Source: Taibaiella chishuiensis | GTDB taxonomy: Bacteria; Bacteroidota; Bacteroidia; Chitinophagales; Chitinophagaceae | DNA length: 64,000 nucleotides | Direction of reading: 5' to 3' | Assembly: GCF_003014535.1 (NCBI RefSeq) | Contig: NZ_PYGD01000016.1 | Location: 1 to 64,000 of the forward strand | In this document: positions 1-64,000 of the stretch, one piece after another | Layout of the letters: each line of letters starts with the position of its first letter | Position numbering within the stretch: the stretch's first letter is position 1 | Translations under genes and position numbers: made by a program | The notes under the pieces: model-generated | What the model was told of the DNA's origin: nothing | Seen by the model: only the letters and a program-made list of their open reading frames with translations | Databases searched by the model: none

Positions 1-94
1 TAGATGTTAGATGTTAGATGTTAGATGTTAGATGTTAGATGTTAGATGTTAGATGTTAGATGTTAGATGTTAGATGTTAGATGTTAGATGTTAG
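1..94. repeat. TAGATGT heptamer tandem array
   Basis: The first 94 bases are about 13 uninterrupted copies of the 7-mer TAGATGT, with no visible variation between units. The array runs off the left edge of the window, so its full length is unknown. The perfect units and the period, which is not a multiple of three, suggest a non-coding microsatellite prone to slippage. Confidence 0.95.
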
Positions 95-280
95 AGGGAG
101 AAGCCGGCTAATTGATGAGATCCTTCGCTGCGCTCAGGATGACAACCGCCCTCTTGATACTTTATACCTGATACCTGATACTAAAAAAATGAGCTCCTTC
201 GCTGCGCTCAGGATGACAGGCGTCTTCCCTTTGCTCAGGATGACACCATTCAACATTCAAAATTCAAAACTCAACATTAA
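95..280. repeat. Intergenic stretch with dispersed short repeats
   Basis: This stretch holds no convincing gene. Two near-identical copies of a 24-base element beginning TCCTTCGCTGCGCTC and ending AGGATGACA lie near 120 and 193. A third shortened copy (TTGCTCAGGATGACA) lies near 229. A tandem ATACCTG pair (about 165-180) and AT-rich ATTCAAAA-type repeats (250-278) follow. The element resembles the dispersed REP-like repeats of many Bacteroidota intergenic regions; that comparison is from memory. Confidence 0.7.
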
Positions 281-1477
281 CTAGTCCGGATTATACTCAT
301 ACGCCACCTCGTAAGGTTGATCGCGCAGTTTGGAGGAGAGCTGACCGATCTGCAGGTCTTCGGCCTGGGGAGTAGGCTCGCATACCGAGTATTGTTTGTC
401 CTTGTATACGATCGCCTGGCCTTCGGGTTTGTCAAATTTAACCGCGATGGTGACATGGGTAGGATACAACAGTACGATCATGGGCAGGTTGTAGACTTCT
501 TTTACCAGGTAGAAAAACAAGGCAGCGCGATCGTCGCAATCGCTGTATTGCGTGAGCAGCGTTTGTTCGGGCGACAGTCTTTTCTCCTTACCGAAATTGT
601 CCTGGTCGCTTTCGTAGAGAAAAGCGTTGCGGGTAAAACGCATCAGGTAATCCACCCCTTTTTTCTGCTTCATACCTTTCAGTATTTCTTTCAGCTCGGG
701 GATAAGCGAATTATAGGTCTGGTGGCTCAGCGGGATATTAAAGTAAGATTCGTAGTCTACTACCGGGTAATTGGTAAAGATGTGCTGGATCTCGCTGTTG
801 AGCAATACTTTAAAATGGTAAGGCTTGTTTTTGTATGTAAACTGGATATCTTTCTGCTGGTATTCGTCGGGGGTAAACTCCGGCAGCTGGGTTACCTTGT
901 ATGAAAAGGCCTGTTGTCCTTCAGGAACGGTTACCTGCACACCGCGCAGGTTATTCTTATTCAGGTCCGTTTTTGCATAATCGTGGATGTTCAGGCATAC
1001 ATATTGTTTGCCGTCCTGCAGGTAATACGGGATATCATATACGTTCTCGTCGCTGCGCACATAAAACAGCAATTCATCCTTAGCCAGCGCCAGCCGGGCA
1101 TCGTAGCCCGATTTGGCCAGCAGGAACCATTTGTATAAGGTATACCTTTCGTAATTTTCGGCTTTGGGACTAAACTGCTGTACCGTTTTCCGGATCAGCT
1201 GGTAATACAGCCAGTCGTTTAATTTGTATTGGCTGCGGTAAGCCAGCAGGGAGGTTACCATAGACGCATAATCGCCGCCGTTTACCGCATCGTAAAATTC
1301 CTGTACGGATGCCTCGGTAGCAGGCCCCCGGAAAGGCACATCCTGCCAGGCGCCCGGATTAAGCCGGATAGAGTCGCCGTAAAAACTGAACGCCATACCG
1401 GCAGCCTCACGTGCCTGCATGCCTAAGGGCAACAGGTACAATAAGATCAGCGAAGTTATGGCGCGTATGGTGCTCAA
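281..1477 (-). CDS. Secreted transglutaminase-like domain protein
   Basis: This encodes a 398-aa protein with an N-terminal signal peptide (hydrophobic stretch at residues 8-22, then MQA). The C-terminal third carries a transglutaminase-like papain-fold signature. The Cys lies in YSDCDDRAALFF (about residue 313), the His in YPTHVTIAVKF about 30 residues later, and an acidic residue follows in the VCEPT segment. Cys-His-Asp/Glu is the usual triad order for this fold. The roughly 280 N-terminal residues are not recognised. A TAAAGTTA at 1496-1503, read on the minus strand as TAACTTTA, could be its -7 element. The enzymatic role is unknown; it may be a protease, a crosslinker or inactive. Confidence 0.75.
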   Translation of the reverse strand: MSTIRAITSLILLYLLPLGMQAREAAGMAFSFYGDSIRLNPGAWQDVPFRGPATEASVQEFYDAVNGGDYASMVTSLLAYRSQYKLNDWLYYQLIRKTVQQFSPKAENYERYTLYKWFLLAKSGYDARLALAKDELLFYVRSDENVYDIPYYLQDGKQYVCLNIHDYAKTDLNKNNLRGVQVTVPEGQQAFSYKVTQLPEFTPDEYQQKDIQFTYKNKPYHFKVLLNSEIQHIFTNYPVVDYESYFNIPLSHQTYNSLIPELKEILKGMKQKKGVDYLMRFTRNAFLYESDQDNFGKEKRLSPEQTLLTQYSDCDDRAALFFYLVKEVYNLPMIVLLYPTHVTIAVKFDKPEGQAIVYKDKQYSVCEPTPQAEDLQIGQLSSKLRDQPYEVAYEYNPD

Positions 1478-1711
1478 TTTTTAATCCGTTTCGTATAAAG
1501 TTACTAAAACTTAACAATAAGATAATATTGCATTTTTCTATCGAAAAGAAAAATCAGGGGTCAGATCCACTTGCCGCTCCCCTATTCCAGCCTCCATAGC
1601 GCTCTTTCCCAGGCAATCCTGCCAGCCGGTTTTGATTTTTAAAGAAATTTTATCATATTGCAGGATGATACGGATATGACGATCATACCCGCAAAAAAGC
1701 TTAGAATTTTC

Positions 1712-1981
1712 ATGAAAAGACTTATCCTGCTTGCCTTCCTGACCACCTCCCTGGTTGCAGCCGTAACCTCCTGCACGAAAAAAGATTGTTACCAGTGCGT
1801 CACTACCATTACAGAAACGATACAGGGCCGGGATCCGCAGGTTATCTCCACGGCAAACCAGGATTACTGTGGCATCGACGAAGACCGTGCACGCGATATC
1901 GAAAATGCGGCTTACCAGAGCCATGTACGTAAAGAAGGCGATCTCACGATCACCCGCGTTACCGCTACCGTTTGCAAATAA
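1712..1981 (+). CDS. Small putative lipoprotein
   Basis: This encodes an 89-aa protein starting at the ATG at 1712. The reading frame stays open further upstream, but only this Met gives a proper signal sequence (MKRLILLAFLTTSLVAA) followed by a lipobox-like VTSC, which predicts lipidation of the Cys. The mature part is short and rich in Cys (CTKKDCYQC, DYCGID, TVCK) and has no recognised domain. Two terminator-like hairpins follow it. The function is unknown. Confidence 0.7.
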   Translation: MKRLILLAFLTTSLVAAVTSCTKKDCYQCVTTITETIQGRDPQVISTANQDYCGIDEDRARDIENAAYQSHVRKEGDLTITRVTATVCK

Positions 1982-2003
1982 TATAACTTATATTGATGTA
2001 GCC

Positions 2004-2030
2004 CCCGCAAACGCATACCGGTTTTGCGGG
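2004..2030 (+). terminator. Imperfect terminator-like hairpin
   Basis: The stem CCCGCAAAC pairs with GTTTTGCGGG, with one extra T. It lies 22 bases after the stop of the small lipoprotein gene. It lacks a strong T-run, so it is weaker than the hairpin at 2085. Confidence 0.45.
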
Positions 2031-2084
2031 CCTTAGTATTGCTCCCGGATAGCGAACCAAGGGATGTCAAGCCTGATTTTTCAG

Positions 2085-2129
2085 ATGCAGGAAGAAAATG
2101 AAAAAATTTTCTTCCTGCATTTTTATTTT
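2085..2129 (+). terminator. Strong rho-independent terminator
   Basis: A perfect 15-bp stem (ATGCAGGAAGAAAAT / ATTTTCTTCCTGCAT) closes a 6-nt loop and is followed by TTTTATTTT. It separates the lipoprotein gene from the next gene at 2419. Confidence 0.85.
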
Positions 2130-2418
2130 ACGGTAATGCCATTAATCTCCCGTCACCAGCATGTTACAGCAACAGGAACCCGGATTGAATGATAACGTTT
2201 TATAAAAAAAACACCAGGCTAATATCTGTCATTCAGTATTCAATACTAGTGCATTACGTATAAACACCTGTTTTAAAATATACGCTAAAACACGCTTATT
2301 TCCGGCTTCGTTTTGATAGACATTTGTGTTACGATCATAAGCAACACAACTTATGAAAAGAGGGAAAACCGAAACCCTGTAAAAAGTAGGACAAACCAAA
2401 CCTCAAAAAACACAAACA
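2130..2418. other. AT-rich intergenic leader region
   Basis: About 290 bases without a coding signal lie between the terminator and the 2419 gene. The region is AT-rich and presumably holds that gene's promoter. No full TTTG-N19-21-TAnnTTTG pair is obvious. Confidence 0.5.
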
Positions 2419-2790
2419 ATGGGATTTTTTGGAAGCGAGCCGATTAACCCGGCCAAGACAACAGTAACCTATCTCTGGACAGGTCTGCGCACACCTGGTA
2501 TTTTTATCGTAGAAGTTCAGGGCGATGCGCCTAACTACTCTTACGGCTTCACGCTGGTGCGTGACCCTAACTTTGTAGGCGGTCTCAAAATCAACTCTAT
2601 GGGCTGGACCGGTCCGCTGGGCCAGGGCACTACGCCGTATACCGTTAAAGGCTCGTTCCCGGGGCAGTTCCAGGAGCAGATCGTGGTTTCCGGTTCCAAT
2701 GGCGATTTCCTGATCAAAGTACAGGAAGTACCGCACGACCAGGTAGACAACTTTATCAAATCGCAGGTTGAAAACGGCGTGCCTGCTTAA
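2419..2790 (+). CDS. Unknown 123-aa cytoplasmic protein
   Basis: This encodes a 123-aa protein with no signal peptide, membrane segment or Cys. Alternating hydrophobic and polar residues, many Gly/Pro/Asn turns and few charges suggest an all-beta fold up to about residue 105. A short charged helical tail follows (VPHDQVDNFIKSQVE). I do not recognise the family. The gene is monocistronic: an isolated leader of nearly 300 bases precedes it and two strong hairpins follow it. The convergent lanthipeptide precursor genes start just beyond, but no functional link can be shown. Confidence 0.7.
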   Translation: MGFFGSEPINPAKTTVTYLWTGLRTPGIFIVEVQGDAPNYSYGFTLVRDPNFVGGLKINSMGWTGPLGQGTTPYTVKGSFPGQFQEQIVVSGSNGDFLIKVQEVPHDQVDNFIKSQVENGVPA

Positions 2791-2810
2791 TGACAACACT
2801 AAACACCTGT

Positions 2811-2889
2811 TTTATGCCGGGGCCGTAACCCCGGCATAAAATAAACAAAGCCCTGTATACCGGTATCGACCGGTGCTACAGGGCTTTTC
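2811..2889. terminator. Double, bidirectional terminator
   Basis: There are two hairpins in a row. The first has a perfect 12-bp stem (TTTATGCCGGGG / CCCCGGCATAAA) at 2811-2840. The second is a longer structure at 2848-2887 (AAGCCCTGTA / TACAGGGCTT with an inner ACCGGT pair), followed by TTTTCT on the plus strand and preceded by AAAATAAACAAA, which serves the minus strand. It fits a shared terminator for the 2419 gene and the convergent precursor gene at 2907. Confidence 0.85.
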
Positions 2890-2906
2890 TGTTATTCCGG
2901 CGTTTT

Positions 2907-3098
2907 TTACACGCAGAAAATCACCGAGCAGGCAATACCACAGGAGTGCATGGTACAGGTGTAATTGAGCGTTTGCTCTTTACAGACATCACCGGTAATA
3001 CCACCGGCAACAGCCTCCTGTTGTTGTGTGTTCAGTGCTACGATGGGCTCCTTGTTGAGGAACAGTTTTTTGTCGAGGGCGATTCTTTGTTTTTTCAT
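2907..3098 (-). CDS. Class I lanthipeptide-type precursor, copy 1
   Basis: This encodes a 63-aa RiPP precursor starting at the ATG at 3098. Residues 1-33 form a leader with the signature of Bacteroidota class I lanthipeptides: LDKKLFLNKE, then a Leu-Asn patch, then a double glycine (AGG, residues 31-33), the likely cleavage site for a C39 or similar protease. The 30-residue core contains five Cys (39, 48, 53, 57, 62) and six Ser/Thr, enough for several lanthionine rings, and ends in CGIACSVIFCV. A tandem paralogue lies at 3253. No LanB dehydratase, LanC cyclase or peptidase-ABC exporter is present in the window, so modification must be supplied from elsewhere or not occur. Confidence 0.82.
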   Translation of the reverse strand: MKKQRIALDKKLFLNKEPIVALNTQQQEAVAGGITGDVCKEQTLNYTCTMHSCGIACSVIFCV

Positions 3099-3186
3099 GA
3101 GGTCATGTGTTTGTTTAGGGATGTGTCCTCCCCTGTCTTTAGTACGGGTACAGCGCCATGGGGCGGTTGTTCGGCGCATCGATAAA
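3091..3186 (-). repeat. Duplicated upstream region of precursor 1 (mate at 3461-3557)
   Basis: The roughly 95 bases upstream of the copy 1 start codon match the equivalent stretch upstream of copy 2 with only about five differences. The match covers the start codon, the ACATGACCTC just before it, and a block ending in CATCGATAAA. The block lies between the two genes and may be an untranslated leader or promoter. It is more conserved than the core peptides. Confidence 0.8.
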
Positions 3187-3252
3187 AAGGTAGAGCATCC
3201 TCAGATAAGCTGCCGGCTAAGGCCGGGGTCTGAAGGGCATGTGTTAGCGCGC

Positions 3253-3468
3253 TTATGCACAGAAAATAACGGTACAGGCGATACCCAGCGAATGCGTGGT
3301 GCAGCCGTATTGGGCGGTATTGCCACCGCACAGGTCAGGAATCTTGGTCACCATGCAGCGTTCGGTGGCTCCGCCTACTATTACATTTTGTACCTGTGTA
3401 TCCAGTTGGGCAATGGTTTCTTTGTTAAGGAACAGTTTTTTGTCCAGGGTCATTTTTTGCTTTTTCAT
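3253..3468 (-). CDS. Class I lanthipeptide-type precursor, copy 2
   Basis: This encodes a 71-aa paralogue of the precursor at 2907, on the same strand and just upstream of it. Both begin MKKQ and share LDKKLFLNKE and a double glycine at residues 32-33. The 38-residue core has five Cys (38, 47, 56, 65, 70) and many Thr. Its C-terminus (CTTHSLGIACTVIFCA) parallels that of copy 1, whereas the first half of the core differs freely. Such a pair may yield two related products or a two-component lantibiotic. The LNKE-GG leader is that of the Bacteroidota class I lanthipeptide family, to which the pinensins of Chitinophaga belong. Confidence 0.83.
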   Translation of the reverse strand: MKKQKMTLDKKLFLNKETIAQLDTQVQNVIVGGATERCMVTKIPDLCGGNTAQYGCTTHSLGIACTVIFCA

Positions 3469-3557
3469 GAGGTCATGTGTTTGGTTAGGGATGTGCCCTC
3501 CCCTGTCTTCAGTACGGATACAGCGCCATGGGGGCGGTTGTTCGGCGCATCGATAAA
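3461..3557 (-). repeat. Duplicated upstream region of precursor 2 (mate at 3091-3186)
   Basis: This is the second copy of the roughly 95-base block described for precursor 1, differing by a few substitutions and one extra G. An AT-rich stretch with an inverted repeat, probably the promoter region, lies directly upstream on the minus strand. Confidence 0.8.
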
Positions 3558-3562
3558 CATAT

Positions 3563-3599
3563 TAGTAGAATCGATGCTATAAAAGTATTATTTCTACTA
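3563..3599 (-). promoter_or_regulatory. Inverted repeat upstream of the precursor genes
   Basis: TAGTAGAA (3563-3570) and TTCTACTA (3592-3599) form an 8-bp inverted repeat with a 21-base AT-rich spacer. It sits about 95 bases ahead of the second precursor's start codon. Read on the minus strand, the spacer contains TACTTTTA, a poor -7 match. It could be an operator or hairpin controlling the RiPP genes; this is inference. Confidence 0.4.
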
Positions 3600-3788
3600 T
3601 AAGGATGAGTTATATTAAGAATAATTTAAGATTATTTATTATTTACATGAAAACAAAATACAGGTTGAAAACCTAAACAGGTAAAGGTTTCGTAAGCAAA
3701 ATGCATAGTTATTACCTACTTTCGTAAAAAGGTCGCAGAACGAATAGTGTATTCGCTTATCACAGGTGTACCGCCAATCCCGTAGTTT

Positions 3789-4520
3789 ATGAAAACGATC
3801 CTGCTGCTCTTCCATTTCGTATTTATCGCTATACAGGTAAAGGCACAGCAGATTACAACCGGCCAGGCAACGCCACAACAGCGCCTCAGATTTTCCGTCC
3901 TTGTAAACCCGGGGCTCCCTTATTTCCTGGAAGATAGTTCGGCATTTGTTAGTGGCAATACTGCCATTTACCAGTCCCGGGAGTATGACCAATCTTACCG
4001 TTGCCCAAGGTATACTTATGATAGCCTCAGCGCCGGCAGGTACACTTTTTATACCCGTGACTTCTGGGGACATGTACGCACCTGCAACATCGCCTTGCAA
4101 CACGATACCACAATCCTACTGCCTGCCGATTATTATGAACAGGTAAATACGATTCCTTTGGAAGTATTGAAGGATGCCGACAGTATCCAATTACTTTATC
4201 GTGCTACCGGCTGCTTCCTGCTCCGCACCGAAAAACTAACCTTGTTGAAAACCAGGCGTGGTAAAAGCTATACCGTTATCCGTACACTGGTTGAACCAGG
4301 GAAAACAGATCGTATCTTTCACGTACCTGCCAGTATTATAACCGATCTGCATCATACGCTATCGGCCATGGACAAAACACCAGCCGGCGAAATCAGCACC
4401 ACACAAAAAAGCATTTGGATATTGGCAGGCAATAAACTCTTTCATTATCACGACCCCGCTAATAAATGGAAAGGGTATGACGCCTTTACGGGTAGATGGT
4501 TGCAAAGAAAAAAGCAGTGA
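3789..4520 (+). CDS. Secreted protein of unknown function, 243 aa
   Basis: This encodes a 243-aa protein with a clear signal peptide (MKTILLLFHFVFIAIQVKAQ, cleavage after KAQ). The mature protein is rich in Thr, Tyr and Arg and predicted largely beta. It contains no motif I recognise and no T9SS sorting domain, so it is probably periplasmic. TACTTTCG at 3717-3724 resembles a Bacteroidota -7 element, which would give a leader of about 60 bases. It is transcribed away from the lanthipeptide precursors and could share their divergent control region; a functional link is only suggested by position. Confidence 0.72.
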   Translation: MKTILLLFHFVFIAIQVKAQQITTGQATPQQRLRFSVLVNPGLPYFLEDSSAFVSGNTAIYQSREYDQSYRCPRYTYDSLSAGRYTFYTRDFWGHVRTCNIALQHDTTILLPADYYEQVNTIPLEVLKDADSIQLLYRATGCFLLRTEKLTLLKTRRGKSYTVIRTLVEPGKTDRIFHVPASIITDLHHTLSAMDKTPAGEISTTQKSIWILAGNKLFHYHDPANKWKGYDAFTGRWLQRKKQ

Positions 4521-4926
4521 CCTACTATTGCAACTGTCGTGATATATCATTACCCTCATCTTGCTCTTGCACAAAAAGAACAAGCTTAACTGGCACAGGA
4601 AAGGATGCGTACACGAGCGGGGGGATTCATAGTTTAGGGAATATTTTAGTTGTGTAGATATGCATTTTTGATATAAAACAGGTCCCATAATCCTTTCATA
4701 TTTTGATCCCAGATCACCAGTACATGTTTAACAGCTGGGTTCAAAATCTTTGACCAGTCAACAATGCGCGAATACGGCCTGCTACCTTCGCCCGCAGAGG
4801 TATAGAACAAGGCTATAGTTGCAAGATAAAACTATGTTTCGCCATACACAAATCAGGTAGAAACACCTGTATACCGCCAGGCAGGAATACCTACTTTCGT
4901 CCTCTACATAAAATATAACAGTACGC
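4521..4926. other. Gene-free intergenic region
   Basis: About 400 bases hold no plausible gene, RNA or strong hairpin. The only recognisable element is TACTTTCG at 4892-4899, a candidate -7 box 27 bases ahead of the 4927 gene. Confidence 0.6.
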
Positions 4927-5184
4927 ATGAATACCCTCAAATTTGCACCTGTAAATAAGACCCGCTCTTTGACACCTGGCGAACGTACCTGGGCTCCGGC
5001 AAGTAAGGCTGCCAAGCGCAGCGCCGACAACCCTAACCTTTGCGTAACACAGGACGATAGCGAACTATCCGAAATTGGCGGCTTTATTGATATTGCAGAA
5101 GTGATCAGCTTTTACATCGACAATGGAGTAATGCCTGTTGCTGATATGAAAAAGCTGTACAGGGACTTACAGGCGCAACAGTAA
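4927..5184 (+). CDS. Small protein of unknown function, 85 aa
   Basis: This encodes an 85-aa soluble protein with no signal peptide. The N-terminal 30 residues are basic and Pro/Ser-rich (TPGERTWAPASKAAKRS). The C-terminal half is acidic and probably helical (FIDIAEVISFYIDNGVMPV, then DMKKLYRDLQAQQ). The family is not recognised. A -7-like TACTTTCG lies 27 bases upstream of the ATG, which supports transcription. It lies between the secreted 243-aa protein and the S66 peptidase, with no sign of co-transcription. Confidence 0.55.
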   Translation: MNTLKFAPVNKTRSLTPGERTWAPASKAAKRSADNPNLCVTQDDSELSEIGGFIDIAEVISFYIDNGVMPVADMKKLYRDLQAQQ

Positions 5185-5376
5185 TTAGCATCAACAACAA
5201 AGAGCCTGGGGTAAAACTTAACTCCCCCATGGTGAGACACTTCGCGCGGCTCAGTGTGACCGATGTGAGGATAAGCATGATCGATCAAGCAGGCAAGACG
5301 TACCAGTTACGGCAATTAAATATAACCCGGCAACGGAAGGCAACAGTTCACCCTCACAACTATAACCCCAAGCCTG

Positions 5377-5384
5377 TATTTTTG
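5377..5384 (+). promoter_or_regulatory. -7 element of the S66 peptidase gene
   Basis: TATTTTTG matches the Bacteroidota -7 consensus TAnnTTTG exactly and lies 23 bases ahead of the ATG at 5408. No clear -33 TTTG is seen at the usual distance. Confidence 0.55.
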
Positions 5385-5407
5385 CACCAAGCATAAGTAT
5401 AGAAACT

Positions 5408-6442
5408 ATGGAACTGATTACCCCTCAAGGCTTACAACCGGGCGATAAGATAGCAACCGTATCGCTATCCTGGGGCGCAGCCGGCGAGCTGCCCCACCGC
5501 TACGCCACCGGGAAAGAACGATTGGAAAAAATATTCGGCCTGGAGGTCATTGCCACCACGCATGCCCTGGAACCCGCCGACTGGATCTACAACAACCCGC
5601 AGGCACGGGCCGCAGACCTTATGGAAGCCTTTGCCGACCCGACAGTAAAAGCCATTATCGCTAACATCGGCGGCGAAGACAGCGTGCGTATGCTGCCCTA
5701 TATCGACCTCGGTATCATCCGCAACAACCCCAAGATCTTCCTGGGGTTTTCGGATAGCACCATCACTCACTTTATATGCATGAAAGCCGGTCTGGGCTCG
5801 TTTTACGGTCCTGCGCTGCTTACAGGCTTTGCAGAAAATGTAGCGATGCACGACTACCAGGTTGCCGATATCAAACGGACGCTTTTCAGCAGGGAAGTCA
5901 TAGGCCAGGTAAAAGCCAACGAAGCAGGCTGGACCTCCGAATTCGTGGATTGGTTCGACCCATCGCTACAGCATACGCAACGGAAATTGGAACCCGCTAC
6001 GGGATGGCGTTTCGTAAGCGGCAGCGGCGTCGTACAGGGCAGGCTTATAGGCGGTTGTATGGAAGTAATGGAAATGCTGAAAGGCACGGAGTATTGGCCG
6101 GAATTAAGCGTATGGGAAGATAGTATCCTGTTTTTCGAAACCTCTGAAGATAAGCCCTGGCCGGGGTTTGTACGCTACTGGATCAGGAACTATGCAAGCC
6201 TGGGTATCCTGCAGCGGGCAAAGGGTATTATTCTGGGCCGCCCTTACGATAACCTTTATGCGCTGGAATATGAAACAGAGCTCTTGAAGGTATTGAACGA
6301 AGAGGGCCTGACGGACATGCCCGTGATTACCCGGATGGATTTCGGGCATACCGCGCCGGTATTTACGATCCCTTATGGCAGGCTGGCCGAAATAAATTGT
6401 GACCAGCAATCTTTCTCGATCCTCGAACCCGGCGTGCGTTAA
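5408..6442 (+). CDS. S66 peptidase, MccF / LD-carboxypeptidase family
   Basis: This encodes a 344-aa cytoplasmic serine peptidase of clan S66. The N-terminal domain has GDKIATVSLSWG, IIANIGGEDSVRMLPYID and the nucleophile-elbow segment FLGFSDSTITHF (Ser about residue 118), followed by FYGPALLTGF. The C-terminal domain carries the GRLIGG motif (about residue 215), an acidic LFFETSED stretch and the catalytic-His region FGHTAPVFTIPYG near residue 318. Spacing and these landmarks resemble MccF, the microcin C immunity enzyme, more than the roughly 300-aa murein LD-carboxypeptidase LdcA. Substrates could be murein tetrapeptides or acylated aminoacyl nucleotides; sequence alone does not decide. 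It is probably monocistronic. Confidence 0.88.
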   Translation: MELITPQGLQPGDKIATVSLSWGAAGELPHRYATGKERLEKIFGLEVIATTHALEPADWIYNNPQARAADLMEAFADPTVKAIIANIGGEDSVRMLPYIDLGIIRNNPKIFLGFSDSTITHFICMKAGLGSFYGPALLTGFAENVAMHDYQVADIKRTLFSREVIGQVKANEAGWTSEFVDWFDPSLQHTQRKLEPATGWRFVSGSGVVQGRLIGGCMEVMEMLKGTEYWPELSVWEDSILFFETSEDKPWPGFVRYWIRNYASLGILQRAKGIILGRPYDNLYALEYETELLKVLNEEGLTDMPVITRMDFGHTAPVFTIPYGRLAEINCDQQSFSILEPGVR

Positions 6443-6454
6443 CCACTTATAAAC

Positions 6455-6490
6455 AAATAAGCCTTTTACGGGGCCTTATTTCCTGTTTTT
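6455..6490 (+). terminator. Terminator-like hairpin after the S66 gene
   Basis: AAATAAGCC and GGCCTTATTT form a 9-bp stem, allowing one bulged base, with a short loop. It is followed by TCCTGTTTTT and lies 12 bases beyond the S66 stop codon. Confidence 0.5.
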
Positions 6491-6706
6491 ATGGCCTATT
6501 GCGGACCATAGCGCAGCAAACAAGGCTTCGACCTCTTTTGCAGGCTGGTAGCGCGTTCCAGACCTATACCCGGAACTTCCGCCGCCAGCCTGTACCATTT
6601 TCTTGACATTTTTTTGACTTTTTCTTGACAAACGCTTTTAACTTAGATGATAAATACATATATTTGAGGTACCGAAAAAAAAGATTGTCACAAAAATGTC
6701 TTTGTT

Positions 6707-7177
6707 ATGATTAAATTAAGAACGCTTTCAGGGTTGATGATGCTTCTTTTAATCATTTCCTGTAAAAAGAAAGAGATTGAACAAGTATCCACCTGGTATT
6801 TCAACGGCCGGCAGACTTCTACCACGGCCGTAAACATCTCTGAGAACCAGAGTGGTTCTTTCCTTTTTGCAGCAGACAGGGAGACCAGTTCCTTCGATCG
6901 CAAAAGCGGTTTTATACTGAATTGCGGTGCAGGCAGCTTCCCGCCGGTAGGCTCTTACTCTTTATACAACGGTCCTTTATCGCCCGATCTTTCGCTTTTA
7001 CGGTTATTCATTTTCAACAACGGACAGGAGTACCGCTTGTCTAAAAACAACCAGGCGACGATCTCCATTGTGGTTGCCGATAAAAAACGGAAATTCGAAC
7101 TGCCGGAAGTCTGGTTTACCAATGTGATGGACGACGAAGACAGCGCTTTGGTAAAAGGCACCTTCTGCGAACCCTGA
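6707..7177 (+). CDS. Putative lipoprotein, 156 aa
   Basis: This encodes a 156-aa protein with a lipoprotein signal: a hydrophobic stretch (LMMLLLIIS) ends in the Cys at residue 19, directly followed by KKKEIE. The mature part looks beta-rich, with Phe/Tyr-Gly turns (SFLFAADRE, GSYSLYNGP, LFIFNNGQEYRL). It recalls small Bacteroidota lipoproteins that bind nothing known; no family is recognised. An upstream TTGAC-rich stretch (6602-6630) and an AT-rich leader precede it. Confidence 0.7.
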   Translation: MIKLRTLSGLMMLLLIISCKKKEIEQVSTWYFNGRQTSTTAVNISENQSGSFLFAADRETSSFDRKSGFILNCGAGSFPPVGSYSLYNGPLSPDLSLLRLFIFNNGQEYRLSKNNQATISIVVADKKRKFELPEVWFTNVMDDEDSALVKGTFCEP

Positions 7178-7832
7178 TCTCACGCGCTTCCCTGACCACT
7201 TTACCCATCCTTTTGCACTATTTATGCCCGGCATGAACATGACCGGGTAAAACTTGTTGTATGGTTTTGCCGGATCATGCTGCAGTGCACACCTACCTGT
7301 TCGTAACCTCCCGCTACGACCCACCTCTGATCAGGCGGAATTTCCTGAGAGGGATTAAAAATCGAGCCTGCGAATCTGTTCCTCTATTATTTATTCAAGG
7401 GAAATTAATAAGGAGGATTTAAGCGATCCAGGATAGATAAATAGACTACAATACCAAGTCCTGGCGGGCGAATGGGATCCTGCGAACTCATAGTTAGATT
7501 AACCGAATCGCTTTGTCGGGCACCATATGCCTTCCTGCCTGTTCGTATCGTCCCGCTGCGGCCCTGCCTTCCTTCATCCACTCCAGTTTTTTCGTTTTTT
7601 ACGTTGCGCGATAACGCGTCCCAAAACAAACATAAGCATACCAACACTTTTCATGTAACACAAAAACACAAAATGATTAACCCCCTCTTGAAATGCAGGC
7701 ACAGCAAGGCATACAGGTTACATAAATTAACCCTAGTTGACATTGTTTGGCAACTTTTCTCGCAGCGGAAAATTATTTTTGTCGACGACCAAATGGCTTT
7801 CAGCACGTTTTTTTGACTCTTAAAATAAGCAA
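7178..7832. other. 655-base intergenic region with an eroded repeat pair
   Basis: No believable gene lies here. A 27-base segment starting CCTGTTCGTAACCTCCCGCT (7296-7322) recurs with five changes at 7538-7564. Near the right end, TATTTTTG (7774-7781), with a TTTG at 7746-7749 (24 bases away, slightly long), may be the promoter of the 7833 gene. Confidence 0.55.
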
Positions 7833-8654
7833 ATGATGAACAAGATGAAGTACTCCGCACTCCTCCTTTTGGCAGCACTGGTAACCGGTGTAAGCGCCTT
7901 CGGACAAACCCGTTACACCGACCTGGAAATCGTCCAGGTAACCTCACCGGCCAACAATGCCGTTATTGCCAATGGCGACTCCGCCAGTATTACCATAAGG
8001 GTAAAGAATAATGGGAAAGACACCCTACGCATTGCCGTAGACACTTATTATGTGTACGGTTCTTTAATGGGTATCGCACAGAACGCACCCGTTGCGGGAT
8101 ACATCGCCCCGGGCGCCAATGCACAGGCCATGCCCCCCAACAGCCAGAGCGACTGGTCCTTCCAGTATACCACATCCGGCGGACAAGTATTGGCCAAGTT
8201 GCCCAACAACCGTACCGCAAACACCGACACCACGATGAACCTGTGTATCTCGATCATATCTAAAAACCAGCTGCCGGGTGGCGTGATCAATACCAACGGG
8301 AAATATTATAATGATACCCTACCGGCCAATAACACCAATAAGTGTGTCAGTATTACGTTTAAAGGTAAACCCAAGCCCAACAGCATAGACGACCTGAACA
8401 CCGAAAGAAATGCGCTGGCCCTGTTCCCTAACCCGGCAAACCGTTTCGTTACCCTGCGCACCGAAGCACAAACACGTAATGCGCGGGTACACGTAACCGA
8501 CATGACCGGAAGAGTGCTCTTGCAGCATACCTTCGACAAACCGGCCTCCGATGTATTACAACTCGACATCTCCAGCCTGGCTGCGGGTATATACATTGTA
8601 AACCTGCAGACCGACAAGAGCAACAAAACCGGGAAGCTCGTCGTCCGGCATTAA
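7833..8654 (+). CDS. T9SS-exported protein with CARDB-like domain
   Basis: This encodes a 273-aa secreted protein. The signal peptide (KYSALLLLAALVTGVSAFGQ) is followed by an Ig-like domain at about residues 30-185. A segment reading VTSPANNAVIANGDSASITIRVKNNGKDT is typical of adhesion-type CARDB or similar folds. The last 75 residues are a T9SS type A sorting domain: LALFPNPANRFVTL, then VTDMTGRVLLQ, ISSLAAGIYIV and a final KLVVRH. The sorting domain directs secretion across the outer membrane and anchoring. Three Met codons are clustered at the start (7833, 7836, 7845); the first is taken. A palindromic terminator follows. Confidence 0.82.
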   Translation: MMNKMKYSALLLLAALVTGVSAFGQTRYTDLEIVQVTSPANNAVIANGDSASITIRVKNNGKDTLRIAVDTYYVYGSLMGIAQNAPVAGYIAPGANAQAMPPNSQSDWSFQYTTSGGQVLAKLPNNRTANTDTTMNLCISIISKNQLPGGVINTNGKYYNDTLPANNTNKCVSITFKGKPKPNSIDDLNTERNALALFPNPANRFVTLRTEAQTRNARVHVTDMTGRVLLQHTFDKPASDVLQLDISSLAAGIYIVNLQTDKSNKTGKLVVRH

Positions 8655-8670
8655 TTCAAATACGCTTTTT

Positions 8671-8703
8671 CAAACGGACCTCTTAAGAGGTCCGTTTGTT
8701 TGA
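8671..8703 (+). terminator. Rho-independent terminator
   Basis: A perfect palindrome at 8671-8698 (CAAACGGACCTCTT / AAGAGGTCCGTTTG) is followed by TTTGATATT. It lies 17 bases after the T9SS gene stop. Confidence 0.8.
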
Positions 8704-8774
8704 TATTACATTACTGCCCGTAAATGCAAGGGCTTCAAAATCCGGACTGCCATAGGGTTGTCAGTGGGCGCTTG

Positions 8775-8782
8775 TAACTTTG
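8775..8782 (+). promoter_or_regulatory. -7 element of the GyrI-like/DUF1801 pair
   Basis: TAACTTTG is an exact TAnnTTTG match, 21 bases before the ATG at 8804. It supports that start over the in-frame ATG at 8780, which lies inside the element. Confidence 0.6.
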
Positions 8783-8803
8783 CCTCCTAAATACACAGCC
8801 CTT

Positions 8804-9265
8804 ATGAATACCATACAGTTACCCGCCTTTTCCATCATAGGCATCAGCGTACGTACCACCAACGAAAACAACCAGGCCGCACAGGATATCCCGGCCCTGT
8901 GGGAGCGTTTCTTTTCGGAAAACATTATGGAGCGCATACCCGGTCGCGAAAGCACCGACCTCTACTGTGTGTATACCGATTACGAAAAAGACCATACCCG
9001 TCCCTACACCACGGTACTGGGCTGCAGGGTAAGCGATGCCAGCCAGGTACCGGACGACATGCGTGCCGTAAGCTTCCCGGAGCGGGCCTATGTACAGTTC
9101 GGGGCCAAAGGCAACCTGAACGAAGGCGCCGTTATCGAAGCCTGGCAACACATCTGGCAAAGCCCCGTACCCCGCGCCTTTACCGCCGACTTTGAACATT
9201 ACGGGGAAAAAGCACATGTGCCTAAAGACGCAGAAGTGGATATCTTTATCGCTGTTAACGCCTGA
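8804..9265 (+). CDS. GyrI-like / effector-binding domain protein
   Basis: This encodes a 153-aa stand-alone SOUL/GyrI-like effector-binding protein, the ligand-sensing module that AraC- and MerR-type regulators carry fused to a DNA-binding domain. Hallmarks are FSIIGISVRTTNEN near the N-terminus, DIPALWERFF, LYCVYTDYE with a hydrophobic strand, the VPDDMRAVSFPERAYVQF segment, and IWQSPVPRA... DFEHYGE. The C-terminal VDIFIAVNA strand is typical. No helix-turn-helix is present, so it is probably a scavenger or sensor of small molecules. The start at 8804 is favoured by the -7 box. The next gene begins 5 bases after its stop, so the two are probably co-transcribed. Confidence 0.75.
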   Translation: MNTIQLPAFSIIGISVRTTNENNQAAQDIPALWERFFSENIMERIPGRESTDLYCVYTDYEKDHTRPYTTVLGCRVSDASQVPDDMRAVSFPERAYVQFGAKGNLNEGAVIEAWQHIWQSPVPRAFTADFEHYGEKAHVPKDAEVDIFIAVNA

Positions 9266-9270
9266 AGCCT

Positions 9271-9618
9271 ATGTTAAGTCCTGCCGACCGCTATTTCCAG
9301 AACAAGGAAGAACCCATTAAGAGTTGCCTGCTTTTTATGCGGCAATATATCCTGAAATATGACGGGCACCTTACCGAAGCCTGGAAGTACGGTATGCCTT
9401 TCTTTTGTTATGGCAAAAAGATGTGTTGTTACCTGTGGGTACATAAAAAGCTGGGCCAGCCTTACCTCGGTATTGTAGAGGGCGGGCGCATCGATCATCC
9501 GCTGTTGCTGCAGGAAGCACGCAGCCGGATGAAGATCCTGTTGCTCGACCCGGATGCCGACCTGCCTTTGGATACCATTCATGAAGTACTGGATGCTATG
9601 CTTGGCTTCTACCGGTAA
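9271..9618 (+). CDS. DUF1801-family protein
   Basis: This encodes a 115-aa small cytoplasmic protein of the DUF1801 (YdhG-like) fold. Hallmarks are an N-terminal helix (ILKYDGHLTEAWKYGMPFFCY), then GKKMCCYLWVHKK and YLGIVEGGRI strands, and a final amphipathic helix. Members of this family are about 110-140 aa and of unknown biochemical function, often next to effector-binding proteins as here. It follows the GyrI-like gene by 5 bases and is presumably translated from the same mRNA. Confidence 0.75.
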   Translation: MLSPADRYFQNKEEPIKSCLLFMRQYILKYDGHLTEAWKYGMPFFCYGKKMCCYLWVHKKLGQPYLGIVEGGRIDHPLLLQEARSRMKILLLDPDADLPLDTIHEVLDAMLGFYR

Positions 9619-9640
9619 CCACGGTTTATACGGGATCCGT

Positions 9641-9648
9641 TATCTTTG
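9641..9648 (+). promoter_or_regulatory. -7 element of the zinc-ribbon/CFI-box gene
   Basis: TATCTTTG is an exact TAnnTTTG match lying 16 bases before the ATG at 9665. It suggests a very short leader. Confidence 0.55.
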
Positions 9649-9664
9649 AAACAAAGCCGTACCT

Positions 9665-10465
9665 ATGCAAGCAGGAATCGAATTGCGTTGTCCGAAGTGT
9701 TATTCCGCGAAAGTTATTGTAGACAAACAAGGCGCTGCGCCTTCTGTAGCCGACCACATCAGTATGCTGGAAGGCACGGTAGATCATACTTCCGTCCGGT
9801 TGCGCTGCCAGCAATGCGGCGCCTCCTTTGCACCGGCGGAGGCCCGGATGGCACAGGATACCGATGCCGCGACGGCGACCCCGGCAACGGGCAATGGGAA
9901 CAACCCGCAGGAGCAGCATATTCGTGCGCTGTACCGCGACCAGGGCGCACTACCCACTATTAAGTACCTCCGCGATACGTATGGCTGGAGCCTGAAAGCC
10001 GCCAAAGATTACCTGGACCGGTTGTTGTATTCAGAAACGGCGGCGACCGGTACGGCAGCCGCAACAGAGGAGAACAAGATCCTGCAACTGGTACAACAGG
10101 GCGGCAAATTAAGCGCCATAAAATACTGCAAGGATACCTATAACATGGGCCTTAAGGAAGCGAAAGACTACGTAGAAGGCCTGATGACCGCGAGGGGTAT
10201 ATCGCCTGCCGCAAGTAGTAAAACAGGCTGTTTTGTAGCCACCGCCTGTTATGGCGACTACGATGCACCGGAGGTCAGGGTATTGCGCCAATACCGCGAC
10301 CAGGTGCTGCATCGCAGCAGGACCGGCCGTTTAGGCATACGTTTGTACTACAGCATTTCACCGCCACTGGCGGCGCGCATCGGCAGGTCGCCACGCTTAA
10401 AGGCTTTTATACGCCGCTACCTGCTTGGGCCCTGCGTACGGCGCATTGCCCGTAAAGATTATTGA
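9665..10465 (+). CDS. Zinc-ribbon, L7/L12-like repeat and CFI-box protein
   Basis: This encodes a 266-aa protein with a mosaic layout. Residues 8-60 form a zinc ribbon with two Cys-x2-Cys knuckles (LRCPKCYSAK and LRCQQCGASF). Residues 80-125 and 138-180 are two repeats (IKYLRDTYGWSLKAAKDYLD and IKYCKDTYNMGLKEAKDYVE) resembling the helical part of ribosomal protein L7/L12's C-terminal domain. Residues 192-266 start with CFVATACYGDYDAPEV and continue as a 'CFI-box' C-terminal domain: an RQYRD helix, then a hydrophobic and basic tail. The CFI-box is a recurrent uncharacterised tail in bacteria. Functions could include zinc-dependent scaffolding; none is established. Confidence 0.75.
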   Translation: MQAGIELRCPKCYSAKVIVDKQGAAPSVADHISMLEGTVDHTSVRLRCQQCGASFAPAEARMAQDTDAATATPATGNGNNPQEQHIRALYRDQGALPTIKYLRDTYGWSLKAAKDYLDRLLYSETAATGTAAATEENKILQLVQQGGKLSAIKYCKDTYNMGLKEAKDYVEGLMTARGISPAASSKTGCFVATACYGDYDAPEVRVLRQYRDQVLHRSRTGRLGIRLYYSISPPLAARIGRSPRLKAFIRRYLLGPCVRRIARKDY

Positions 10466-10471
10466 CAAAGC

Positions 10472-10506
10472 AAAAGCCACAGGCGGTTATCCGTCTGTGG
10501 CTTTTT
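10472..10506. terminator. Bidirectional terminator
   Basis: AAAAGCCACAG and CTGTGGCTTTT form an 11-bp stem flanked by A- and T-runs. It is shared by the CFI-box gene (plus strand) and the convergent osmC-like gene (minus strand). Confidence 0.85.
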
Positions 10507-10519
10507 ACAATCACAAGGC

Positions 10520-10933
10520 CTAGGCGATCAGCGTAGCATCTACACTGATGGCGGTATTCAGCAATTTGGATATCGGGCAGTTCTTTTCTGCATGAGCTAC
10601 CAGCTCATCGAATTTTTCCTGCGGGATGCCGGGCACTTTAGCGGTTAAAGTAAGCCGCGAAGCCACGATAGCACCTTCCTGGAAGTCGATCTCGCATTTG
10701 GTGTTCAGCTCTTCGGCTTTAAAACCGGCGCCATCGATATTGAAGGTGAGCTGCATGGTAAAGCAACCCGAATGGGCCGCTGCTACCAGTTCCTCGGGAT
10801 TGGTACCGATACCGTCTTCAAAACGGGTCTTGAAGGAATACTGTGTTTTATCCAATACATTACTCTGCGTGGTCAGATGACCGGAGCCTTCTTTGCCCGA
10901 TCCGTTCCATACTGCGGTTGCGTTACGTTTCAT
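10520..10933 (-). CDS. OsmC/Ohr-family peroxiredoxin
   Basis: This encodes a 137-aa OsmC-family thiol peroxidase. The protein begins [18 protein letters not shown], a segment diagnostic for the OsmC subgroup. It has the two redox Cys in the expected contexts: [11 protein letters not shown] (peroxidatic) and [10 protein letters not shown] (resolving). The catalytic Arg is probably in [14 protein letters not shown]. It reduces organic and inorganic peroxides in the cytoplasm. Length and motifs are normal. It stands alone and converges on the CFI-box gene with a shared terminator. Confidence 0.92.
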
Positions 10934-11243
10934 AGTTTAAAAATGGATTAAAAATGATGAATAGCCCCCAGGGGGCGTTTTACCCGTGTGTTGATTAACA
11001 GGCAGGCGCATTTTTTGTTGCATTCGGGCAAAAGCTAACCCGCATATTGCCCGGACAACACCCTAAGGTAAGACATTCTACAGGGGATAGACTGGCCAAC
11101 GCATTAAATAATTAATAAGCGTATAATCAGGCCGAAGCCGCAATAAAATTTGCGCAGGGTAACTCATTCATTATTTTTTTCCGGTAAATAAATCTGGTGT
11201 TCAATTGATTTCGTAGATAGTAATAAACCAATACAGTTTTACT
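10934..11243. other. Divergent promoter region
   Basis: About 310 bases lie between the divergent osmC-like and DUF4394 genes. A small CCCCCAGGGGG palindrome is at 10967-10977. No RNA gene or coding signal was seen. Both promoters presumably lie here, but neither shows a full consensus. Confidence 0.5.
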
Positions 11244-14200
11244 ATGAAGAAACTCCACACACCTTTTAAAATCCGGACGGAACAACTACTGCGCTCATTG
11301 CTTGCCGGCAGTTTGTTGCTCGCTGCCGCCGCCCCGCTGTCTGCCCAGCAAATTTTTGCGCTCAGCAACGGCAACCTGGTATCCTTCAGCGCGGCCGTAC
11401 CGCTGCTTACCAGCGCGGCCCTGCCCATTACCGGCATCACACCCGGACAGGTCATTTCCGGTATGGATTTCAGACCCGCTACCGGCCAGCTCTACATCCT
11501 CGGGTATAACAGCATTAACGGGCAGGCACGTTTATACACCGTCAATACCGGTACAGCCGTAGCTACGCCCATAGGGGCTGCCGCTGTTACCCTGGCTACC
11601 GGCATGAGTAAACTCAGCTTTGATTTTAACCCTACGGTAGACCGCATAAGGGTAACATCGGCCAATGGCAATAACTACCGTTTGCACCCGGTAACCGGTG
11701 CTATAGCGGCTACAGATGGCAACCTGGCTTACCTGGCCGGCGATATCCATGCAGGCACTACACCATCTGTAAGCGCAGGCGCCTATACCAATAGCTATAT
11801 TGCCGCCACCAGCACCACGCTGTATAATTTCGACGACAACCTCAATATCCTTACCCGCCAGGATCCGCCCAATGCCGGTTCGCTCAATACCGTGGGCCCC
11901 TCCGGACTGCAGATCACGACGGGCTCGCGCACCGACCTGGATATTTATTTTGATCCGGTAACGAGTACCAATACGGCATTTTTTACCGCCAACCCTACCC
12001 TCTCCCTTACCGATAACCTGTACACCATCAACCTGGCAACAGGCGCAGCCAGCCTTGTAGGCGCGATCGGCCTGCCCGGCATTACGCCGATAGACGACAT
12101 TGCTATCGCCATAGACCGTACGGTACCGCCCGCAATCGCCGGCCGGATCGTATATGGACTGACCAGCAATGCCTATCTCATCAGCTTCGACAGCGATGCC
12201 CCGGGCACCATACGCAGTCATGCCGCTATAACCGGTATTACCGCAGGCCAGGCGCTGGCAGGGCTCGATGTGCGCCCGCTTACCGGACAACTGTACGCCA
12301 TGGGGTATAACGCTACTACCGGCGAAAGCCAGCTGTATACCATCAACCCGGCTACAGCAGCAGCTACGGTTATTAATACAACACCGGTATCGTTGGCAAC
12401 CGGCCTTACCCAGATCAGCTTCGATTTTAACCCTACGGTAGATCGTATCCGGGTTACGGCAGCCAATGGCAACAACTACCGCCTGCACCCGCTTACCGGT
12501 GCGATAGCCGCTACCGACCTGGCACTGGCTTATGCAGCGGGCGATATACATGCCGGCGCAACACCGGCCATAGCCGCAGGCGCTTACACCAATAGCTATA
12601 TCGGCACCACGGCCACCCAGCTTTATAACTATGATATTACCCAGAACAGTATTACCCTGCAGGATCCGCCCAATAACGGCACACTCAACACCAAAGGGGC
12701 ATCGGGCATCAGCGTTAACCCTGCCGACCCTTCTGTGGATATGGATATTTACTTTAACAGCAGCACCGGTACGAACCAGGCTTTGCTGGCTGCCAATACC
12801 GGCAGCTCTGCTTTCGACTTTCTTTATAATGTCAACCTCAGCACAGGTGCAGCCACAGCGATAGGCCGTATCGGCTTTGGCACGGCCCTTACCGATATAG
12901 CCGTACAGATCGACAACAGCCTGCCTGCGATCATCGGGCAGCTTACCTATGCCGTTACGGCCACACAGAACATCATTACCTTCGATAACAGTAACCCGGG
13001 GGTAATCCGTTCACAGGCCGCAATTACAGGTATTGCAACCGGCCAGGTAATAGCCGGTATGGATATGCGCCCGGCCACAGGCGAGTTATACCTTATGGGT
13101 TATGATAACGTTACGGGCAACAGCCAATTGTATACCCTTAATGCCGTTACGGGCATAGCCACGGCCGTAGCGCCCGCTATTACCCTGGCCGCCGGCATGG
13201 GCAATATCGGCTTCGACTTTAACCCGACTGTAGACCGCATACGGGTTATCGGTTCCAATAATGCGAGTTACCGGCTTATACCGACTACCGGCTTGCTTGC
13301 CGCTACCGATGTCAACCTGGCTTATGCTGCAGGCGATCCCAATGCCGGTACCACGCCCAATGTAAGCACCTGCGCTTATACCAACAGCTTTAACGGCGCT
13401 ACCACCACTACCCTTTACGATTACGATCATAGCCTGAATATATTCGCGATACAAAACCCGCCCAATAACGGTACGCTCAATACGCTGGGCGCTTCCGGCA
13501 TTATCCAGAACCTTGCCGATCCGACTACCGATCTCGATATTTATTACAGCCCCACATTACTCAGCAACACTGCCTATTTTGTTGCCAACACGGCTACCAA
13601 CGACCGCCTGTATTCCGTAAACCTCGCTTCAGGAGCCGCTACCGACCTGGGGCTGATCGGTAATGGCATCGCGATCAGGGATATCGCCGTACATATCGAA
13701 GGAGCCCCGCTTCCTTTAACCCTGACCAGCTTCCGGGTAAACAGTGCCCCCTGTTCTGCCCAACTAAGCTGGACCACTACCGACGAAAAAAATGTAGCTC
13801 ATTTCCAGGTGGAACGTAAAGGCGAACAAGGCGGCTTCGAGGCTATCGGCACAGTTGCCGCAAGCAATACAACCGGTCAGCAGGCCTATACCTACACCGA
13901 CAAAGACCTGCAGGAAGGTAAGTTCCTCTATCGTTTAAAGATACAGGATGCCGATGGCGGGTACCACTACAGCAATACCGAAGCCCGGCAGATCAGTTGC
14001 GGCAACAGCAAGATAAACCTCTACCCCAACCCGGCCCGCGATTATATCCGTATCTCCCTTGCCGGTGTGAGCGGCACCGCCTGCAGCATCCGGATCGTGG
14101 ATGTAACCGGCAGAACGGCATATCTTAAATCCGCAACGGGCGCCCAAACGCTTACGATACCCATAAGCCAGCTGGTTAGCGGTTTATATACCGTTATGGT

Positions 14201-14249
14201 CAGTGACGGCAATCATATGGAAATATTACGCTTTGAAAAGATAGATTAA
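11244..14249 (+). CDS. Triple DUF4394 secreted protein with T9SS domain
   Basis: This encodes a 1001-aa secreted protein. After a signal peptide ending LSAQQ (about residue 35), three consecutive DUF4394 modules of about 250 residues follow (roughly 36-293, 295-556 and 558-818). Each contains G(I/M)DxRPxTGxLY(x)xGY, FDFNPTVDRIRV, NGNNYRL and DPPNxGxLNT landmarks. Each looks like a beta-propeller-like array. A fibronectin-like/T9SS linker domain (LTLTSFRVNSAPCSAQLSWTT, residues 820-915) and a type A sorting domain (INLYPNPARDYIRI to the end) complete it. Function is unknown, probably extracellular. A strong terminator follows. Confidence 0.88.
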   Translation: MKKLHTPFKIRTEQLLRSLLAGSLLLAAAAPLSAQQIFALSNGNLVSFSAAVPLLTSAALPITGITPGQVISGMDFRPATGQLYILGYNSINGQARLYTVNTGTAVATPIGAAAVTLATGMSKLSFDFNPTVDRIRVTSANGNNYRLHPVTGAIAATDGNLAYLAGDIHAGTTPSVSAGAYTNSYIAATSTTLYNFDDNLNILTRQDPPNAGSLNTVGPSGLQITTGSRTDLDIYFDPVTSTNTAFFTANPTLSLTDNLYTINLATGAASLVGAIGLPGITPIDDIAIAIDRTVPPAIAGRIVYGLTSNAYLISFDSDAPGTIRSHAAITGITAGQALAGLDVRPLTGQLYAMGYNATTGESQLYTINPATAAATVINTTPVSLATGLTQISFDFNPTVDRIRVTAANGNNYRLHPLTGAIAATDLALAYAAGDIHAGATPAIAAGAYTNSYIGTTATQLYNYDITQNSITLQDPPNNGTLNTKGASGISVNPADPSVDMDIYFNSSTGTNQALLAANTGSSAFDFLYNVNLSTGAATAIGRIGFGTALTDIAVQIDNSLPAIIGQLTYAVTATQNIITFDNSNPGVIRSQAAITGIATGQVIAGMDMRPATGELYLMGYDNVTGNSQLYTLNAVTGIATAVAPAITLAAGMGNIGFDFNPTVDRIRVIGSNNASYRLIPTTGLLAATDVNLAYAAGDPNAGTTPNVSTCAYTNSFNGATTTTLYDYDHSLNIFAIQNPPNNGTLNTLGASGIIQNLADPTTDLDIYYSPTLLSNTAYFVANTATNDRLYSVNLASGAATDLGLIGNGIAIRDIAVHIEGAPLPLTLTSFRVNSAPCSAQLSWTTTDEKNVAHFQVERKGEQGGFEAIGTVAASNTTGQQAYTYTDKDLQEGKFLYRLKIQDADGGYHYSNTEARQISCGNSKINLYPNPARDYIRISLAGVSGTACSIRIVDVTGRTAYLKSATGAQTLTIPISQLVSGLYTVMVSDGNHMEILRFEKID

Positions 14250-14268
14250 AAGTTCGCGGCATTACTAC

Positions 14269-14301
14269 AGCCGGTCCTGCCCTTGCAGGACCGGCTTTTT
14301 T
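14269..14301 (+). terminator. Rho-independent terminator
   Basis: AGCCGGTCCTGC and GCAGGACCGGCT form a perfect 12-bp stem around the loop CCTT, followed by a TTTTT run. It lies 20 bases after the DUF4394 gene. Confidence 0.92.
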
Positions 14302-14416
14302 GTGAGCGCCTGCTGCCTTTTTATACGGCATAAACAAAATTTATAATTCCATACCAGGTAAAAAATTTTGCTTGAATCAATATTGCCTAACTTTACCGGA
14401 TTTTTCTATATCCACG

Positions 14417-16210
14417 ATGAAACTACTCTTACAATACCTCAGCCGCCACAAAGGCCTGATCTTCCTGGCGCTGATCCTGGCGGCAATCAACCAGGTCTTT
14501 TCGCTGCTTAACCCCTACATCCTCGGTAACCTCCTGATCGACCCCTATGCCAATAAAGCCGCGCACTTCCGCGATTCGGGCCTCGGCAATGAGTTCTTCA
14601 GGGGTGTTGTGATCGGTTTGCTGCTGATTATCGGCGCAGCCATGGTATCGCGTATCGCCAAGGCATTCCAGGACTACGTCGTGAACGTAGTGATCCAAAA
14701 ATTTGGCGCGGCACTGTATACCGACGGCCTGAAACATGCCCTGCGCCTGCCTTTCCAGGACTTCGAAGACCAGCGCAGTGGCGAGACCTTATCGGTGCTG
14801 CAGAAAGTACGCGCCGATTGTGAAAAATTTATTACCAATTTCGTAAACGTCCTCTTTGCAACCCTGGTGGGCATCGTATTCGTAATGATCGTGGCCTTTA
14901 AGCTAAGCCCTATGCTGCCCCTGATCTACCTGGCCGGATCGGTAACCCTGGCGCTGCTGACCAGCGTGCTGAGCCGCAAGATCAAAGTGATCCAGAAAAA
15001 TATTGTAAAGGAAACCACCGCGCTGGCCGGTTCCACTACCGAGTCGCTGCGTAATATAGAACTGGTAAAGAGCCTGGGGCTTACCCACCAGGAGATACAG
15101 CGGCTCAACACCACGACCATGAAGATCCTGAAGCTGGAACTGCGCAAGGTAAAAAGCATCCGCTCTGTTAGCTTTGTACAGGGCACCTTCGTTAACTTCC
15201 TCCAGCAATGTATCATGTTCGCGCTCATCTATTTTGTCTTCCACGATAAAATTACCGTGGGCCAGATGATGATGATGCAGTTCTATTCCTTCTTTATTTT
15301 CGGACCGCTGCAGGAGCTGGGCAATATCATTCTTTCTTACCGCGAGGCAGAAGCTTCTTTAAACAACCTGCAGGACCTGCTGGCCAGGCCGGTGGAGTAC
15401 CAGCCCGCCCATCCCGTAAAAGCAGGCGCGATCAATCACCTGCAATTCGAACAGGTAAGCTTCCAGCACCAATCAGCTACCCGTCCTGCACTGGAGCAGA
15501 TCTCCTTTGATGTAAAGCTGGGCGAAACCATCGCATTCGTAGGCCCTTCGGGCTCGGGTAAAACGACCCTGGTCAAACTGCTGGTCGGTCTTTATCATCC
15601 CAGCGAAGGCAAGGTAAAATATAACGGCCACAGTGGCGAAACGATAGACCTCGACGAACTCCGGCACCAGATCGGCTTTGTAACCCAGGACACGCAACTG
15701 TTTTCGGGCACCATCAAAGAGAACCTGCTGTTCGTAAACCCGCAGGCTACCGACGACATGATTATGGATGTACTGCATAAGGCGGCAGGCCAGAACCTGC
15801 TGGCGCGTGCGGAACACGGCATCGATACCATGATCGGCGAAGGCGGTTTGAAACTCTCGGGCGGCGAACGCCAGCGCCTTTCCATCGCGCGTTCGCTATT
15901 GCGCCAGCCCCAACTCATGATCTTCGACGAAGCTACGTCGGCGCTCGACTCCATAACGGAAGAAGGCATCTCGGCTACGATACGCCAGATTACCAGTCAA
16001 CGCCAGCACATCACGGTAATGATCGCCCACAGGCTGTCTACCATCATGTATGCCGACCGCATTTACGTATTGGAAAAAGGCCGGATCATCGAGACCGGGA
16101 ACCACAATGAACTGCTTGCGGAGAAAGGCCTGTATTATGCCATGTGGCGCCAGCAGATCGGCGAACGTAAAGATGACGCCGCCGTACCCGCAGAGCTGCA
16201 AAAGGCATAA
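14417..16210 (+). CDS. ABC transporter, fused permease and ATPase
   Basis: This encodes a 597-aa ABC half-transporter of the exporter type. The start at ATG 14417 (MKLLLQYLSRHKGLI) is preferred over an in-frame ATG 45 bases upstream because it directly precedes the first membrane helix. Residues 1-310 form the six-helix permease domain. Residues 340-580 form the ATPase, with Walker A GPSGSGKTTLVKLL, Q-loop FVTQDTQLFSG, signature LSGGERQRLSIARSLL, Walker B LMIFDEATSALDS and the switch His in MIAHRLSTI. It would work as a homodimer in the inner membrane, exporting lipids, peptides or drugs; the substrate cannot be deduced. Confidence 0.92.
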   Translation: MKLLLQYLSRHKGLIFLALILAAINQVFSLLNPYILGNLLIDPYANKAAHFRDSGLGNEFFRGVVIGLLLIIGAAMVSRIAKAFQDYVVNVVIQKFGAALYTDGLKHALRLPFQDFEDQRSGETLSVLQKVRADCEKFITNFVNVLFATLVGIVFVMIVAFKLSPMLPLIYLAGSVTLALLTSVLSRKIKVIQKNIVKETTALAGSTTESLRNIELVKSLGLTHQEIQRLNTTTMKILKLELRKVKSIRSVSFVQGTFVNFLQQCIMFALIYFVFHDKITVGQMMMMQFYSFFIFGPLQELGNIILSYREAEASLNNLQDLLARPVEYQPAHPVKAGAINHLQFEQVSFQHQSATRPALEQISFDVKLGETIAFVGPSGSGKTTLVKLLVGLYHPSEGKVKYNGHSGETIDLDELRHQIGFVTQDTQLFSGTIKENLLFVNPQATDDMIMDVLHKAAGQNLLARAEHGIDTMIGEGGLKLSGGERQRLSIARSLLRQPQLMIFDEATSALDSITEEGISATIRQITSQRQHITVMIAHRLSTIMYADRIYVLEKGRIIETGNHNELLAEKGLYYAMWRQQIGERKDDAAVPAELQKA

Positions 16211-16241
16211 ACCCCGGTCATTTGATCCATGGTATAAACGT

Positions 16242-16275
16242 ATAAAGTCCGGCCTGTGCCGGACTTTATTTATGC
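16242..16275 (+). terminator. Rho-independent terminator
   Basis: ATAAAGTCCGGC and GCCGGACTTTAT form a 12-bp stem with the tetraloop CTGT. It lies about 30 bases after the ABC transporter stop codon; the T-run is short. Confidence 0.8.
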
Positions 16276-16494
16276 GTAAGTATGCCTTTTACAGGCTTAA
16301 TAAAGGATCGATATAAAACGTAGCAGGTTGTTGCCCGGCAAGCATTTTAAAACACGCAGCAGGCAGCAGGCAAATAAAAAAGCGGTCCGGGAAACTTCCG
16401 CGACGCGCTTCAATTCAATACCCGTCCAGCCCTTGCCAGGCATGGGTTACCGGTATGCGACCAAAATAATAAATAGCTAAAAGGGATTCCTGTT

Positions 16495-16689
16495 TTATTC
16501 CAGCGACAGGATGCTGTGCGGCAGGCCGGTCTCTATATTGAGCGTCGTCTGCGGGTAATGTTGTCTTACCTTAGCCAAATCAAAACGGATAGCGACATCC
16601 GGGGGTAAATGATAGATTCTTTTATTCTTTTCTTCGGTAACCAGGTATTGTTTTAAAGATTCAATCAAGGTCAATGTGTGCTCGTTCAT
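16495..16689 (-). CDS. Possible small protein, 64 aa
   Basis: This encodes a 64-aa protein with no signal peptide and ordinary composition: an N-terminal helix (HTLTLIESLKQYLVTEE), then a KRIYHLPPDVAIRFDL segment. The family is not recognised. Read on the minus strand, TAAATTTG (16695-16702) is an exact -7 element, but it ends only 5 bases before the ATG, so the mRNA would be leaderless or translation would begin further in. The surrounding 230-280 bases on each side hold nothing else. Confidence 0.5.
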   Translation of the reverse strand: MNEHTLTLIESLKQYLVTEEKNKRIYHLPPDVAIRFDLAKVRQHYPQTTLNIETGLPHSILSLE

Positions 16690-16922
16690 TGCGGCAAATT
16701 TACGGCATTATATCTTTATTAACATCACTGTAGGTACTATAAAGCTGCGATTTCCGGCATTTTCGCGCTCTGGAGGCCGCCAGGGCCGGAAAAATTTTGT
16801 GGATAAAATACGCTTGTGCGACTTCCCAAATTATTGCATCTTTGCCGGCTACGGCTGTCGATAGCCTCCGGGAAGCATAATCTTCCGGTTATCCGGCCTT
16901 TGAATCAACCGCTTATCAGAAA

Positions 16923-19040
16923 ATGAAAGTATGCATTGCCGAAAAACCGAGTGTAGCCAGGGATATTGCCGAAGTAGTCGGCGCCCGGCAGCGCAAAGAA
17001 GGTTATTATGAAGGCAACGGCTACCAGGTTACCTGGACCTTCGGTCACTTCTGCACACTAAAAGAACCCCACGATTATTACAGCCAATGGAAAGCCTGGC
17101 GCCTCGAAGATCTGCCCATGATCCCTTCCGGCTTCGGCATCAAGCTGATCGACAATAACGGTGTCAAAAAACAATTCGGCATCATAGAGACGCTCGTTAA
17201 ACAATGCGAAGAAGTGATCAACTGCGGGGATGCCGGCCAGGAGGGCGAACTGATACAGCGCTGGGTATTGCTGAAAGCGGGTTGTACCGTTCCTGTAAAA
17301 CGGCTCTGGATCTCCTCGCTCACCGAAGAGGCCATACGCGAAGGTTTTGACAAGCTGAAAGACAGCCAGCAATACGACAACTTGTATGCTGCGGGCAGCG
17401 CCCGGGCTATAGGCGACTGGCTGCTGGGCATGAACGCAACCCGGCTGTTTACCAAAAAATTCGGCGACCAGAAAGCCGTGCTTTCCATAGGCCGCGTGCA
17501 AACCCCTACCCTGGCCATGATCGTACAACGGCAGAAAGAGATCAATGCCTTTGTACAGGAAGAATACTGGGAGCTGAAAACCATTTACCGCGAGACTGAA
17601 TTTACGGCGACTATAGAGCGCCTCAAGAACCCGGAGAAGGCGCAGAAAGGACTGGAATACATCCAGGCTCATTTATTCGAAGTAACCTCCTTCGAACGCA
17701 AGGAGGCCAAAGAGGGCAACCCGCGCCTGTTTGACCTTACCTCCCTGCAGGTAGAAGCCAATAAGAAACTCGGTTATTCGGCCGACGATACCCTGCGTTA
17801 TATCCAGAGCCTGTACGAGAAGAAACTGGTTACCTATCCCAGGGTAGATACCACTTACCTGTCGGAAGACCTGCATCCCAAGATACCCGGCATATTGCAG
17901 AGCATGGCCTATTACAGCCAGCTTACGGCGCCGCTGCTTACCCAACCCATACCCAAGTCCAAAGCCGTTTTCGACGATAAGAAGGTTACGGATCACCATG
18001 CCATTATTCCCACCGAAGTATTGCCTTCCGGTCTGTCGTCGGTAGAAGAGAAACGGATATACGACCTGATCGCCAAACGTTTTATAGCGGTGTTCTACCC
18101 GGAGTGTAAAGTAGCCAATACCACGGTGCTCGGGCAAACCGGCCAGGTGGAGTTTAAGGCTACCGGCAAACAAATACTCGATCCGGGTTGGCGTGTGGTA
18201 TATGCCAACGACGCCCAGAAAGAAGAAGGCGACGAAGAAAAACTGATGCCGGTATTTGTAAAAGGGGAAAGCGGTCCGCATGAACCCAGGGTACATAAGG
18301 GCAAGACCACGCCGCCCAAACCCTATACCGAAGCCACTTTGCTGCGCGCCATGGAAACCGCCGGCAAACAGGTGGAAGATGAAGAGATGCGCGAACTGCT
18401 AAAGGACAACGGCATCGGGCGACCCTCTACCCGGGCCAATATTATCGAGACCCTGTTTCGCAGGAAGTATATCGAAAAGAAAAAGAAAAACCTCTACGCT
18501 ACCCAAACCGGCATAGACCTGATCGATACCATACAGAACGAGCTACTGAAAAGCCCCGAGCTTACCGGCAACTGGGAACGCAAGCTGCGCCTGATCGAGA
18601 AGGGCAGTTACGAACCCGCCGTGTTCAAACAGGAACTGATCCAGATGGTGATCGACCTGGCCAACGAGGTCAAGTCCAGTACCTATAAAGTGATCAGTAT
18701 CGCCGCCGAACCGCCTGCCAAACCGGAGCCTGCCGCTAAAGAACCCAAAGCGCCGAAAGCCCCCAAGGAAGCGCTGAACCTGGAAACGCTGCAGTGTCCT
18801 AAATGCAAAGAGCAGCTGCTGCGTAAAGGTCATACCGCTTATGGCTGCGCCAACTTCCAGGCCTGCGGCTTTAAAGTGCCCTTCGAGATCGGGGGTAAAA
18901 AACTGACCGACAAACAGGTGGCCGACCTGGTACAGAAAGGCAAGACCGGGAAAATTAAAGGCCTGCAAACCGAAGCCGGCACAGAAGCCGCCGAAGGCCG
19001 TATCAGCCTGGATAGCGCCTTTGCACCGGTTATCAGTTAA
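16923..19040 (+). CDS. topB: DNA topoisomerase III
   Basis: This encodes a 705-aa type IA topoisomerase that relaxes negative supercoils and decatenates DNA by nicking a single strand. The N-terminal Toprim domain has the EKPS motif (residues 7-10) and the metal-binding DAGQEGE (103-109). The catalytic Tyr305 lies in KLVTYPRVDTTYL; the usual TD/SD after YPR is replaced by VD. The C-terminus after residue 600 carries a Pro/Lys/Ala-rich linker and one zinc finger (CPKCKEQLL...CANFQACGF). Length is typical of TopB. It is followed by the thiamin riboswitch, with no clear terminator seen between. Confidence 0.95.
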   Translation: MKVCIAEKPSVARDIAEVVGARQRKEGYYEGNGYQVTWTFGHFCTLKEPHDYYSQWKAWRLEDLPMIPSGFGIKLIDNNGVKKQFGIIETLVKQCEEVINCGDAGQEGELIQRWVLLKAGCTVPVKRLWISSLTEEAIREGFDKLKDSQQYDNLYAAGSARAIGDWLLGMNATRLFTKKFGDQKAVLSIGRVQTPTLAMIVQRQKEINAFVQEEYWELKTIYRETEFTATIERLKNPEKAQKGLEYIQAHLFEVTSFERKEAKEGNPRLFDLTSLQVEANKKLGYSADDTLRYIQSLYEKKLVTYPRVDTTYLSEDLHPKIPGILQSMAYYSQLTAPLLTQPIPKSKAVFDDKKVTDHHAIIPTEVLPSGLSSVEEKRIYDLIAKRFIAVFYPECKVANTTVLGQTGQVEFKATGKQILDPGWRVVYANDAQKEEGDEEKLMPVFVKGESGPHEPRVHKGKTTPPKPYTEATLLRAMETAGKQVEDEEMRELLKDNGIGRPSTRANIIETLFRRKYIEKKKKNLYATQTGIDLIDTIQNELLKSPELTGNWERKLRLIEKGSYEPAVFKQELIQMVIDLANEVKSSTYKVISIAAEPPAKPEPAAKEPKAPKAPKEALNLETLQCPKCKEQLLRKGHTAYGCANFQACGFKVPFEIGGKKLTDKQVADLVQKGKTGKIKGLQTEAGTEAAEGRISLDSAFAPVIS

Positions 19041-19105
19041 GTATACTCCCTATCCTGCCGGCTTGTTAAAAAATAAAGCCATCGTTCGTAATTCGATTTA
19101 TTTAC

Positions 19106-19113
19106 TACCTTCG
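19106..19113 (+). promoter_or_regulatory. Candidate -7 element of the thiamin operon
   Basis: TACCTTCG resembles the Bacteroidota -7 box (TAnnTTTG with one change). It lies just before the aptamer, so transcription would start near the first base of P1. Confidence 0.5.
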
Positions 19114-19115
19114 TA

Positions 19116-19192
19116 TCACTTTAGGGGTGCCTTTGTGCTGAGATAATACCCTACGAACCTGATGTAGTTAGTACTGCCGAAGGGAAAAGTGA
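19116..19192 (+). promoter_or_regulatory. TPP riboswitch aptamer (THI box)
   Basis: The conserved THI-box blocks are present in order: GGGGTGC (19124-19130), CTGAGA (19138-19143), ACCC (19148-19151), GAACCTGAT (19155-19163) and GAAGGGAA near 19179-19186. P1 is formed by TCACTTT (19116-19122) and AAAGTGA (19186-19192), 7 bp. It binds thiamin pyrophosphate and controls the thi genes directly downstream. No terminator follows; the expression platform is a start-codon hairpin. Confidence 0.96.
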
Positions 19193-19246
19193 GACCACCT
19201 GTGTACCGGTGTCCTTCGGGGCATTTCCTATCCTGCACAGCCATGT

Positions 19247-19276
19247 CATTCCTAAAGTACATTAATACTTTCAGGA

Positions 19277-19279
<3 letters not shown>
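19247..19279 (+). promoter_or_regulatory. Start-codon sequestering hairpin of the TPP switch
   Basis: CATTCCTAAAGTA (19247-19259) pairs with TACTTT-c-AGGAATG (19266-19279), giving 13 base pairs with a single bulged C and a 6-nt loop. The 3' strand includes AGGA and the thiS ATG itself, so the stem hides the translation start. Its 5' strand CCTAAAGT (19251-19258) is the exact complement of ACTTTAGG (19118-19125), which forms part of P1. The two structures exclude each other. Confidence 0.85.
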
Positions 19280-21332
<2,053 letters not shown>

Positions 21333-21950
21333 ATGAAACAGCTCATCGTTATCACCCATCCGGAGCCGGTACCGCAGGAAGCGGGCCGCATCAACGCCTT
21401 GTTTGATGCAGGCCTGGAGCTGCTGCATATCCGGAAACCGGGCTATAACGAAACGCAGTGCCGGCAACTGTTGCAGGACATTATACCGGCATACCGCAAC
21501 CGGCTTGTATTACACCAGCAACACGAACTGGCAGCAGCGTATGGTATACGGCGCCTGCACTTTCCGGAAACCATGCGTTACCTTACCGGTAAGGTAATCA
21601 TTGAGCAGTGGCACGCAAAAGGCTATACCCTGTCCACGTCGATACATACGCTGGCAGATTATCCCTCCCTGCCCGGCCAGTTTAACTACGCCTTGCTGGG
21701 GCCCTTTGCCGCCAGCATATCCAAGCCGGGTTATGGCGTGGATATGCAACAGGATACTACGGCCGGTATCCCTAAAACGGATACAGCACTTATTGCTGTC
21801 GGCGGCTTACATGCCGGTAATATCACAGCGCCGCTTGCTGCAGGCTTTGATGGCGTGGCATTACTGGGCAGCATCTGGAAAGATGAACATACCACAGATA
21901 ACTTTAAACAACTACAGGCATTATGGCATACGACCGACCCGCAGTACTGA
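21333..21950 (+). CDS. ThiE/TenI-like paralogue
   Basis: This encodes a 205-aa TIM-barrel protein of the ThiE/TenI superfamily. Recognisable segments are LLHIRKPGYNE, LVLHQQHELAAAYGI, RLHFPE, NYALLGPFAASISKPGYG and ALIAVGGLHAGNI. Compared with the canonical ThiE at 22662 it lacks HLGxxD (here HFPET), the INDH loop and the TTTKEK phosphate loop. It is therefore likely not a thiamin phosphate synthase; a TenI-like thiazole tautomerase role is possible. TenI's FGHVF histidine is not obvious (LLGPFAA). It starts directly after thiC and overlaps thiD by 28 bases. Confidence 0.8.
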   Translation: MKQLIVITHPEPVPQEAGRINALFDAGLELLHIRKPGYNETQCRQLLQDIIPAYRNRLVLHQQHELAAAYGIRRLHFPETMRYLTGKVIIEQWHAKGYTLSTSIHTLADYPSLPGQFNYALLGPFAASISKPGYGVDMQQDTTAGIPKTDTALIAVGGLHAGNITAPLAAGFDGVALLGSIWKDEHTTDNFKQLQALWHTTDPQY

Positions 21951-22672
21951 GTATAGCAGGCCTGGATCCCAGTGGGGGTGCGGGTTTGCTGGCCGACATC
22001 AAGACCTTTGAACAGCATCGCTGTCTCGGCTTTGGTGTGGCTACCGCGATCACGGCTCAAACCGAAGACCGTTTTTTCGGCATCGAATGGCTGTCGCCGG
22101 CGTTGATATGGATGCAATGCCAGCCGCTGCTGGACCGCTACCCGGTAGCCGTGGTGAAGATCGGCATTACCGAAAGCCTGCCGGTATTGCTGGACCTTGT
22201 CGACCGGCTGCAGGGCATACGGGATAAGGTACAAATTATATGGGACCCGGTAATCAGGGCCTCTGCAGGCTTCCGGTTTATGGACCCTGCAGATAAAACG
22301 ATGCTGGTGCGCATCCTGCAAGGGCTAAGCCTGCTTACGCCCAATACACAGGAAGCCAGCCTGCTGAGCGGCCTGGAAGACACCGGCGAGGCAGCTTTAT
22401 GGCTGGCACAGTACTGCCCCGTATTACTCAAAGGCGGTCATGCAGCTGAACGGGGCGTCGACTATCTCTTCGAAAAAGGACAACGGACCGCTATCGATCC
22501 CGGACAGGAGGTTTTGCCGCCCAAACATGGTTCCGGCTGCGTGCTCTCCTCTGCTATAGCCGCAGGGTTGGCACGAGGGCATACCCTGCCCGAAGCCTGC
22601 CGCATGGCTAAAACCTATACCGAAACTATTTTAAACAGCAACGATCAATTACTGGCTTATCATGATGCTTAA
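21923..22672 (+). CDS. thiD: Hydroxymethylpyrimidine(-phosphate) kinase ThiD
   Basis: This encodes a 249-aa ribokinase-fold enzyme that phosphorylates hydroxymethylpyrimidine twice. Hallmarks are the N-terminal SIAGLDPSGGAGLLADIKTFEQ, the TAITAQ strand, IIWDPVIRASAGFRF, LTPNTQEASLLSG, LLKGGHA and the anion-hole/catalytic loop PPKHGSGCVLSSAIAAGLARG. Length is typical. It overlaps the preceding gene by 28 bases and the next by 11, so translation is probably coupled. Confidence 0.93.
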   Translation: MAYDRPAVLSIAGLDPSGGAGLLADIKTFEQHRCLGFGVATAITAQTEDRFFGIEWLSPALIWMQCQPLLDRYPVAVVKIGITESLPVLLDLVDRLQGIRDKVQIIWDPVIRASAGFRFMDPADKTMLVRILQGLSLLTPNTQEASLLSGLEDTGEAALWLAQYCPVLLKGGHAAERGVDYLFEKGQRTAIDPGQEVLPPKHGSGCVLSSAIAAGLARGHTLPEACRMAKTYTETILNSNDQLLAYHDA

Positions 22673-23309
22673 CCGACTACAATACATTTCGCAGGGCAAC
22701 AGTGCCGCCGAACAGCTTGGCCATATCCGATCGGCACTGGCGGCCGGCTGCCGCTGGATACAACTGCGCTGGAAGGGGCAACAGGAAGAGGCCCTGCTTC
22801 AGCTGGCCCTGCAGGTAAAAGCCCTGTGCCGGGAGCACAATGCCGTACTGATCATTAACGACCATGCCGCAGTTGCCCGGGTGGCTGATGCAGACGGCCT
22901 GCACCTCGGTCTCGGCGATATGCCGGTAGCGGAAGCACGCCGGCTCCTGGGTCCCGGAAAGATCATCGGCGGTACGGCCAATACACTGGCAGATGTGCTG
23001 CAACGGGCGACCGAGCAATGCGACTACGTGGGTCTTGGCCCCTTCCGTTTTACCACCACCAAAGAAAAACTGAGCCCGGTATTGGGCCTGGAGGGTTACC
23101 GGGATATGATGCAGGCATTGACCACGGCAGGCATTACCCTGCCGGTTTATGCAATTGGTGGTCTGCAAACCGGCGACGTAACAGGGCTTACCGGGGCCGG
23201 TGTATACGGCATAGCTGTTTCCGGGCTCATCAGTCAGGCCAGGCATGCCGCTTCATTAGTACAACAATTAAACCAGCAACTATATGCAAGCACTTCATAT
23301 AGCCGGTAG
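22662..23309 (+). CDS. thiE: Thiamin phosphate synthase ThiE
   Basis: This encodes a 215-aa TIM-barrel enzyme that joins HMP-PP and thiazole phosphate. All canonical motifs are intact: [46 protein letters not shown] and YAIGGL, ending with VYGIAVSG. Two adjacent Met codons open the gene; either could start. It overlaps thiD by 11 bases and thiG by 26. Confidence 0.95.
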
Positions 23310-24051
23310 AACCTTTCAATCCAGGCTATTCCTGGGTACCGGCAAATTTGGATCGGCAGCAGCTATGGAAGCCGCTGTAACAGCATCCGGCACCGAACTG
23401 GCCACCGTGGCTCTGAAACGTATCGACCCGGAAACCGGCACGGATAACCTGCTGGCGCACCTGCAACAGCCGGGCCTGCACCTCCTGCCCAATACCTCCG
23501 GCGCCCGCAATGCGAAAGAAGCCGTATTTGCGGCGCAGCTTGCCCGCGAAGCACTCGAAACCAACTGGCTGAAGCTGGAGATCCATCCTGATCCCAAATA
23601 CCTGATGCCGGATGCGCTCGAAACGCTGAAGGCCACCGAAGAACTGGCCAGGCTGGGCTTTGTGGTATTGCCGTATATCCATGCCGACCCGGTATTGTGC
23701 AAGCAACTGGAAAGCGCAGGTACTGCGGCCGTAATGCCCCTGGGTTCGCCCATCGGCACCAATAAAGGGCTAAAAACGATCGACTTCCTGGAGATCATTA
23801 TCGAACAAAGCAAGGTACCGGTAGTGGTAGACGCCGGTATCGGCGCACCTTCCGATGCCGCACAGGCCATGGAACTCGGCGCCGACGCCGTATTGGTCAA
23901 CACCGCTATTGCCGCATCCGATAACCCGGCCCTGATGGCAACGGCCTTTAAACTGGCTACAGCAGCGGGACGCATGGCTTACGAAGCCCGGCTGGCGGGT
24001 ACTAACCGGCAAGCCATAGCCAGCAGCCCGCTCACCGCATTTTTACAGTAA
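23284..24051 (+). CDS. thiG: Thiazole synthase ThiG
   Basis: This encodes a 255-aa TIM-barrel enzyme that condenses deoxyxylulose phosphate, dehydroglycine and ThiS-thiocarboxylate into the thiazole ring. Diagnostic segments are [12 protein letters not shown] near the start, [10 protein letters not shown] (Lys forming the imine with the sugar phosphate), [45 protein letters not shown] and [30 protein letters not shown]. It starts within thiE's last 26 bases; thiH follows after a 10-base gap. Confidence 0.96.
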
Positions 24052-24061
24052 AGCAGCACCT

Positions 24062-25189
24062 ATGTTTACCGAAATATTCGAGCAATACAACTGGGAAACC
24101 GTAACCGAAAGCATCCTGGCCAAGACCGCCGCCGATGTAGAGCGGGCCCTGGCCCGGCAGAAGCGTAACCTGGAAGACTTTAAAGCGCTGATATCGCCGG
24201 CTGCCCTGCCCTACCTGGAACAGATGGCGCAACTCAGCCGGCTGGCCACGCAAAAGCGCTTCGGCCGGACCATCCAGATGTATGCACCAATGTACCTGAG
24301 CAACGAATGCCAGAATATCTGTACCTATTGTGCCTTCAGCCTGGACAATAAGATCAAACGCAAAACGCTGGGTAATGCCGAGATCCTGCTCGAAGCCGAT
24401 GCTGTCAAAGCCATGGGCTACGACCATATCCTGCTGGTGACCGGCGAGGCCAACCAGACAGTAGGTGTGCCTTACCTGGCCAACGCGCTGCGCCTGGTAC
24501 GGAGCCGGTTTTCGAATATCTCGATCGAAGTGCAGCCGCTCGACCAGGATGAGTATGAAACGCTGATTGCAGAAGGTTTGTACAGTGTATTGGTGTACCA
24601 GGAAACCTACAGGAACGATACGTATAAACAACATCACCCCAAAGGCAAGAAATCCAATTTCCGTTACCGCCTCGAAACGCCCGACAGGCTGGGCAAAGCA
24701 GGTATCCATAAAATTGGGCTGGGCACGCTGATCGGGCTGGAAGACTGGCGTACCGATTGTTTCTTTACTGCGCTGCATCTTTCTTATCTCGAAAAAACGT
24801 ACTGGCAAACCCGCTACTCGATATCTTTTCCCCGGTTGCGACCCATAGCCATCGACCAGGCCGGCACTACGATACACAAGGACTTTGACCGGTATATGAA
24901 CGACAAAGAACTGGTACAACTGATCTGCGCCTACCGGTTATTCAACGAAGAACTCGAGCTATCGTTGTCCACAAGAGAGGAGGCCACCTTCAGGGACCAT
25001 ATCGTACCGCTGGGTATTACGAGTATGAGCGCCGGCTCTAAAACCAACCCGGGCGGCTATGTAGTAGCCCCCGAAACACTGGAACAATTTGAGATATCGG
25101 ACGAACGCAGCCCGGCAATTATTGCCGACATGATCCGCCAACAGGGTTATGAGCCCGTATGGAAAGACTGGGATAAAACATTCAGATAA
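24062..25189 (+). CDS. thiH: 2-iminoacetate synthase ThiH
   Basis: This encodes a 375-aa radical-SAM tyrosine lyase. The CX3CX2C cluster motif is in SNECQNICTYCAFSL (Cys near residues 81, 85 and 88). It cleaves tyrosine to dehydroglycine, the substrate for ThiG, in the anaerobic-type pathway. Other family landmarks are MYAPMYLSNEC, ILLVTGEAN, YETLIAEGLYSVLVYQETY and LGTLIGLEDWRTD, with GITSMSAGSKTNPGGY near the C-terminus. It implies the organism uses ThiH rather than glycine oxidase ThiO. thiF follows after 7 bases. Confidence 0.96.
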   Translation: MFTEIFEQYNWETVTESILAKTAADVERALARQKRNLEDFKALISPAALPYLEQMAQLSRLATQKRFGRTIQMYAPMYLSNECQNICTYCAFSLDNKIKRKTLGNAEILLEADAVKAMGYDHILLVTGEANQTVGVPYLANALRLVRSRFSNISIEVQPLDQDEYETLIAEGLYSVLVYQETYRNDTYKQHHPKGKKSNFRYRLETPDRLGKAGIHKIGLGTLIGLEDWRTDCFFTALHLSYLEKTYWQTRYSISFPRLRPIAIDQAGTTIHKDFDRYMNDKELVQLICAYRLFNEELELSLSTREEATFRDHIVPLGITSMSAGSKTNPGGYVVAPETLEQFEISDERSPAIIADMIRQQGYEPVWKDWDKTFR

Positions 25190-25196
25190 GATTTTT

Positions 25197-25910
25197 ATGC
25201 AAACCGCAGAAGTGATCCGCTACAGCAAACAGCTGATGCTGGACGATATTGGGCCGGCAGGACAACAACGGCTTAAACAGGCGAAAGTATTGGTAATCGG
25301 CGCAGGCGGCCTGGGCTGTCCGCTGCTGTTGTACCTGAATGCCACAGGTATAGGTACCCTGGGCTTTGCCGATGCCGATACCGTCGATGCCACCAACCTG
25401 CACCGCCAGGTATTGTACCGGCAGGAAGATACCGGGCGCAAAAAAGTAAAGGCAGCGCAGGAACGGCTTGCCGCACAAAATCCTTTTACAGAGCTGATCG
25501 CGCACGATACCGCGATAGATGCAGCAAACGCCGCAGCACTGTTCGCAGGTTATGATATCATCGTTGATGGTTGCGACAACTTCGGTACACGTTATATCGT
25601 AAACGATGCCTGTGTAGCCGCTGCCAAACCCTTGGTCTATGGCAGCATTCTGGGTTACGAAGGCCAGCTGGCCGTATTCAATCATAAAGGCTCGGGCCAG
25701 CTCCGCGATATCTTCCCCAATCCGCCCGAACCGGGCGATGTACCCGACTGTTCGGAAAACGGCGTGCTGGGTACCGTACCCGGCATTATAGGCCTGCTGA
25801 TGGCCCAACAGGTAATCGACCTGGTACTGGACCGCTGCACCCTGACCAATCTCTTCCTGATCCTGGATACGCGCAGCCTGGATAAAACGGAACTGCGGTA
25901 CGGCGCATAG
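25197..25910 (+). CDS. thiF: ThiF/MoeB-family adenylyltransferase
   Basis: This encodes a 237-aa E1-like enzyme that adenylates the C-terminal glycine of ThiS. The start at ATG 25197 (MQTAEVIRYSKQLMLDDIG) is chosen because this N-terminus is standard and the frame further upstream overlaps thiH. Landmarks are the nucleotide-binding VLVIGAGGLGCPLLLYL, DADTVDATNLHRQVLY, NARKKVKA-like arginine finger region (GRKKVKAAQERL), VDGCDNFGTRYIVND and VPDCSENGVLGTVPGIIG. The two CXXC pairs of zinc-binding MoeB proteins are absent; one Cys (in PDCSEN) sits at the expected catalytic position. It is last in the thi operon. Confidence 0.92.
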   Translation: MQTAEVIRYSKQLMLDDIGPAGQQRLKQAKVLVIGAGGLGCPLLLYLNATGIGTLGFADADTVDATNLHRQVLYRQEDTGRKKVKAAQERLAAQNPFTELIAHDTAIDAANAAALFAGYDIIVDGCDNFGTRYIVNDACVAAAKPLVYGSILGYEGQLAVFNHKGSGQLRDIFPNPPEPGDVPDCSENGVLGTVPGIIGLLMAQQVIDLVLDRCTLTNLFLILDTRSLDKTELRYGA

Positions 25911-25974
25911 CCATACCTGGCAGCCGGATAAAACTTAACAAAGTTTATAGCAGCGGCGAACGCCTGGTGTCTTG

Positions 25975-25982
25975 TAATTTTG
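25975..25982 (+). promoter_or_regulatory. -7 element of the nitronate monooxygenase gene
   Basis: TAATTTTG is an exact TAnnTTTG match, 17 bases ahead of the ATG at 26000. It overlaps the alternative upstream in-frame ATG (25967), arguing against that start. Confidence 0.55.
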
Positions 25983-25999
25983 CAGGAAACACCATCCAT

Positions 26000-27073
26000 A
26001 TGACCTGGGACCAGACCATACCTGTACGCTTAAACATCCAATACCCCATTATACAAGCCCCCATGCTGGGCATTACCACACCCGGCATGGTGGTGGCCAT
26101 TGCCGAAGCCGGCGGACTGGGCTCCTTACCGGTGGGCGGTTTGTCGCCGGAAACTACCCTGCAACTGATCCGTAAGGTAAAAGCCGGTACCGGCAAGCCT
26201 TTTGCCGTTAACCTGTTTACCCACGATATCCCCGCTATCGACATCAACGAGACCGATGCCATGCAGGACTTCCTGGAAGCGCTTTCCGACGAGCATTACC
26301 TGGGTTATGAACGACAGGATGTGGCCGGTTTTAAATTTCACACCTACAAGGAACAGATCGAAATTCTGGTCCGCGAAAACATAACCGCGGTCAGTTTTAC
26401 TTTTGGCATACCCGATGACGAGAGCATTGCACAGCTGAAATCGGCCGGCATCCTGCTGATCGGTACGGCTACCTCGGTAAAAGAGGCCCTGCTGCTGGAA
26501 AGTAAAGGCATCGATATGATCGTGGCGCAAGGTATAGAAGCCGGTGGCCACCGCGGCAGTTTCCTCGACGACGAGCCGTTGCCCCAGGTAGGTACGCTGG
26601 CCCTGGTACCGCAGATATGCGACCGGGTAACAATACCGGTTATTGCTGCGGGTGGCATTTATAACGGCGTTACGATACGGGCCGCCTTTGTATTGGGCGC
26701 CGTAGGCGTGCAGATCGGATCGGCCTTCCTGGCCAGCCCCGAAAGCAGCGCCATACCTGCGTTTAAGACAGCATTACCCGGCAGTACCGAAACGGATTCG
26801 GAACTTACCCGTGCATTTTCAGGAAGATGGGCGCGCGGATTGCGCAACAGCTTTATGGAAGCCATGGCCAACTCGGGCCTGCAGATACCGGTATATCCCG
26901 TTCAAAACAGCCTGACCGGTAAATTAAGGGCTTATGCCCAACAGAAAGATAAGATGCAGTTTACCAGCCTCTGGGCCGGGCAGGCGGCGGCGCAGGCCAA
27001 ACCCTGGCCTGCAGCCGACATCTTTAACGACCTGGTGCGCCAGGTAGAAGCCGCATACCCGCAACCCGCCTAG
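26000..27073 (+). CDS. Nitronate monooxygenase family protein
   Basis: This encodes a 357-aa FMN-dependent TIM-barrel enzyme of the nitronate monooxygenase (2-nitropropane dioxygenase) family. Landmarks are IQYPIIQAPMLGITTPGMVVAIAEAGGLGSLPVG at the N-terminus, FGIP, IVAQGIEAGGHRG (catalytic His and flavin contact), PVIAAGGIYNG and GAVGVQIGSAFL. It oxidises nitronates such as propionate-3-nitronate to aldehydes or keto acids. The start at 26000 is supported by the -7 box. Its stop overlaps the convergent DUF2252 gene's stop by 4 bases (CTAG). Confidence 0.88.
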   Translation: MTWDQTIPVRLNIQYPIIQAPMLGITTPGMVVAIAEAGGLGSLPVGGLSPETTLQLIRKVKAGTGKPFAVNLFTHDIPAIDINETDAMQDFLEALSDEHYLGYERQDVAGFKFHTYKEQIEILVRENITAVSFTFGIPDDESIAQLKSAGILLIGTATSVKEALLLESKGIDMIVAQGIEAGGHRGSFLDDEPLPQVGTLALVPQICDRVTIPVIAAGGIYNGVTIRAAFVLGAVGVQIGSAFLASPESSAIPAFKTALPGSTETDSELTRAFSGRWARGLRNSFMEAMANSGLQIPVYPVQNSLTGKLRAYAQQKDKMQFTSLWAGQAAAQAKPWPAADIFNDLVRQVEAAYPQPA

Positions 27074-28266
27074 TGAACAGCCTGTTGGTAGGCTTTTACA
27101 TAGGCCTCGTACTGGCGCAGCATTCTTTTGGCCATACCCGCTGCATAACGCATCAGCCGTGGATGCCATGTCCCGGCATCCTGTGCAAAAGCAATCAGGG
27201 TATCGGCATCGGAAGCGCCCTGCCGGCCCGAGCTTCTCAGTTGCGCCGCAGCATTGAGCCGCGCCATGGTATTGAGAATAGCGGCCAGCTTTTTCTTTTT
27301 GCCCTTACCCAGGCTTAGTTCCATACGGTCCTGCGTGGGCTGCAGTTCCTTTACCACGAAGTCGGCGCCTTTAAAGGAAAAGGCGTGCAACCAGGCCGGG
27401 GCCACGTATTGCTGCCTGTTTTGCAGGGTAATGATCCGTTGTGCTTCGGAGGTCCATACCGGTTGTTCGAGTGGTGTATAAGGCGCTACCGACGAGGGTC
27501 TGGCCTCTTTGATATCGGTCAGGTGGTAGGTACCGGAGGCTACTTTCAATACCAGCGCCGCATAACGCTGCAAGCCGATACTGCCCGTACCCGCTACCCG
27601 GACGGCTATATCCCGGATCCGGAATACGCCTTTACCATATTGCTCCGTAAACCGTTCGTCCAGCGCCGCTTTCAGCTCTTTCTTCAAAGTTGTATCCACC
27701 GGCAGCAGTTTTATGCCATCGGGGTACAGGTACAGCCGTCCCTTGCGCAAAGCCGTTCTGGGTTTAAGCAATTCTTTTTCGCTGCGGCGGGCTACATTAC
27801 GTAACAATTCCAGCAACAGGCCCGATGCGGTCTCTTTTTCTACGGCAAGCGCTTTACCGGATTGTAAGGTAAGCGTATAGGTTGTGAGATAGTCCTGCAC
27901 CAGTTCCGCTACGATGGCGGTATCAAGCGCCAATACATGTCCGGCAAGGTGAATACCCGTCAACATACGGGCTACTTCCCAGGAAGCCGGCGCCAGCAGT
28001 GCTTCATCAAAGTCGTTGAGATCGAAATAAACAACACGGTTATCGCCTTTATAGGTACCGAAATTTTCGGGATGAAGATCGCCGCATATCCAGGCCCGGG
28101 TGGGATCTTCCCAATCCTGCCTGCCCTGCAGGTCTTCGTAAAACAAATGACAGGTGCCGCGGTAAAACCGGAAAGCGTCCTGGGCCATAGCGGCATATTT
28201 CAATAAAACCAGCTCCGGTACACGGTCGCTGTTAAATGCCTTTATTTTTTCAAATACGGAAGCCAT
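27070..28266 (-). CDS. DUF2252 family protein
   Basis: This encodes a 398-aa DUF2252 protein. The signature sequence RAWICGDLHPENFGTY (about residue 65) resembles the HGDxxxxN catalytic motif of aminoglycoside phosphotransferases. Next comes VVYFDLNDFDEALLAPASWEVARM, with the DFD metal-binding analogue. FYRGTCHLFYED upstream is also typical. This makes an atypical kinase or phosphotransferase plausible, but no substrate is known for the family. It is convergent with the nitronate monooxygenase gene and overlaps it by 4 bases. Confidence 0.85.
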   Translation of the reverse strand: MASVFEKIKAFNSDRVPELVLLKYAAMAQDAFRFYRGTCHLFYEDLQGRQDWEDPTRAWICGDLHPENFGTYKGDNRVVYFDLNDFDEALLAPASWEVARMLTGIHLAGHVLALDTAIVAELVQDYLTTYTLTLQSGKALAVEKETASGLLLELLRNVARRSEKELLKPRTALRKGRLYLYPDGIKLLPVDTTLKKELKAALDERFTEQYGKGVFRIRDIAVRVAGTGSIGLQRYAALVLKVASGTYHLTDIKEARPSSVAPYTPLEQPVWTSEAQRIITLQNRQQYVAPAWLHAFSFKGADFVVKELQPTQDRMELSLGKGKKKKLAAILNTMARLNAAAQLRSSGRQGASDADTLIAFAQDAGTWHPRLMRYAAGMAKRMLRQYEAYVKAYQQAVH

Positions 28267-28396
28267 ATGCAGATCATTTTAAGCGTGAAAGCCGGCATCG
28301 ATCCCGGTTGTTCCCGAAAATTACAGAACTTTGCGCAATCCTGTCCTGTTATATACTTTGAAATATTTCCGGGTATATCACGTTAAGGTATCTCGT

Positions 28397-28951
28397 ATGA
28401 CAACAGCAACTTCCAATCCCGCCCCGGCACGGCTTTCTTTACCCCGGTTTATAACCGCTCTGCTTTTCGCATTGTTCCTTATGCCGCAGACCGGCCGGGC
28501 GCAGGCTGCCTTCGATACCGAATCGGAAGAGCTGGTTGCGGTGCAAAGAATGATCAATGAAACCTTTCCCGACATAGAGGCGCAGTTGAAAACGGGAAAA
28601 CCGCTGCCACCGCAGGCCACCTTGATTATGGCCGACGATAGCCTGGGCAGCGTGGACCTGGCCACACCCGAAAAACTTTCGGGCACTGAAAGTAAAGTGG
28701 CCGCATTAAAAGAGGAACTGAGCATTGGTGCCTTAAAAGGTACTTATAAAGCTGTAGCGATCTTTTACGATACTACCGTAGCCAACCCCGAAACCGGTGT
28801 GATGACCCGGGCCATCGCCATTTTTGCAGAACATACCAACGACGACTTTGCCTACCTCTTTTACTATCCCTACCGGGTTACGGCCAAGAAAACCGTAGAG
28901 TTCGGTACCAGTTTCGGCGATTTTGCCCCACAGGAAATGTATAAACCCTGA
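28397..28951 (+). CDS. Secreted protein of unknown function, 184 aa
   Basis: This encodes a 184-aa exported protein; the ATG at 28397 gives a signal peptide with a Ser/Pro-rich n-region (TTATSNPAPARLSLPRF) and a hydrophobic core ITALLFALFL, with cleavage near GRAQA. The in-frame ATG 66 bases upstream gives no improvement. The mature part is mixed alpha-beta (VAIFYDTTVAN, AIAIFAEHTNDDFAYLFYY). The family is not recognised. It precedes the methyltransferase gene by 9 bases and may share its transcript. Confidence 0.65.
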   Translation: MTTATSNPAPARLSLPRFITALLFALFLMPQTGRAQAAFDTESEELVAVQRMINETFPDIEAQLKTGKPLPPQATLIMADDSLGSVDLATPEKLSGTESKVAALKEELSIGALKGTYKAVAIFYDTTVANPETGVMTRAIAIFAEHTNDDFAYLFYYPYRVTAKKTVEFGTSFGDFAPQEMYKP

Positions 28952-28960
28952 TCCGGCGCC

Positions 28961-29491
28961 ATGCAACTTAAAGAAGCCCGGGAGCTGATCTCCTGCCCTA
29001 TATTCGAACAACAGCCGGATCATGCCCGATGGGCCGATCTGGGCTGTGGCCCGGGCCTGTTCAGTTATGCGCTTTCGGGCTTGTTACCAGCAGACAGCAG
29101 CGTGTATGCGATCGATAAAGAACCCGTATTCGATGCCTTTATGTTTCCAGGAAAAGGCAATAATATCCACGCGCTGCAATACGATTTCATAAACGAGACC
29201 CTGCCCCTTCATGACCTGGACGGATTGCTGATGGCCAATGCCCTGCATTATGCAAGCGACCGGGATGCGCTGCTGGACCGGCTTACCCGGTATGTAAAGC
29301 CGGCCGCCCACCTGCTCGTTGTCGAGTATGATACGGAAACGCCTGTGCCCGTTTGGGTGCCCTACCCGCTAAGCTTTGCCGCCCTTGGCCGTTTATGCAA
29401 AGCCAAAGGATTAAAGGCCCCGCAAAAGCTACAGACCTTACCTTCACGTTTTGGCCGCGGCAACCTGTATGCTGCACTGGTCGCCTTGTAA
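28961..29491 (+). CDS. SAM-dependent methyltransferase
   Basis: This encodes a 176-aa class I methyltransferase. Motif I is WADLGCGPGLFSYALS (about residues 24-39), followed by an acidic strand end (YAIDKEPVF), a motif II-like DLDGLLMANALHYA segment and HLLVVEYDTE. It is short for a methyltransferase, and no substrate-recognition extension is visible. The gene starts 9 bases after the preceding secreted protein and ends about 115 bases before the antiporter start. Confidence 0.8.
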   Translation: MQLKEARELISCPIFEQQPDHARWADLGCGPGLFSYALSGLLPADSSVYAIDKEPVFDAFMFPGKGNNIHALQYDFINETLPLHDLDGLLMANALHYASDRDALLDRLTRYVKPAAHLLVVEYDTETPVPVWVPYPLSFAALGRLCKAKGLKAPQKLQTLPSRFGRGNLYAALVAL

Positions 29492-29606
29492 GAGAGCTTT
29501 CCACTCTGCACATAGAATTAACAAAAGTATCATTTACCTTATATGGGTGCAAATCAGTATGCATTTACTATTTTTGGTGCGATTTATCCCAGAAACCGTT
29601 ACCCGC

Positions 29607-31220
29607 ATGCTGAATACTTTACTACTTATCCTGGTCCTGTTGTTTGCCGTGTTCCTGCTGATTATGCTCGGGCAGAAACTCAAGATCTCCTATCCTATTT
29701 TCCTGGTGCTTGCCGGGTTGGCTATCGGGTTTATTCCCGGCATACCGCGTATTACCATCGAACCCGAACTGATCTTCCTGATCTTCCTGCCGCCGCTGCT
29801 GTATGAGGCAGCCTGGTTTACCTCCTGGCATGAGTTCTGGAAATGGAGAAGGCCCATCGGGATGCTGGCCTTCGGCCTGGTTTTTATTACCTCCGTGGCC
29901 GTAGCCTTCGTATCCAACGCGATGATCCCCGGTTTTACCCTTGCCCTGGGTTTCCTGCTGGGTGGTATCATATCGCCGCCCGATGCCGTAGCGGCCGGTT
30001 CGGTGCTGCGTCATATCAAAGTGTCTAAAAGATTAACGACCATACTGGAGGGCGAAAGCCTGATCAATGATGCATCGAGCCTTATCGTATTCCGTTTTGC
30101 ACTGGCGGCGGTACTTACGGGTCAGTTCTCGATGGGCCAGGCCACGGGGCAGTTCTTCCTGGTATCGGGCATGGGTATCGTTATCGGCCTGGCCATAGCC
30201 TGTATTATGTACGCCGTACACCGCTACCTGCCTACTACGGCCAGTATCAATGCCACGCTTACCCTGATGACGCCTTACTTTATGTATATCGCGGCGGAGC
30301 ACTTTCATTATTCGGGGGTGATGGCGGTAGTGAGCGGCGGCCTTTTCCTGTCGTACCGCTCGCACCAGATCCTGTCGCACAGCGACTCGCGCATGCAGGC
30401 CTATAGCGTATGGGCCACCGTAGCCTTCGTGCTGAATGGCCTGGTATTTATCCTTATCGGCTTGGAGCTGCCGGAGATTATTGATGGCCTGGGCGATTAC
30501 TCCATCGGCGACGGTATCAAATACGGCCTCATCATCAGTGCCATCGCCATTATCGTGCGCCTGCTCTGGGTCTTTCCCATTGCCTATGTACCCGTATGGC
30601 TGGGCAACCGGAAACGCATGGACCCGCTCAACCCGCTCTGGAAGGGCCCTACCATCATTGGCTGGGCCGGTATGCGCGGCGTGGTATCACTGGCCTCGGC
30701 CCTGTCTATTCCCCTGCTGCTGAGCAACGGCAGTCCTTTTCCGCATCGCAACCTTATTCTCTTTATCACCTTTATCGTCATCCTGGTTACCCTGGTGTTC
30801 CAGGGCCTTACGCTTCCGCTGGTGATCAAATGGGTAAAGATGAAAGAGATCGAAGATTTTGCCCCGGCACATGAGCAGGAGGCTGCCATTAAAATACGCC
30901 TGATGCAGGCCGGGTTGAAAAGGCTCGAAGAGCAATATGCCTTCGAAGCTGAAGACAATGAGCTGGTGGGCTTCCTGAAGAACCAGCTCGACCATGATGT
31001 GGTTATCTCGCAACAACGGCTCGACTCGCTGGAATGTGATACTACCATGCAGGAAGAGATTGAGCTGTACCATGCCGTATTGCTGGATATCTACGCCATA
31101 CAACGCCTCGAACTGCACAAGCTCCGTACGGAAAAACAATTCAGCGACGAGGAAATACGCAGGCAGGAAAACCAACTCGACTTTGAAGAAGCCAAGATAC
31201 TGGGCGGTAATGGTCATTAA
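29607..31220 (+). CDS. Na+/H+ antiporter, CPA1 type
   Basis: This encodes a 537-aa inner-membrane cation:proton antiporter. The start ATG at 29607 begins MLNTLLLILVLLFAVFLLIML, the first helix; longer reading (29451) would add a basic non-membrane leader. About 12 hydrophobic segments follow. Landmarks are the ISPPDAVAAGSVL helix with its conserved Asp, ILEGESLINDASSL (ND pair) and a GMRGVVSLASALS segment. The last 130 residues are a soluble helical tail rich in Gln/Glu. Expected role is pH and sodium homeostasis. A bestrophin-like gene starts 19 bases after it. Confidence 0.88.
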   Translation: MLNTLLLILVLLFAVFLLIMLGQKLKISYPIFLVLAGLAIGFIPGIPRITIEPELIFLIFLPPLLYEAAWFTSWHEFWKWRRPIGMLAFGLVFITSVAVAFVSNAMIPGFTLALGFLLGGIISPPDAVAAGSVLRHIKVSKRLTTILEGESLINDASSLIVFRFALAAVLTGQFSMGQATGQFFLVSGMGIVIGLAIACIMYAVHRYLPTTASINATLTLMTPYFMYIAAEHFHYSGVMAVVSGGLFLSYRSHQILSHSDSRMQAYSVWATVAFVLNGLVFILIGLELPEIIDGLGDYSIGDGIKYGLIISAIAIIVRLLWVFPIAYVPVWLGNRKRMDPLNPLWKGPTIIGWAGMRGVVSLASALSIPLLLSNGSPFPHRNLILFITFIVILVTLVFQGLTLPLVIKWVKMKEIEDFAPAHEQEAAIKIRLMQAGLKRLEEQYAFEAEDNELVGFLKNQLDHDVVISQQRLDSLECDTTMQEEIELYHAVLLDIYAIQRLELHKLRTEKQFSDEEIRRQENQLDFEEAKILGGNGH

Positions 31221-31239
31221 TTAAACAACAAACATACCT

Positions 31240-32247
31240 ATGCACGCTGGACGTCGTTATACTTTTAAGGAATTTATATTCTGGACCCGCAGGGACATTT
31301 ATGCGCTCAGCATCCTGTCTGTTATTCCTACTGTATTATATTATTGCTTTGGCTGGAAATGGCTGGCCATACCCTGGGTACCCATTGCCCTGATCGGCAC
31401 GGCCGCCGCCTTTATCGTGGGCTTCCGCAATACGCAGACCTATAACCGGCTCTGGGAAGCACGCCAGATCTATGGCGCTATCGTAAACACCAGCCGCTCC
31501 TGGGGCATGATGGTGCGGGGTTTTGTAAAAGGCGACATTACCGATGCCGCGCTCTATGAACTGCACCGCGAGCTGATCTACAGGCATATTGCCTGGCTTA
31601 CCGCCCTGCGCTTCCAGTTACGGGAATCGCGGACCTGGGAAAATATGAAGGTCATTAAGTCGAACGTGGAGTACAGCAGGCTGTACCATGTGGCAGAATG
31701 GGAAGGCAAGCTGGAAGATGAACTGCGGCCCTTTCTTCCGGCGAAAGAGCTGGAATATGTGCTGGGCAAGAAGAACCGGGCTACCCATATCATCAGCCTG
31801 CAGTCGCAGCAATTGAAAACATTGCGCGAGCGCGGCCTGGTATCGGAACTGAACGCGATCGAGCTCGAACAACTGCTGGTCAACCTTTATGAGCAACAGG
31901 GTAAATGCGAGCGGATCAAGAACTTCCCGTACCCACGGCAGTTCGCTACCATCAACCAGATGTTTGTACGCCTGTTTTCCTTCCTGATCCCATTTGGAGT
32001 ATTGAACGAATTCCAGAAGTTAGGCGCGCATATGGTCTGGCTCACCCTGCCCTTCAGTGTTACCGTTGGCTGGATCTTTATGACGATGGAACGTGTGGGC
32101 GAGAGTACGGAAAACCCTTTTGAAGGCAGCGCCAACGACGTGCCCATAACCTCGATGAGCCGTACCATAGAGATCGACCTGCGGGAAATGCTCGATGAAC
32201 AAAATATACCACCGGCTATCGGTCCGCAAAATAATATCCTGTTGTAA
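31240..32247 (+). CDS. Bestrophin-family anion channel
   Basis: This encodes a 335-aa bestrophin-like (UPF0187) membrane protein. Landmarks are FWTRRDIYALSIL, WVPIALIGTAAAFIVGFRNTQTYNRLWEARQIYGAIVNTSRSW (the neck region) and YPRQFATINQMFVRLFSFLIPFG. The C-terminal segment ENPFEGSANDVPITSMSRTIEIDLREMLDE is a hallmark. Prokaryotic bestrophins form pentameric chloride or cation channels. It is probably co-transcribed with the Na+/H+ antiporter, fitting a joint role in ion balance. Confidence 0.88.
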   Translation: MHAGRRYTFKEFIFWTRRDIYALSILSVIPTVLYYCFGWKWLAIPWVPIALIGTAAAFIVGFRNTQTYNRLWEARQIYGAIVNTSRSWGMMVRGFVKGDITDAALYELHRELIYRHIAWLTALRFQLRESRTWENMKVIKSNVEYSRLYHVAEWEGKLEDELRPFLPAKELEYVLGKKNRATHIISLQSQQLKTLRERGLVSELNAIELEQLLVNLYEQQGKCERIKNFPYPRQFATINQMFVRLFSFLIPFGVLNEFQKLGAHMVWLTLPFSVTVGWIFMTMERVGESTENPFEGSANDVPITSMSRTIEIDLREMLDEQNIPPAIGPQNNILL

Positions 32248-32549
32248 AGCAGAAAAGTTGGCGACCAGATCAAAATGCCTTGTATTTCATTTTATTGCTT
32301 CGATAAGGGACGCTTCATAAATTTGAGCCCTAACCGATAGAACAGCCAACAACCTGAGGCAACAGGGAGCAATGAACGGCTGCATTTAAATAGATTAAAG
32401 CCGTGATCCGCGTCCTTTATGCTGTGTGCGGGATTCTTTGCAGGGTACGTCGCGGGAACGAACGCTTTACCGACACTTCCAGTCAGGCGAAAAAAACAAA
32501 GCATCATATTGGGTCCGACAAAATCTATCCCTGTTTTTTCTCGCCGCGG
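32248..32549. other. Intergenic region before the repeat island
   Basis: About 300 bases without a coding signal; open frames here (such as at 32419) are short and have no family features. No terminator with a good T-run was found for the bestrophin gene. Confidence 0.5.
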
Positions 32550-33151
32550 CGCAGCGATCGCTGCGGGAAAAAATAAAATTCACAGGATCACATTCGCTCG
32601 CCAGGACCTGGTGTTGCAGTAGATTTATCTATCCTGAATAGCTTAATAGCATCAAATGCGTATCGCTACCGACCAGATAAACTGCCACCCACGCGCAACG
32701 TCCTTTAAAGGAGACGTCGCGACGAAAATCGACCGACCTGTTTGAGGGCCCACGGTGACGCAGCGATCGCTGCGGGAAAAAATGAAATTCACAGGATCAC
32801 ATTCGCCCGTCCGAACCTGGTGTTGCAGTAGATTTATCTATCCTGAATAGCTTAAATGCTTCCTATTGGATATCCCCGCAGGGTCTCCCGCAAAGGGACC
32901 CTGCGGAAGGCAGGCTACAACAGCAGTAAATAGCATCAAATGCGTATCGCTACCGACCAGATAAACTGCCACCCACGCGCAACGTCCCTTAAAGAAGCCG
33001 TCGCGACGAAAATCGACCGACCTGTTTGAGGGCCCACGGTGACGCAGCGCTCGCTGCGAGAAAAAACGAAATTCACAGGATCACATTCGCCCGTCCGAAC
33101 CTGGTGTTGCAGTAGATTTATCTATCCTGAATAGCTTAAATGCTCCCTATT
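32550..33151. repeat. A-B-A-spacer-B-A repeat island
   Basis: Two sequence blocks alternate. Block A (97 bases, starting CGCAGCGATCGCTGC) occurs at 32550-32646, 32759-32855 and 33043-33139. Block B (112 bases, starting TAGCATCAAATGCGTATCGC) occurs at 32647-32758 and 32931-33042. B-A plus a 12-base tail makes a 221-base direct repeat (32647-32867 and 32931-33151) around a 63-base spacer holding a hairpin (CCGCAGGGTC / GACCCTGCGG). Copies are nearly identical and match no gene I know. Confidence 0.9.
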
Positions 33152-33233
33152 AATTTTCCCTGAATAAATAATAGAAAAACACAACTGCCTGCCCGGTTTT
33201 TAATACCCCCAAAAGATTCCGCCTGATCCTAAA

Positions 33234-33263
33234 AAAGCGGGGCTGCCATGGCAGCCCCGCTTT
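33234..33263 (-). terminator. Terminator of tex
   Basis: A perfect palindrome (AAGCGGGGCTGCC / GGCAGCCCCGCTT) is followed, on the minus strand, by a T-run (the AAAAAA at 33231-33236 on the plus strand). It lies about 15 bases past the tex stop codon. Confidence 0.88.
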
Positions 33264-33277
33264 GGGTATCCCGGTAT

Positions 33278-35521
33278 TTATTTGCCAAACTTTTTACGCA
33301 GCTGGCTCAGCGCATCATTGATGTTAGCGCTTTCCGGTTCTTTTTCTTTTTGTTTGGGTTTATGGCCCTGCTCGCGTTTAGGCCGGCCCTGCATATTAGG
33401 CGGGTCCTGCGTTTGCTTGATCGAAAGAGCAATACGTTTACGCGGCAGATCTACTTCGGTTACCTTTACCATCACCTTATCGTTAAGCTTCAGTACCTCG
33501 CCCGGATCGCTGATGTATTTATGCGCGATCTCCGATACATGCACCAGCCCGTCCTGCTTTACACCAATGTCGACAAAGGCGCCGAAGCGGGTAAGATTGG
33601 TAACGATACCGGGCACGATCATACCGGCATATACATCTTCGATCGCATAGATACCGGCAAACTCGAAGGCCTGCGCCTCGCTGCGCGGATCGAGCCCCGG
33701 CTTTTTCAATTCCTTCAGGATATCCTGCAAGGTATGCAGACCTATGGTTTCGGTTACATATTGTTGTACAGGAATATGGTTAACCACCTTTTCGTTACCG
33801 ATCATATCGCCCAGGGCAATACCGGCATCTTTGGCCATCTGCTCTACCACTTTGTACGACTCGGGATGTACCCCGCTTGCATCCAGGGGATTTTCGCTTT
33901 CCTTGATGCGCAGGAAGCCGGCGCATTGTTCGAAGGCTTTATTACCCAGGCGCGGCACTTCCAGCAATTGTTTACGGCTGGTGAACCGGCCCCGTTCTTT
34001 ACGGTATTGTACAATATTTTCGGCGATAGAAGGACCGATACCGCTCACATAACTCAGCAGGTATTTACCGGCCGTATTCAGGTTTACCCCAACCGCGTTC
34101 ACACAACTCTCTACGGTCTGGTCGAGACGGTCTTTTAAGCGTACCTGGTTCACATCATGTTGGTACTGTCCTACGCCGATGCTTTTCGGGTCTATCTTTA
34201 CCAGTTCGGCCAGCGGATCCATCAGCCTGCGGCCGATGCTTACCGCACCGCGCACCGTAATATCCTGGTCCGGAAATTCTTCGCGGGCCAGTTCGGATGC
34301 AGAATAGATCGAGGCGCCGTCTTCGTTGACCAGGAATACCGGTAAGCCGGTCTGCAGGCCTTTGATAAACTGTTCCGTTTCGCGGCCGGCAGTACCATCG
34401 CCTATCGCAAAGGCTTCGACCTGGTATTTGGCAACCAGGCTGCGCACCTTGGCTTCCGCTTCGGTAAGCCTGAAGTTCTTTTCGTGTACATAAATGAGAC
34501 CGTTTTCCTGCAGCTCGCCTTTTTCGTCGAGCACCACCACCTTACAACCGGTGCGGTAGCCAGGGTCGATGGCCAGGGTGCGCTTACTGCCCAGGGGCGA
34601 CGAAAGCAGCAACTGGCGCAGGTTTTCGGCAAATACGCTGATCGCCTCTTCATCGGCCTTTGTTTTGAGCGCCATACGGAACTCGCTTTCCAGGCTTGGC
34701 TGCAACAGGCGCCTGTAAGCATCTTTTACAGCCTTCTTCACGTGTTCGGCTGCCGGGTTACCGGCCTTTACATAACGTTGTTCGACCTTCAGCAGTGCGG
34801 CTTCTTCCTCCGGTGCAATGGACATACGCAGGAAGCCTTCCATAAAGCCCCGCATGATGGCCAGCATCCGGTGCGAGGGTATTTTAGATACCGGCTCCGA
34901 GAAGTCGAAATAATCTTTGAACTTGATCCCTTCTTCTTCTTTACCACTTAGTATTTTGCCCTGAACTTCGCCGCCCTGTTCAAACAGTTTACGCATATCG
35001 GCACGCACCTCCGCATCTTCATTTACCAGCTCTGCGATAATATCGCGGGCGCCCTGCAAGGCAGCATCGGCATCGGCTACTTTATCATTAACATAAGCCA
35101 GGGCTTCAGCCTGCGGATCAATACCCGCCTGCTGCAGCAGGAGCTGCGCGAGCGGCTCCAGGCCGTTTTCACGGGCGGTCTGCGCCTTGGTCTTGCGTTT
35201 GGGCTTATAAGGCAGGTAGATATCTTCCAGCTCGTTCAGGCTCGAAGCAGCATCCAGCCTGGCCTGCAGCGCATCGGTCATTTTGCCTTGTTCGGCGATG
35301 GTTTTTTCTATAAATAATTTACGGTCGGAAAAGTCCTGCTGGAACTTTGCTTCTTCCTGGATATTCTGGATCTGTACTTCGTCCAGGGCGCCGGTCTTGT
35401 CTTTACGGTAACGGGCTATAAAAGGAATCGTGGCGCCTTCCGACAATAAGCCGAGCACGGCGGCAACCTGCTGTTCCGGTATATTCAACTTGGCCGAAAC
35501 AGGATGAGAAAATGCTAACAT
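33278..35521 (-). CDS. tex: Tex-family RNA-binding protein
   Basis: This encodes a 747-aa protein of the Tex/Spt6-like transcription accessory family. The N-terminal HtH region holds IPEQQVAAVLGLLSEGATIPFIARYRKD, the central YqgF/RuvC-like domain has LAIDPGYRTGCKVVVLDEKGELQ and FAIGDGTAGRETEQF, and helix-hairpin-helix segments follow (LLSYVSGIGPSIAENIVQYR). The C-terminal S1 domain holds PGIVTNLTRFGAFVDIGVKQDGLVHVSEIA. A Lys/Gln-rich tail (KREQGHKPKQKEKEP) ends the protein. A -7-like TACCTTCG on the minus strand lies at 35560-35567. The gene is monocistronic and has a strong terminator. Confidence 0.95.
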   Translation of the reverse strand: MLAFSHPVSAKLNIPEQQVAAVLGLLSEGATIPFIARYRKDKTGALDEVQIQNIQEEAKFQQDFSDRKLFIEKTIAEQGKMTDALQARLDAASSLNELEDIYLPYKPKRKTKAQTARENGLEPLAQLLLQQAGIDPQAEALAYVNDKVADADAALQGARDIIAELVNEDAEVRADMRKLFEQGGEVQGKILSGKEEEGIKFKDYFDFSEPVSKIPSHRMLAIMRGFMEGFLRMSIAPEEEAALLKVEQRYVKAGNPAAEHVKKAVKDAYRRLLQPSLESEFRMALKTKADEEAISVFAENLRQLLLSSPLGSKRTLAIDPGYRTGCKVVVLDEKGELQENGLIYVHEKNFRLTEAEAKVRSLVAKYQVEAFAIGDGTAGRETEQFIKGLQTGLPVFLVNEDGASIYSASELAREEFPDQDITVRGAVSIGRRLMDPLAELVKIDPKSIGVGQYQHDVNQVRLKDRLDQTVESCVNAVGVNLNTAGKYLLSYVSGIGPSIAENIVQYRKERGRFTSRKQLLEVPRLGNKAFEQCAGFLRIKESENPLDASGVHPESYKVVEQMAKDAGIALGDMIGNEKVVNHIPVQQYVTETIGLHTLQDILKELKKPGLDPRSEAQAFEFAGIYAIEDVYAGMIVPGIVTNLTRFGAFVDIGVKQDGLVHVSEIAHKYISDPGEVLKLNDKVMVKVTEVDLPRKRIALSIKQTQDPPNMQGRPKREQGHKPKQKEKEPESANINDALSQLRKKFGK

Positions 35522-35584
35522 AAGGCTATTATACAGTTCTAATAATCATGCAAGGGGGGCGAAGGTAAAGAAATTACGATAGAA

Positions 35585-36148
35585 TCAGTCCCGGATCACC
35601 GTAGTGCTGCCGTCGGCCTGTATTCTTAAAATGCGGGATGGCGGCGCTGCGGCCTCTTCACCCCTGCGATGGTCTACGATATAATCGACACGGCCCTTCA
35701 GTACCGGGTCGATCGTGGCAAAAGAAGCAGGCGAAGGCGCTCCGCTGATATTGGCAGAAGTAGATACCAAAGGCCGCTTCAGCCTTTTGATCAGGCTTTT
35801 ACAAAAAGGATCGCGGGTTACGCGTATGGCGATGCTGCCGTCCTGGTTCACCAGGTTATCGGGCAGCCCGATGGCTTGCTCATAGATGACGGTAGTCGGT
35901 CTTTCGAAAGCAAAGATCATGCTTACGATATCGGGATGCGGGTTGGCTACATAACGGAAAACATCTTTGGCTTCGGCCAGCAGGATAATGAGACTTTTAG
36001 CATCGTCGCGTTCCTTGGCTTCGTAGATCTTACGCACCGCGGCAGCATTGGTGGCATCGCAGCCAATGCCCCATATAGTATCTGTGGGATAAAGGATAAT
36101 GCCGCCTGATTCCAGCACGGCAAGGGTTTTATTAATCTCGGTATTCAT
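35585..36148 (-). CDS. Threonylcarbamoyl-AMP synthase, Sua5/YrdC family
   Basis: This encodes a 187-aa YrdC-domain protein that makes L-threonylcarbamoyl-AMP for the tRNA t6A37 modification. Landmarks are GGIILYPTDTIWGIGCDATNAAAVRKIYEAKER, FERPTTVIYE, GSIAIRVTRDPFC and LVSTSANISGAPSP. It lacks the extra C-terminal domain of full-length Sua5, so it is TsaC/YrdC-sized. The Met at 36148 (MNTEINKTLAVLES) is preferred; another Met 9 bases upstream is possible. Confidence 0.93.
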   Translation of the reverse strand: MNTEINKTLAVLESGGIILYPTDTIWGIGCDATNAAAVRKIYEAKERDDAKSLIILLAEAKDVFRYVANPHPDIVSMIFAFERPTTVIYEQAIGLPDNLVNQDGSIAIRVTRDPFCKSLIKRLKRPLVSTSANISGAPSPASFATIDPVLKGRVDYIVDHRRGEEAAAPPSRILRIQADGSTTVIRD

Positions 36149-36152
36149 TATA

Positions 36153-36196
36153 AACAAACAGGCCTGTTAGGCTAAGGTAGCTTAACAGGCCTGTAA
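36153..36196 (-). terminator. Inverted repeat between the metalloprotease and sua5 genes
   Basis: AACAGGCCTGTTA and TAACAGGCCTGT surround a 15-base loop. Each arm is itself a near-palindrome (ACAGGCCTGT). Read on the minus strand it is followed by TTTGTTTATAATG, so it may terminate the metalloprotease transcript; its closeness to the sua5 start also allows a regulatory role. Confidence 0.5.
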
Positions 36197-36323
36197 AATC
36201 AAAAATTTATGGTTTTAGTCCCCGCTTTTAAGAAAATTTAAAAAGATACCCGGGGGGTATGATCCTGTGTTACACCAATAAGACCACTTTGGGCATCGCT
36301 TTAGGTCATGGGTTACACGCGGA

Positions 36324-38582
36324 TTATTTCAGCGAGATACGCTTGGTAGCCGTACCGCCCTGGCGGTCGTCGTGGCATTGCAGGTAATACATGCCCCTGG
36401 CCAGGTTTTGTACCGGGATCACGATCTCGTTGTCCATAGCGGCCTGCCATACTTTCTGTCCCACGGCATTATACAGTACCAGGTTCAACTTACCGGTACC
36501 TGCATGTTTTACGGTCACTTCGTTGCTGGCCGGGTTAGGATACAGGCTCAGTCCCTGTTCCAGGGTAATATCTGCCAGCGAGGTACCGCCGGTTATGGTA
36601 AAGTTCTGGTCGGAAATATCGAAAAAGATATTACCTGCACCTTTTACCTTGATCCTGGCCGTAGTGCTGTTGTGGCCTGGAATCAGTATGGAAGCGCTGC
36701 CGGTATTGGGCACGCCGGTAGCCAGTGTATAAGGGAAGGTATAACCACCGTCGGTCGACAGGAAGATATCTACATTCGGCGTATTGATCGGCGCTGCATC
36801 GGTCTGGGCCACATCCCAGGTAATCGTGGTATTGGTATTGGCAGTGAGTGTTGTATTGGTATTGGGAGCCGTTACCCGGAAAGGCGTACCGGTATTGATC
36901 ACAGTGGCGGTTACCACATCGTCTGCCAGGCTAAAGGCGCCCCAACCGTTAACGATGCTACGTGCACTCACCTTGAACTTGAGCGTACGGGCTGCCGCAG
37001 GCAGGCGCTCTCCTTTATAGGCAATGGTATTGGTCAGTACATAGTTGATCCTTGGAAAAATACGAACCCTCGAGGTATCGGGGAAGAAGCTGCGGAACGA
37101 AGGTCCTGTCTGGAAAGTATCGCTCCTGTTTTCGGATTGCCTGTAATTACCGAGGTCCCATTGCTCCCAGCAATACTCCATCGTATCGGACTGGCCAATG
37201 GTAGCCTGCGGCGCCTGGAGTTCGAAAGGTGTTTTATACGGGATGGTATATGTTGCCTGGATAGCTGGTAACACCGGGGGGGTATAGTTTGCAGTACCCA
37301 CACCACAGGTGGGACCGCCGCCACCAAAGAAGCCGGTGGTAATGAAGGAGCTCATCTCATCGAGGCTTTTGTTGTGAAAATAGGCATCGCTGTTGTTCTG
37401 CACATTATTCACGAACCCGCAGATACCGGCATAGGCCATAATGGTGGTACCACCGCCGGGCTCATAAGCCGTAGTCTGGTTTTCGTTGCCGGAGCAAAAG
37501 TTAAACGTATGGTTGGCCCCGAACTGGTGTCCCATTTCGTGTGCCACATAATCCACATCGTAAGCATCGCCTACAGGATTGGGCGAACCAGTACCGCCCC
37601 TGGCTTTACCACCGGTACGGCATACGCAACCCAGCGAGGCCAGGCCTCCGTCGGGACTGGTGCTGAACACATGACCGATATCGTAGTTTGCAGTGCCGAT
37701 GCGCTGGTCCACCACTACCTGGTTCTCGTCGAGCAGATCGCCCAGGTCATTGTTATTAAAAGGATCCGAAGTCGGGTTGAGGAAGATAAGGGTATCGTTA
37801 TTGCCGATCATTTCCATGGTCACGGCAGCCTCTCTTTCATAAATGCCGTTAACGCGGTTCATGGTCGTTACCATAGCGCTCAGTACGCTCACTTTTGTAG
37901 GCGTGGCGCCGCCTACAGCCTGGGCATACTCGCCGGTGCAGGATACGGCAAGCCTGTATTTCTTGCGGGTATTACCATGCGACTTGGGCAACAGCGGCGG
38001 CAGGGTGCCGTCGATTGTGGTAGGACCTACGCCCTGTGCATCTTTGAGCTCGTCGCCACCGACGGCACAAGGCATCAGTTTTTCGAGCGGACGGCGATAA
38101 TCCTGTTTATAATAAACGGTATAGTAACCATCGGCGGTATTGCTGTACGGATCAATCATATAAGTGGCGCCTTTGTCAAACACCATAGCATGAAAGCCGT
38201 TAAGGGTATAGTCGATTTTGGCCGTTACTGCCGGGTTATCCGCAGCTCTTGCCGTAAAGGTCTGGATGCCCGGGTAGCGCGCCTGGAGCCCGGCTTCCAT
38301 TACCGGTGTCTTCCATACGAGGAACTGTTGGGTTTTACCCTCGGGTGTAGGCAAGGCCAGCACGCCGGCCTGTTCCGGTTTGTCGGACAATCCCGACAGG
38401 AAGGTAAAAACAGCGGTCTGGTTTAACGTTTGTAACTTATAGTGATCAGGCTTGAGTATTTGTTCTCCTTTCGACGGTGCAACAGTTCCTTCAAACGGTT
38501 TCCAGAAATCAGCAGCATAGCTTCTTACAGACAGCAGGGGCAAGGCAAGTGCCCATGCTATTGCCAGACTTTTTCTTTTCAT
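36324..38582 (-). CDS. T9SS-exported reprolysin-like metalloprotease
   Basis: This encodes a 752-aa secreted zinc protease. The start at 38582 gives a good signal peptide (MKRKSLAIAWALALPLLSVRSYA). Residues 40-165 are the propeptide. The metzincin motif HEMGHQFGANH (348-358) holds three zinc His; the Met-turn is near TTIMAYAGICG. A fibronectin or Ig-like region precedes the C-terminal type A sorting domain (LSLYPNPASNEVTV to SLK) used by the T9SS. It is probably cell-surface or released. A secreted propeptide-like protein is encoded 159 bases upstream on the same strand. Confidence 0.92.
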   Translation of the reverse strand: MKRKSLAIAWALALPLLSVRSYAADFWKPFEGTVAPSKGEQILKPDHYKLQTLNQTAVFTFLSGLSDKPEQAGVLALPTPEGKTQQFLVWKTPVMEAGLQARYPGIQTFTARAADNPAVTAKIDYTLNGFHAMVFDKGATYMIDPYSNTADGYYTVYYKQDYRRPLEKLMPCAVGGDELKDAQGVGPTTIDGTLPPLLPKSHGNTRKKYRLAVSCTGEYAQAVGGATPTKVSVLSAMVTTMNRVNGIYEREAAVTMEMIGNNDTLIFLNPTSDPFNNNDLGDLLDENQVVVDQRIGTANYDIGHVFSTSPDGGLASLGCVCRTGGKARGGTGSPNPVGDAYDVDYVAHEMGHQFGANHTFNFCSGNENQTTAYEPGGGTTIMAYAGICGFVNNVQNNSDAYFHNKSLDEMSSFITTGFFGGGGPTCGVGTANYTPPVLPAIQATYTIPYKTPFELQAPQATIGQSDTMEYCWEQWDLGNYRQSENRSDTFQTGPSFRSFFPDTSRVRIFPRINYVLTNTIAYKGERLPAAARTLKFKVSARSIVNGWGAFSLADDVVTATVINTGTPFRVTAPNTNTTLTANTNTTITWDVAQTDAAPINTPNVDIFLSTDGGYTFPYTLATGVPNTGSASILIPGHNSTTARIKVKGAGNIFFDISDQNFTITGGTSLADITLEQGLSLYPNPASNEVTVKHAGTGKLNLVLYNAVGQKVWQAAMDNEIVIPVQNLARGMYYLQCHDDRQGGTATKRISLK

Positions 38583-38741
38583 ACACTTTTTTAATGCGTT
38601 TTTAATATAAATGGTATTTCGGCAAGTTATTTTAATATTCCGGTTATCACATCTTAAATGCGGCCAACAGGTCATATGCTGCGATGAAAAAAGAAAATCA
38701 GGCGCCCGGGCCGTAAGGCATTCGGGAAACATTGCTTTGGA

Positions 38742-39326
38742 TTATCCTTTGAAATAAGGATTTTTTTCTATGCCCGCGTCTTCTTTTTTATACACAAGAT
38801 AATACTTCTGTTTCCCGCTGTTCCAGGTCGAAAGCAGGTATACCGTTCCATTCCAGGTAACTTCTGCCCGGAGATCGGTACCGTTATAGTCCAGGCGCAA
38901 CAGTCCGCCGTTCGGGTTCGTTACGGCCTGCCCTTTCAGGGATACCAGTTCCGGATATCTTGCGGCAAGTTCCGCGGCCATGGTCTGGGCATTGGCCAGT
39001 ACGAACGCGGTACAGCCTAAGCCCCCGGGCAGGGGTATTGCCATTTGCAAGGTACCGTCCGGGGCGCTTTTCGCGGCTTTCAGGAATTCCTTGAGTTGCT
39101 TTTCTTCAATGGTGTAGATGGTATAGGCGGCAGGGAGTTTTGCCGTGCCCGAGGCGGGCTTTAGTTTCAGGTGGGTGGTTGCCGTAATTTTCTGCCAGGC
39201 AGCTGCTTTGCCACGAACCGTTATACCGCATACGGATTGCGCCTTTTTGCCCTGTGCAATGGCTATACTACCGGTTGCCGTTACGATCCAGCCCGAAAGC
39301 AGGAGTACCTTGCATAATTTACTCAT
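38742..39326 (-). CDS. Stand-alone propeptide-like secreted protein
   Basis: This encodes a 194-aa protein with a signal peptide (LLLSGWIVTATGSIAIAQ). Residues 92-183 align with the propeptide (residues 73-163) of the metalloprotease encoded next downstream. The shared stretches are ALPTP/AIPLP, LQARYPGI/LAARYPEL, DNPAVTAKIDY/TNPNGGLLRLDY and YYTVYYKQD/YYLVYKKED. No protease or sorting domain follows; it ends at YFKG. A -7-like TAACTTCG on the minus strand (39331-39338) precedes the start. It may be an inhibitor or folding factor for the protease, by analogy with other free propeptides; this is inference. Confidence 0.72.
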   Translation of the reverse strand: MSKLCKVLLLSGWIVTATGSIAIAQGKKAQSVCGITVRGKAAAWQKITATTHLKLKPASGTAKLPAAYTIYTIEEKQLKEFLKAAKSAPDGTLQMAIPLPGGLGCTAFVLANAQTMAAELAARYPELVSLKGQAVTNPNGGLLRLDYNGTDLRAEVTWNGTVYLLSTWNSGKQKYYLVYKKEDAGIEKNPYFKG

Positions 39327-39501
39327 GGTACGAAGTTACCTATTTAGACAACAAGAAATTCAACAGGCTTTACACTAATTAACGATACGCGTCCTAGTTT
39401 AACGTCATGTTTAAAATTTAATATTAGCCCCAAAGCTTTTCTATACTTCAACTTTATAGAGTAACTTTACCCCCTCAAAAACATTACAGAACAGTTTATT
39501 T

Positions 39502-41910
39502 ATGCAGATTGCCTACAGTTGGTTGATGGATTACCTGCCCCAGCCGGTGTCTATTGAAGAATTAAGTAAAATATTGACAAGTATCGGGCTGGAAGTAGAA
39601 GGTTATGAAAAAGCCGAAGCCATACCCGGCAGCCTCGCCGGCCTTGTGATCGGCCAGGTAATGACCTGCGTCCCCCACCCGAACGCCGATAAATTAAAGA
39701 TCACCACTGTAGATATCGGCGGAGCTGCCGTTGTACCCGTAGTGTGCGGCGCCGCCAATGTAGCTGCCGGCCAGAAGGTAGTGCTGGCGCCCGTGGGCGC
39801 TACGGTACACCCGACCAGCGGCGAACCCTTCCCGATCAAAAAAGCCAAGATCCGGGGCGAAGCCAGCGAAGGCATGATCTGCGCCGAGGACGAGATCGGC
39901 CTGGGTACCAGCCACGAAGGTATTATGGTGCTGCCGGAAGACGCTGTAGTGGGCACCCTCGCCAAAGACTATTTCAATATACCCGAATCGGATTATACCA
40001 TCCATATCGGCCTTACGCCCAACCGCAGCGATGGCAACAGCCATATCGGTACGGCACGCGACGTATGCGCCTACCTGCGCCACCATACCGGCACAACCGG
40101 CGAGGTGCGTTATCCCGAAGCCGGTATAACAACGCCGGGCACCGATAGCCTGCCGATGACCATTGTGATCGATCAGCCCGAAGCCTGCCCGCGTTATGCC
40201 GGCGTATCCATATCCGGTGTAACGGTGGGTGCATCGCCGGAATGGCTGAGCGAAAGACTCAAGACCATCGGCATACGGTCGATCAACAATGTAGTCGATA
40301 TTACCAACTATGTATTGCACGAATATGGCCAGCCGCTGCATGCCTTCGACTACGATAAAATATCAGGCCACCACATCAGCGTGGGCTTCGAGCCGGAGGG
40401 CGCTAAATTCACTACCCTAGACGACAAGGAACGTACCTTGCGCGGCGAGGACCTGATGATCCGGGATGCAGCACAGGGCATAGCTATGGCCGGTGTATTC
40501 GGCGGTGCGGGCACAGGCGTGTCCGATGCCACCACCAATATTTTCCTGGAAAGCGCCTATTTCAACCCGCGTACCATCAGGCGCACATCCATGCATCATG
40601 GCCTGCGCACCGATGCCGCCACCCATTTCGAAAAAGGCGTGGATATGGCCCAGGTAATACCAGCCCTGAAACGTGCTGCGGCACTCATTGCCGAACATGC
40701 AGGCGGTACCATTGCCTCTGCCGTTTATGATGTATACCCGCAAAAACTGGAAGCAAAAACGGTAGCCGTAAAATACGATTATATCAACAACATCTGCGGT
40801 AAAGCGTATGGCCAGGAAGCGGTCGATACGATCCTTACTGCGCTTGGTTTCCGGATACTCGAGCAAAACAGCGGAACGCTGGTACTCGAAGTGCCATCGA
40901 ACAAACCGGATGTAAAACAACCCGCCGATATTGCAGAAGAAGTATTGCGCATCGATGGGCTGGATAACGTAGCGATCCCTTCGCGCCTCAACATTTCCCT
41001 GCAACGCCGGCCCGCGCCCGTTGCCCGCAAATGGAAAGAGCGTATGGCCAGCTACCTGAGCAGCGCCGGCCTGCAGGAGATCGTTACCAACTCGATCACC
41101 AACAGCCGCTATTACCCCGAAGACATGCCGGTAGTACGGATGATCAACAGCCTGTCGAGCGAACTGGACATTATGCGCCCTGCCCTGCTCGAAAGCGGCC
41201 TGGAAGTAGTAGGCTATAACGTAAACCGCAAGGCGCAGGATCTTAAACTCTACGAGTTCGGCAATATCTACCGGCAGGACAGCGTTGGTAAATACGCACA
41301 GACCGCGAAACTGGCGATCTGGGTTAGCGGTAATACCAACGGCCAGCATTGGCAGCATGCCGCCCGGCCATCTGATATCTATTACATCAAAGGCATTGTA
41401 GACAATCTCTTCAGCCTTTGCGGCATCAGTAAGGTACAGCAAACCGCCGAAGATGGCCTGTTGAGCTGGAAGCGCGGCAAGAACCTGATCGCCAGGGCAC
41501 TGCCGGTTGCCGCCGATAAACTGAAGGCATTCGACATCAAACAGGATGTGTTTTATGCAGAGATCGATATCGAAGCTTTTGTAGAAGCAGCCGAAGCCGT
41601 AAAGGTAAAATACAGCGAATTGCCAAAATTCCCGTCGATGCGCCGCGACCTGGCGCTTGTACTGGATAAAAACGTACCTTACAGCAAGGTAGCGGCTATT
41701 GCCGATGCCAGGAAGTGGGAAGCGTTAAAAACCTATGAGCTGTTCGATGTATTCGAAAGTGAAAAAATAGGCCATGATAAAAAGTCGCTGGCCCTGAGTT
41801 TCACCTTCCAGCTTAAGGAGCGTACCCTTACCGATGAAGAAGTAGATACCATGATGCAGGAGCTCATAGCCCTGTACCAGAAAGATTTACAAGCAACCAT
41901 CAGAGCTTAA
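39502..41910 (+). CDS. pheT: Phenylalanine-tRNA ligase beta subunit
   Basis: This encodes the 802-aa beta subunit of phenylalanyl-tRNA synthetase, which pairs with PheS to charge tRNA-Phe. The N-terminal part reads MQIAYSWLMDYLPQPVSIEEL, followed by the tRNA-binding domain (LVIGQVMTCVPHPNADKL). Then come B3/B4 (IGIRSINNVVDITNYVLHEYGQPLHAFDYDKI, editing), B5, the catalytic-like core and the C-terminal FDX-ACB domain (LPKFPSMRRDLALVLDKNVPY). Length is normal. TAACTTTA at 39462-39469 may be its -7 element. pheS is not in the window. Confidence 0.97.
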   Translation: MQIAYSWLMDYLPQPVSIEELSKILTSIGLEVEGYEKAEAIPGSLAGLVIGQVMTCVPHPNADKLKITTVDIGGAAVVPVVCGAANVAAGQKVVLAPVGATVHPTSGEPFPIKKAKIRGEASEGMICAEDEIGLGTSHEGIMVLPEDAVVGTLAKDYFNIPESDYTIHIGLTPNRSDGNSHIGTARDVCAYLRHHTGTTGEVRYPEAGITTPGTDSLPMTIVIDQPEACPRYAGVSISGVTVGASPEWLSERLKTIGIRSINNVVDITNYVLHEYGQPLHAFDYDKISGHHISVGFEPEGAKFTTLDDKERTLRGEDLMIRDAAQGIAMAGVFGGAGTGVSDATTNIFLESAYFNPRTIRRTSMHHGLRTDAATHFEKGVDMAQVIPALKRAAALIAEHAGGTIASAVYDVYPQKLEAKTVAVKYDYINNICGKAYGQEAVDTILTALGFRILEQNSGTLVLEVPSNKPDVKQPADIAEEVLRIDGLDNVAIPSRLNISLQRRPAPVARKWKERMASYLSSAGLQEIVTNSITNSRYYPEDMPVVRMINSLSSELDIMRPALLESGLEVVGYNVNRKAQDLKLYEFGNIYRQDSVGKYAQTAKLAIWVSGNTNGQHWQHAARPSDIYYIKGIVDNLFSLCGISKVQQTAEDGLLSWKRGKNLIARALPVAADKLKAFDIKQDVFYAEIDIEAFVEAAEAVKVKYSELPKFPSMRRDLALVLDKNVPYSKVAAIADARKWEALKTYELFDVFESEKIGHDKKSLALSFTFQLKERTLTDEEVDTMMQELIALYQKDLQATIRA

Positions 41911-41920
41911 TCAGGCTTTC

Positions 41921-42196
41921 ATGCAGGAACTGGAACTGTTACAGCAAAAACTGGATGCCCTTATCAGGCGTTTTTCTGCCTTGCAGGCAGAGAACGAACG
42001 TTTGGAAAAAAGCAGGCAGCAATTGTCCGGCGTCATTACCGGCCAGCAACAGAAGCTGGAACAGTTGGAGACCCTCCTGCGTTCGCAGTCGGTGGCGCTG
42101 GGCGCCGCCGACATGACCGGCGAACAGAAAGAACAGCTGAGACAGCACCTGGAGCAACTGATCGGCGAGATTGACAAGAATATTGAAATGCTGTAA
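41921..42196 (+). CDS. Small coiled-coil protein
   Basis: This encodes a 91-aa protein that is almost entirely a coiled coil with heptad leucines (LELLQQKLDALIRRFSALQ, then LEQLETLLRSQ and LRQHLEQLIGEIDKNIEML). It starts 10 bases after pheT and is followed 8 bases later by the DUF6452 gene, so it is translated from the same transcript. Its size and position recall ZapB-like coiled-coil proteins next to zapA downstream of pheT in Bacteroidota; no zapA follows here. Confidence 0.75.
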   Translation: MQELELLQQKLDALIRRFSALQAENERLEKSRQQLSGVITGQQQKLEQLETLLRSQSVALGAADMTGEQKEQLRQHLEQLIGEIDKNIEML

Positions 42197-42204
42197 ATAA
42201 CAAC

Positions 42205-42759
42205 ATGGCCAAAAAGAATACCGTCGTATTTCTGTTTATTATGATCCTGCTGGGCAGCCTGGGCTGGGCATCCTGCGAGCCCAAGGAACCCGAGTGCTAC
42301 CAGCCGGTTAATGTTACCCTCATATCGGGTTTCGTAGGGCGCGATACGGTAAGGATCGTCGATTCCGCTACCAATACCGATACCTTCCAGCTCCAATATA
42401 CCCCGCGTCGCCTGCTCAGCCCGGGCATGTACGCGCTTGATGTCGATTCGCTCTATTCGGTAATAGGTAGTGCCAATGGTGAAGACCGCCTGTCGGTACC
42501 GCTTAATCCCCGTTCCGACAGTATGCGTTACCGCTTCCTGGCCGATACCTCCAGGAAAGCAGCAGCCGATACGCTCACCTTCTACTATACCTCCAGCGTG
42601 CATTTTATATCCAACGACTGCGGGTATACCAATTATTATCAACTCGACAGCGTGCACACGACCAAAAATGTAGTGGATTCCATAGCGCTGGTCAATAATG
42701 CAGTAACCAATAACCAGACCAACCAGGCCAGACATGTCCAGCTTTACTTTTTTGACTAG
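42205..42759 (+). CDS. DUF6452-family lipoprotein
   Basis: This encodes a 184-aa outer-envelope lipoprotein (lipobox GWASC, Cys at residue 24). Its layout, EPECYQPVNVTLISGFV at the start and an HFISNDCGYTNYYQLDSV segment near the end, matches the DUF6452 family of Bacteroidota, as recalled. It is followed by a DUF6048 gene overlapping by 26 bases, a pairing seen in many Bacteroidota. The function is unknown. Confidence 0.78.
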   Translation: MAKKNTVVFLFIMILLGSLGWASCEPKEPECYQPVNVTLISGFVGRDTVRIVDSATNTDTFQLQYTPRRLLSPGMYALDVDSLYSVIGSANGEDRLSVPLNPRSDSMRYRFLADTSRKAAADTLTFYYTSSVHFISNDCGYTNYYQLDSVHTTKNVVDSIALVNNAVTNNQTNQARHVQLYFFD

Positions 42760-43516
42760 TAGGGCACAACGCTTTATCCCCCTGTTAACCGCTTGCCTCG
42801 TCTTGCTGTGCGCAGGGGTATGTCCCTCCCCTGTATGGGCACAGGCTACTCCCCCATCCGACACAACCGTGGCAACGCCGGCACCGGATACCGCAGCAAC
42901 AAAAAAGCTGCCGAAACTGCCTTATGTCCACCAGTTCCGCCTCGGTTTCGACCTGGGGCGTGTCGCTTTTAATTTGATGTATCCCAGCCGCCAGGGTTAC
43001 GAGATCCAGGCAGACTATGCCATGCGGGGCAAGCTCTATGCCGCTGCCGAAGGCGGCTTCGGCCGGGGCAGGATCGACTACGACAACCTGAAATATACTA
43101 CCAGCAGCTATTTCGTACGCATCGGTATCGACCAGTCTGTATTGGACCGCCTGGGAGCCTATGATTTCGACATGGCCTTTATCGGCGTACGGTACGGCAT
43201 CGGTATGGGCCAGCTGTCTGAAGCCACTTACCTGGTGCCTTCCCTGTTCGGCCCTCCTGCAGAGGGCAGTGTACCTGGCAAAAATTATACCGTACATTGG
43301 GGTGAGATCGTGGGCGGTATTAAAGTAGAAGTGGGCAAAGGCATATTCGTGGGCTGGAACTTCAGGGGCAGGTTTATGTTTAATGCCGGCACCTTTAAAG
43401 AGCTCGCACCAAATTATATCGCCGGTTATGGCAAGGGCGACAAATCCACGGTATTCGATTTTAACCTTTACCTCAGTTATGCCATAAGATGGAACAAACA
43501 AAAAAGCAGCCTTTAA
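42734..43516 (+). CDS. DUF6048-family outer-membrane-like protein
   Basis: This encodes a 260-aa exported protein. A signal sequence (PLLTACLVLLCAGVCPSPVWA) leads to a Thr/Pro/Asp linker. A beta-rich domain follows: FRLGFDLGRVAFNLMYPSRQGYEIQADYAMRGKLYAAAEGGFGRG and DFDMAFIGVRYGIGMGQL. Aromatic ends and alternating residues suggest a small outer-membrane barrel. It overlaps the DUF6452 gene by 26 bases and its 3' end overlaps a palindromic terminator. Function unknown. Confidence 0.78.
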   Translation: MSSFTFLTSRAQRFIPLLTACLVLLCAGVCPSPVWAQATPPSDTTVATPAPDTAATKKLPKLPYVHQFRLGFDLGRVAFNLMYPSRQGYEIQADYAMRGKLYAAAEGGFGRGRIDYDNLKYTTSSYFVRIGIDQSVLDRLGAYDFDMAFIGVRYGIGMGQLSEATYLVPSLFGPPAEGSVPGKNYTVHWGEIVGGIKVEVGKGIFVGWNFRGRFMFNAGTFKELAPNYIAGYGKGDKSTVFDFNLYLSYAIRWNKQKSSL

Positions 43517-43530
43517 AGGCTGCTTTTTTA
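43498..43530. terminator. Terminator overlapping the DUF6048 3' end
   Basis: AAAAAGCAGCCTTT and AAAGGCTGCTTTTT form a perfect palindrome starting inside the last codons of the DUF6048 gene and followed by TTA. The symmetric A/T runs would also serve the convergent mutS2 gene, although that gene ends 60 bases away. Confidence 0.8.
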
Positions 43531-43589
43531 GGACGACTCATGGTCACCAGTAACATCATCAGTAGGCGTCCTATATCAAGGTACTTTAC

Positions 43590-45704
43590 CTACTTTTTGG
43601 TTTTCTGTATTTTCTTCTCTTCTACGGTAATCCATTCTTCCAGGGTAACGGTAAAGGGCATCTGGCCAATCTTAACGACACCTTTCTTACCCTTGATCTC
43701 GACAAGACGGCCCACCTGGTGATTGGTGGTATTGCGCAACAGGTCGCCTTCCTGGGGCGCCCTGCCCGTAATTTTGAATTTTTTATCTGCTTTGCGGGCT
43801 GCCGATTCGTTCTGCTCGATCTGCTTTTTACGGAACAAAATCTTTTCAGCCGACTGGATCACTTCCTGTTTGTTCTCCGACTTCTTCCAATCGTGGATGA
43901 TCTGCTTAAATTTACGCTCCGTATCCCGCAGGTAATCCAGCTCTTCCTTCTTGATCTTGTTTTGCAATTTCAGGGTCTCGTAATGCTGCTTCAGCCGCTC
44001 CTTATCGATCAGGTCTTCGTACTGTTCCTGCAGCTCTTCGTTCTTCCGGATCAGCCGGTCGAGCTGCTTCTCCTTGTCACCCAGCCTTACCGATTGCTGC
44101 TCGGTCTGGTACAGCATTTTGTCCAGTTTAAAATGCCCGCGCTCGGTAAGCTGCCTCGCCCGGTCGATCACCTTGGGCGACAGCTCGCTGCGTTGCGCTA
44201 TGGCAAAGGTATACGAGCTACCCGGCTTGCCGATATTCAGTTGGTACAGGGGTTCCAGTTTCTGCTCATCGAAGGCCATGGCCCCGTTAAAAATACCTGC
44301 TACTTTGCCGGCCATCACCTTAAGGTTCAGATAGTGGGTGGTAATAATACCCAATGCCTTTTTGGAAGCCAGCTCTTCCACGATAGCCTCGGCAAAGGCG
44401 CCGCCCAGGTTGGGATCGGAACCACTACCCAGCTCATCGATAAAGAACAGGGTCTTGCCGTTGGCAAAATCAAGGAAGTATTTCATATCGCGCAAATGGG
44501 CGCTATAGGTACTCAGCTCGTTTTCGATAGACTGGGTATCGCCGATATGGATCATCATCTGCTTAAAGATGCCCATCTCGGATTGCGGGTCTACCGGTAC
44601 CAGCAGGCCGGCCTGTAACATCAGCTGCAAGAGGCCTACTGTCTTCATCGATACCGTTTTACCACCGGCGTTCGGCCCGCTGATCATCAGGATGCGGTTC
44701 TGCCGGTCGAGAGTAACATTAAGCGGTATCACGGGCTTGCCCGCCTGCTTATTATGCAGCAGCAGCAAGGGATGTACGGCTTTTACCAGGTCGGTGACCG
44801 GGTGCTGGCTCAGCCGCGGCATATCGGCATTCAGATCCTGGGCCAGCAGTGCCTTGGCGCGTATAAAATCATAGAGCCCGGTAAGGTGATAATAGGCGTC
44901 CAGCTGTGGCTGGTATACCGAAAGCTTGCTGGTAGTCTGGGCCAGTATCCTTTGGATCTCGCGGTGTTCGGCACGTTCGAGCGACGACACCTCGTTGTTG
45001 AGCTCGATGGTCTCCTCGGGTTCGATAAATACGGTTTTGGACGTATCGCTTTCGCCATGCAGGATACCTTTCACGATGCGTTTATGCTCCGCAAATACCG
45101 CCACGGTACGCCGGCCGCTCAAAAAGCTTTCCGAGATATCGGCCAGGTAGCCCTGCTTGTTCAGTTTGCGCAATATACCTTCAAAGGTCTTGCGTAACTG
45201 CTGCCGGGTGCGGTCGAGGTCCACACGGATCTGCATCAGGGCCTGCGAGGCATTGTCTTTTACCTGGCCCGAATCGTCGATCACCGCGCTGATGATCAGC
45301 GCGATCTCCTTTTCATAAACGATCTTTTCGGCCAGGGCCCGCAGCTGCGGGAACATCTGGTCGTGGTTTTTAAACCAGGTAAGGATGTCGCGGATACAAA
45401 GCGCCAGGTTGCGGAATGCGAGCAGCTCTTCGCCTTTCAGGATCGCATTGGTAATGCTCAGCATTTTCAGCTCCCGCTCCACATTACGGGTAAAGTCGTT
45501 GGGAAAAGCGCCGCTGCCACCCAGCGTCGATTTGTACTCGAGGGTTTGCTCCAGGGCCATGGATACATATTCCAAGCGGGTATGGAAGCGCAGCTCTTCT
45601 ACCCTTTTGCGGGCCGCATCGGTGCGGCATTTCTGGAGCAGCAGCAGCCTTATTTTGTTAAACTCTAATTGGTCTAGGGCCTGGGCCGGATATAACTGTA
45701 ACAA
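43590..45704 (-). CDS. MutS2-type ATPase without Smr domain
   Basis: This encodes a 704-aa MutS2 protein. The N-terminal core and clamp domains run to about residue 330. Walker A is ISGPNAGGKTVSMKTVGLLQ, Walker B LFFIDELGSGSDP, the signature GGAFAEAIVEELASK and the H-loop IITTHYLNLK. A long coiled coil spans about 515-620. A KOW-like segment (GDLLRNTTNHQVGRLVEIKGKKGVVKIG) ends the protein. The C-terminal Smr endonuclease of canonical MutS2 (about 780 aa) is absent. Roles in anti-recombination and ribosome-collision rescue are known for the family. Confidence 0.9.
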   Translation of the reverse strand: MLQLYPAQALDQLEFNKIRLLLLQKCRTDAARKRVEELRFHTRLEYVSMALEQTLEYKSTLGGSGAFPNDFTRNVERELKMLSITNAILKGEELLAFRNLALCIRDILTWFKNHDQMFPQLRALAEKIVYEKEIALIISAVIDDSGQVKDNASQALMQIRVDLDRTRQQLRKTFEGILRKLNKQGYLADISESFLSGRRTVAVFAEHKRIVKGILHGESDTSKTVFIEPEETIELNNEVSSLERAEHREIQRILAQTTSKLSVYQPQLDAYYHLTGLYDFIRAKALLAQDLNADMPRLSQHPVTDLVKAVHPLLLLHNKQAGKPVIPLNVTLDRQNRILMISGPNAGGKTVSMKTVGLLQLMLQAGLLVPVDPQSEMGIFKQMMIHIGDTQSIENELSTYSAHLRDMKYFLDFANGKTLFFIDELGSGSDPNLGGAFAEAIVEELASKKALGIITTHYLNLKVMAGKVAGIFNGAMAFDEQKLEPLYQLNIGKPGSSYTFAIAQRSELSPKVIDRARQLTERGHFKLDKMLYQTEQQSVRLGDKEKQLDRLIRKNEELQEQYEDLIDKERLKQHYETLKLQNKIKKEELDYLRDTERKFKQIIHDWKKSENKQEVIQSAEKILFRKKQIEQNESAARKADKKFKITGRAPQEGDLLRNTTNHQVGRLVEIKGKKGVVKIGQMPFTVTLEEWITVEEKKIQKTKK

Positions 45705-45773
45705 TTATTTGAATTTGGTAATGTTAATGATGTTGTTGCAACGGGGACTCGCACCCCGCTTCATTAAAAAAAC

Positions 45774-45804
45774 CGACAAAAAAAGCGACGTTATATAACG
45801 TCGC
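45774..45804 (-). terminator. Terminator of the zinc-ribbon gene
   Basis: GCGACGTTATATAACGTCGC (45785-45804) is a perfect palindrome. On the minus strand it is followed by a T-run (the A-run at 45777-45784). It lies about 60 bases after the stop of the 45867 gene. Confidence 0.85.
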
Positions 45805-45866
45805 CCAATGTTATTCTTTACGCGATTTTCCTAAAACACAGCATACGCTGTATACACAGGAAAAAA

Positions 45867-46625
45867 TTACAACGCTTTTACGCTATCGTTCAGCTCTGTA
45901 TCGACCAGGATACGGCCACAGTGCTCACAAACGATAATCTTTTTACGCTGATGGATCTCAGCCTGGCGTTGCGGTGGAATAATATTAAAGCAACCTCCGC
46001 AGGAATCACGCATTACCGGTACTACAGCCAGACCATTACGGTAGCTGGTACGGATGCGCTCATATGCGGTCAGTAAGCGTTCTTCAACTTTTGCCTTGGC
46101 AGCTTCAGAGCTTTTAGCCAGCTCTTTTTCTTCTGCCTCTGTTTCTTTAATGATTTTGTCTAACTCTTTGCGCTTTAAGTCCAGTACGTCCTGCTTCAGT
46201 TCCAGTTGTTTCTGGGTAGTGAGGCGGGAGTTCTGGCTCTCCTGCAGGCGGACCGTCGCGTCTTTTACATGCTTGTCGCACAGCTTTATTTCAAGCTCCT
46301 GCATTTCCATTTCTTTCGTGATGGCTTCAAACTCACGGCTGTTCTTTACATTATCCTGCTGCTTTTCGTATTTCTTGATTAATGCTTCGGCTTCCTTCTT
46401 GGCTGCTTTGCGGTTTTCGATGTATTCGTTCACACTGTTGATCTCTGAATCAACATTAGATACACGCGTTTGCAACCCTTCTACTTCATCTTCCAGATCG
46501 CTAACCTCCATAGGCAATTCGCCTTTCAGGGTTTTGATCTCATCAATTTTGGAATCGATTTTTTGCAGGGTAAGAACTGCGGTAAGTTTTTCTTCGATCG
46601 AAAAATCTTTTGCTACAGTAGCCAT
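45867..46625 (-). CDS. C4 zinc-ribbon coiled-coil protein
   Basis: This encodes a 252-aa protein with a long antiparallel coiled coil (residues 15-180) and a C-terminal zinc ribbon. The ribbon has CGGCFNIIPPQRQAEI (Cys201, Cys204) and IIVCEHCGRIL (two more Cys about 20 residues later). This is the C4-type zinc-ribbon (DUF164-like) family found next to Nif3 in many bacteria; here Nif3 is 4 bases upstream on the same strand. Proposed nucleic-acid binding is not established. Confidence 0.9.
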   Translation of the reverse strand: MATVAKDFSIEEKLTAVLTLQKIDSKIDEIKTLKGELPMEVSDLEDEVEGLQTRVSNVDSEINSVNEYIENRKAAKKEAEALIKKYEKQQDNVKNSREFEAITKEMEMQELEIKLCDKHVKDATVRLQESQNSRLTTQKQLELKQDVLDLKRKELDKIIKETEAEEKELAKSSEAAKAKVEERLLTAYERIRTSYRNGLAVVPVMRDSCGGCFNIIPPQRQAEIHQRKKIIVCEHCGRILVDTELNDSVKAL

Positions 46626-46628
46626 ATA

Positions 46629-47729
46629 TTAGAAAAAATAATTTACAGGGTTCGTATTCAACTTCGTAAAAAGAAGCGCAAAATTAGGGAATTTTTTCTT
46701 TATTATTTCAGAAAAAATTTCTATGGTAAATTGCTCACTTTCATAATGTCCTATATCCGCGATAATAATACGGCCTTCGGCATCGAAAAATTGGTGGTAC
46801 TTGAAATCGCCGGTAATAAAAATATCGGCCTGCTGCCGCAGCGCATCGGGAAGCAGAAAACTGCCCGAACCGCCGCAAACCGCCACTTTGGAGATAGCCG
46901 GTACATGCAGGCCGGTATGCCGGATGCAAGCTGTTTTCATTTGTGTTTTCAGGAAATGCAGGAACTCGCCCGCAGGCATGGGTTGCGCCAGCGTACCGAT
47001 CATACCGGCGCCAATCGTCTGGTTCTCATTTTCGAGCCGCACCAATTCGTAAGCCACCTCCTCGTAAGGATGTTGTTGTTTTAAAGCCGCAAGTACAGCA
47101 CCGCGCAGATGTCGTGGCACAATTACTTCTACCTTGATTTCCTCGGGTGTTTCGCGCGGACCGCCGGCAGTACCGATTACCGGGTTGCTCTGCTTCGAAG
47201 GCCTGAACGAGCCCCTGCCTTTCACCCCAAAGCTGCATTCGCTGTAGGCGCCGATATGTCCCGCACCCGCGGCAAACAACGCATCCAGTACGCCCGCCGC
47301 CGCGTCTTCGGGAACATAGGTATACAATTTATACAGGTTGTCGCCGGCAGGCACCAGCACTTTAGTATGCTGTAAACCTAAGCGTTCGGCGATTTTATGG
47401 TTTACGCCCTGCTGCATATTATCCAGGTTGGTATGCGCAGCATAAATGGCAATATCATTGCGGATAGCCTTTAAAAGCGTACGCTCTACGTAATTGCGGC
47501 CGGTAAGGCTTTTAAGACCGGAGAAGATAAGCGGGTGATGGGCAATGACCAGGTTCAGGTTCTGTGCTATGGCTTCGTCCACCACGGCTTCGGTTACATC
47601 AAGGGTAAGCAGCGCCCCGGTTGCTTCGCGGCTGGCATCGCCGGTCTGCAAACCGCAATTATCATATTTTTCCTGGTAAGGTAAAGGAGCAAACTTTTCT
47701 ATTTCGCTGAGGATATCTTTAATTTGCAT
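46629..47729 (-). CDS. Nif3-like dinuclear metal protein
   Basis: This encodes a 366-aa NIF3 family protein with a central PII-like insertion. Landmarks are YDNCGLQTGD near the N-terminus, IAHHPLIFSGL (metal His), AHTNLDNM, the insert at about residues 130-230 and, near the C-terminus, ADIFITGDFKYHQF and IIADIGHYESE. The start at 47729 (MQIKDILSEIEKFAPLPYQEKYDNC) is standard. Often annotated as GTP cyclohydrolase I type 2, its function is not proven. It overlaps neither neighbour; the zinc-ribbon gene follows by 3 bases. Confidence 0.9.
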   Translation of the reverse strand: MQIKDILSEIEKFAPLPYQEKYDNCGLQTGDASREATGALLTLDVTEAVVDEAIAQNLNLVIAHHPLIFSGLKSLTGRNYVERTLLKAIRNDIAIYAAHTNLDNMQQGVNHKIAERLGLQHTKVLVPAGDNLYKLYTYVPEDAAAGVLDALFAAGAGHIGAYSECSFGVKGRGSFRPSKQSNPVIGTAGGPRETPEEIKVEVIVPRHLRGAVLAALKQQHPYEEVAYELVRLENENQTIGAGMIGTLAQPMPAGEFLHFLKTQMKTACIRHTGLHVPAISKVAVCGGSGSFLLPDALRQQADIFITGDFKYHQFFDAEGRIIIADIGHYESEQFTIEIFSEIIKKKFPNFALLFTKLNTNPVNYFF

Positions 47730-47829
47730 ATCAGGACAGGGCAATGGCTATTGGTAAATACAAAAATAAGAAGAAATAACCGGAGCCGGCAAGAAAATGC
47801 AAGCCCCCTTATTTTCCTGCTTACTATTC

Positions 47830-48147
47830 ATGAAGGTACGTTTAAAAGAAAACAGCTGGATAGCCCGGCTCGCCGCCCGGAAACTGCGTTGCGACCGCGT
47901 GGCACTTACGCTGGGCGCTACCATCCATCTCCACAATACCTCGCGCAGCGCGTTCCTGGAAGATACGGGCTGGGTATGTCACGAGCTCAAACACGTGGCA
48001 CAATACCGGCATTACGGGCTGGTCCGCTTCCTGTTGCTCTACCTGGCCGAAAGTATCCGCAAGGGGTATTACAACAACCGCTGGGAGGTCGAAGCCCGGC
48101 TCGCCGAAACAGACCGCCGTTTGCTGGAAGGGGTCACATTTTATTGA
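47830..48147 (+). CDS. Small HELKH zinc-peptidase-like protein
   Basis: This encodes a 105-aa protein starting at ATG 47830 (MKVRLKENSWIARLAA). It contains ALTLGATIHLHNTS and then VCHELKHVAQYRHYG (HExxH at about residues 51-55), followed about 29 residues later by NNRWEVEARLAE, whose Glu could be the third zinc ligand. This matches the compact peptidase-like domain of the DUF4157/eCIS-core group, in a stand-alone form. Its 3' end overlaps the convergent folC gene by 7 bases. The substrate is unknown. Confidence 0.7.
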   Translation: MKVRLKENSWIARLAARKLRCDRVALTLGATIHLHNTSRSAFLEDTGWVCHELKHVAQYRHYGLVRFLLLYLAESIRKGYYNNRWEVEARLAETDRRLLEGVTFY

Positions 48148-49463
48148 AGCACCGTTTCTCCATCCAGCACCTCCATAGCTTCTCCTACAATAAAGAAACT
48201 ACCGGTAACCAGTATAGTATCTTCGGGCCCGGCGGCTGCACGGGCAGCAGTCAATGCAGCTTTAACATCGGGAAAAGCATTGCCGGTACGGCCCTGCCCT
48301 GTAGCCAGTTCCACCAATTGATCTACCGGCATGGCACGCGGTACATTAGCCTGGGTAAAAAAGAACCGGGCCTCGCCGGGAAACAGGCGCAGCGCCGATG
48401 CCACATCCTTATCGCTTACGAAACCACATACGATATAGAGATTACCCCCGATACCGGCCGCGCTCAGGTTTTCGTTGAGGTATTTCATGCCATCGGGGTT
48501 ATGGGCCACATCGAGGATAATATTAGGACGCTGCCTCACCCAATCCCAGCGCCCGCGCAGGCCGGTAGCGGGCTTTACCAAAGCCAGGCTTTCGAGTACC
48601 CGTTCGCGGGGCAGGTTCCAGCCATTCCGGTTCAGTAATTCGCAGGCGGTTAGGGCCGTTTTTACATTGTGTAATTGGTAACTGCCCAGCAGATCGGTCT
48701 TTACATCATAAATAACCTGGTCGCCCTTATGTACCGCTTTAAAGTACTGGTAGGCATGGTCCTGCCCGTTGCGTACCATATCCCACAGCGTATCGGCATA
48801 GTGAATAACCGTATGGCGGTTTAAAGCATGGCGGAAAAAGACGGGCTCCGTTTCTTCATGGCTTTCGCCGACCACTACGGGTACACCTTCTTTGATAATA
48901 CCCGCTTTCTCGCCGGCGATCTCGGCCAGGGTATCGCCCAGGATCTGCGTATGTTCCAGCCCGATATTAGTAATTACAGAGAGTACGGGGGTGATGATAT
49001 TGGTACTGTCCAGGCGGCCGCCCAGCCCGGTTTCTATCACGGCTACATCTACCCCGTACTCGGCAAAGGCGGTAAACGCCATAGCCACATTCAGTTCGAA
49101 GTAGGAAGGCTGAATGGTGTCGATCAGGGGTTTTACCCGTTCTACAAAGCCGATTACGAAAGCTTCCGGCACGGGTACACCGTTAATACGGATGCGTTCG
49201 CGGAGATCGACCAGGTGAGGTGAGGTGTATAAGCCGGTTTTATAGCTCTGGTGTTGCAGGGCAGAGGCGATCAGGTGACTGGTGCTGCCTTTGCCATTGG
49301 TGCCGGCAATATGGATACTCGGGAATTTGCGTTCGGGGTGATCCAGCGCATCGCACAGGGCAATGATATTGGTCAGGCCTTTTTTGATCGCTTCGTTGCC
49401 CACGCGGGCAAACATAGGTAGCCGTTGCATCAGGTATTCGATGGCCTCCGGGTATGTGCTCAT
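48141..49463 (-). CDS. folC: Bifunctional folylpolyglutamate/dihydrofolate synthase
   Basis: This encodes a 440-aa Mur-ligase-fold enzyme that adds glutamate to dihydropteroate and to folates. The ATP loop is SIHIAGTNGKGSTSHLIASAL, followed by YTSPHLVDLRERIRING, VIETGLGGRLDSTNII (Mg and folate contacts), and LDVAHNPDGMKYL, which is typical of the C-terminal domain. VTGSFFIVGE sits near the C-terminus. Length is normal. A textbook Bacteroidota promoter precedes it. Confidence 0.95.
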   Translation of the reverse strand: MSTYPEAIEYLMQRLPMFARVGNEAIKKGLTNIIALCDALDHPERKFPSIHIAGTNGKGSTSHLIASALQHQSYKTGLYTSPHLVDLRERIRINGVPVPEAFVIGFVERVKPLIDTIQPSYFELNVAMAFTAFAEYGVDVAVIETGLGGRLDSTNIITPVLSVITNIGLEHTQILGDTLAEIAGEKAGIIKEGVPVVVGESHEETEPVFFRHALNRHTVIHYADTLWDMVRNGQDHAYQYFKAVHKGDQVIYDVKTDLLGSYQLHNVKTALTACELLNRNGWNLPRERVLESLALVKPATGLRGRWDWVRQRPNIILDVAHNPDGMKYLNENLSAAGIGGNLYIVCGFVSDKDVASALRLFPGEARFFFTQANVPRAMPVDQLVELATGQGRTGNAFPDVKAALTAARAAAGPEDTILVTGSFFIVGEAMEVLDGETVLQ

Positions 49464-49489
49464 TGCTTTTCTTTTAAGTGCGTTGGGCC

Positions 49490-49520
49490 CAAAGGTATTA
49501 TCGAAATAACAAGCTACAAA
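49490..49520 (-). promoter_or_regulatory. folC promoter
   Basis: On the minus strand, TTTG (49517-49520) and TACCTTTG (49490-49497) are separated by 19 bases, an exact match to the Bacteroidota consensus TTTG-N19-TAnnTTTG. The folC ATG lies 26 bases downstream. Confidence 0.8.
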
Positions 49521-49673
49521 AACTACTTCGGCGTTCTGGCCGCGAATAACGCGCCAAGCGGAAATTCATTTAACAACAATTAGCACTATTTAACAAATGG
49601 TAGGTGAATTAATGTAAAAAAATGTATACTTTTAAACGCACATTATTTTTCTATTAAAAAACACAAACAGAGG

Positions 49674-51470
49674 ATGAAAAAACTGTTACTCAGCTCCGCG
49701 GGCATGGGTCTGACCCTTTCCGCATTTGCTCAACTGCCGGTAAGCACGGCCCCGCAGAACCGCAAAGTACTCCTGGAAGAATTTACCGGTATCCATTGTG
49801 TCTGGTGCCCGGATGGTCACAAACGTGCCAATGAACTGAAAGCGGCTAAACCACAGGGAAGTGTGGTAATCGTAAATATCCATACCGGCGGCTATGCCAC
49901 ACCGGGATCCGGCGAACCCGATTTCAGGACTGCAGAAGGTAATGCTATCGCAGCCATCCCCGGAACCAATATTACCGGTTATCCTACCGGCAGTATCAAC
50001 AGGCACCTCTTTACCGGCCAGAGCGGCTTCGCGATCAACCGCGGCGACTGGAGCAGGTATGCAGATTCTACCCTGGCTAAATCTTCTTATGTAAACGTGG
50101 CCCTGCAAGGCACCCTCAACGTAGCGACCCGCCTGCTGACCGTTAACGTGGAAGCCTACTACACAGCAAATAGCCCTGTACCGACCAACAAGCTGACCGT
50201 AATGCTGCTGGAAGACGAGGTACTGGGACCTCAAACCGGCGGTGTAGCCAACTACCCTGCCATGGTTAATCCGGATGGTACATATACCCACAACCACATG
50301 CTGCGTAAAACGCTGTCTCCCGGTTTAACCGGCGAAGTGATCAACACAACCACTTCAGGTACAACCGTTACCAAACAATACACCTACACTGTTCCTGCAC
50401 AGTTCGTAAACAACGCGGCTACCCTGGGTAACCTCCAGATCATTGCTTTCATGGCAGAGTCTGATGCCGAAGTGATTACTGCCGCTTACGGTCCGCTGAC
50501 CCTTACCGGCTTTGCCAACGCGAAAGATGCTGACCTGCAGGCTGCAACTACTGCCGAATCCGGCGTTTGCCAGGGCAAACTGACCCCAAGCATAAAAGTA
50601 TACAACAACGGTAGCGAAGCAATTACCGCTGCTACCTTCTCCTACAACGTAAACGGGGGTACCAACAGCACCTATAGCTTCTCCGGTACTATTGCTCCTG
50701 CTACCTACAAAAACATCAGCCTGCCGGCAATCACCTTTACGCCTACTGCCAGCAATACACTGGCCGTTAATGTAACCGGCGTAAACGGCGGTGCCGACCA
50801 GAATGCGGCCAACAATACCAAATCCGTTACCGATATCCTGCTGACCACCAAAATGGCTTCCAACAGGAGACTGACCATGAACTTCACACAGGATCGTTAT
50901 GGTACAGAATCAAGCTGGAAACTGTATGAGGAAGGTACCGGAACAGTAGCCGCACAGGATGGTCCGTTTGCCGACCTGACCGCTAACGGCGTACTGCTGC
51001 ACAGCAAAGACGTTTACATCAGCGAGAGCAAATGTTACGTACTCGAAGTTAAAGATGAATACGGAGACGGTATCAATGCAGGCTACGGCGCCGGTAAATA
51101 CGAATTACTCTCCGGCACTACCGTTATCGCCTCTTCTGATGGTAATTACGGCAAAGGTGCATCTACCTGGTTCAAATCTGCCGCTACACTGGGCCTGGAC
51201 GACCTCGTTACCAGCGGTTCCCTGTCCCTGGCGCCTAACCCGACCAACCTGTCTGCAACCCTCAGCTTCAGCCTGAAAAACGCAGCTAAAGTAAACGTTA
51301 GCATCTATGACGCCGTAGGCCGCCTGGTTGCTACCGTAGCGAACAGCACCTTTAATGCAGGTGTGAACAAGGTTGCAATCTCTACCGCTAACCTTGCTCC
51401 GGGTCTGTACAATGTAAAAATGCAGACACCTTCCGGCGACAAAGCGCTGAAACTGTCTGTAATAAAATAA
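49674..51470 (+). CDS. Omp28-like thioredoxin-fold protein with T9SS domain
   Basis: This encodes a 598-aa exported protein. The signal peptide ends LSAFAQ. Residues 30-260 form an Omp28-like thioredoxin-type domain opening KVLLEEFTGIHCVWCPDGHKRA, with CVWC at residues 42-45 where the active CXXC sits. This is followed by Ig-like segments and a type A sorting domain (LSLAPNPTNLSATL to KLSVIK). In this family the redox activity is not established. A similar protein is encoded downstream at 51771 (same architecture, different sequence). Confidence 0.85.
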   Translation: MKKLLLSSAGMGLTLSAFAQLPVSTAPQNRKVLLEEFTGIHCVWCPDGHKRANELKAAKPQGSVVIVNIHTGGYATPGSGEPDFRTAEGNAIAAIPGTNITGYPTGSINRHLFTGQSGFAINRGDWSRYADSTLAKSSYVNVALQGTLNVATRLLTVNVEAYYTANSPVPTNKLTVMLLEDEVLGPQTGGVANYPAMVNPDGTYTHNHMLRKTLSPGLTGEVINTTTSGTTVTKQYTYTVPAQFVNNAATLGNLQIIAFMAESDAEVITAAYGPLTLTGFANAKDADLQAATTAESGVCQGKLTPSIKVYNNGSEAITAATFSYNVNGGTNSTYSFSGTIAPATYKNISLPAITFTPTASNTLAVNVTGVNGGADQNAANNTKSVTDILLTTKMASNRRLTMNFTQDRYGTESSWKLYEEGTGTVAAQDGPFADLTANGVLLHSKDVYISESKCYVLEVKDEYGDGINAGYGAGKYELLSGTTVIASSDGNYGKGASTWFKSAATLGLDDLVTSGSLSLAPNPTNLSATLSFSLKNAAKVNVSIYDAVGRLVATVANSTFNAGVNKVAISTANLAPGLYNVKMQTPSGDKALKLSVIK

Positions 51471-51510
51471 TAAAAAGCGAAATAGCACAAGTTGCGCTTT
51501 ACCTGCTAAA

Positions 51511-51540
51511 ATACGGCCTGCTACAGGCCGTATTTTTTTA
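51511..51540 (+). terminator. Rho-independent terminator
   Basis: ATACGGCCTG and CAGGCCGTAT form a 10-bp stem around CTA, followed by TTTTTTTAT. It lies 40 bases after the Omp28-like gene. Confidence 0.9.
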
Positions 51541-51694
51541 TGCATAAGCCGGCCGGATTATGCGAAGCCGTCCTTAGGCCTGCCCATCGGGCACATGTTA
51601 ATAACCAGAATTTAACCACACGAAAGCCTTTTACAGCCAGCGTTTCAGAGCTATCGCACCAAATGGCCTACATGGAAATGTCGTTAAAAAAAAA

Positions 51695-51736
51695 TTTGAT
51701 TTTTTTATTCGGAAATATGCTAATTTTAATTTCCGA
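51695..51736 (+). promoter_or_regulatory. Promoter with overlapping inverted repeat
   Basis: TTTG (51695-51698) and TAATTTTA (51721-51728) are 22 bases apart and could be -33 and -7 elements. The inverted repeat TCGGAAAT (51709-51716) / ATTTCCGA (51729-51736) flanks the -7 box, a placement expected for a repressor site. The gene starts 35 bases downstream. Confidence 0.5.
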
Positions 51737-51770
51737 CAACTAAAAATAATATCTAATTAAACAAGACAAA

Positions 51771-53732
51771 ATGAAAAAAACATTACTCCTTGGCGGGATG
51801 ATAGCTACTGCTGTACTCGCCAACGCACAGCAACGGCTTGTGTTGTATGAAGAATTTTCCGGAGAGAATTGTGGACCTTGCGCGCAGATTAATCCTCCCT
51901 TCTGGACGTTCATGAACAATGCAACGAACCAGACTAAAGCGATCTTACTGAAATACCAGGTAAATATTCCTCAAAACCCGGTACGCCCGCTTTATGACCA
52001 AAACCCTACAGAAGCAGATGCGAGGTTGTCTTACTATGGTGTGAACTCTGCACCCAACGGTAGGCTCGACGGACGCGTGCATCATGCTGGTGTACTGGAT
52101 CCCAATGGCCAGGACGTTGGCGGTTGGCCAGGTGCATTTACCTGGACCAGCGGCCAGGACTCTATGAACGCTGAAGCAGCACTTGTTTCTCCATTCAATA
52201 TCGTAGTTACCCCTACCGTTAGCGGCAATACCCTGAGCGCTACCATCAGCGTTACTGCAGCAAGTGCATTTACAGGCACCAATATGAAACTGCGCGTAGC
52301 CCTGGCGGAAAGCCTGCACTATGCTACCCCTCCGGGTAACAACGGAGAAGTAGACTTCCATAACGTAATGCGTAAAATGTACCCGGATGCAAGCGGCCAG
52401 ACTTTCCCTGCAACCTGGACCAACGGCCAGAACCAGACCTTCAACATCTCCGGCACCATTCCGCAGTATGTCGACAAAGCTGCCGATAAACTGTTCCTGG
52501 TAGTATGGATCCAGGACGATGCCAACAAAAGGATCGCACAGGCAGCAAAATCTGCCAACCTGCCTTTACCGGCGCTCGATTCCAAACTGTCTATCGTTAC
52601 TCCGGCCAACGGTTCTTTGTTCTGCGGCGCTGCAAATGCCGAAAACAAAGTAAACCTGAAAAATACCGGTACCACTACCCTGACTTCTGCTGAAATCTAC
52701 TATAAAGTAGGTACGGGCGCTTACCAGATGTTTAACTGGACCGGTTCGCTCGCTTCCGGTGCAAACGCGGATGTAGTGCTGGGTAACGTGGCCATCTCCG
52801 GCAGCGCCACCATCGTGGACTCTGTAGGTAAAGTAAACGGAACAGCAGAGATCAACCCTGTAAACAGCGTTGTTAAATCTTCTGTAGTAAGCACTGCAGC
52901 TCCTGCTGCCCTGCCGATCGCTTCCAGCTTCGAAAGCGGCTTTGCACCAGGTTGGATCGCTATGGACAATAACAATAAAGTAGTAGCTACACCAACTGTG
53001 CGCGGCGCTACCTGGTTTGCTGTAACACAGCCTGCCGATATCAAAGCTTATGACGGCGCCTGGGTTGCTGTAATGTCCTGTGCAGATAACGCTACCGGTA
53101 CTACAGCTATTCTTACCGTACCTTACGCCAATATGGCTGCCGGCGCTAAAGCCCTGGACTTCTACTATGCTTATGCAAAAAGAAACACAACCGGCGACAA
53201 GCTTGAAGTCGTAACTTCTACCGATTGTGGCGCTACATGGCAGTCCGTATGGAGCAAAGCCAGCGATGCACTGGCTACTGCACCGGCTACCGGCCAGCAA
53301 AGCCTGTTCCTGCCTACTTCTCCAGACCAGTACAAACTTGCTAGCGTAGACCTGACCGCTGTGACCGGTAATACCCTGGTTGGTTTCCGTTCTACCTCTG
53401 CCGGTGGTAACTATATCTGGCTGGATAAAGTAAACCTGCGCACAGGTGCTGTAACCGGTCTCGAAGAGCTGGTAAGCGGCGGTACTTTCAGCCTGTATCC
53501 TAACCCTGCTTCTGATAAGCTGAACGTAGCGTTCAACATGGCTAAAGCAGCAACAGTATCCTTCACGATCGTTAACGTCGTAGGCCAGCAGGTAGGCCAG
53601 CCTATCGTTAAAGCATTTGGCCAGGGCGAAGCAAAAACTGTAATCCCAACCAACAGCTTAACTCCTGGTATCTATTTCCTGAATATCGCTACCGACAAAG
53701 GAAATACACAACAGAAATTCATCATCAAATAA
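51771..53732 (+). CDS. Omp28-like protein with CGPC and T9SS domain
   Basis: This encodes a 653-aa exported protein. The signal peptide (LLGGMIATAVLANAQ) is followed by RLVLYEEFSGENCGPCAQINP, with a CGPC thioredoxin-type motif (residues 34-37), then NSAPNGRLDG and TWTSGQDSMNAEA. Later parts hold several Ig-like domains, a choice-of-anchor-like domain (about 400-560: LPIASSFESGFAPGWIA) and a type A sorting domain (FSLYPNPASDKLNV to KFIIK). It is paralogous in layout to the 49674 gene. Confidence 0.85.
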   Translation: MKKTLLLGGMIATAVLANAQQRLVLYEEFSGENCGPCAQINPPFWTFMNNATNQTKAILLKYQVNIPQNPVRPLYDQNPTEADARLSYYGVNSAPNGRLDGRVHHAGVLDPNGQDVGGWPGAFTWTSGQDSMNAEAALVSPFNIVVTPTVSGNTLSATISVTAASAFTGTNMKLRVALAESLHYATPPGNNGEVDFHNVMRKMYPDASGQTFPATWTNGQNQTFNISGTIPQYVDKAADKLFLVVWIQDDANKRIAQAAKSANLPLPALDSKLSIVTPANGSLFCGAANAENKVNLKNTGTTTLTSAEIYYKVGTGAYQMFNWTGSLASGANADVVLGNVAISGSATIVDSVGKVNGTAEINPVNSVVKSSVVSTAAPAALPIASSFESGFAPGWIAMDNNNKVVATPTVRGATWFAVTQPADIKAYDGAWVAVMSCADNATGTTAILTVPYANMAAGAKALDFYYAYAKRNTTGDKLEVVTSTDCGATWQSVWSKASDALATAPATGQQSLFLPTSPDQYKLASVDLTAVTGNTLVGFRSTSAGGNYIWLDKVNLRTGAVTGLEELVSGGTFSLYPNPASDKLNVAFNMAKAATVSFTIVNVVGQQVGQPIVKAFGQGEAKTVIPTNSLTPGIYFLNIATDKGNTQQKFIIK

Positions 53733-53764
53733 CCACGTGTTCCGGTTATAAGATAAAGATTAAA

Positions 53765-53796
53765 GATCCCCCGTTTTTAACGGGGGATTTTTTTGC
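53765..53796 (+). terminator. Rho-independent terminator
   Basis: GATCCCCCGTT and AACGGGGGATT pair around a short T-rich loop and are followed by TTTTTTT. It lies about 33 bases after the T9SS gene. Confidence 0.88.
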
Positions 53797-53856
53797 GGAC
53801 AGCAGGCGTTGGACCCTCGAACCGGCGCACATTTTCACCTTAATTAACAAAAAAAG

Positions 53857-53889
53857 TTGATTTTCTTAAGCACTTTTCGTTTAAATTTG
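53857..53889 (+). promoter_or_regulatory. Promoter of the first 261-aa T9SS gene
   Basis: TTG (53857-53859) and the exact -7 box TAAATTTG (53882-53889) are 22 bases apart. The ATG at 53925 lies 35 bases downstream. Confidence 0.6.
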
Positions 53890-53924
53890 CTATAGTCTTT
53901 TTTTACTTACCTAAAATATCAGAA

Positions 53925-54710
53925 ATGTTCAAAAAATTACTCTTAGTCCTGGGTCTTGGCTTAACGATCGGCTCTATTTCTGCTTCAGCGCAGCAGTTCA
54001 AATTCGACAAGGACACACTCATTATGTGCAGTGATGTAGGTACAGCGCCACACAGTGATACCTTCGCCGTTGGTGACAACTGGGACAATGTTGAAATGCA
54101 CAACTATATCACGAATTTAACCAATGATACTTTTGTTTACAAGTGGAATGTAATTGTAAGCCAGACTTCTACGCCTGCCGGCTGGGATTGGTTCGGTTTC
54201 TGCGATAACTATCTGTGCCGCGCCCCACGTGGCACATGGCTTACTGCCGGTGAAACACAAACCAGCAGCCCGCTTGCTCCCGGTACCCTGGCGCCACAAC
54301 AAAACCGCGATCTTAAAGCCCTGATCTGCGCACCTTCCAACAAACCTGATGGTACAGCGATACTCCGTATCCGCGTATATGTTGAGAACGGCCAGGCAGA
54401 TACCGTAACCTTTATCTTCAAAAAACCGTGTAACCCAACCGGTATTACCGACCTGCTCTCTGCAAACGATAGCCGTGTAACTTTGTCGCCTAACCCGGCC
54501 AGCAATACACTACGTGTTTATGCCGATAAAGAACTGAACGCCGGTAAAATTTATGTCTTCAACATCCTCGGCGGCCGCCAGATGGAAGTACCTGTAAACA
54601 GGGAAACTTCTGCAGTCGATATCAGCGCACTGAGCCCGGGTATGTATGTGGTACGTATCGAAGGCAAAAACGGCCAGCTGATCACGACCAGGAAGTTTGT
54701 AAAAAACTAA
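53925..54710 (+). CDS. T9SS protein, tandem paralogue 1
   Basis: This encodes a 261-aa exported protein. The signal peptide runs to SISASAQQ. An unrecognised beta-rich domain (about 24-165) contains DTLIMCSDVG, VGDNWDNVEMHNYITNLTNDTFVYKW, FCDNYLCRAP and GTLAPQQN. Several Cys suggest disulfides. Residues 175-261 are a type A sorting domain (VTLSPNPASNTLRV to KFVKN). It is most similar to the next gene, which has the same length and layout. Confidence 0.8.
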   Translation: MFKKLLLVLGLGLTIGSISASAQQFKFDKDTLIMCSDVGTAPHSDTFAVGDNWDNVEMHNYITNLTNDTFVYKWNVIVSQTSTPAGWDWFGFCDNYLCRAPRGTWLTAGETQTSSPLAPGTLAPQQNRDLKALICAPSNKPDGTAILRIRVYVENGQADTVTFIFKKPCNPTGITDLLSANDSRVTLSPNPASNTLRVYADKELNAGKIYVFNILGGRQMEVPVNRETSAVDISALSPGMYVVRIEGKNGQLITTRKFVKN

Positions 54711-54735
54711 CGACTCCTTAAAATACGATTATTGC

Positions 54736-54770
54736 AAAGCGCCCCGAAACATTTCGGGGCGCTTTTTTTT
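54736..54770 (+). terminator. Rho-independent terminator
   Basis: AAAGCGCCCCGAAA and TTTCGGGGCGCTTT form a 14-bp stem with a CA loop, followed by TTTTTT. It separates the two paralogues, so they are transcribed independently. Confidence 0.92.
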
Positions 54771-54809
54771 GCAAAAACGATTCTGGTTACATTAATTGAC
54801 CATCACAAC

Positions 54810-54840
54810 TTGTTTTCTCCAAAGCTTTCATTTATATTTG
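54810..54840 (+). promoter_or_regulatory. Promoter of the second 261-aa T9SS gene
   Basis: TTG (54810-54812) and the exact -7 box TATATTTG (54833-54840) are 20 bases apart, close to the Bacteroidota consensus. The ATG at 54876 lies 35 bases downstream, the same distance as in the first paralogue. Confidence 0.72.
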
Positions 54841-54875
54841 ATTATCCTGTTTCACCTTATAAAAAACAAAAAGAA

Positions 54876-55661
54876 ATGGTTAAGACGCTAAGCTTGATTT
54901 TCGGCCTGGGATTAATGATCCTGTCTTTCGCCTCCTCGGCGCAGCAGTTTAAATTTGAAAAAGACACACTGTTCATGTGCGACAATGTCGGAACGCTCCC
55001 GCACCCCTATCCTTATAACGTCGGGGATAACTGGGATAGCAAGGATATGCACAACAGCATTACCAATTTAACGAACGATACCTTTGTATATAAGTGGCAG
55101 GTAATCCTGAGCCAGACAACGGTACCGGAAGGCTGGACCTGGTATGGCTTATGTGATAACTACCTGTGCAGGTCGCCCTTTACCTCCTGGATCAATACCG
55201 GAACGGTAGAAAACAGCAGTCCCCTGCCTCCCGGCACCCTGGCTCCTGAGCTGACCCGCACCTTTAAAGCCCTGATCTGTGCTCCCTCAGATAAACCGGA
55301 CGGCACAGCCGTAATGCGCATCCGGGTTTTCGTTGAAAACGGCCAATCGGATACGGTTACTTTTATGTTTAAAAAGCCATGCGATCCTACCGGTATTAAA
55401 GACCTGCTGACCGCCAACGACAGCCGTGTAACCTTGTCGCCCAACCCGGCCAGCAATACCCTGAAGATTTATGCCGATAAAGAACTGAACGCCGGTAAAA
55501 TTTATGTATTCAACATCCTCGGCCGCCGCCAGATGGCAATACCTGTGAACAGCGAAACTGTTGCAGTCGACATCAGCGCACTGAGTCCGGGTATGTATAT
55601 AGTACGTATCGAAGGCAAAAACGGCCAGCTGATCACAACCAGGAAGTTTGTAAAAAACTAA
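54876..55661 (+). CDS. T9SS protein, tandem paralogue 2
   Basis: This encodes a 261-aa exported protein; the ATG at 54876 (MVKTLSLIFGLGLMILSF) gives the signal peptide and follows the promoter, so the longer in-frame start at 54732 is rejected (it lies before the promoter and inside the previous terminator). The protein aligns end to end with the preceding one: DTLFMCDNVG, VGDNWDSKDMHNSITNLTND, LCDNYLCRSP and GTLAPELT. The sorting domain is nearly identical, the N-terminal domain much more diverged. Recent duplication followed by divergence is likely. Confidence 0.82.
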   Translation: MVKTLSLIFGLGLMILSFASSAQQFKFEKDTLFMCDNVGTLPHPYPYNVGDNWDSKDMHNSITNLTNDTFVYKWQVILSQTTVPEGWTWYGLCDNYLCRSPFTSWINTGTVENSSPLPPGTLAPELTRTFKALICAPSDKPDGTAVMRIRVFVENGQSDTVTFMFKKPCDPTGIKDLLTANDSRVTLSPNPASNTLKIYADKELNAGKIYVFNILGRRQMAIPVNSETVAVDISALSPGMYIVRIEGKNGQLITTRKFVKN

Positions 55662-55684
55662 TCTTTAAAATATACTTACCCGAT

Positions 55685-55722
55685 AAAATGCCCCGGAATT
55701 GTTCGGGGCATTTTTATTTTAT
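55685..55722 (+). terminator. Rho-independent terminator
   Basis: AAATGCCCCG and CGGGGCATTT form the stem, followed by TTATTTTATATTTTTG. It lies about 25 bases after the second paralogue. Confidence 0.88.
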
Positions 55723-55805
55723 ATTTTTGCCCGGTGTCATAACCTGTCCTGCCGGGCAGGCGCGACACGACACAATACCCCAAGCCATCAACCAAGCCCC
55801 AAGCC

Positions 55806-57062
55806 ATGCGCCAGTTCGTACGTATTGTAACCACCAGTTTTAAAATTGCCATACAGGAACTGCGCGTCAATAAACTGCGAACCTTCCTCTCGCTGCTGGG
55901 TGTTACCATCGGCATATTCTGCATTGTTGCGGTATTTACCGTGCTGGACAGCCTCGAAAAAAATATTCATAATACGGTAGCCTCGCTGGGTGACGATGTA
56001 TTGTACATCAATAAATGGCCCTGGATGGATGAAGGCGGTGAATACAAGTGGTGGGAGTACCGGCGTCGGAAAGTAATGACCACCAAGGAGCTGAAAGCCA
56101 TCGAACACCAATCGCAAACCGTAAGGTATGCTACCCTTTGTTACTCCAATGGCAGCATCACCGCCCGGCAGAGTCAATACGAAATCAGCGGCATCAGCGG
56201 TTATGCAGTAACCCCCTATTTCGAAAAAATGCAGAATTTCGAGATCGGCCAGGGCAGGTATTTCAATAATGCAGAACTCAACGGCGGCAATAATTTTGTG
56301 GTATTGGGTTACGAGGTAAGCCAGGAGTTGTTTCCCGGCAATATGAGCCCCGTAGGCCGCCCGGTATCCTTCTGGGGCAAACGTTTTACCGTGATCGGCG
56401 TACTGAAAAAGGCCGGAGACAATGTTACAGGTTTTAATTTTGACCGGGGATTATTGCTTTCGTATTATACGGCGGCAGGCATTTTGAACGTTACAGATAA
56501 TGACGCCAATATGTTGCTGATGGTAAAAGCAAAACCCGGGATCGGCGCAGATGAGCTGTCTTATGAAACAGAGGGTATACTGAGAGCAGTACGCAGGGTA
56601 CAACCGGGTGTAAAAAATGACTTTTCCATCAATAAGCTAAGCCAGATTACCGAACGGCTGAATACCATGTTTGCGATGATCGACCTGGTTGGCCTGGTTA
56701 TTGCCTTCTTCTCGCTGCTCGTTGGCGGGTTTGGTATTGCCAATATTATGTTCGTATCCGTAAAAGAACGAACCAGGATTATCGGGTTAAAAAAAGCAAT
56801 AGGTGCAAAGCGCCGCGAAATACTGACCGAGTTTCTGATCGAAGCCATAACTTTGTGCCTCATCGGTGGCCTGATCGGGATTATCCTGGTTATGCTGATG
56901 GGCCTGGTCCTTACCGGTGCGATGGGATTTGCCGTAACCCTTTCCGCCAAAAATTTCATGATCGGCATCGGGATATCGACGGTCGTAGGCATACTTGCAG
57001 GTTATATCCCCGCACGTTCGGCATCCAGGCTCGACCCTGTAGTGGCCATCCGTTCGACCTGA
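55806..57062 (+). CDS. MacB-type ABC transporter permease
   Basis: This encodes a 418-aa inner-membrane permease of the MacB/FtsX family. An N-terminal helix (about 21-43: KLRTFLSLLGVTIGIFCIVAVFTVL) precedes a large periplasmic MacB_PCD domain (about 50-280), then three helices of the FtsX domain: VGLVIAFFSLLVGGFGIANIMFVSVKERTRIIGLKKAIGAKRREI, then LIGGLIGIILVM and VVGILAGYIPARSASRLDPVVAIRS. No ATPase or membrane-fusion gene lies nearby. Roles include macrolide, peptide or lipoprotein transport; the substrate is unknown. Confidence 0.9.
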   Translation: MRQFVRIVTTSFKIAIQELRVNKLRTFLSLLGVTIGIFCIVAVFTVLDSLEKNIHNTVASLGDDVLYINKWPWMDEGGEYKWWEYRRRKVMTTKELKAIEHQSQTVRYATLCYSNGSITARQSQYEISGISGYAVTPYFEKMQNFEIGQGRYFNNAELNGGNNFVVLGYEVSQELFPGNMSPVGRPVSFWGKRFTVIGVLKKAGDNVTGFNFDRGLLLSYYTAAGILNVTDNDANMLLMVKAKPGIGADELSYETEGILRAVRRVQPGVKNDFSINKLSQITERLNTMFAMIDLVGLVIAFFSLLVGGFGIANIMFVSVKERTRIIGLKKAIGAKRREILTEFLIEAITLCLIGGLIGIILVMLMGLVLTGAMGFAVTLSAKNFMIGIGISTVVGILAGYIPARSASRLDPVVAIRST

Positions 57063-57109
57063 TGACCGGGAAACATGCCCAATTTTAAAAATGTGCTAAC
57101 AATAGAATA

Positions 57110-57607
57110 ATGACTAAAGTTGCGATCCTTACCGCTACCCAGATAGAGCTTAAACTTAAACGTATGGCTTACGAGATATGGGAGCATAACAGTGAAGAAA
57201 AAGAAATTATAATCGTTGGTATCGAAGACGGCGGCGCAGTAGTGGCACGTAACATTGCCGGTATCCTGAAAAAAGTCAGCAACCTGAAAGTGAAGTTTTT
57301 CGGGCTATCGATCAATAAAAAAGCCCCGCTTACCGAAGCAATCAGTATCGATGCCGGCCAGCTTAATGATAAGGTGGTAGTACTGATCGACGATGTGGCC
57401 AACTCGGGCAAGACCCTGTTGTATGCCATCAAACCCTTGCTGGATTATACCCCCCGCACCATCCAGATTGCAGTATTGGTAGACCGGAAACATAAAAACT
57501 TCCCGGTTAACCCGGATTATATCGGGCACTCCGTATCCACTACCCTGCAGGACCATATCATCGTAACTTTTGAAGGTGAAATGATTACCGGCGCGCACCT
57601 GGAATAA
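57110..57607 (+). CDS. Phosphoribosyltransferase, PyrR-like
   Basis: This encodes a 165-aa type I phosphoribosyltransferase. The PRPP loop is VVVLIDDVANSGKTLLYAIKPL (about residues 90-111), with an upstream IIIVGIEDGGAVVARNIAG. The C-terminal part, AVLVDRKHKNFPVNPDYIGHSV, resembles the PyrR family, which regulates pyrimidine genes and has uracil phosphoribosyltransferase activity. No pyr gene or PyrR-binding loop is seen nearby, so the assignment is at fold level. It lies 47 bases after the permease gene. Confidence 0.8.
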   Translation: MTKVAILTATQIELKLKRMAYEIWEHNSEEKEIIIVGIEDGGAVVARNIAGILKKVSNLKVKFFGLSINKKAPLTEAISIDAGQLNDKVVVLIDDVANSGKTLLYAIKPLLDYTPRTIQIAVLVDRKHKNFPVNPDYIGHSVSTTLQDHIIVTFEGEMITGAHLE

Positions 57608-57674
57608 AAAAATTAAAGGCGCTTTAAACTTTAATACGCCTTAGCTGTCCAAGATCCATATAAAAACAGAAGTT

Positions 57675-58091
57675 ATGAAAAAAATACTTTTTGCCGCCGG
57701 CATTTCCATTTTGGGTTTAAGCGCCGTTTATGCGCAGAATATGCAAAAGAAAGCAGCGGCACAAACTCAGACTTCGAATGCCTCTTCCCGCAGCCAACAG
57801 ACCCGCAACCCCGAACAAATTGCGGAAATGAAGACCGCCCGCCTCGATAAAGAAGTAGGAATGACGGCAGACCAGAAAAAGAAAATATATGATATTTTCC
57901 TGAAAGAAGCTCAGGAAAACCAGGGAAGGGCTGCATTGCGCCAGGAAACCAATACGCAGGTAAAGGGTATCCTTACGGCAGAGCAGAACCAGAAACTGGA
58001 AGCCCGGCAAGCCGAGCGCAAGGAGATGATGATGCAGCGCAAACAAACGGTAAGAGACGGTAATCTCCAGGCCTCACCCGCCAAACAATAA
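57675..58091 (+). CDS. Small secreted helical protein
   Basis: This encodes a 138-aa exported protein. The signal peptide (ILFAAGISILGLSAVYAQ) precedes a highly polar, Gln/Lys/Ala-rich helical body: NPEQIAEMKTARLDKEVGMTADQKKKIYDIFLKEAQE and ILTAEQNQKLEARQAERKEMMMQRKQ. This LT-x-Q-x-x-K layout resembles DUF4890/Spy-CpxP-like periplasmic chaperones; the similarity is loose. A terminator follows. Confidence 0.72.
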   Translation: MKKILFAAGISILGLSAVYAQNMQKKAAAQTQTSNASSRSQQTRNPEQIAEMKTARLDKEVGMTADQKKKIYDIFLKEAQENQGRAALRQETNTQVKGILTAEQNQKLEARQAERKEMMMQRKQTVRDGNLQASPAKQ

Positions 58092-58140
58092 CAGGAATCG
58101 ACAACTTCAAATACGTCCTTTCAAAAAACAAAAAAACAGA

Positions 58141-58172
58141 AACGCCGGAAAATTGATTCCGGCGTTTGTTTT
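58141..58172 (+). terminator. Rho-independent terminator
   Basis: AACGCCGGAA and TTCCGGCGTT form a 10-bp stem around AATTGA, followed by TGTTTT. It lies about 50 bases after the helical protein gene. Confidence 0.82.
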
Positions 58173-58179
58173 ATGAGCT

Positions 58180-58187
58180 TATCTTTG
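58180..58187 (+). promoter_or_regulatory. -7 element of ispD
   Basis: TATCTTTG exactly matches TAnnTTTG. The ispD TTG start is 53 bases downstream. A -33 TTG at 58153-58155 is 24 bases away, slightly far. Confidence 0.55.
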
Positions 58188-58240
58188 CAAGCGCCGCATA
58201 GACAGCCGGCGTTATCCCTGAAATCCTGAAATCAACTCGT

Positions 58241-58915
58241 TTGAAAACAACAGCAGTTATCGTAGCAGGTGGCAAAGGCCTTCGTATGGGCACAGCGCTC
58301 CCCAAACAGTTTCTCCCGCTCCTGGGCAAACCGGTGTTGCACTACGCCATTAAAGCATTCCGCGACACCTTTCCCGGCATAAGGATTATCCTGGTACTAC
58401 CTGCAGACCAGCTCAGTTATGCCAACATCGTATTGCAGAGTTTTGAAGATGGAATCGACCTGGATGTTGTTACCGGCGGCCCTACCCGCTTTCATAGCGT
58501 ACAACAGGGGCTGCAGCAGGTCGAACCCGGCAGTATTATATTCGTACACGATGGGGTACGCCCGCTGATCGATACAGAGCTGCTGCAACGTTGTTATGAT
58601 ACCGCAATCGAATATGGCAGCGCTATTCCGGCCATAGCGGTATCCGATAGTATCCGGCAATGCAGCGAAGGTCATTCGATTCCGGTAAACCGCGACCAGT
58701 TGCGTATTATACAGACCCCGCAGACCTTTAGATCCGATATACTGCTGGACGCGTTCAGCCAGGAATACCAGGATAGCTTTACCGACGAAGCTACGGTAGT
58801 ACAGGCGTATGGCGAAGACGTAGTATTGGTGGAAGGTTCGAAGAAAAACATCAAAGTTACTACGCCCGAAGACCTTCTTATTGCTGCAGCCCTGATGAAT
58901 GCCACTCAACAATAA
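58241..58915 (+). CDS. ispD: MEP cytidylyltransferase IspD
   Basis: This encodes a 224-aa enzyme of the non-mevalonate isoprenoid pathway that forms CDP-methylerythritol. It begins with a TTG codon followed directly by KTTAVIVAGGKGLRMG, the CTP-binding loop (conserved Gly-x-Gly-x-Arg-Met). Next come LPKQFLPLLGKPVLHY, VTGGPTRFHSVQQGL, IIFVHDGVRPLID, QTPQTF and TDEATVVQ, then VLVEGSKKNIKVTTPEDL. No better start exists because the Gly loop is already near the N-terminus. Length is normal for the family. Confidence 0.95.
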   Translation: MKTTAVIVAGGKGLRMGTALPKQFLPLLGKPVLHYAIKAFRDTFPGIRIILVLPADQLSYANIVLQSFEDGIDLDVVTGGPTRFHSVQQGLQQVEPGSIIFVHDGVRPLIDTELLQRCYDTAIEYGSAIPAIAVSDSIRQCSEGHSIPVNRDQLRIIQTPQTFRSDILLDAFSQEYQDSFTDEATVVQAYGEDVVLVEGSKKNIKVTTPEDLLIAAALMNATQQ

Positions 58916-58965
58916 ACGGCCCTTGCCGCTTATAAAAAGAATATAGTTTACGAACCTGGCCCGTT

Positions 58966-59922
58966 ATGAAATTACCACGTTTTCCTTTAATACATTACCT
59001 GAAACCTTTTATTACAGGACTGGTTCTGCTATCCGGTAGCACGCTCTTTGCACAACGCAAAGACACCACTGTATTTGTAGAACCGGTTATGATCGACGAA
59101 GTGGTGATTCATGCTTCCGAAAACGGCTTGGATCTTAAAGAATTCATACAGCGTATCAAGTCCGACACCACGTTCTACAAGGCTTTTCGCACCATGCACC
59201 TCGTAACCTACAATGCCGAAAACGACATTAAGGTGTATGAGAAAAAAGGCAATACCGTTAAGGCTTCGCTGAAAAGTGAAACCAAACAGATCTATCGCGA
59301 TGGCTGCCGTACCATGAATGTGCTGGAAGAAAAAACGACCGGTGATTTTTACAACAAAAAGCACGAGTACAACTACTATACAGCCGAACTGTATGCCTCC
59401 CTGTTTTTTACAAAAGGCAAAGTATGCGGCGAAGACAATATTGTTCAGGGACGGCTCGGGCAGGGGGAAAAAGGGAAAGGCAGTATCGAAAAAAACAAGG
59501 CAAAACTCAAACAGCTGATGTTTAACCCCGGCAGTAAGGTATCGGGTATTCCGTTTATGGGCGACAAGTCAGCGCTATTCGAACCCCAGGTGGCCAGGAT
59601 GTATGATTTTCGTCTGGCGGCAGAAGACAAGAACGGCATACCTTGTTATGTATTCGAAGCCACTCCGAAACCGGAATACAAGAAAGACATAGTGTACAAC
59701 CAGTTCAAAACCTGGTTCCGGGTTTCCGATTATTCTATCGTAGCACGCGATTACGCGCTATCCTATAATACCGCCGTTTATGACTTTGATGTGATCATCC
59801 ACGTAGATCTGCGGCAGGTAGGCAACCAGCTCTTACCTTATTACATCAGCTACCGGGGCAACTGGTATGCATTTTCGAAGGGCCGCGAAAAAGTAAGCTT
59901 TACCGCGCGTTTCGACTATTGA
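58966..59922 (+). CDS. Secreted protein of unknown function, 318 aa
   Basis: This encodes a 318-aa exported protein with a signal peptide (ITGLVLLSGSTLFAQ) followed by VEPVMIDEVVIHASENG. The mature part holds IQRIKSDTTFYKAFRTMHLVTYNAENDIKVYEK, then a long beta-rich body with FDYNQFKTW-like strands and a final FTARFDY. No catalytic motif is recognised. It starts 50 bases after ispD, so co-transcription is possible but not shown. Confidence 0.7.
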   Translation: MKLPRFPLIHYLKPFITGLVLLSGSTLFAQRKDTTVFVEPVMIDEVVIHASENGLDLKEFIQRIKSDTTFYKAFRTMHLVTYNAENDIKVYEKKGNTVKASLKSETKQIYRDGCRTMNVLEEKTTGDFYNKKHEYNYYTAELYASLFFTKGKVCGEDNIVQGRLGQGEKGKGSIEKNKAKLKQLMFNPGSKVSGIPFMGDKSALFEPQVARMYDFRLAAEDKNGIPCYVFEATPKPEYKKDIVYNQFKTWFRVSDYSIVARDYALSYNTAVYDFDVIIHVDLRQVGNQLLPYYISYRGNWYAFSKGREKVSFTARFDY

Positions 59923-59955
59923 TATTTACTATACACAGCATTGCAGGCCCGGCGC

Positions 59956-59963
59956 TATCTTTG
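59956..59963 (+). promoter_or_regulatory. -7 element of cinA
   Basis: TATCTTTG exactly matches TAnnTTTG and lies 15 bases before the TTG codon at 59979. It lies inside the extended frame that begins at an ATG 40 bases upstream, so a transcript starting here cannot use that ATG. Confidence 0.6.
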
Positions 59964-59978
59964 CTAAAATTTCAGATT

Positions 59979-61226
59979 TTGTCTTACCAAGCTATTATTA
60001 TTACCATTGGCGATGAGTTGCTCATCGGCCAGACTATAGATACGAACTCTGCCTGGATCGCACAGGAATTGAATAAAACAGGCATCAATGTAAAACGGAG
60101 GATAGTGGTGGCCGATAAAAAAGCCGACATCGCCGAAGCACTGGACGCTTCCCTGCCCCATGCCGATATCCTGTTCCTTACCGGCGGCCTGGGACCCACG
60201 GCCGACGATATTACCAAACCCATGCTCTGCGAGTACTTTGGTGGTAATATGGTTGTGAATGAAACCGTGCTGGCTCACGTCAAACAACTCTTCGCTAAAC
60301 GCAACAGGCCTTTCCTTGAACGTAACCTGAAACAGGCCGAAGTACCCGACAATTGCACGGTGTTATTCAACCGTATGGGAACCGCGCCGGGTATGTGGTT
60401 CGAAAAAGATGAGCGCATCATCATCTCCTTACCGGGTGTACCTTTCGAGATGCAGACCATTGTAAGCGAAGAAGCCATGCCCCGTATCCGGGAAAGGTTT
60501 AAAGGCAATGCGATCGTGCACAAGACCCTCATGGCGATCGGTGTAGGCGAGAGTTTTATTGCCGAACAGATCGAGGATATTGAAACGGCATTACCGCCGC
60601 ACATCCACCTGGCTTACCTGCCTACACCGGGTTTTGTAAAGCTCCGGCTCAGCAGCGAAGGCTCCGACAAGGAGCAGCTTCAAAGGGAAGTCGATATCCA
60701 CGCCGACCTGATCCGCCAGCGGCTTGGCAATGTGATTGCCGCAACGGAGGACATTCCGCTCGAAGAGATCGTGGCAAGAGCACTGCAGTTGCACCGTATG
60801 AGCCTCGGGCTCGCAGAGAGTTGTACGGGGGGCTATGTAGCCAACCGCATCACCAATGTAGCCGGTAGCTCCGCATTTTTTAAGGGCTCGGTAGTGAGTT
60901 ATGCCAACGAGGTAAAGACCAATGTATTGGGTGTAAAAAAAGAGACCCTGGAAACTGTGGGAGCGGTAAGCGAAGCCACCGTTATACAAATGGCGGAAAA
61001 CGCGCGCAGCATCCTGAAAGCCGATATCACCTTGTCGATCTCCGGCATTCTGGGGCCTGGTGGTGGCACTGCTGAAAAGCCCGTCGGCCTGGTATGGATG
61101 GCGATTGCGGGACCTAACAAAACAATCAGCAAATCATTCCATTTCTTCTACGACAGGCCACGCAACAAAGAAATGGCAGCCAATGCCGCACTCAATATGA
61201 TACGGCTTTTCCTGGAAGATCTATAA
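59979..61226 (+). CDS. cinA: CinA-family NMN deamidase-related protein
   Basis: This encodes a 415-aa protein with an N-terminal MoCF/COG1058 domain and a C-terminal nicotinamide-nucleotide amidohydrolase domain. The N-terminus reads SYQAIIITIGDELLIGQTIDTNSAWIAQELNK. It then shows LFLTGGLGPTADDITK and LPGVPFEM. The C-terminal part opens LGLAESCTGGYVANRITNVAGSSAFFKGSVVSYANEVK, with GILGPGGGTAEKPVGLVWMA following. The TTG at 59979 is preferred over the ATG at 59919, which lies before the promoter. It is adjacent to dprA and radC, convergently. Confidence 0.9.
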   Translation: MSYQAIIITIGDELLIGQTIDTNSAWIAQELNKTGINVKRRIVVADKKADIAEALDASLPHADILFLTGGLGPTADDITKPMLCEYFGGNMVVNETVLAHVKQLFAKRNRPFLERNLKQAEVPDNCTVLFNRMGTAPGMWFEKDERIIISLPGVPFEMQTIVSEEAMPRIRERFKGNAIVHKTLMAIGVGESFIAEQIEDIETALPPHIHLAYLPTPGFVKLRLSSEGSDKEQLQREVDIHADLIRQRLGNVIAATEDIPLEEIVARALQLHRMSLGLAESCTGGYVANRITNVAGSSAFFKGSVVSYANEVKTNVLGVKKETLETVGAVSEATVIQMAENARSILKADITLSISGILGPGGGTAEKPVGLVWMAIAGPNKTISKSFHFFYDRPRNKEMAANAALNMIRLFLEDL

Positions 61227-61994
61227 CAAACCCTCGTCTGCAAAACTGAAAGCCAGACGGTCGGCTATAATGATATGATCAACCAGTTGCATATCTAGGG
61301 CTTTAGCCCCGCTCTGCAATTTCTGGGTGATCTGCCGGTCGGAGTTACTCGGTTTCGGGTTTCCGGATGGATGATTGTGGGCTACGATGATCCGGGTAGC
61401 CGAATATTGTAAAGCGATTTTAAAGATCACCTTCAAATCAACGGTAGTACTGGTCAAGCCGCCTATGCTCGCAAATTCGCGATGCAGTAAGGTATTGTTT
61501 GCCGTCAGGCAGAGTACACAAAAGTGCTCCCGCGCAAGGTCTTGCATCATCGGCATCAGCAGGCTCACCGCGTCTTTACTGCTGGCCAATTTCGGCTTTT
61601 CGATATTCCTGATCATTTGCCGCCGCCGGCCCAATTCCAGGGCTGCTACAAGCTTGGTCGCTTTTGCGCTGCCGATCCCCTTTATGACCTGCAATTCTTC
61701 GGCCGATAGCTTACCCAAAGCAACCAGGTTTTGATCGACTTTCCGGAGTATCTGTTGGGCAATCTCCAATGCAGAAACATCTTTGGTACCGCATTGGATC
61801 AGGATAGCGAGCAATTCGGCGTCGGACAGGGCTTGTGCGCCTTTCCTCGTCATGCGCTCTCTGGGCCGCTCGTCCTCCGTCCAGTTCTTGATCACATTCA
61901 AATTTACTTTCTTAGCCTCCGGCTCCGTGCCTGCTTTCTTAACCTTCGGCACGATATCTATTTCCTTAACTTCTGGTTCCATATTTACGTCCAT
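61221..61994 (-). CDS. radC: RadC-family JAB-domain protein
   Basis: This encodes a 257-aa RadC/JAMM protein. The N-terminal HhH-like region contains ALSDAELLAILIQCGTKDVSALEIAQQIL and VIKGIGSAKATKLVAALELG. The C-terminal domain has LREHFCVLCL-type strands and the metal motif HNHPSGNPKPSNSDRQIT. The start at 61994 gives an acidic/basic extension of about 35 residues (PEVKEIDIVPKVKKAGTEPE). Its 3' end overlaps cinA by 6 bases; dprA lies 28 bases upstream. RadC's role in DNA repair is not well established. Confidence 0.92.
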   Translation of the reverse strand: MDVNMEPEVKEIDIVPKVKKAGTEPEAKKVNLNVIKNWTEDERPRERMTRKGAQALSDAELLAILIQCGTKDVSALEIAQQILRKVDQNLVALGKLSAEELQVIKGIGSAKATKLVAALELGRRRQMIRNIEKPKLASSKDAVSLLMPMMQDLAREHFCVLCLTANNTLLHREFASIGGLTSTTVDLKVIFKIALQYSATRIIVAHNHPSGNPKPSNSDRQITQKLQSGAKALDMQLVDHIIIADRLAFSFADEGLL

Positions 61995-62022
61995 TGTATT
62001 ATTTTTAAAAATTAAATATTTT

Positions 62023-63129
62023 TCAGCGAAGCCGGTAGCATTTGCCGGGCAAGGCCTGGATAAAACCATTGAGCTCCAGGTCCAGCAATACGGCAGCCAA
62101 TGCGGCATTCCCTATATCCGCGCGTTGCAACAGTTGTTCTATGTGCACATTGCCAGCCTCCCCCAATACCTCGACAACAGTGGCGGCCGGACCGGCAAAA
62201 AGCTCGGGCTGCACGACCTTTTTCGGGCCATCCTGTTTCCAGTTCATTAACTCCATAAGGTCTGCCGCACTACCGATCAATTGGGCCACATGGGTCCGGA
62301 TAAGTTCATTACAGCCGCCCGACCGCGCATCGGTAATTTTTCCCGGGAAGGCGGCAACATCACGGTTGTATCCCGATGCCAGTTTCGCGGTAATCATAGC
62401 GCCTCCTTTGATTCCCGTTTCAACCACCACGGTTACGTCGGCCATCCCGGCTACGATACGGTTGCGCATCGGGAAGTTTTGCTTATCGGGCAAGGTACCT
62501 GAAGCATACTCGGTGAGCAGCCCTCCTTGTTGTATCATAGCCGCTGCGGCATGTTTATGGGCCGCAGGATAAATCCTGTCCAAACCGTGCGCCAGTACAG
62601 CGATGGTCGGCATATTGCAGGCCAGCGCCTTTTTATGGGCATAGATGTCGATCCCGAAAGCAAGGCCGCTAACGATCGTTACGTTTTCCTCCTGTAATGC
62701 TGCAACCAGGTCTTCTGCCATTTTTTTGCCATAGTCCGTGTTTTTCCGGGTACCGATCACAGCAACGGTTTTGCCGGTATTGGTTGGTAGCATGCCTTTG
62801 TAATAAAGTAGCACAGGAGCATCAGCACAGGCATTCAGGAGTCGGGGAAAATTGCTGTGCGACCAGGGTAAAGGATAAACACCATGCTCCTGCATAAAGC
62901 GCATTTCGTTCATGATCCACCGGTGATCCGCAGTACTTTTCAGCGACTGTATTCTTTGCTCTCCCCAGCCTGCAACGGCTGCCAGTTGCCGCCCGGACGC
63001 TTCAAATACAGCCTCTGCCGTACCAAAATGCTCCAGGAGTATTCTGGCTCTCCTCCCCCCGATAAATGGCGTCCGCGTAAGCGCCATCAAAGCATATAAT
63101 TCCCCTTCACAAATTTCATCTTTATACAC
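62023..63129 (-). CDS. dprA: DNA-processing protein DprA
   Basis: This encodes a 368-aa protein that loads RecA on incoming single-stranded DNA in natural transformation. Landmarks are VAVIGTRKNTDYGKKMAEDLV, TIVSGLAFGIDIYAHKKAL, GLDRIYPAAHKH, LPDKQNFPMRNRIVAGMADVTVVVE and GGCNELIRTHVAQLI, with a C-terminal winged-helix-like tail (VLLDLELNGFIQALPGKCYRL). radC follows by 28 bases, cinA just beyond, so three competence/repair-associated genes cluster. Confidence 0.95.
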   Translation of the reverse strand: MYKDEICEGELYALMALTRTPFIGGRRARILLEHFGTAEAVFEASGRQLAAVAGWGEQRIQSLKSTADHRWIMNEMRFMQEHGVYPLPWSHSNFPRLLNACADAPVLLYYKGMLPTNTGKTVAVIGTRKNTDYGKKMAEDLVAALQEENVTIVSGLAFGIDIYAHKKALACNMPTIAVLAHGLDRIYPAAHKHAAAAMIQQGGLLTEYASGTLPDKQNFPMRNRIVAGMADVTVVVETGIKGGAMITAKLASGYNRDVAAFPGKITDARSGGCNELIRTHVAQLIGSAADLMELMNWKQDGPKKVVQPELFAGPAATVVEVLGEAGNVHIEQLLQRADIGNAALAAVLLDLELNGFIQALPGKCYRLR

Positions 63130-63215
63130 AATTTATTAATTACATTTTTTATTACATAAATCAAATTTACAACATTACCCCTGAAATTCACCCTTTTCTT
63201 TTTAATTTTCCTCAC

Positions 63216-63223
63216 TATTTTTG
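63216..63223 (+). promoter_or_regulatory. -7 element of the DPP IV-type gene
   Basis: TATTTTTG matches TAnnTTTG exactly and lies 6 bases before the ATG at 63230, so the transcript leader would be very short. The 100-base gap to dprA is otherwise AT-rich, with no other feature. Confidence 0.5.
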
Positions 63224-63229
63224 AGCCTT

Positions 63230-64000
63230 ATGAAAAAAAGTTTTATTCCACTTGTTCTCAGTATATATAGTGTTGCTGCCTTTGCCCAGCAAAAGCAATT
63301 TACTATGGAAGAGGCAACCCTGGGTATCAGGGGTAAATTGGCTCCGCAAAACATCAAACAAACAGCCTGGATACCCGGCAGCAATGCATTTACACAATTG
63401 GCAGGCAACACAGGCAATGAAGTACTGCTCAGTACCTCGGTACCGCAGATGAAATCAGACACCCTGATCCGCCTGCAGGATATCAACCAGGCACTGTTTA
63501 ACCGGGAGCCGCTAAAAGCCATGCCTGCATTGCAATGGATCGACGGCAATAGCTTTTACTTTTCCATAGCCAATACTTTTTATACCGGCCAAAGGGCCAA
63601 TGGTAAATGGCAATACAATAAATGGCGTGTTGTGCCCGAACAGGCAGAGAACATGCAGGTAGACAAAGGCTCGCAACAGATTGCATTTACTACAGCCAAT
63701 AACCTGCAACTCATAGACAACAAAGGTCAGCTGCATGCAGTCACCAACGACAACAACAAAAATATCGTAAACGGGCAGTCGGTGCACCGTAACGAATTCG
63801 GTATAGATGGCGGTATCTTCTTCTCGCCCAAAGGCAACTTCCTGGCTTACTACCGCATGGACCAGAGCATGGTGAACGATTACCCGGTAGTAGACTGGGC
63901 CAGTACGCCTGCAGTGGCCAACCTGATTAAATACCCGATGGCCGGTGGCACTTCGCACCAGGTTACCTTGGGTGTATACAACCCGATTACCCGCCAGACC
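63230..64000 (+). CDS. Dipeptidyl-peptidase IV-type protein, 5' part
   Basis: This open frame runs from ATG 63230 through the window edge without a stop (257 codons seen). The signal peptide (SFIPLVLSIYSVAAFAQ) leads into FTMEEATLGIRGKLAP and WIPGSNAFTQLAG, the start of a DPP IV beta-propeller. LQDINQALF and FSPKGNFLAYYRMDQSMVNDYPVVDW support family S9B (prolyl dipeptidases), and the catalytic alpha/beta-hydrolase domain must lie to the right. Such periplasmic enzymes release Xaa-Pro dipeptides. The gene is incomplete only because the window ends. Confidence 0.85.
   Translation, partial: MKKSFIPLVLSIYSVAAFAQQKQFTMEEATLGIRGKLAPQNIKQTAWIPGSNAFTQLAGNTGNEVLLSTSVPQMKSDTLIRLQDINQALFNREPLKAMPALQWIDGNSFYFSIANTFYTGQRANGKWQYNKWRVVPEQAENMQVDKGSQQIAFTTANNLQLIDNKGQLHAVTNDNNKNIVNGQSVHRNEFGIDGGIFFSPKGNFLAYYRMDQSMVNDYPVVDWASTPAVANLIKYPMAGGTSHQVTLGVYNPITRQT

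Follow-up and report, generated by a model that had tools for sequence, protein, structure and literature searches.

A predicted TPP-sensing OFF riboswitch that most likely controls access to the thiS start codon by strand exchange

A TPP riboswitch aptamer lies directly 5' of thiS-thiC in the window (the whole stretch of 64,000 nucleotides analysed here), with further thi genes downstream (Table 1), and the question raised by this locus is how such an aptamer could act on the start codon of thiS. The reading that we hold with good confidence is that of a TPP-sensing OFF riboswitch, most likely controlling start-codon access by strand exchange. In this model, the first dozen bases of the RNA, ACUUUAGGGGUG, would supply the 5' side of P1 and P2, two helices of the aptamer. 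Without TPP, CAUUCCUAAAGU (19247-19258) would capture ACUUUAGGGGUG once clear of the polymerase, and this capture would open the aptamer and leave the AUG free. If TPP is bound early, P1 and P2 would be locked, CAUUCCUAAAGU would fold back on AGGAAUG, holding the start codon, and initiation would be blocked. The model names the bases to mutate, and it is backed by covariation.

Table 1. Features of the thi leader and operon in the window
Feature	Position	Strand	Support or remark
TACCTTCG, putative sigma-A -7 box, one mismatch from the Bacteroidota TAnnTTTG	19106-19113	+	sequence
TPP riboswitch aptamer (RF00059)	19113-19202	+	cmscan 63.4 bits, E 4.2e-10
ACTTTAGGGGTG, 5' strand of P1 and P2, also antisequestor strand	19118-19129	+	
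P1 3' strand, AAAGTGA	19186-19192	+	
Spacer hairpin, between aptamer and antisequestor target	19199-19240	+	outer stem CTGTGTA/TGCACAG; MFE fold
CATTCCTAAAGT, anti-P1 element, shared with the start-codon hairpin as most of its 5' arm	19247-19258	+	
Start-codon sequestor hairpin	19247-19279	+	19247-19259 with 19266-19279, C19272 bulged
thiS, sulfur carrier protein	19277-19480	+	NCBIfam TIGR01683 53.9 bits, cut-off 37.45
thiC, phosphomethylpyrimidine synthase	19485-21332	+	NF006763 1078.8 bits
Rest of thi cluster	21333-25910	+	
ThiE/TenI-like gene	21333-21950	+	below cut-off
HMP-P kinase-like gene	21923-22672	+	below cut-off
thiE	22662-23309	+	
ORF, no NCBIfam model names it ThiG	23284-24051	+	
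thiH	24062-25189	+	
ThiF/MoeB family gene	25149-25910	+	below ThiF cut-off

The aptamer exceeds the RF00059 gathering score of 54.3 bits and is the sole Rfam match at gathering level within the 64-kb window; from this match and the thi operon context we infer that it binds TPP. The arms of P1, taken as 19113-19122 and 19186-19195, are 90% complementary. Stems of the GTGC/GCAC type were seen by eye at the place of the spacer hairpin in two leaders of the same genus (L004 and L006). Within the operon, the ORF without a ThiG name sits in what we take to be the usual place of thiG, and there are two ThiE/TenI-like genes, of which only the second passes the thiE cut-off. The genome of the window carries a second TPP aptamer (L002, G000:C12:144307-144401, 57.6 bits) at a locus with no ThiS or ThiC match, where the platform differs and has GGTAAG ... 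CTTACC repeats that also occur in L007 and L008.

All sequence elements of the earlier note on this DNA were found in their places, base for base. The octamer ACTTTAGG (19118-19125) and its exact complement CCTAAAGT (19251-19258) form a perfect 8-nt inverted repeat. The alternative pairing had been described as 8 bp long; the octamer match is real, but the helix is 12-13 bp, since in folding with the octamer pairing forced it extends to ACTTTAGGGGTG with CATTCCTAAAGT, including two G-U pairs, plus one further pair. The strand contains the GGGGTG of P2, so that the antisequestor would open the aptamer in P2 as well as in P1. The pairing of the P1 5' strand with this platform element is exclusive of P1, and the same element doubles as an arm of the helix that hides the initiation region; because its 12 nt also make up most of the 5' arm of the hairpin, the two states are mutually exclusive. 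A different competing pairing, CCGAAGG (19177-19183) with CCTTCGG (19213-19219), is an exact 7-nt inverted repeat that would open the 3' side of the aptamer, but the MFE fold places these bases in the aptamer and the spacer hairpin, and we consider it extremely unlikely to be the switch. It was rejected as such because L004 and L006, thiS leaders of the same genus, lack CCTTCGG in their platforms when read by eye.

How far the pairing exceeds chance depends on what is counted. The complement of the octamer arises in only 2 of 5000 shuffles of the platform (19191-19276), and the duplex energy of the window's own pairing gives p = 0.046. Exact 8-nt inverted repeats of any kind, with arms at least 30 nt apart, arise in 204 of 2000 shuffles of 19113-19279, and 51 of the window's 383 tiles contain a comparable repeat. 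Taken over its full length (19113-19300), the leader shows no exceptional stability (z -1.03), with 32 of 200 shuffles folding at least as well. The single sequence of the window alone would not carry the claim; it is conservation and covariation among related leaders that lift the pairing above chance.

A first set of 95 distinct thiS leaders was obtained from ThiC relatives (80 loci with named contigs) and from TPP and leader searches in the genus and the family, the latter with more than 294 genomes in the search set. From 119 ThiS loci, 24 were dropped (9 without an aptamer, 1 without a 3' end and 14 duplicates), and the set takes in Flavobacterium, Myroides, Chryseobacterium, Sphingobacterium, Pedobacter, Dyadobacter, Dawidia and others. 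TPP aptamers were then sought across the class in 119 genomes, 109 of which had a match; among the matches listed, 30 already had a locus and 60 extra regions were taken, the rest being mostly weaker, although one of 71.6 bits (G033:C11) was left out. Among 97 later loci, 57 had no ThiS, 4 were unparsed, 2 repeated known leaders and 1 further duplicate was removed. The final set holds 128 de-duplicated leaders, 113 with the canonical P1 strand and 15 with a variant one. These leaders are phylogenetically related and were partly picked by ThiC similarity, and a covariation test was needed because related sequences are not independent.

The P1 strand, CTTTAGGGGTG preceded by A or G, is present in all 95 leaders of the first set, its GGGTG part having been required by the parser. 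The 12 bases are all paired in 55 of these 95 leaders against 0.43 expected, and the 8 bases in 67 against 5.6 expected. When the 17-nt 5' strand of each aptamer was compared with shuffles of its own platform, p was at most 0.05 in 99 of the 128 leaders (29 miss this level), while the backward strand reached it in 5. For 27 leaders recruited by aptamer score alone, the numbers were 17 and 2. Covariation of 19118-19125 with 19251-19258, whose absence would have refuted the switch in the terms of the earlier note, is found across families. The 15 leaders with a variant P1 strand, paired with their own platforms, sum to -144.8 against -94.1 (sd 9.3) for permuted platforms, a value reached in 0 of 20000 permutations; for the 113 canonical leaders, too, none of 5000 permutations does as well as the leaders' own platforms. 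Tested against shuffled own platforms in 10 families, the variants give a Fisher p of 7.3e-5 with the worst member of each family and of 2.9e-7 with the best member corrected for member number. Changes of both strands can be read in variant L158 (TGCGACTTATAGG with CCTATCAGTTGCA), in L171 and L181 (GTAAAGACAAAG with CTTTGTATTTAC), in L198 (AAACATTAAGG with CCTTAACGTTT), and in L176 against L199 and L217 (GCTTTGG with CCAAAGC versus ACTTTGG with CCAAAGT).

These results bear on the reading in which the start-codon hairpin is constitutive, a device for weak translation, and its complementarity to the aptamer strand arises by chance or as a side effect of A/T-rich self-complementarity. The hairpin is indeed very stable, and an 8-nt repeat is not rare in the window alone, as the shuffles show; even so, several families have changed the P1 strand and the platform to match, and the excess of the forward over the backward strand is 99 to 5, which together make this reading very unlikely. 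Strand exchange is the reading that we retain.

The signal is not uniform among the leaders. Families f14, f28 and f9 add little or nothing to the variant signal, and the same holds for f13 and f46 when their worst members are taken. For five of the 15 variants (L173, L175, L212, L220 and L230) the own platform is not clearly favoured, and for L168, L176 and L217 it ranks only 22nd, 22nd and 29th of 128. With the longer strand, p is 0.136 for L168 and 0.056 for L198. In 82 canonical leaders the octamer is paired at positions 2 to 8, and among these its first position is A-U in 59, G-U in 13, G-C in 3 (L006 from the window's genus, L040 and L042), A-C in 1, A-A in 4 and A-G in 2; this is suggestive of covariation, though weakly. 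Leaders of the Pedobacter type (L059, L063, L065, L067 and L086) keep CATTCC-like arms but have CCTATnGT, in which one or two central bases do not pair with the P1 strand. The exact pattern CATTCCTAAAGT-N5-35-GGAATG is found in 8 of 395 genomes of the class, against 4 genomes for the backward control. The exact word is thus uncommon, and each of its 8 matches (L149-L156) precedes a thiS start. At the level of sequence, the widespread feature is the pairing and not the letters.

A control set was drawn from 127 RF00059 loci, 67 of which have no ThiS or ThiC match; 57 of these 67 could be parsed, the aptamer end badly in a few (for example L240, L241 and L243). The 12 bases are all paired in 4 of these 57 leaders and at least 11 in 7, compared with 65 and 77 of the 128 thiS leaders, but the control is not a clean negative, because some of its four fully paired cases resemble anti-P1 platforms of their own. 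In L189, L196, L239 and L242, which have no ThiS or ThiC match nearby, all 12 nt of the aptamer strand have their complement in the platform, in a very different sequence; the same device may stand before other genes there.

The second helix of the model, the 13-bp hairpin that the earlier note had placed over the thiS ATG, is borne out: its energy is -12.8 kcal/mol (z -5.6), and 0 of 200 shuffles are as stable. The AGGA inside it abuts the ATG without spacing and is therefore unlikely to be usable as a Shine-Dalgarno sequence. Translation initiation in this group is described as relying on properties other than Shine-Dalgarno (PMC9723704). This helix also covaries. In 116 leaders (12 of the 128 were excluded, the anti-P1 duplex being too weak or too close to the ATG), pairing with the own start region gives -1212.7 against -917.1 (sd 25.7) for permuted ones, with 0 of 5000 permutations as low, and the AUG pairs with the arm that holds the anti-P1 element in 87 of the 116. 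CATTCCT and GGAATG stand together over the start in 48 of the 128 leaders, while L020, L028, L034, L128 and L129 have TGTTCAT/ATGAACA instead. The mimicry of the P1 strand near the ATG, which had been pointed out in the window, is real but rare, occurring in 3 of 128 leaders by a strict pattern.

Premature termination offers another output for the same aptamer. In this alternative the output would be mainly transcriptional, through an intrinsic terminator or, in the manner of E. coli thiC, through Rho acting at the start codon or beyond it, with the AUG hairpin secondary. E. coli thiC joins the same topology to Rho-dependent termination (PMC5234074), thiamine lowers the mRNA of the thiSEGCHF-tenI operon in B. 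thetaiotaomicron (PMC5613172), and a 2019 preprint announces in its title that Bacteroides TPP riboswitches regulate transcription or translation (10.1101/867226). Against this, the lack of a terminator stated by the earlier note was confirmed by a plus-strand scan between the aptamer and the ATG, in which no terminator-like site was found; the only plus-strand match, 19314-19333, lies inside thiS. Conserved cover of the AUG in 87 of 116 leaders is also something that a terminator would not need, and blocked translation can itself cause loss of mRNA. An RNA-seq survey including three Bacteroides species reports 6 of 57 TPP riboswitches as transcriptionally active, none of the six being named as Bacteroides, by a method that also missed E. 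coli thiC (PMC12121620). A mainly transcriptional output is accordingly judged unlikely, and its intrinsic form, a G+C-rich hairpin followed by a T run, was sought on the plus strand from the aptamer to the ATG and rejected for lack of any such element. The preferred output remains translational, with or without a knock-on effect on the mRNA level, and a Rho-type or mRNA-decay output may occur.

The energies of the two states were computed on RNA only, without the binding energy of TPP. When the 3' end of the window RNA lies at 19258-19274, the antisequestor is favoured over P1 by 5-8 kcal/mol. Once the 3' arm of the hairpin is out (3' ends at 19278-19340), the OFF state is favoured by 1.6-3.4 kcal/mol, and for the full-length RNA without TPP it is better by about 3 kcal/mol. 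The AUG region is unpaired to 0.73 in the antisequestor state against 0.12 in the OFF state at end 19300, and to 0.41 against 0.05 at 19320. The switch logic proposed earlier is therefore upheld for its competing states, but a simple equilibrium switch is not predicted, as OFF is favoured at full length even without TPP. From this preference of about 3 kcal/mol it follows that switching in the window would depend on a decision made during transcription; by the energy model, anti-P1 is favoured before the sequestor is complete. The first set has 67 leaders, that of the window among them, in which all 8 bases match, and every one of these favours the antisequestor early, a preference that is partly built in because these leaders were chosen for having the match. 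At full length the advantage of the antisequestor is smaller in all 67, and it gives way to OFF altogether in 12. In 62 of the 67 the AUG region is more open in the antisequestor state. L038, L084, L098 and L145 have the antisequestor, but their AUG access is predicted to be nearly the same in both states, and in L040 it changes in the wrong direction.

The position of the promoter would set where the mobile strand begins. The motif TAnnTTTG occupies -12 to -5 in Flavobacterium psychrophilum (PMC9723704), and the putative box of the window, at the same distance, puts the predicted +1 at A19118, where the octamer begins. With a start near 19118, positions 19116-19117 are probably outside the RNA; P1 as given in the earlier note (19116-19122 with 19186-19192) does pair at these positions, but its first two bases are probably not transcribed. 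Of the 128 leaders, 87 have a loose box (TAnnTT[T/C/A]G or TAnnTTTA) that ends 4-6 nt upstream of the octamer and 28 have one at 7-15 nt, while none was found in 13; these are raw counts, uncorrected for chance. If the predicted start is right, the mobile strand would be the very 5' end of the RNA or lie within about 2 bases of it.

In principle the scheme has a precedent in E. coli thiC. There, a TPP aptamer also precedes a thiamin operon with the same anti-P1 topology: a long-range anti-P1 stem (5' region C7-G16 with the 146-154 region) excludes P1 and the stem that sequesters the RBS, and in the OFF form a stem-loop holds the RBS and the AUG. The anti-P1 stem forms while the polymerase hides the partner of the sequestor and locks the aptamer against TPP, the decision was measured as made during transcription, and 77 proteobacterial sequences were aligned in that study (PMC5234074). 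A polymerase pause near the start codon, together with Rho-dependent termination, is a further mark of this type. By those defining features that were tested, the window leader belongs with the anti-P1 translational TPP riboswitches typified by E. coli thiC, as a lineage variant in which the start codon is hidden without an evident Shine-Dalgarno sequence and the switching strand lies at the predicted 5' end of the RNA. It differs from E. coli thiC in phylum and sequence, in a sequestor that pairs the AUG and its flanks, in the pairing of CATTCCTAAAGT with the strands of both P1 and P2, and in having thiS as the downstream gene. E. coli tbpA (thiB) is likewise a translational OFF switch whose anti-P1 stem without TPP opens the initiation region; unlike the window, it sequesters a Shine-Dalgarno sequence and has a GUG start and a transporter operon (PMC11487190). 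Bacteroides TPP riboswitches share the phylum and thiS as first gene of the operon, and a 2017 paper on gut Bacteroidetes calls their mode of action uncertain (PMC5613172). A 2026 covariation study of whole riboswitches leaves the present case uncovered, because its TPP model was built from terminator-type sequences (PMC13273304). In the literature searched, no paper was identified as describing this platform, the 2019 Bacteroides preprint (10.1101/867226) being known by title only.

A wider proposal is put forward tentatively, as a possibility that falls somewhat short of probable. One shared switch might govern thiamin synthesis across much of Bacteroidota, with the 5'-terminal dozen bases of the mRNA moving back and forth between two partners, the aptamer and a word over a start codon that has no Shine-Dalgarno sequence, with promoter, aptamer and start codon in fixed register, and with the first thiS codons mimicking the P1 strand in some flavobacteria. 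The model for the window would likewise provide a riboswitch design for a phylum not reliant on Shine-Dalgarno, in which the start codon itself is hidden.

Two groups of leaders show further features around the start. In the flavobacterial leader L096, GTTTACAG matches the thiS codons CTGTAAAC, and similar pairs were seen by eye in L099 and L102. In these three, again by eye, thiS codons 3-6 copy the beginning of the P1 strand together with its 5' flank (GTAAAC); the codons are complementary to the anti-P1 element, and coding sequence seems to serve as the sequestor arm. The thiS leaders of the Chitinophaga/Hydrotalea type (L038, L057, L084, L098, L137, L144, L145 and L146) share CCTTAAAGTTTATTG-like motifs. 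The anti-P1 element accounts for one part of these motifs but not for their conserved TTTATTG extension or for AUG control. In keeping with Chitinophagaceae, leaders from the window's family closely resemble by eye the Chitinophaga/Hydrotalea ones, L145 resembling L098 and L038 resembling L084.
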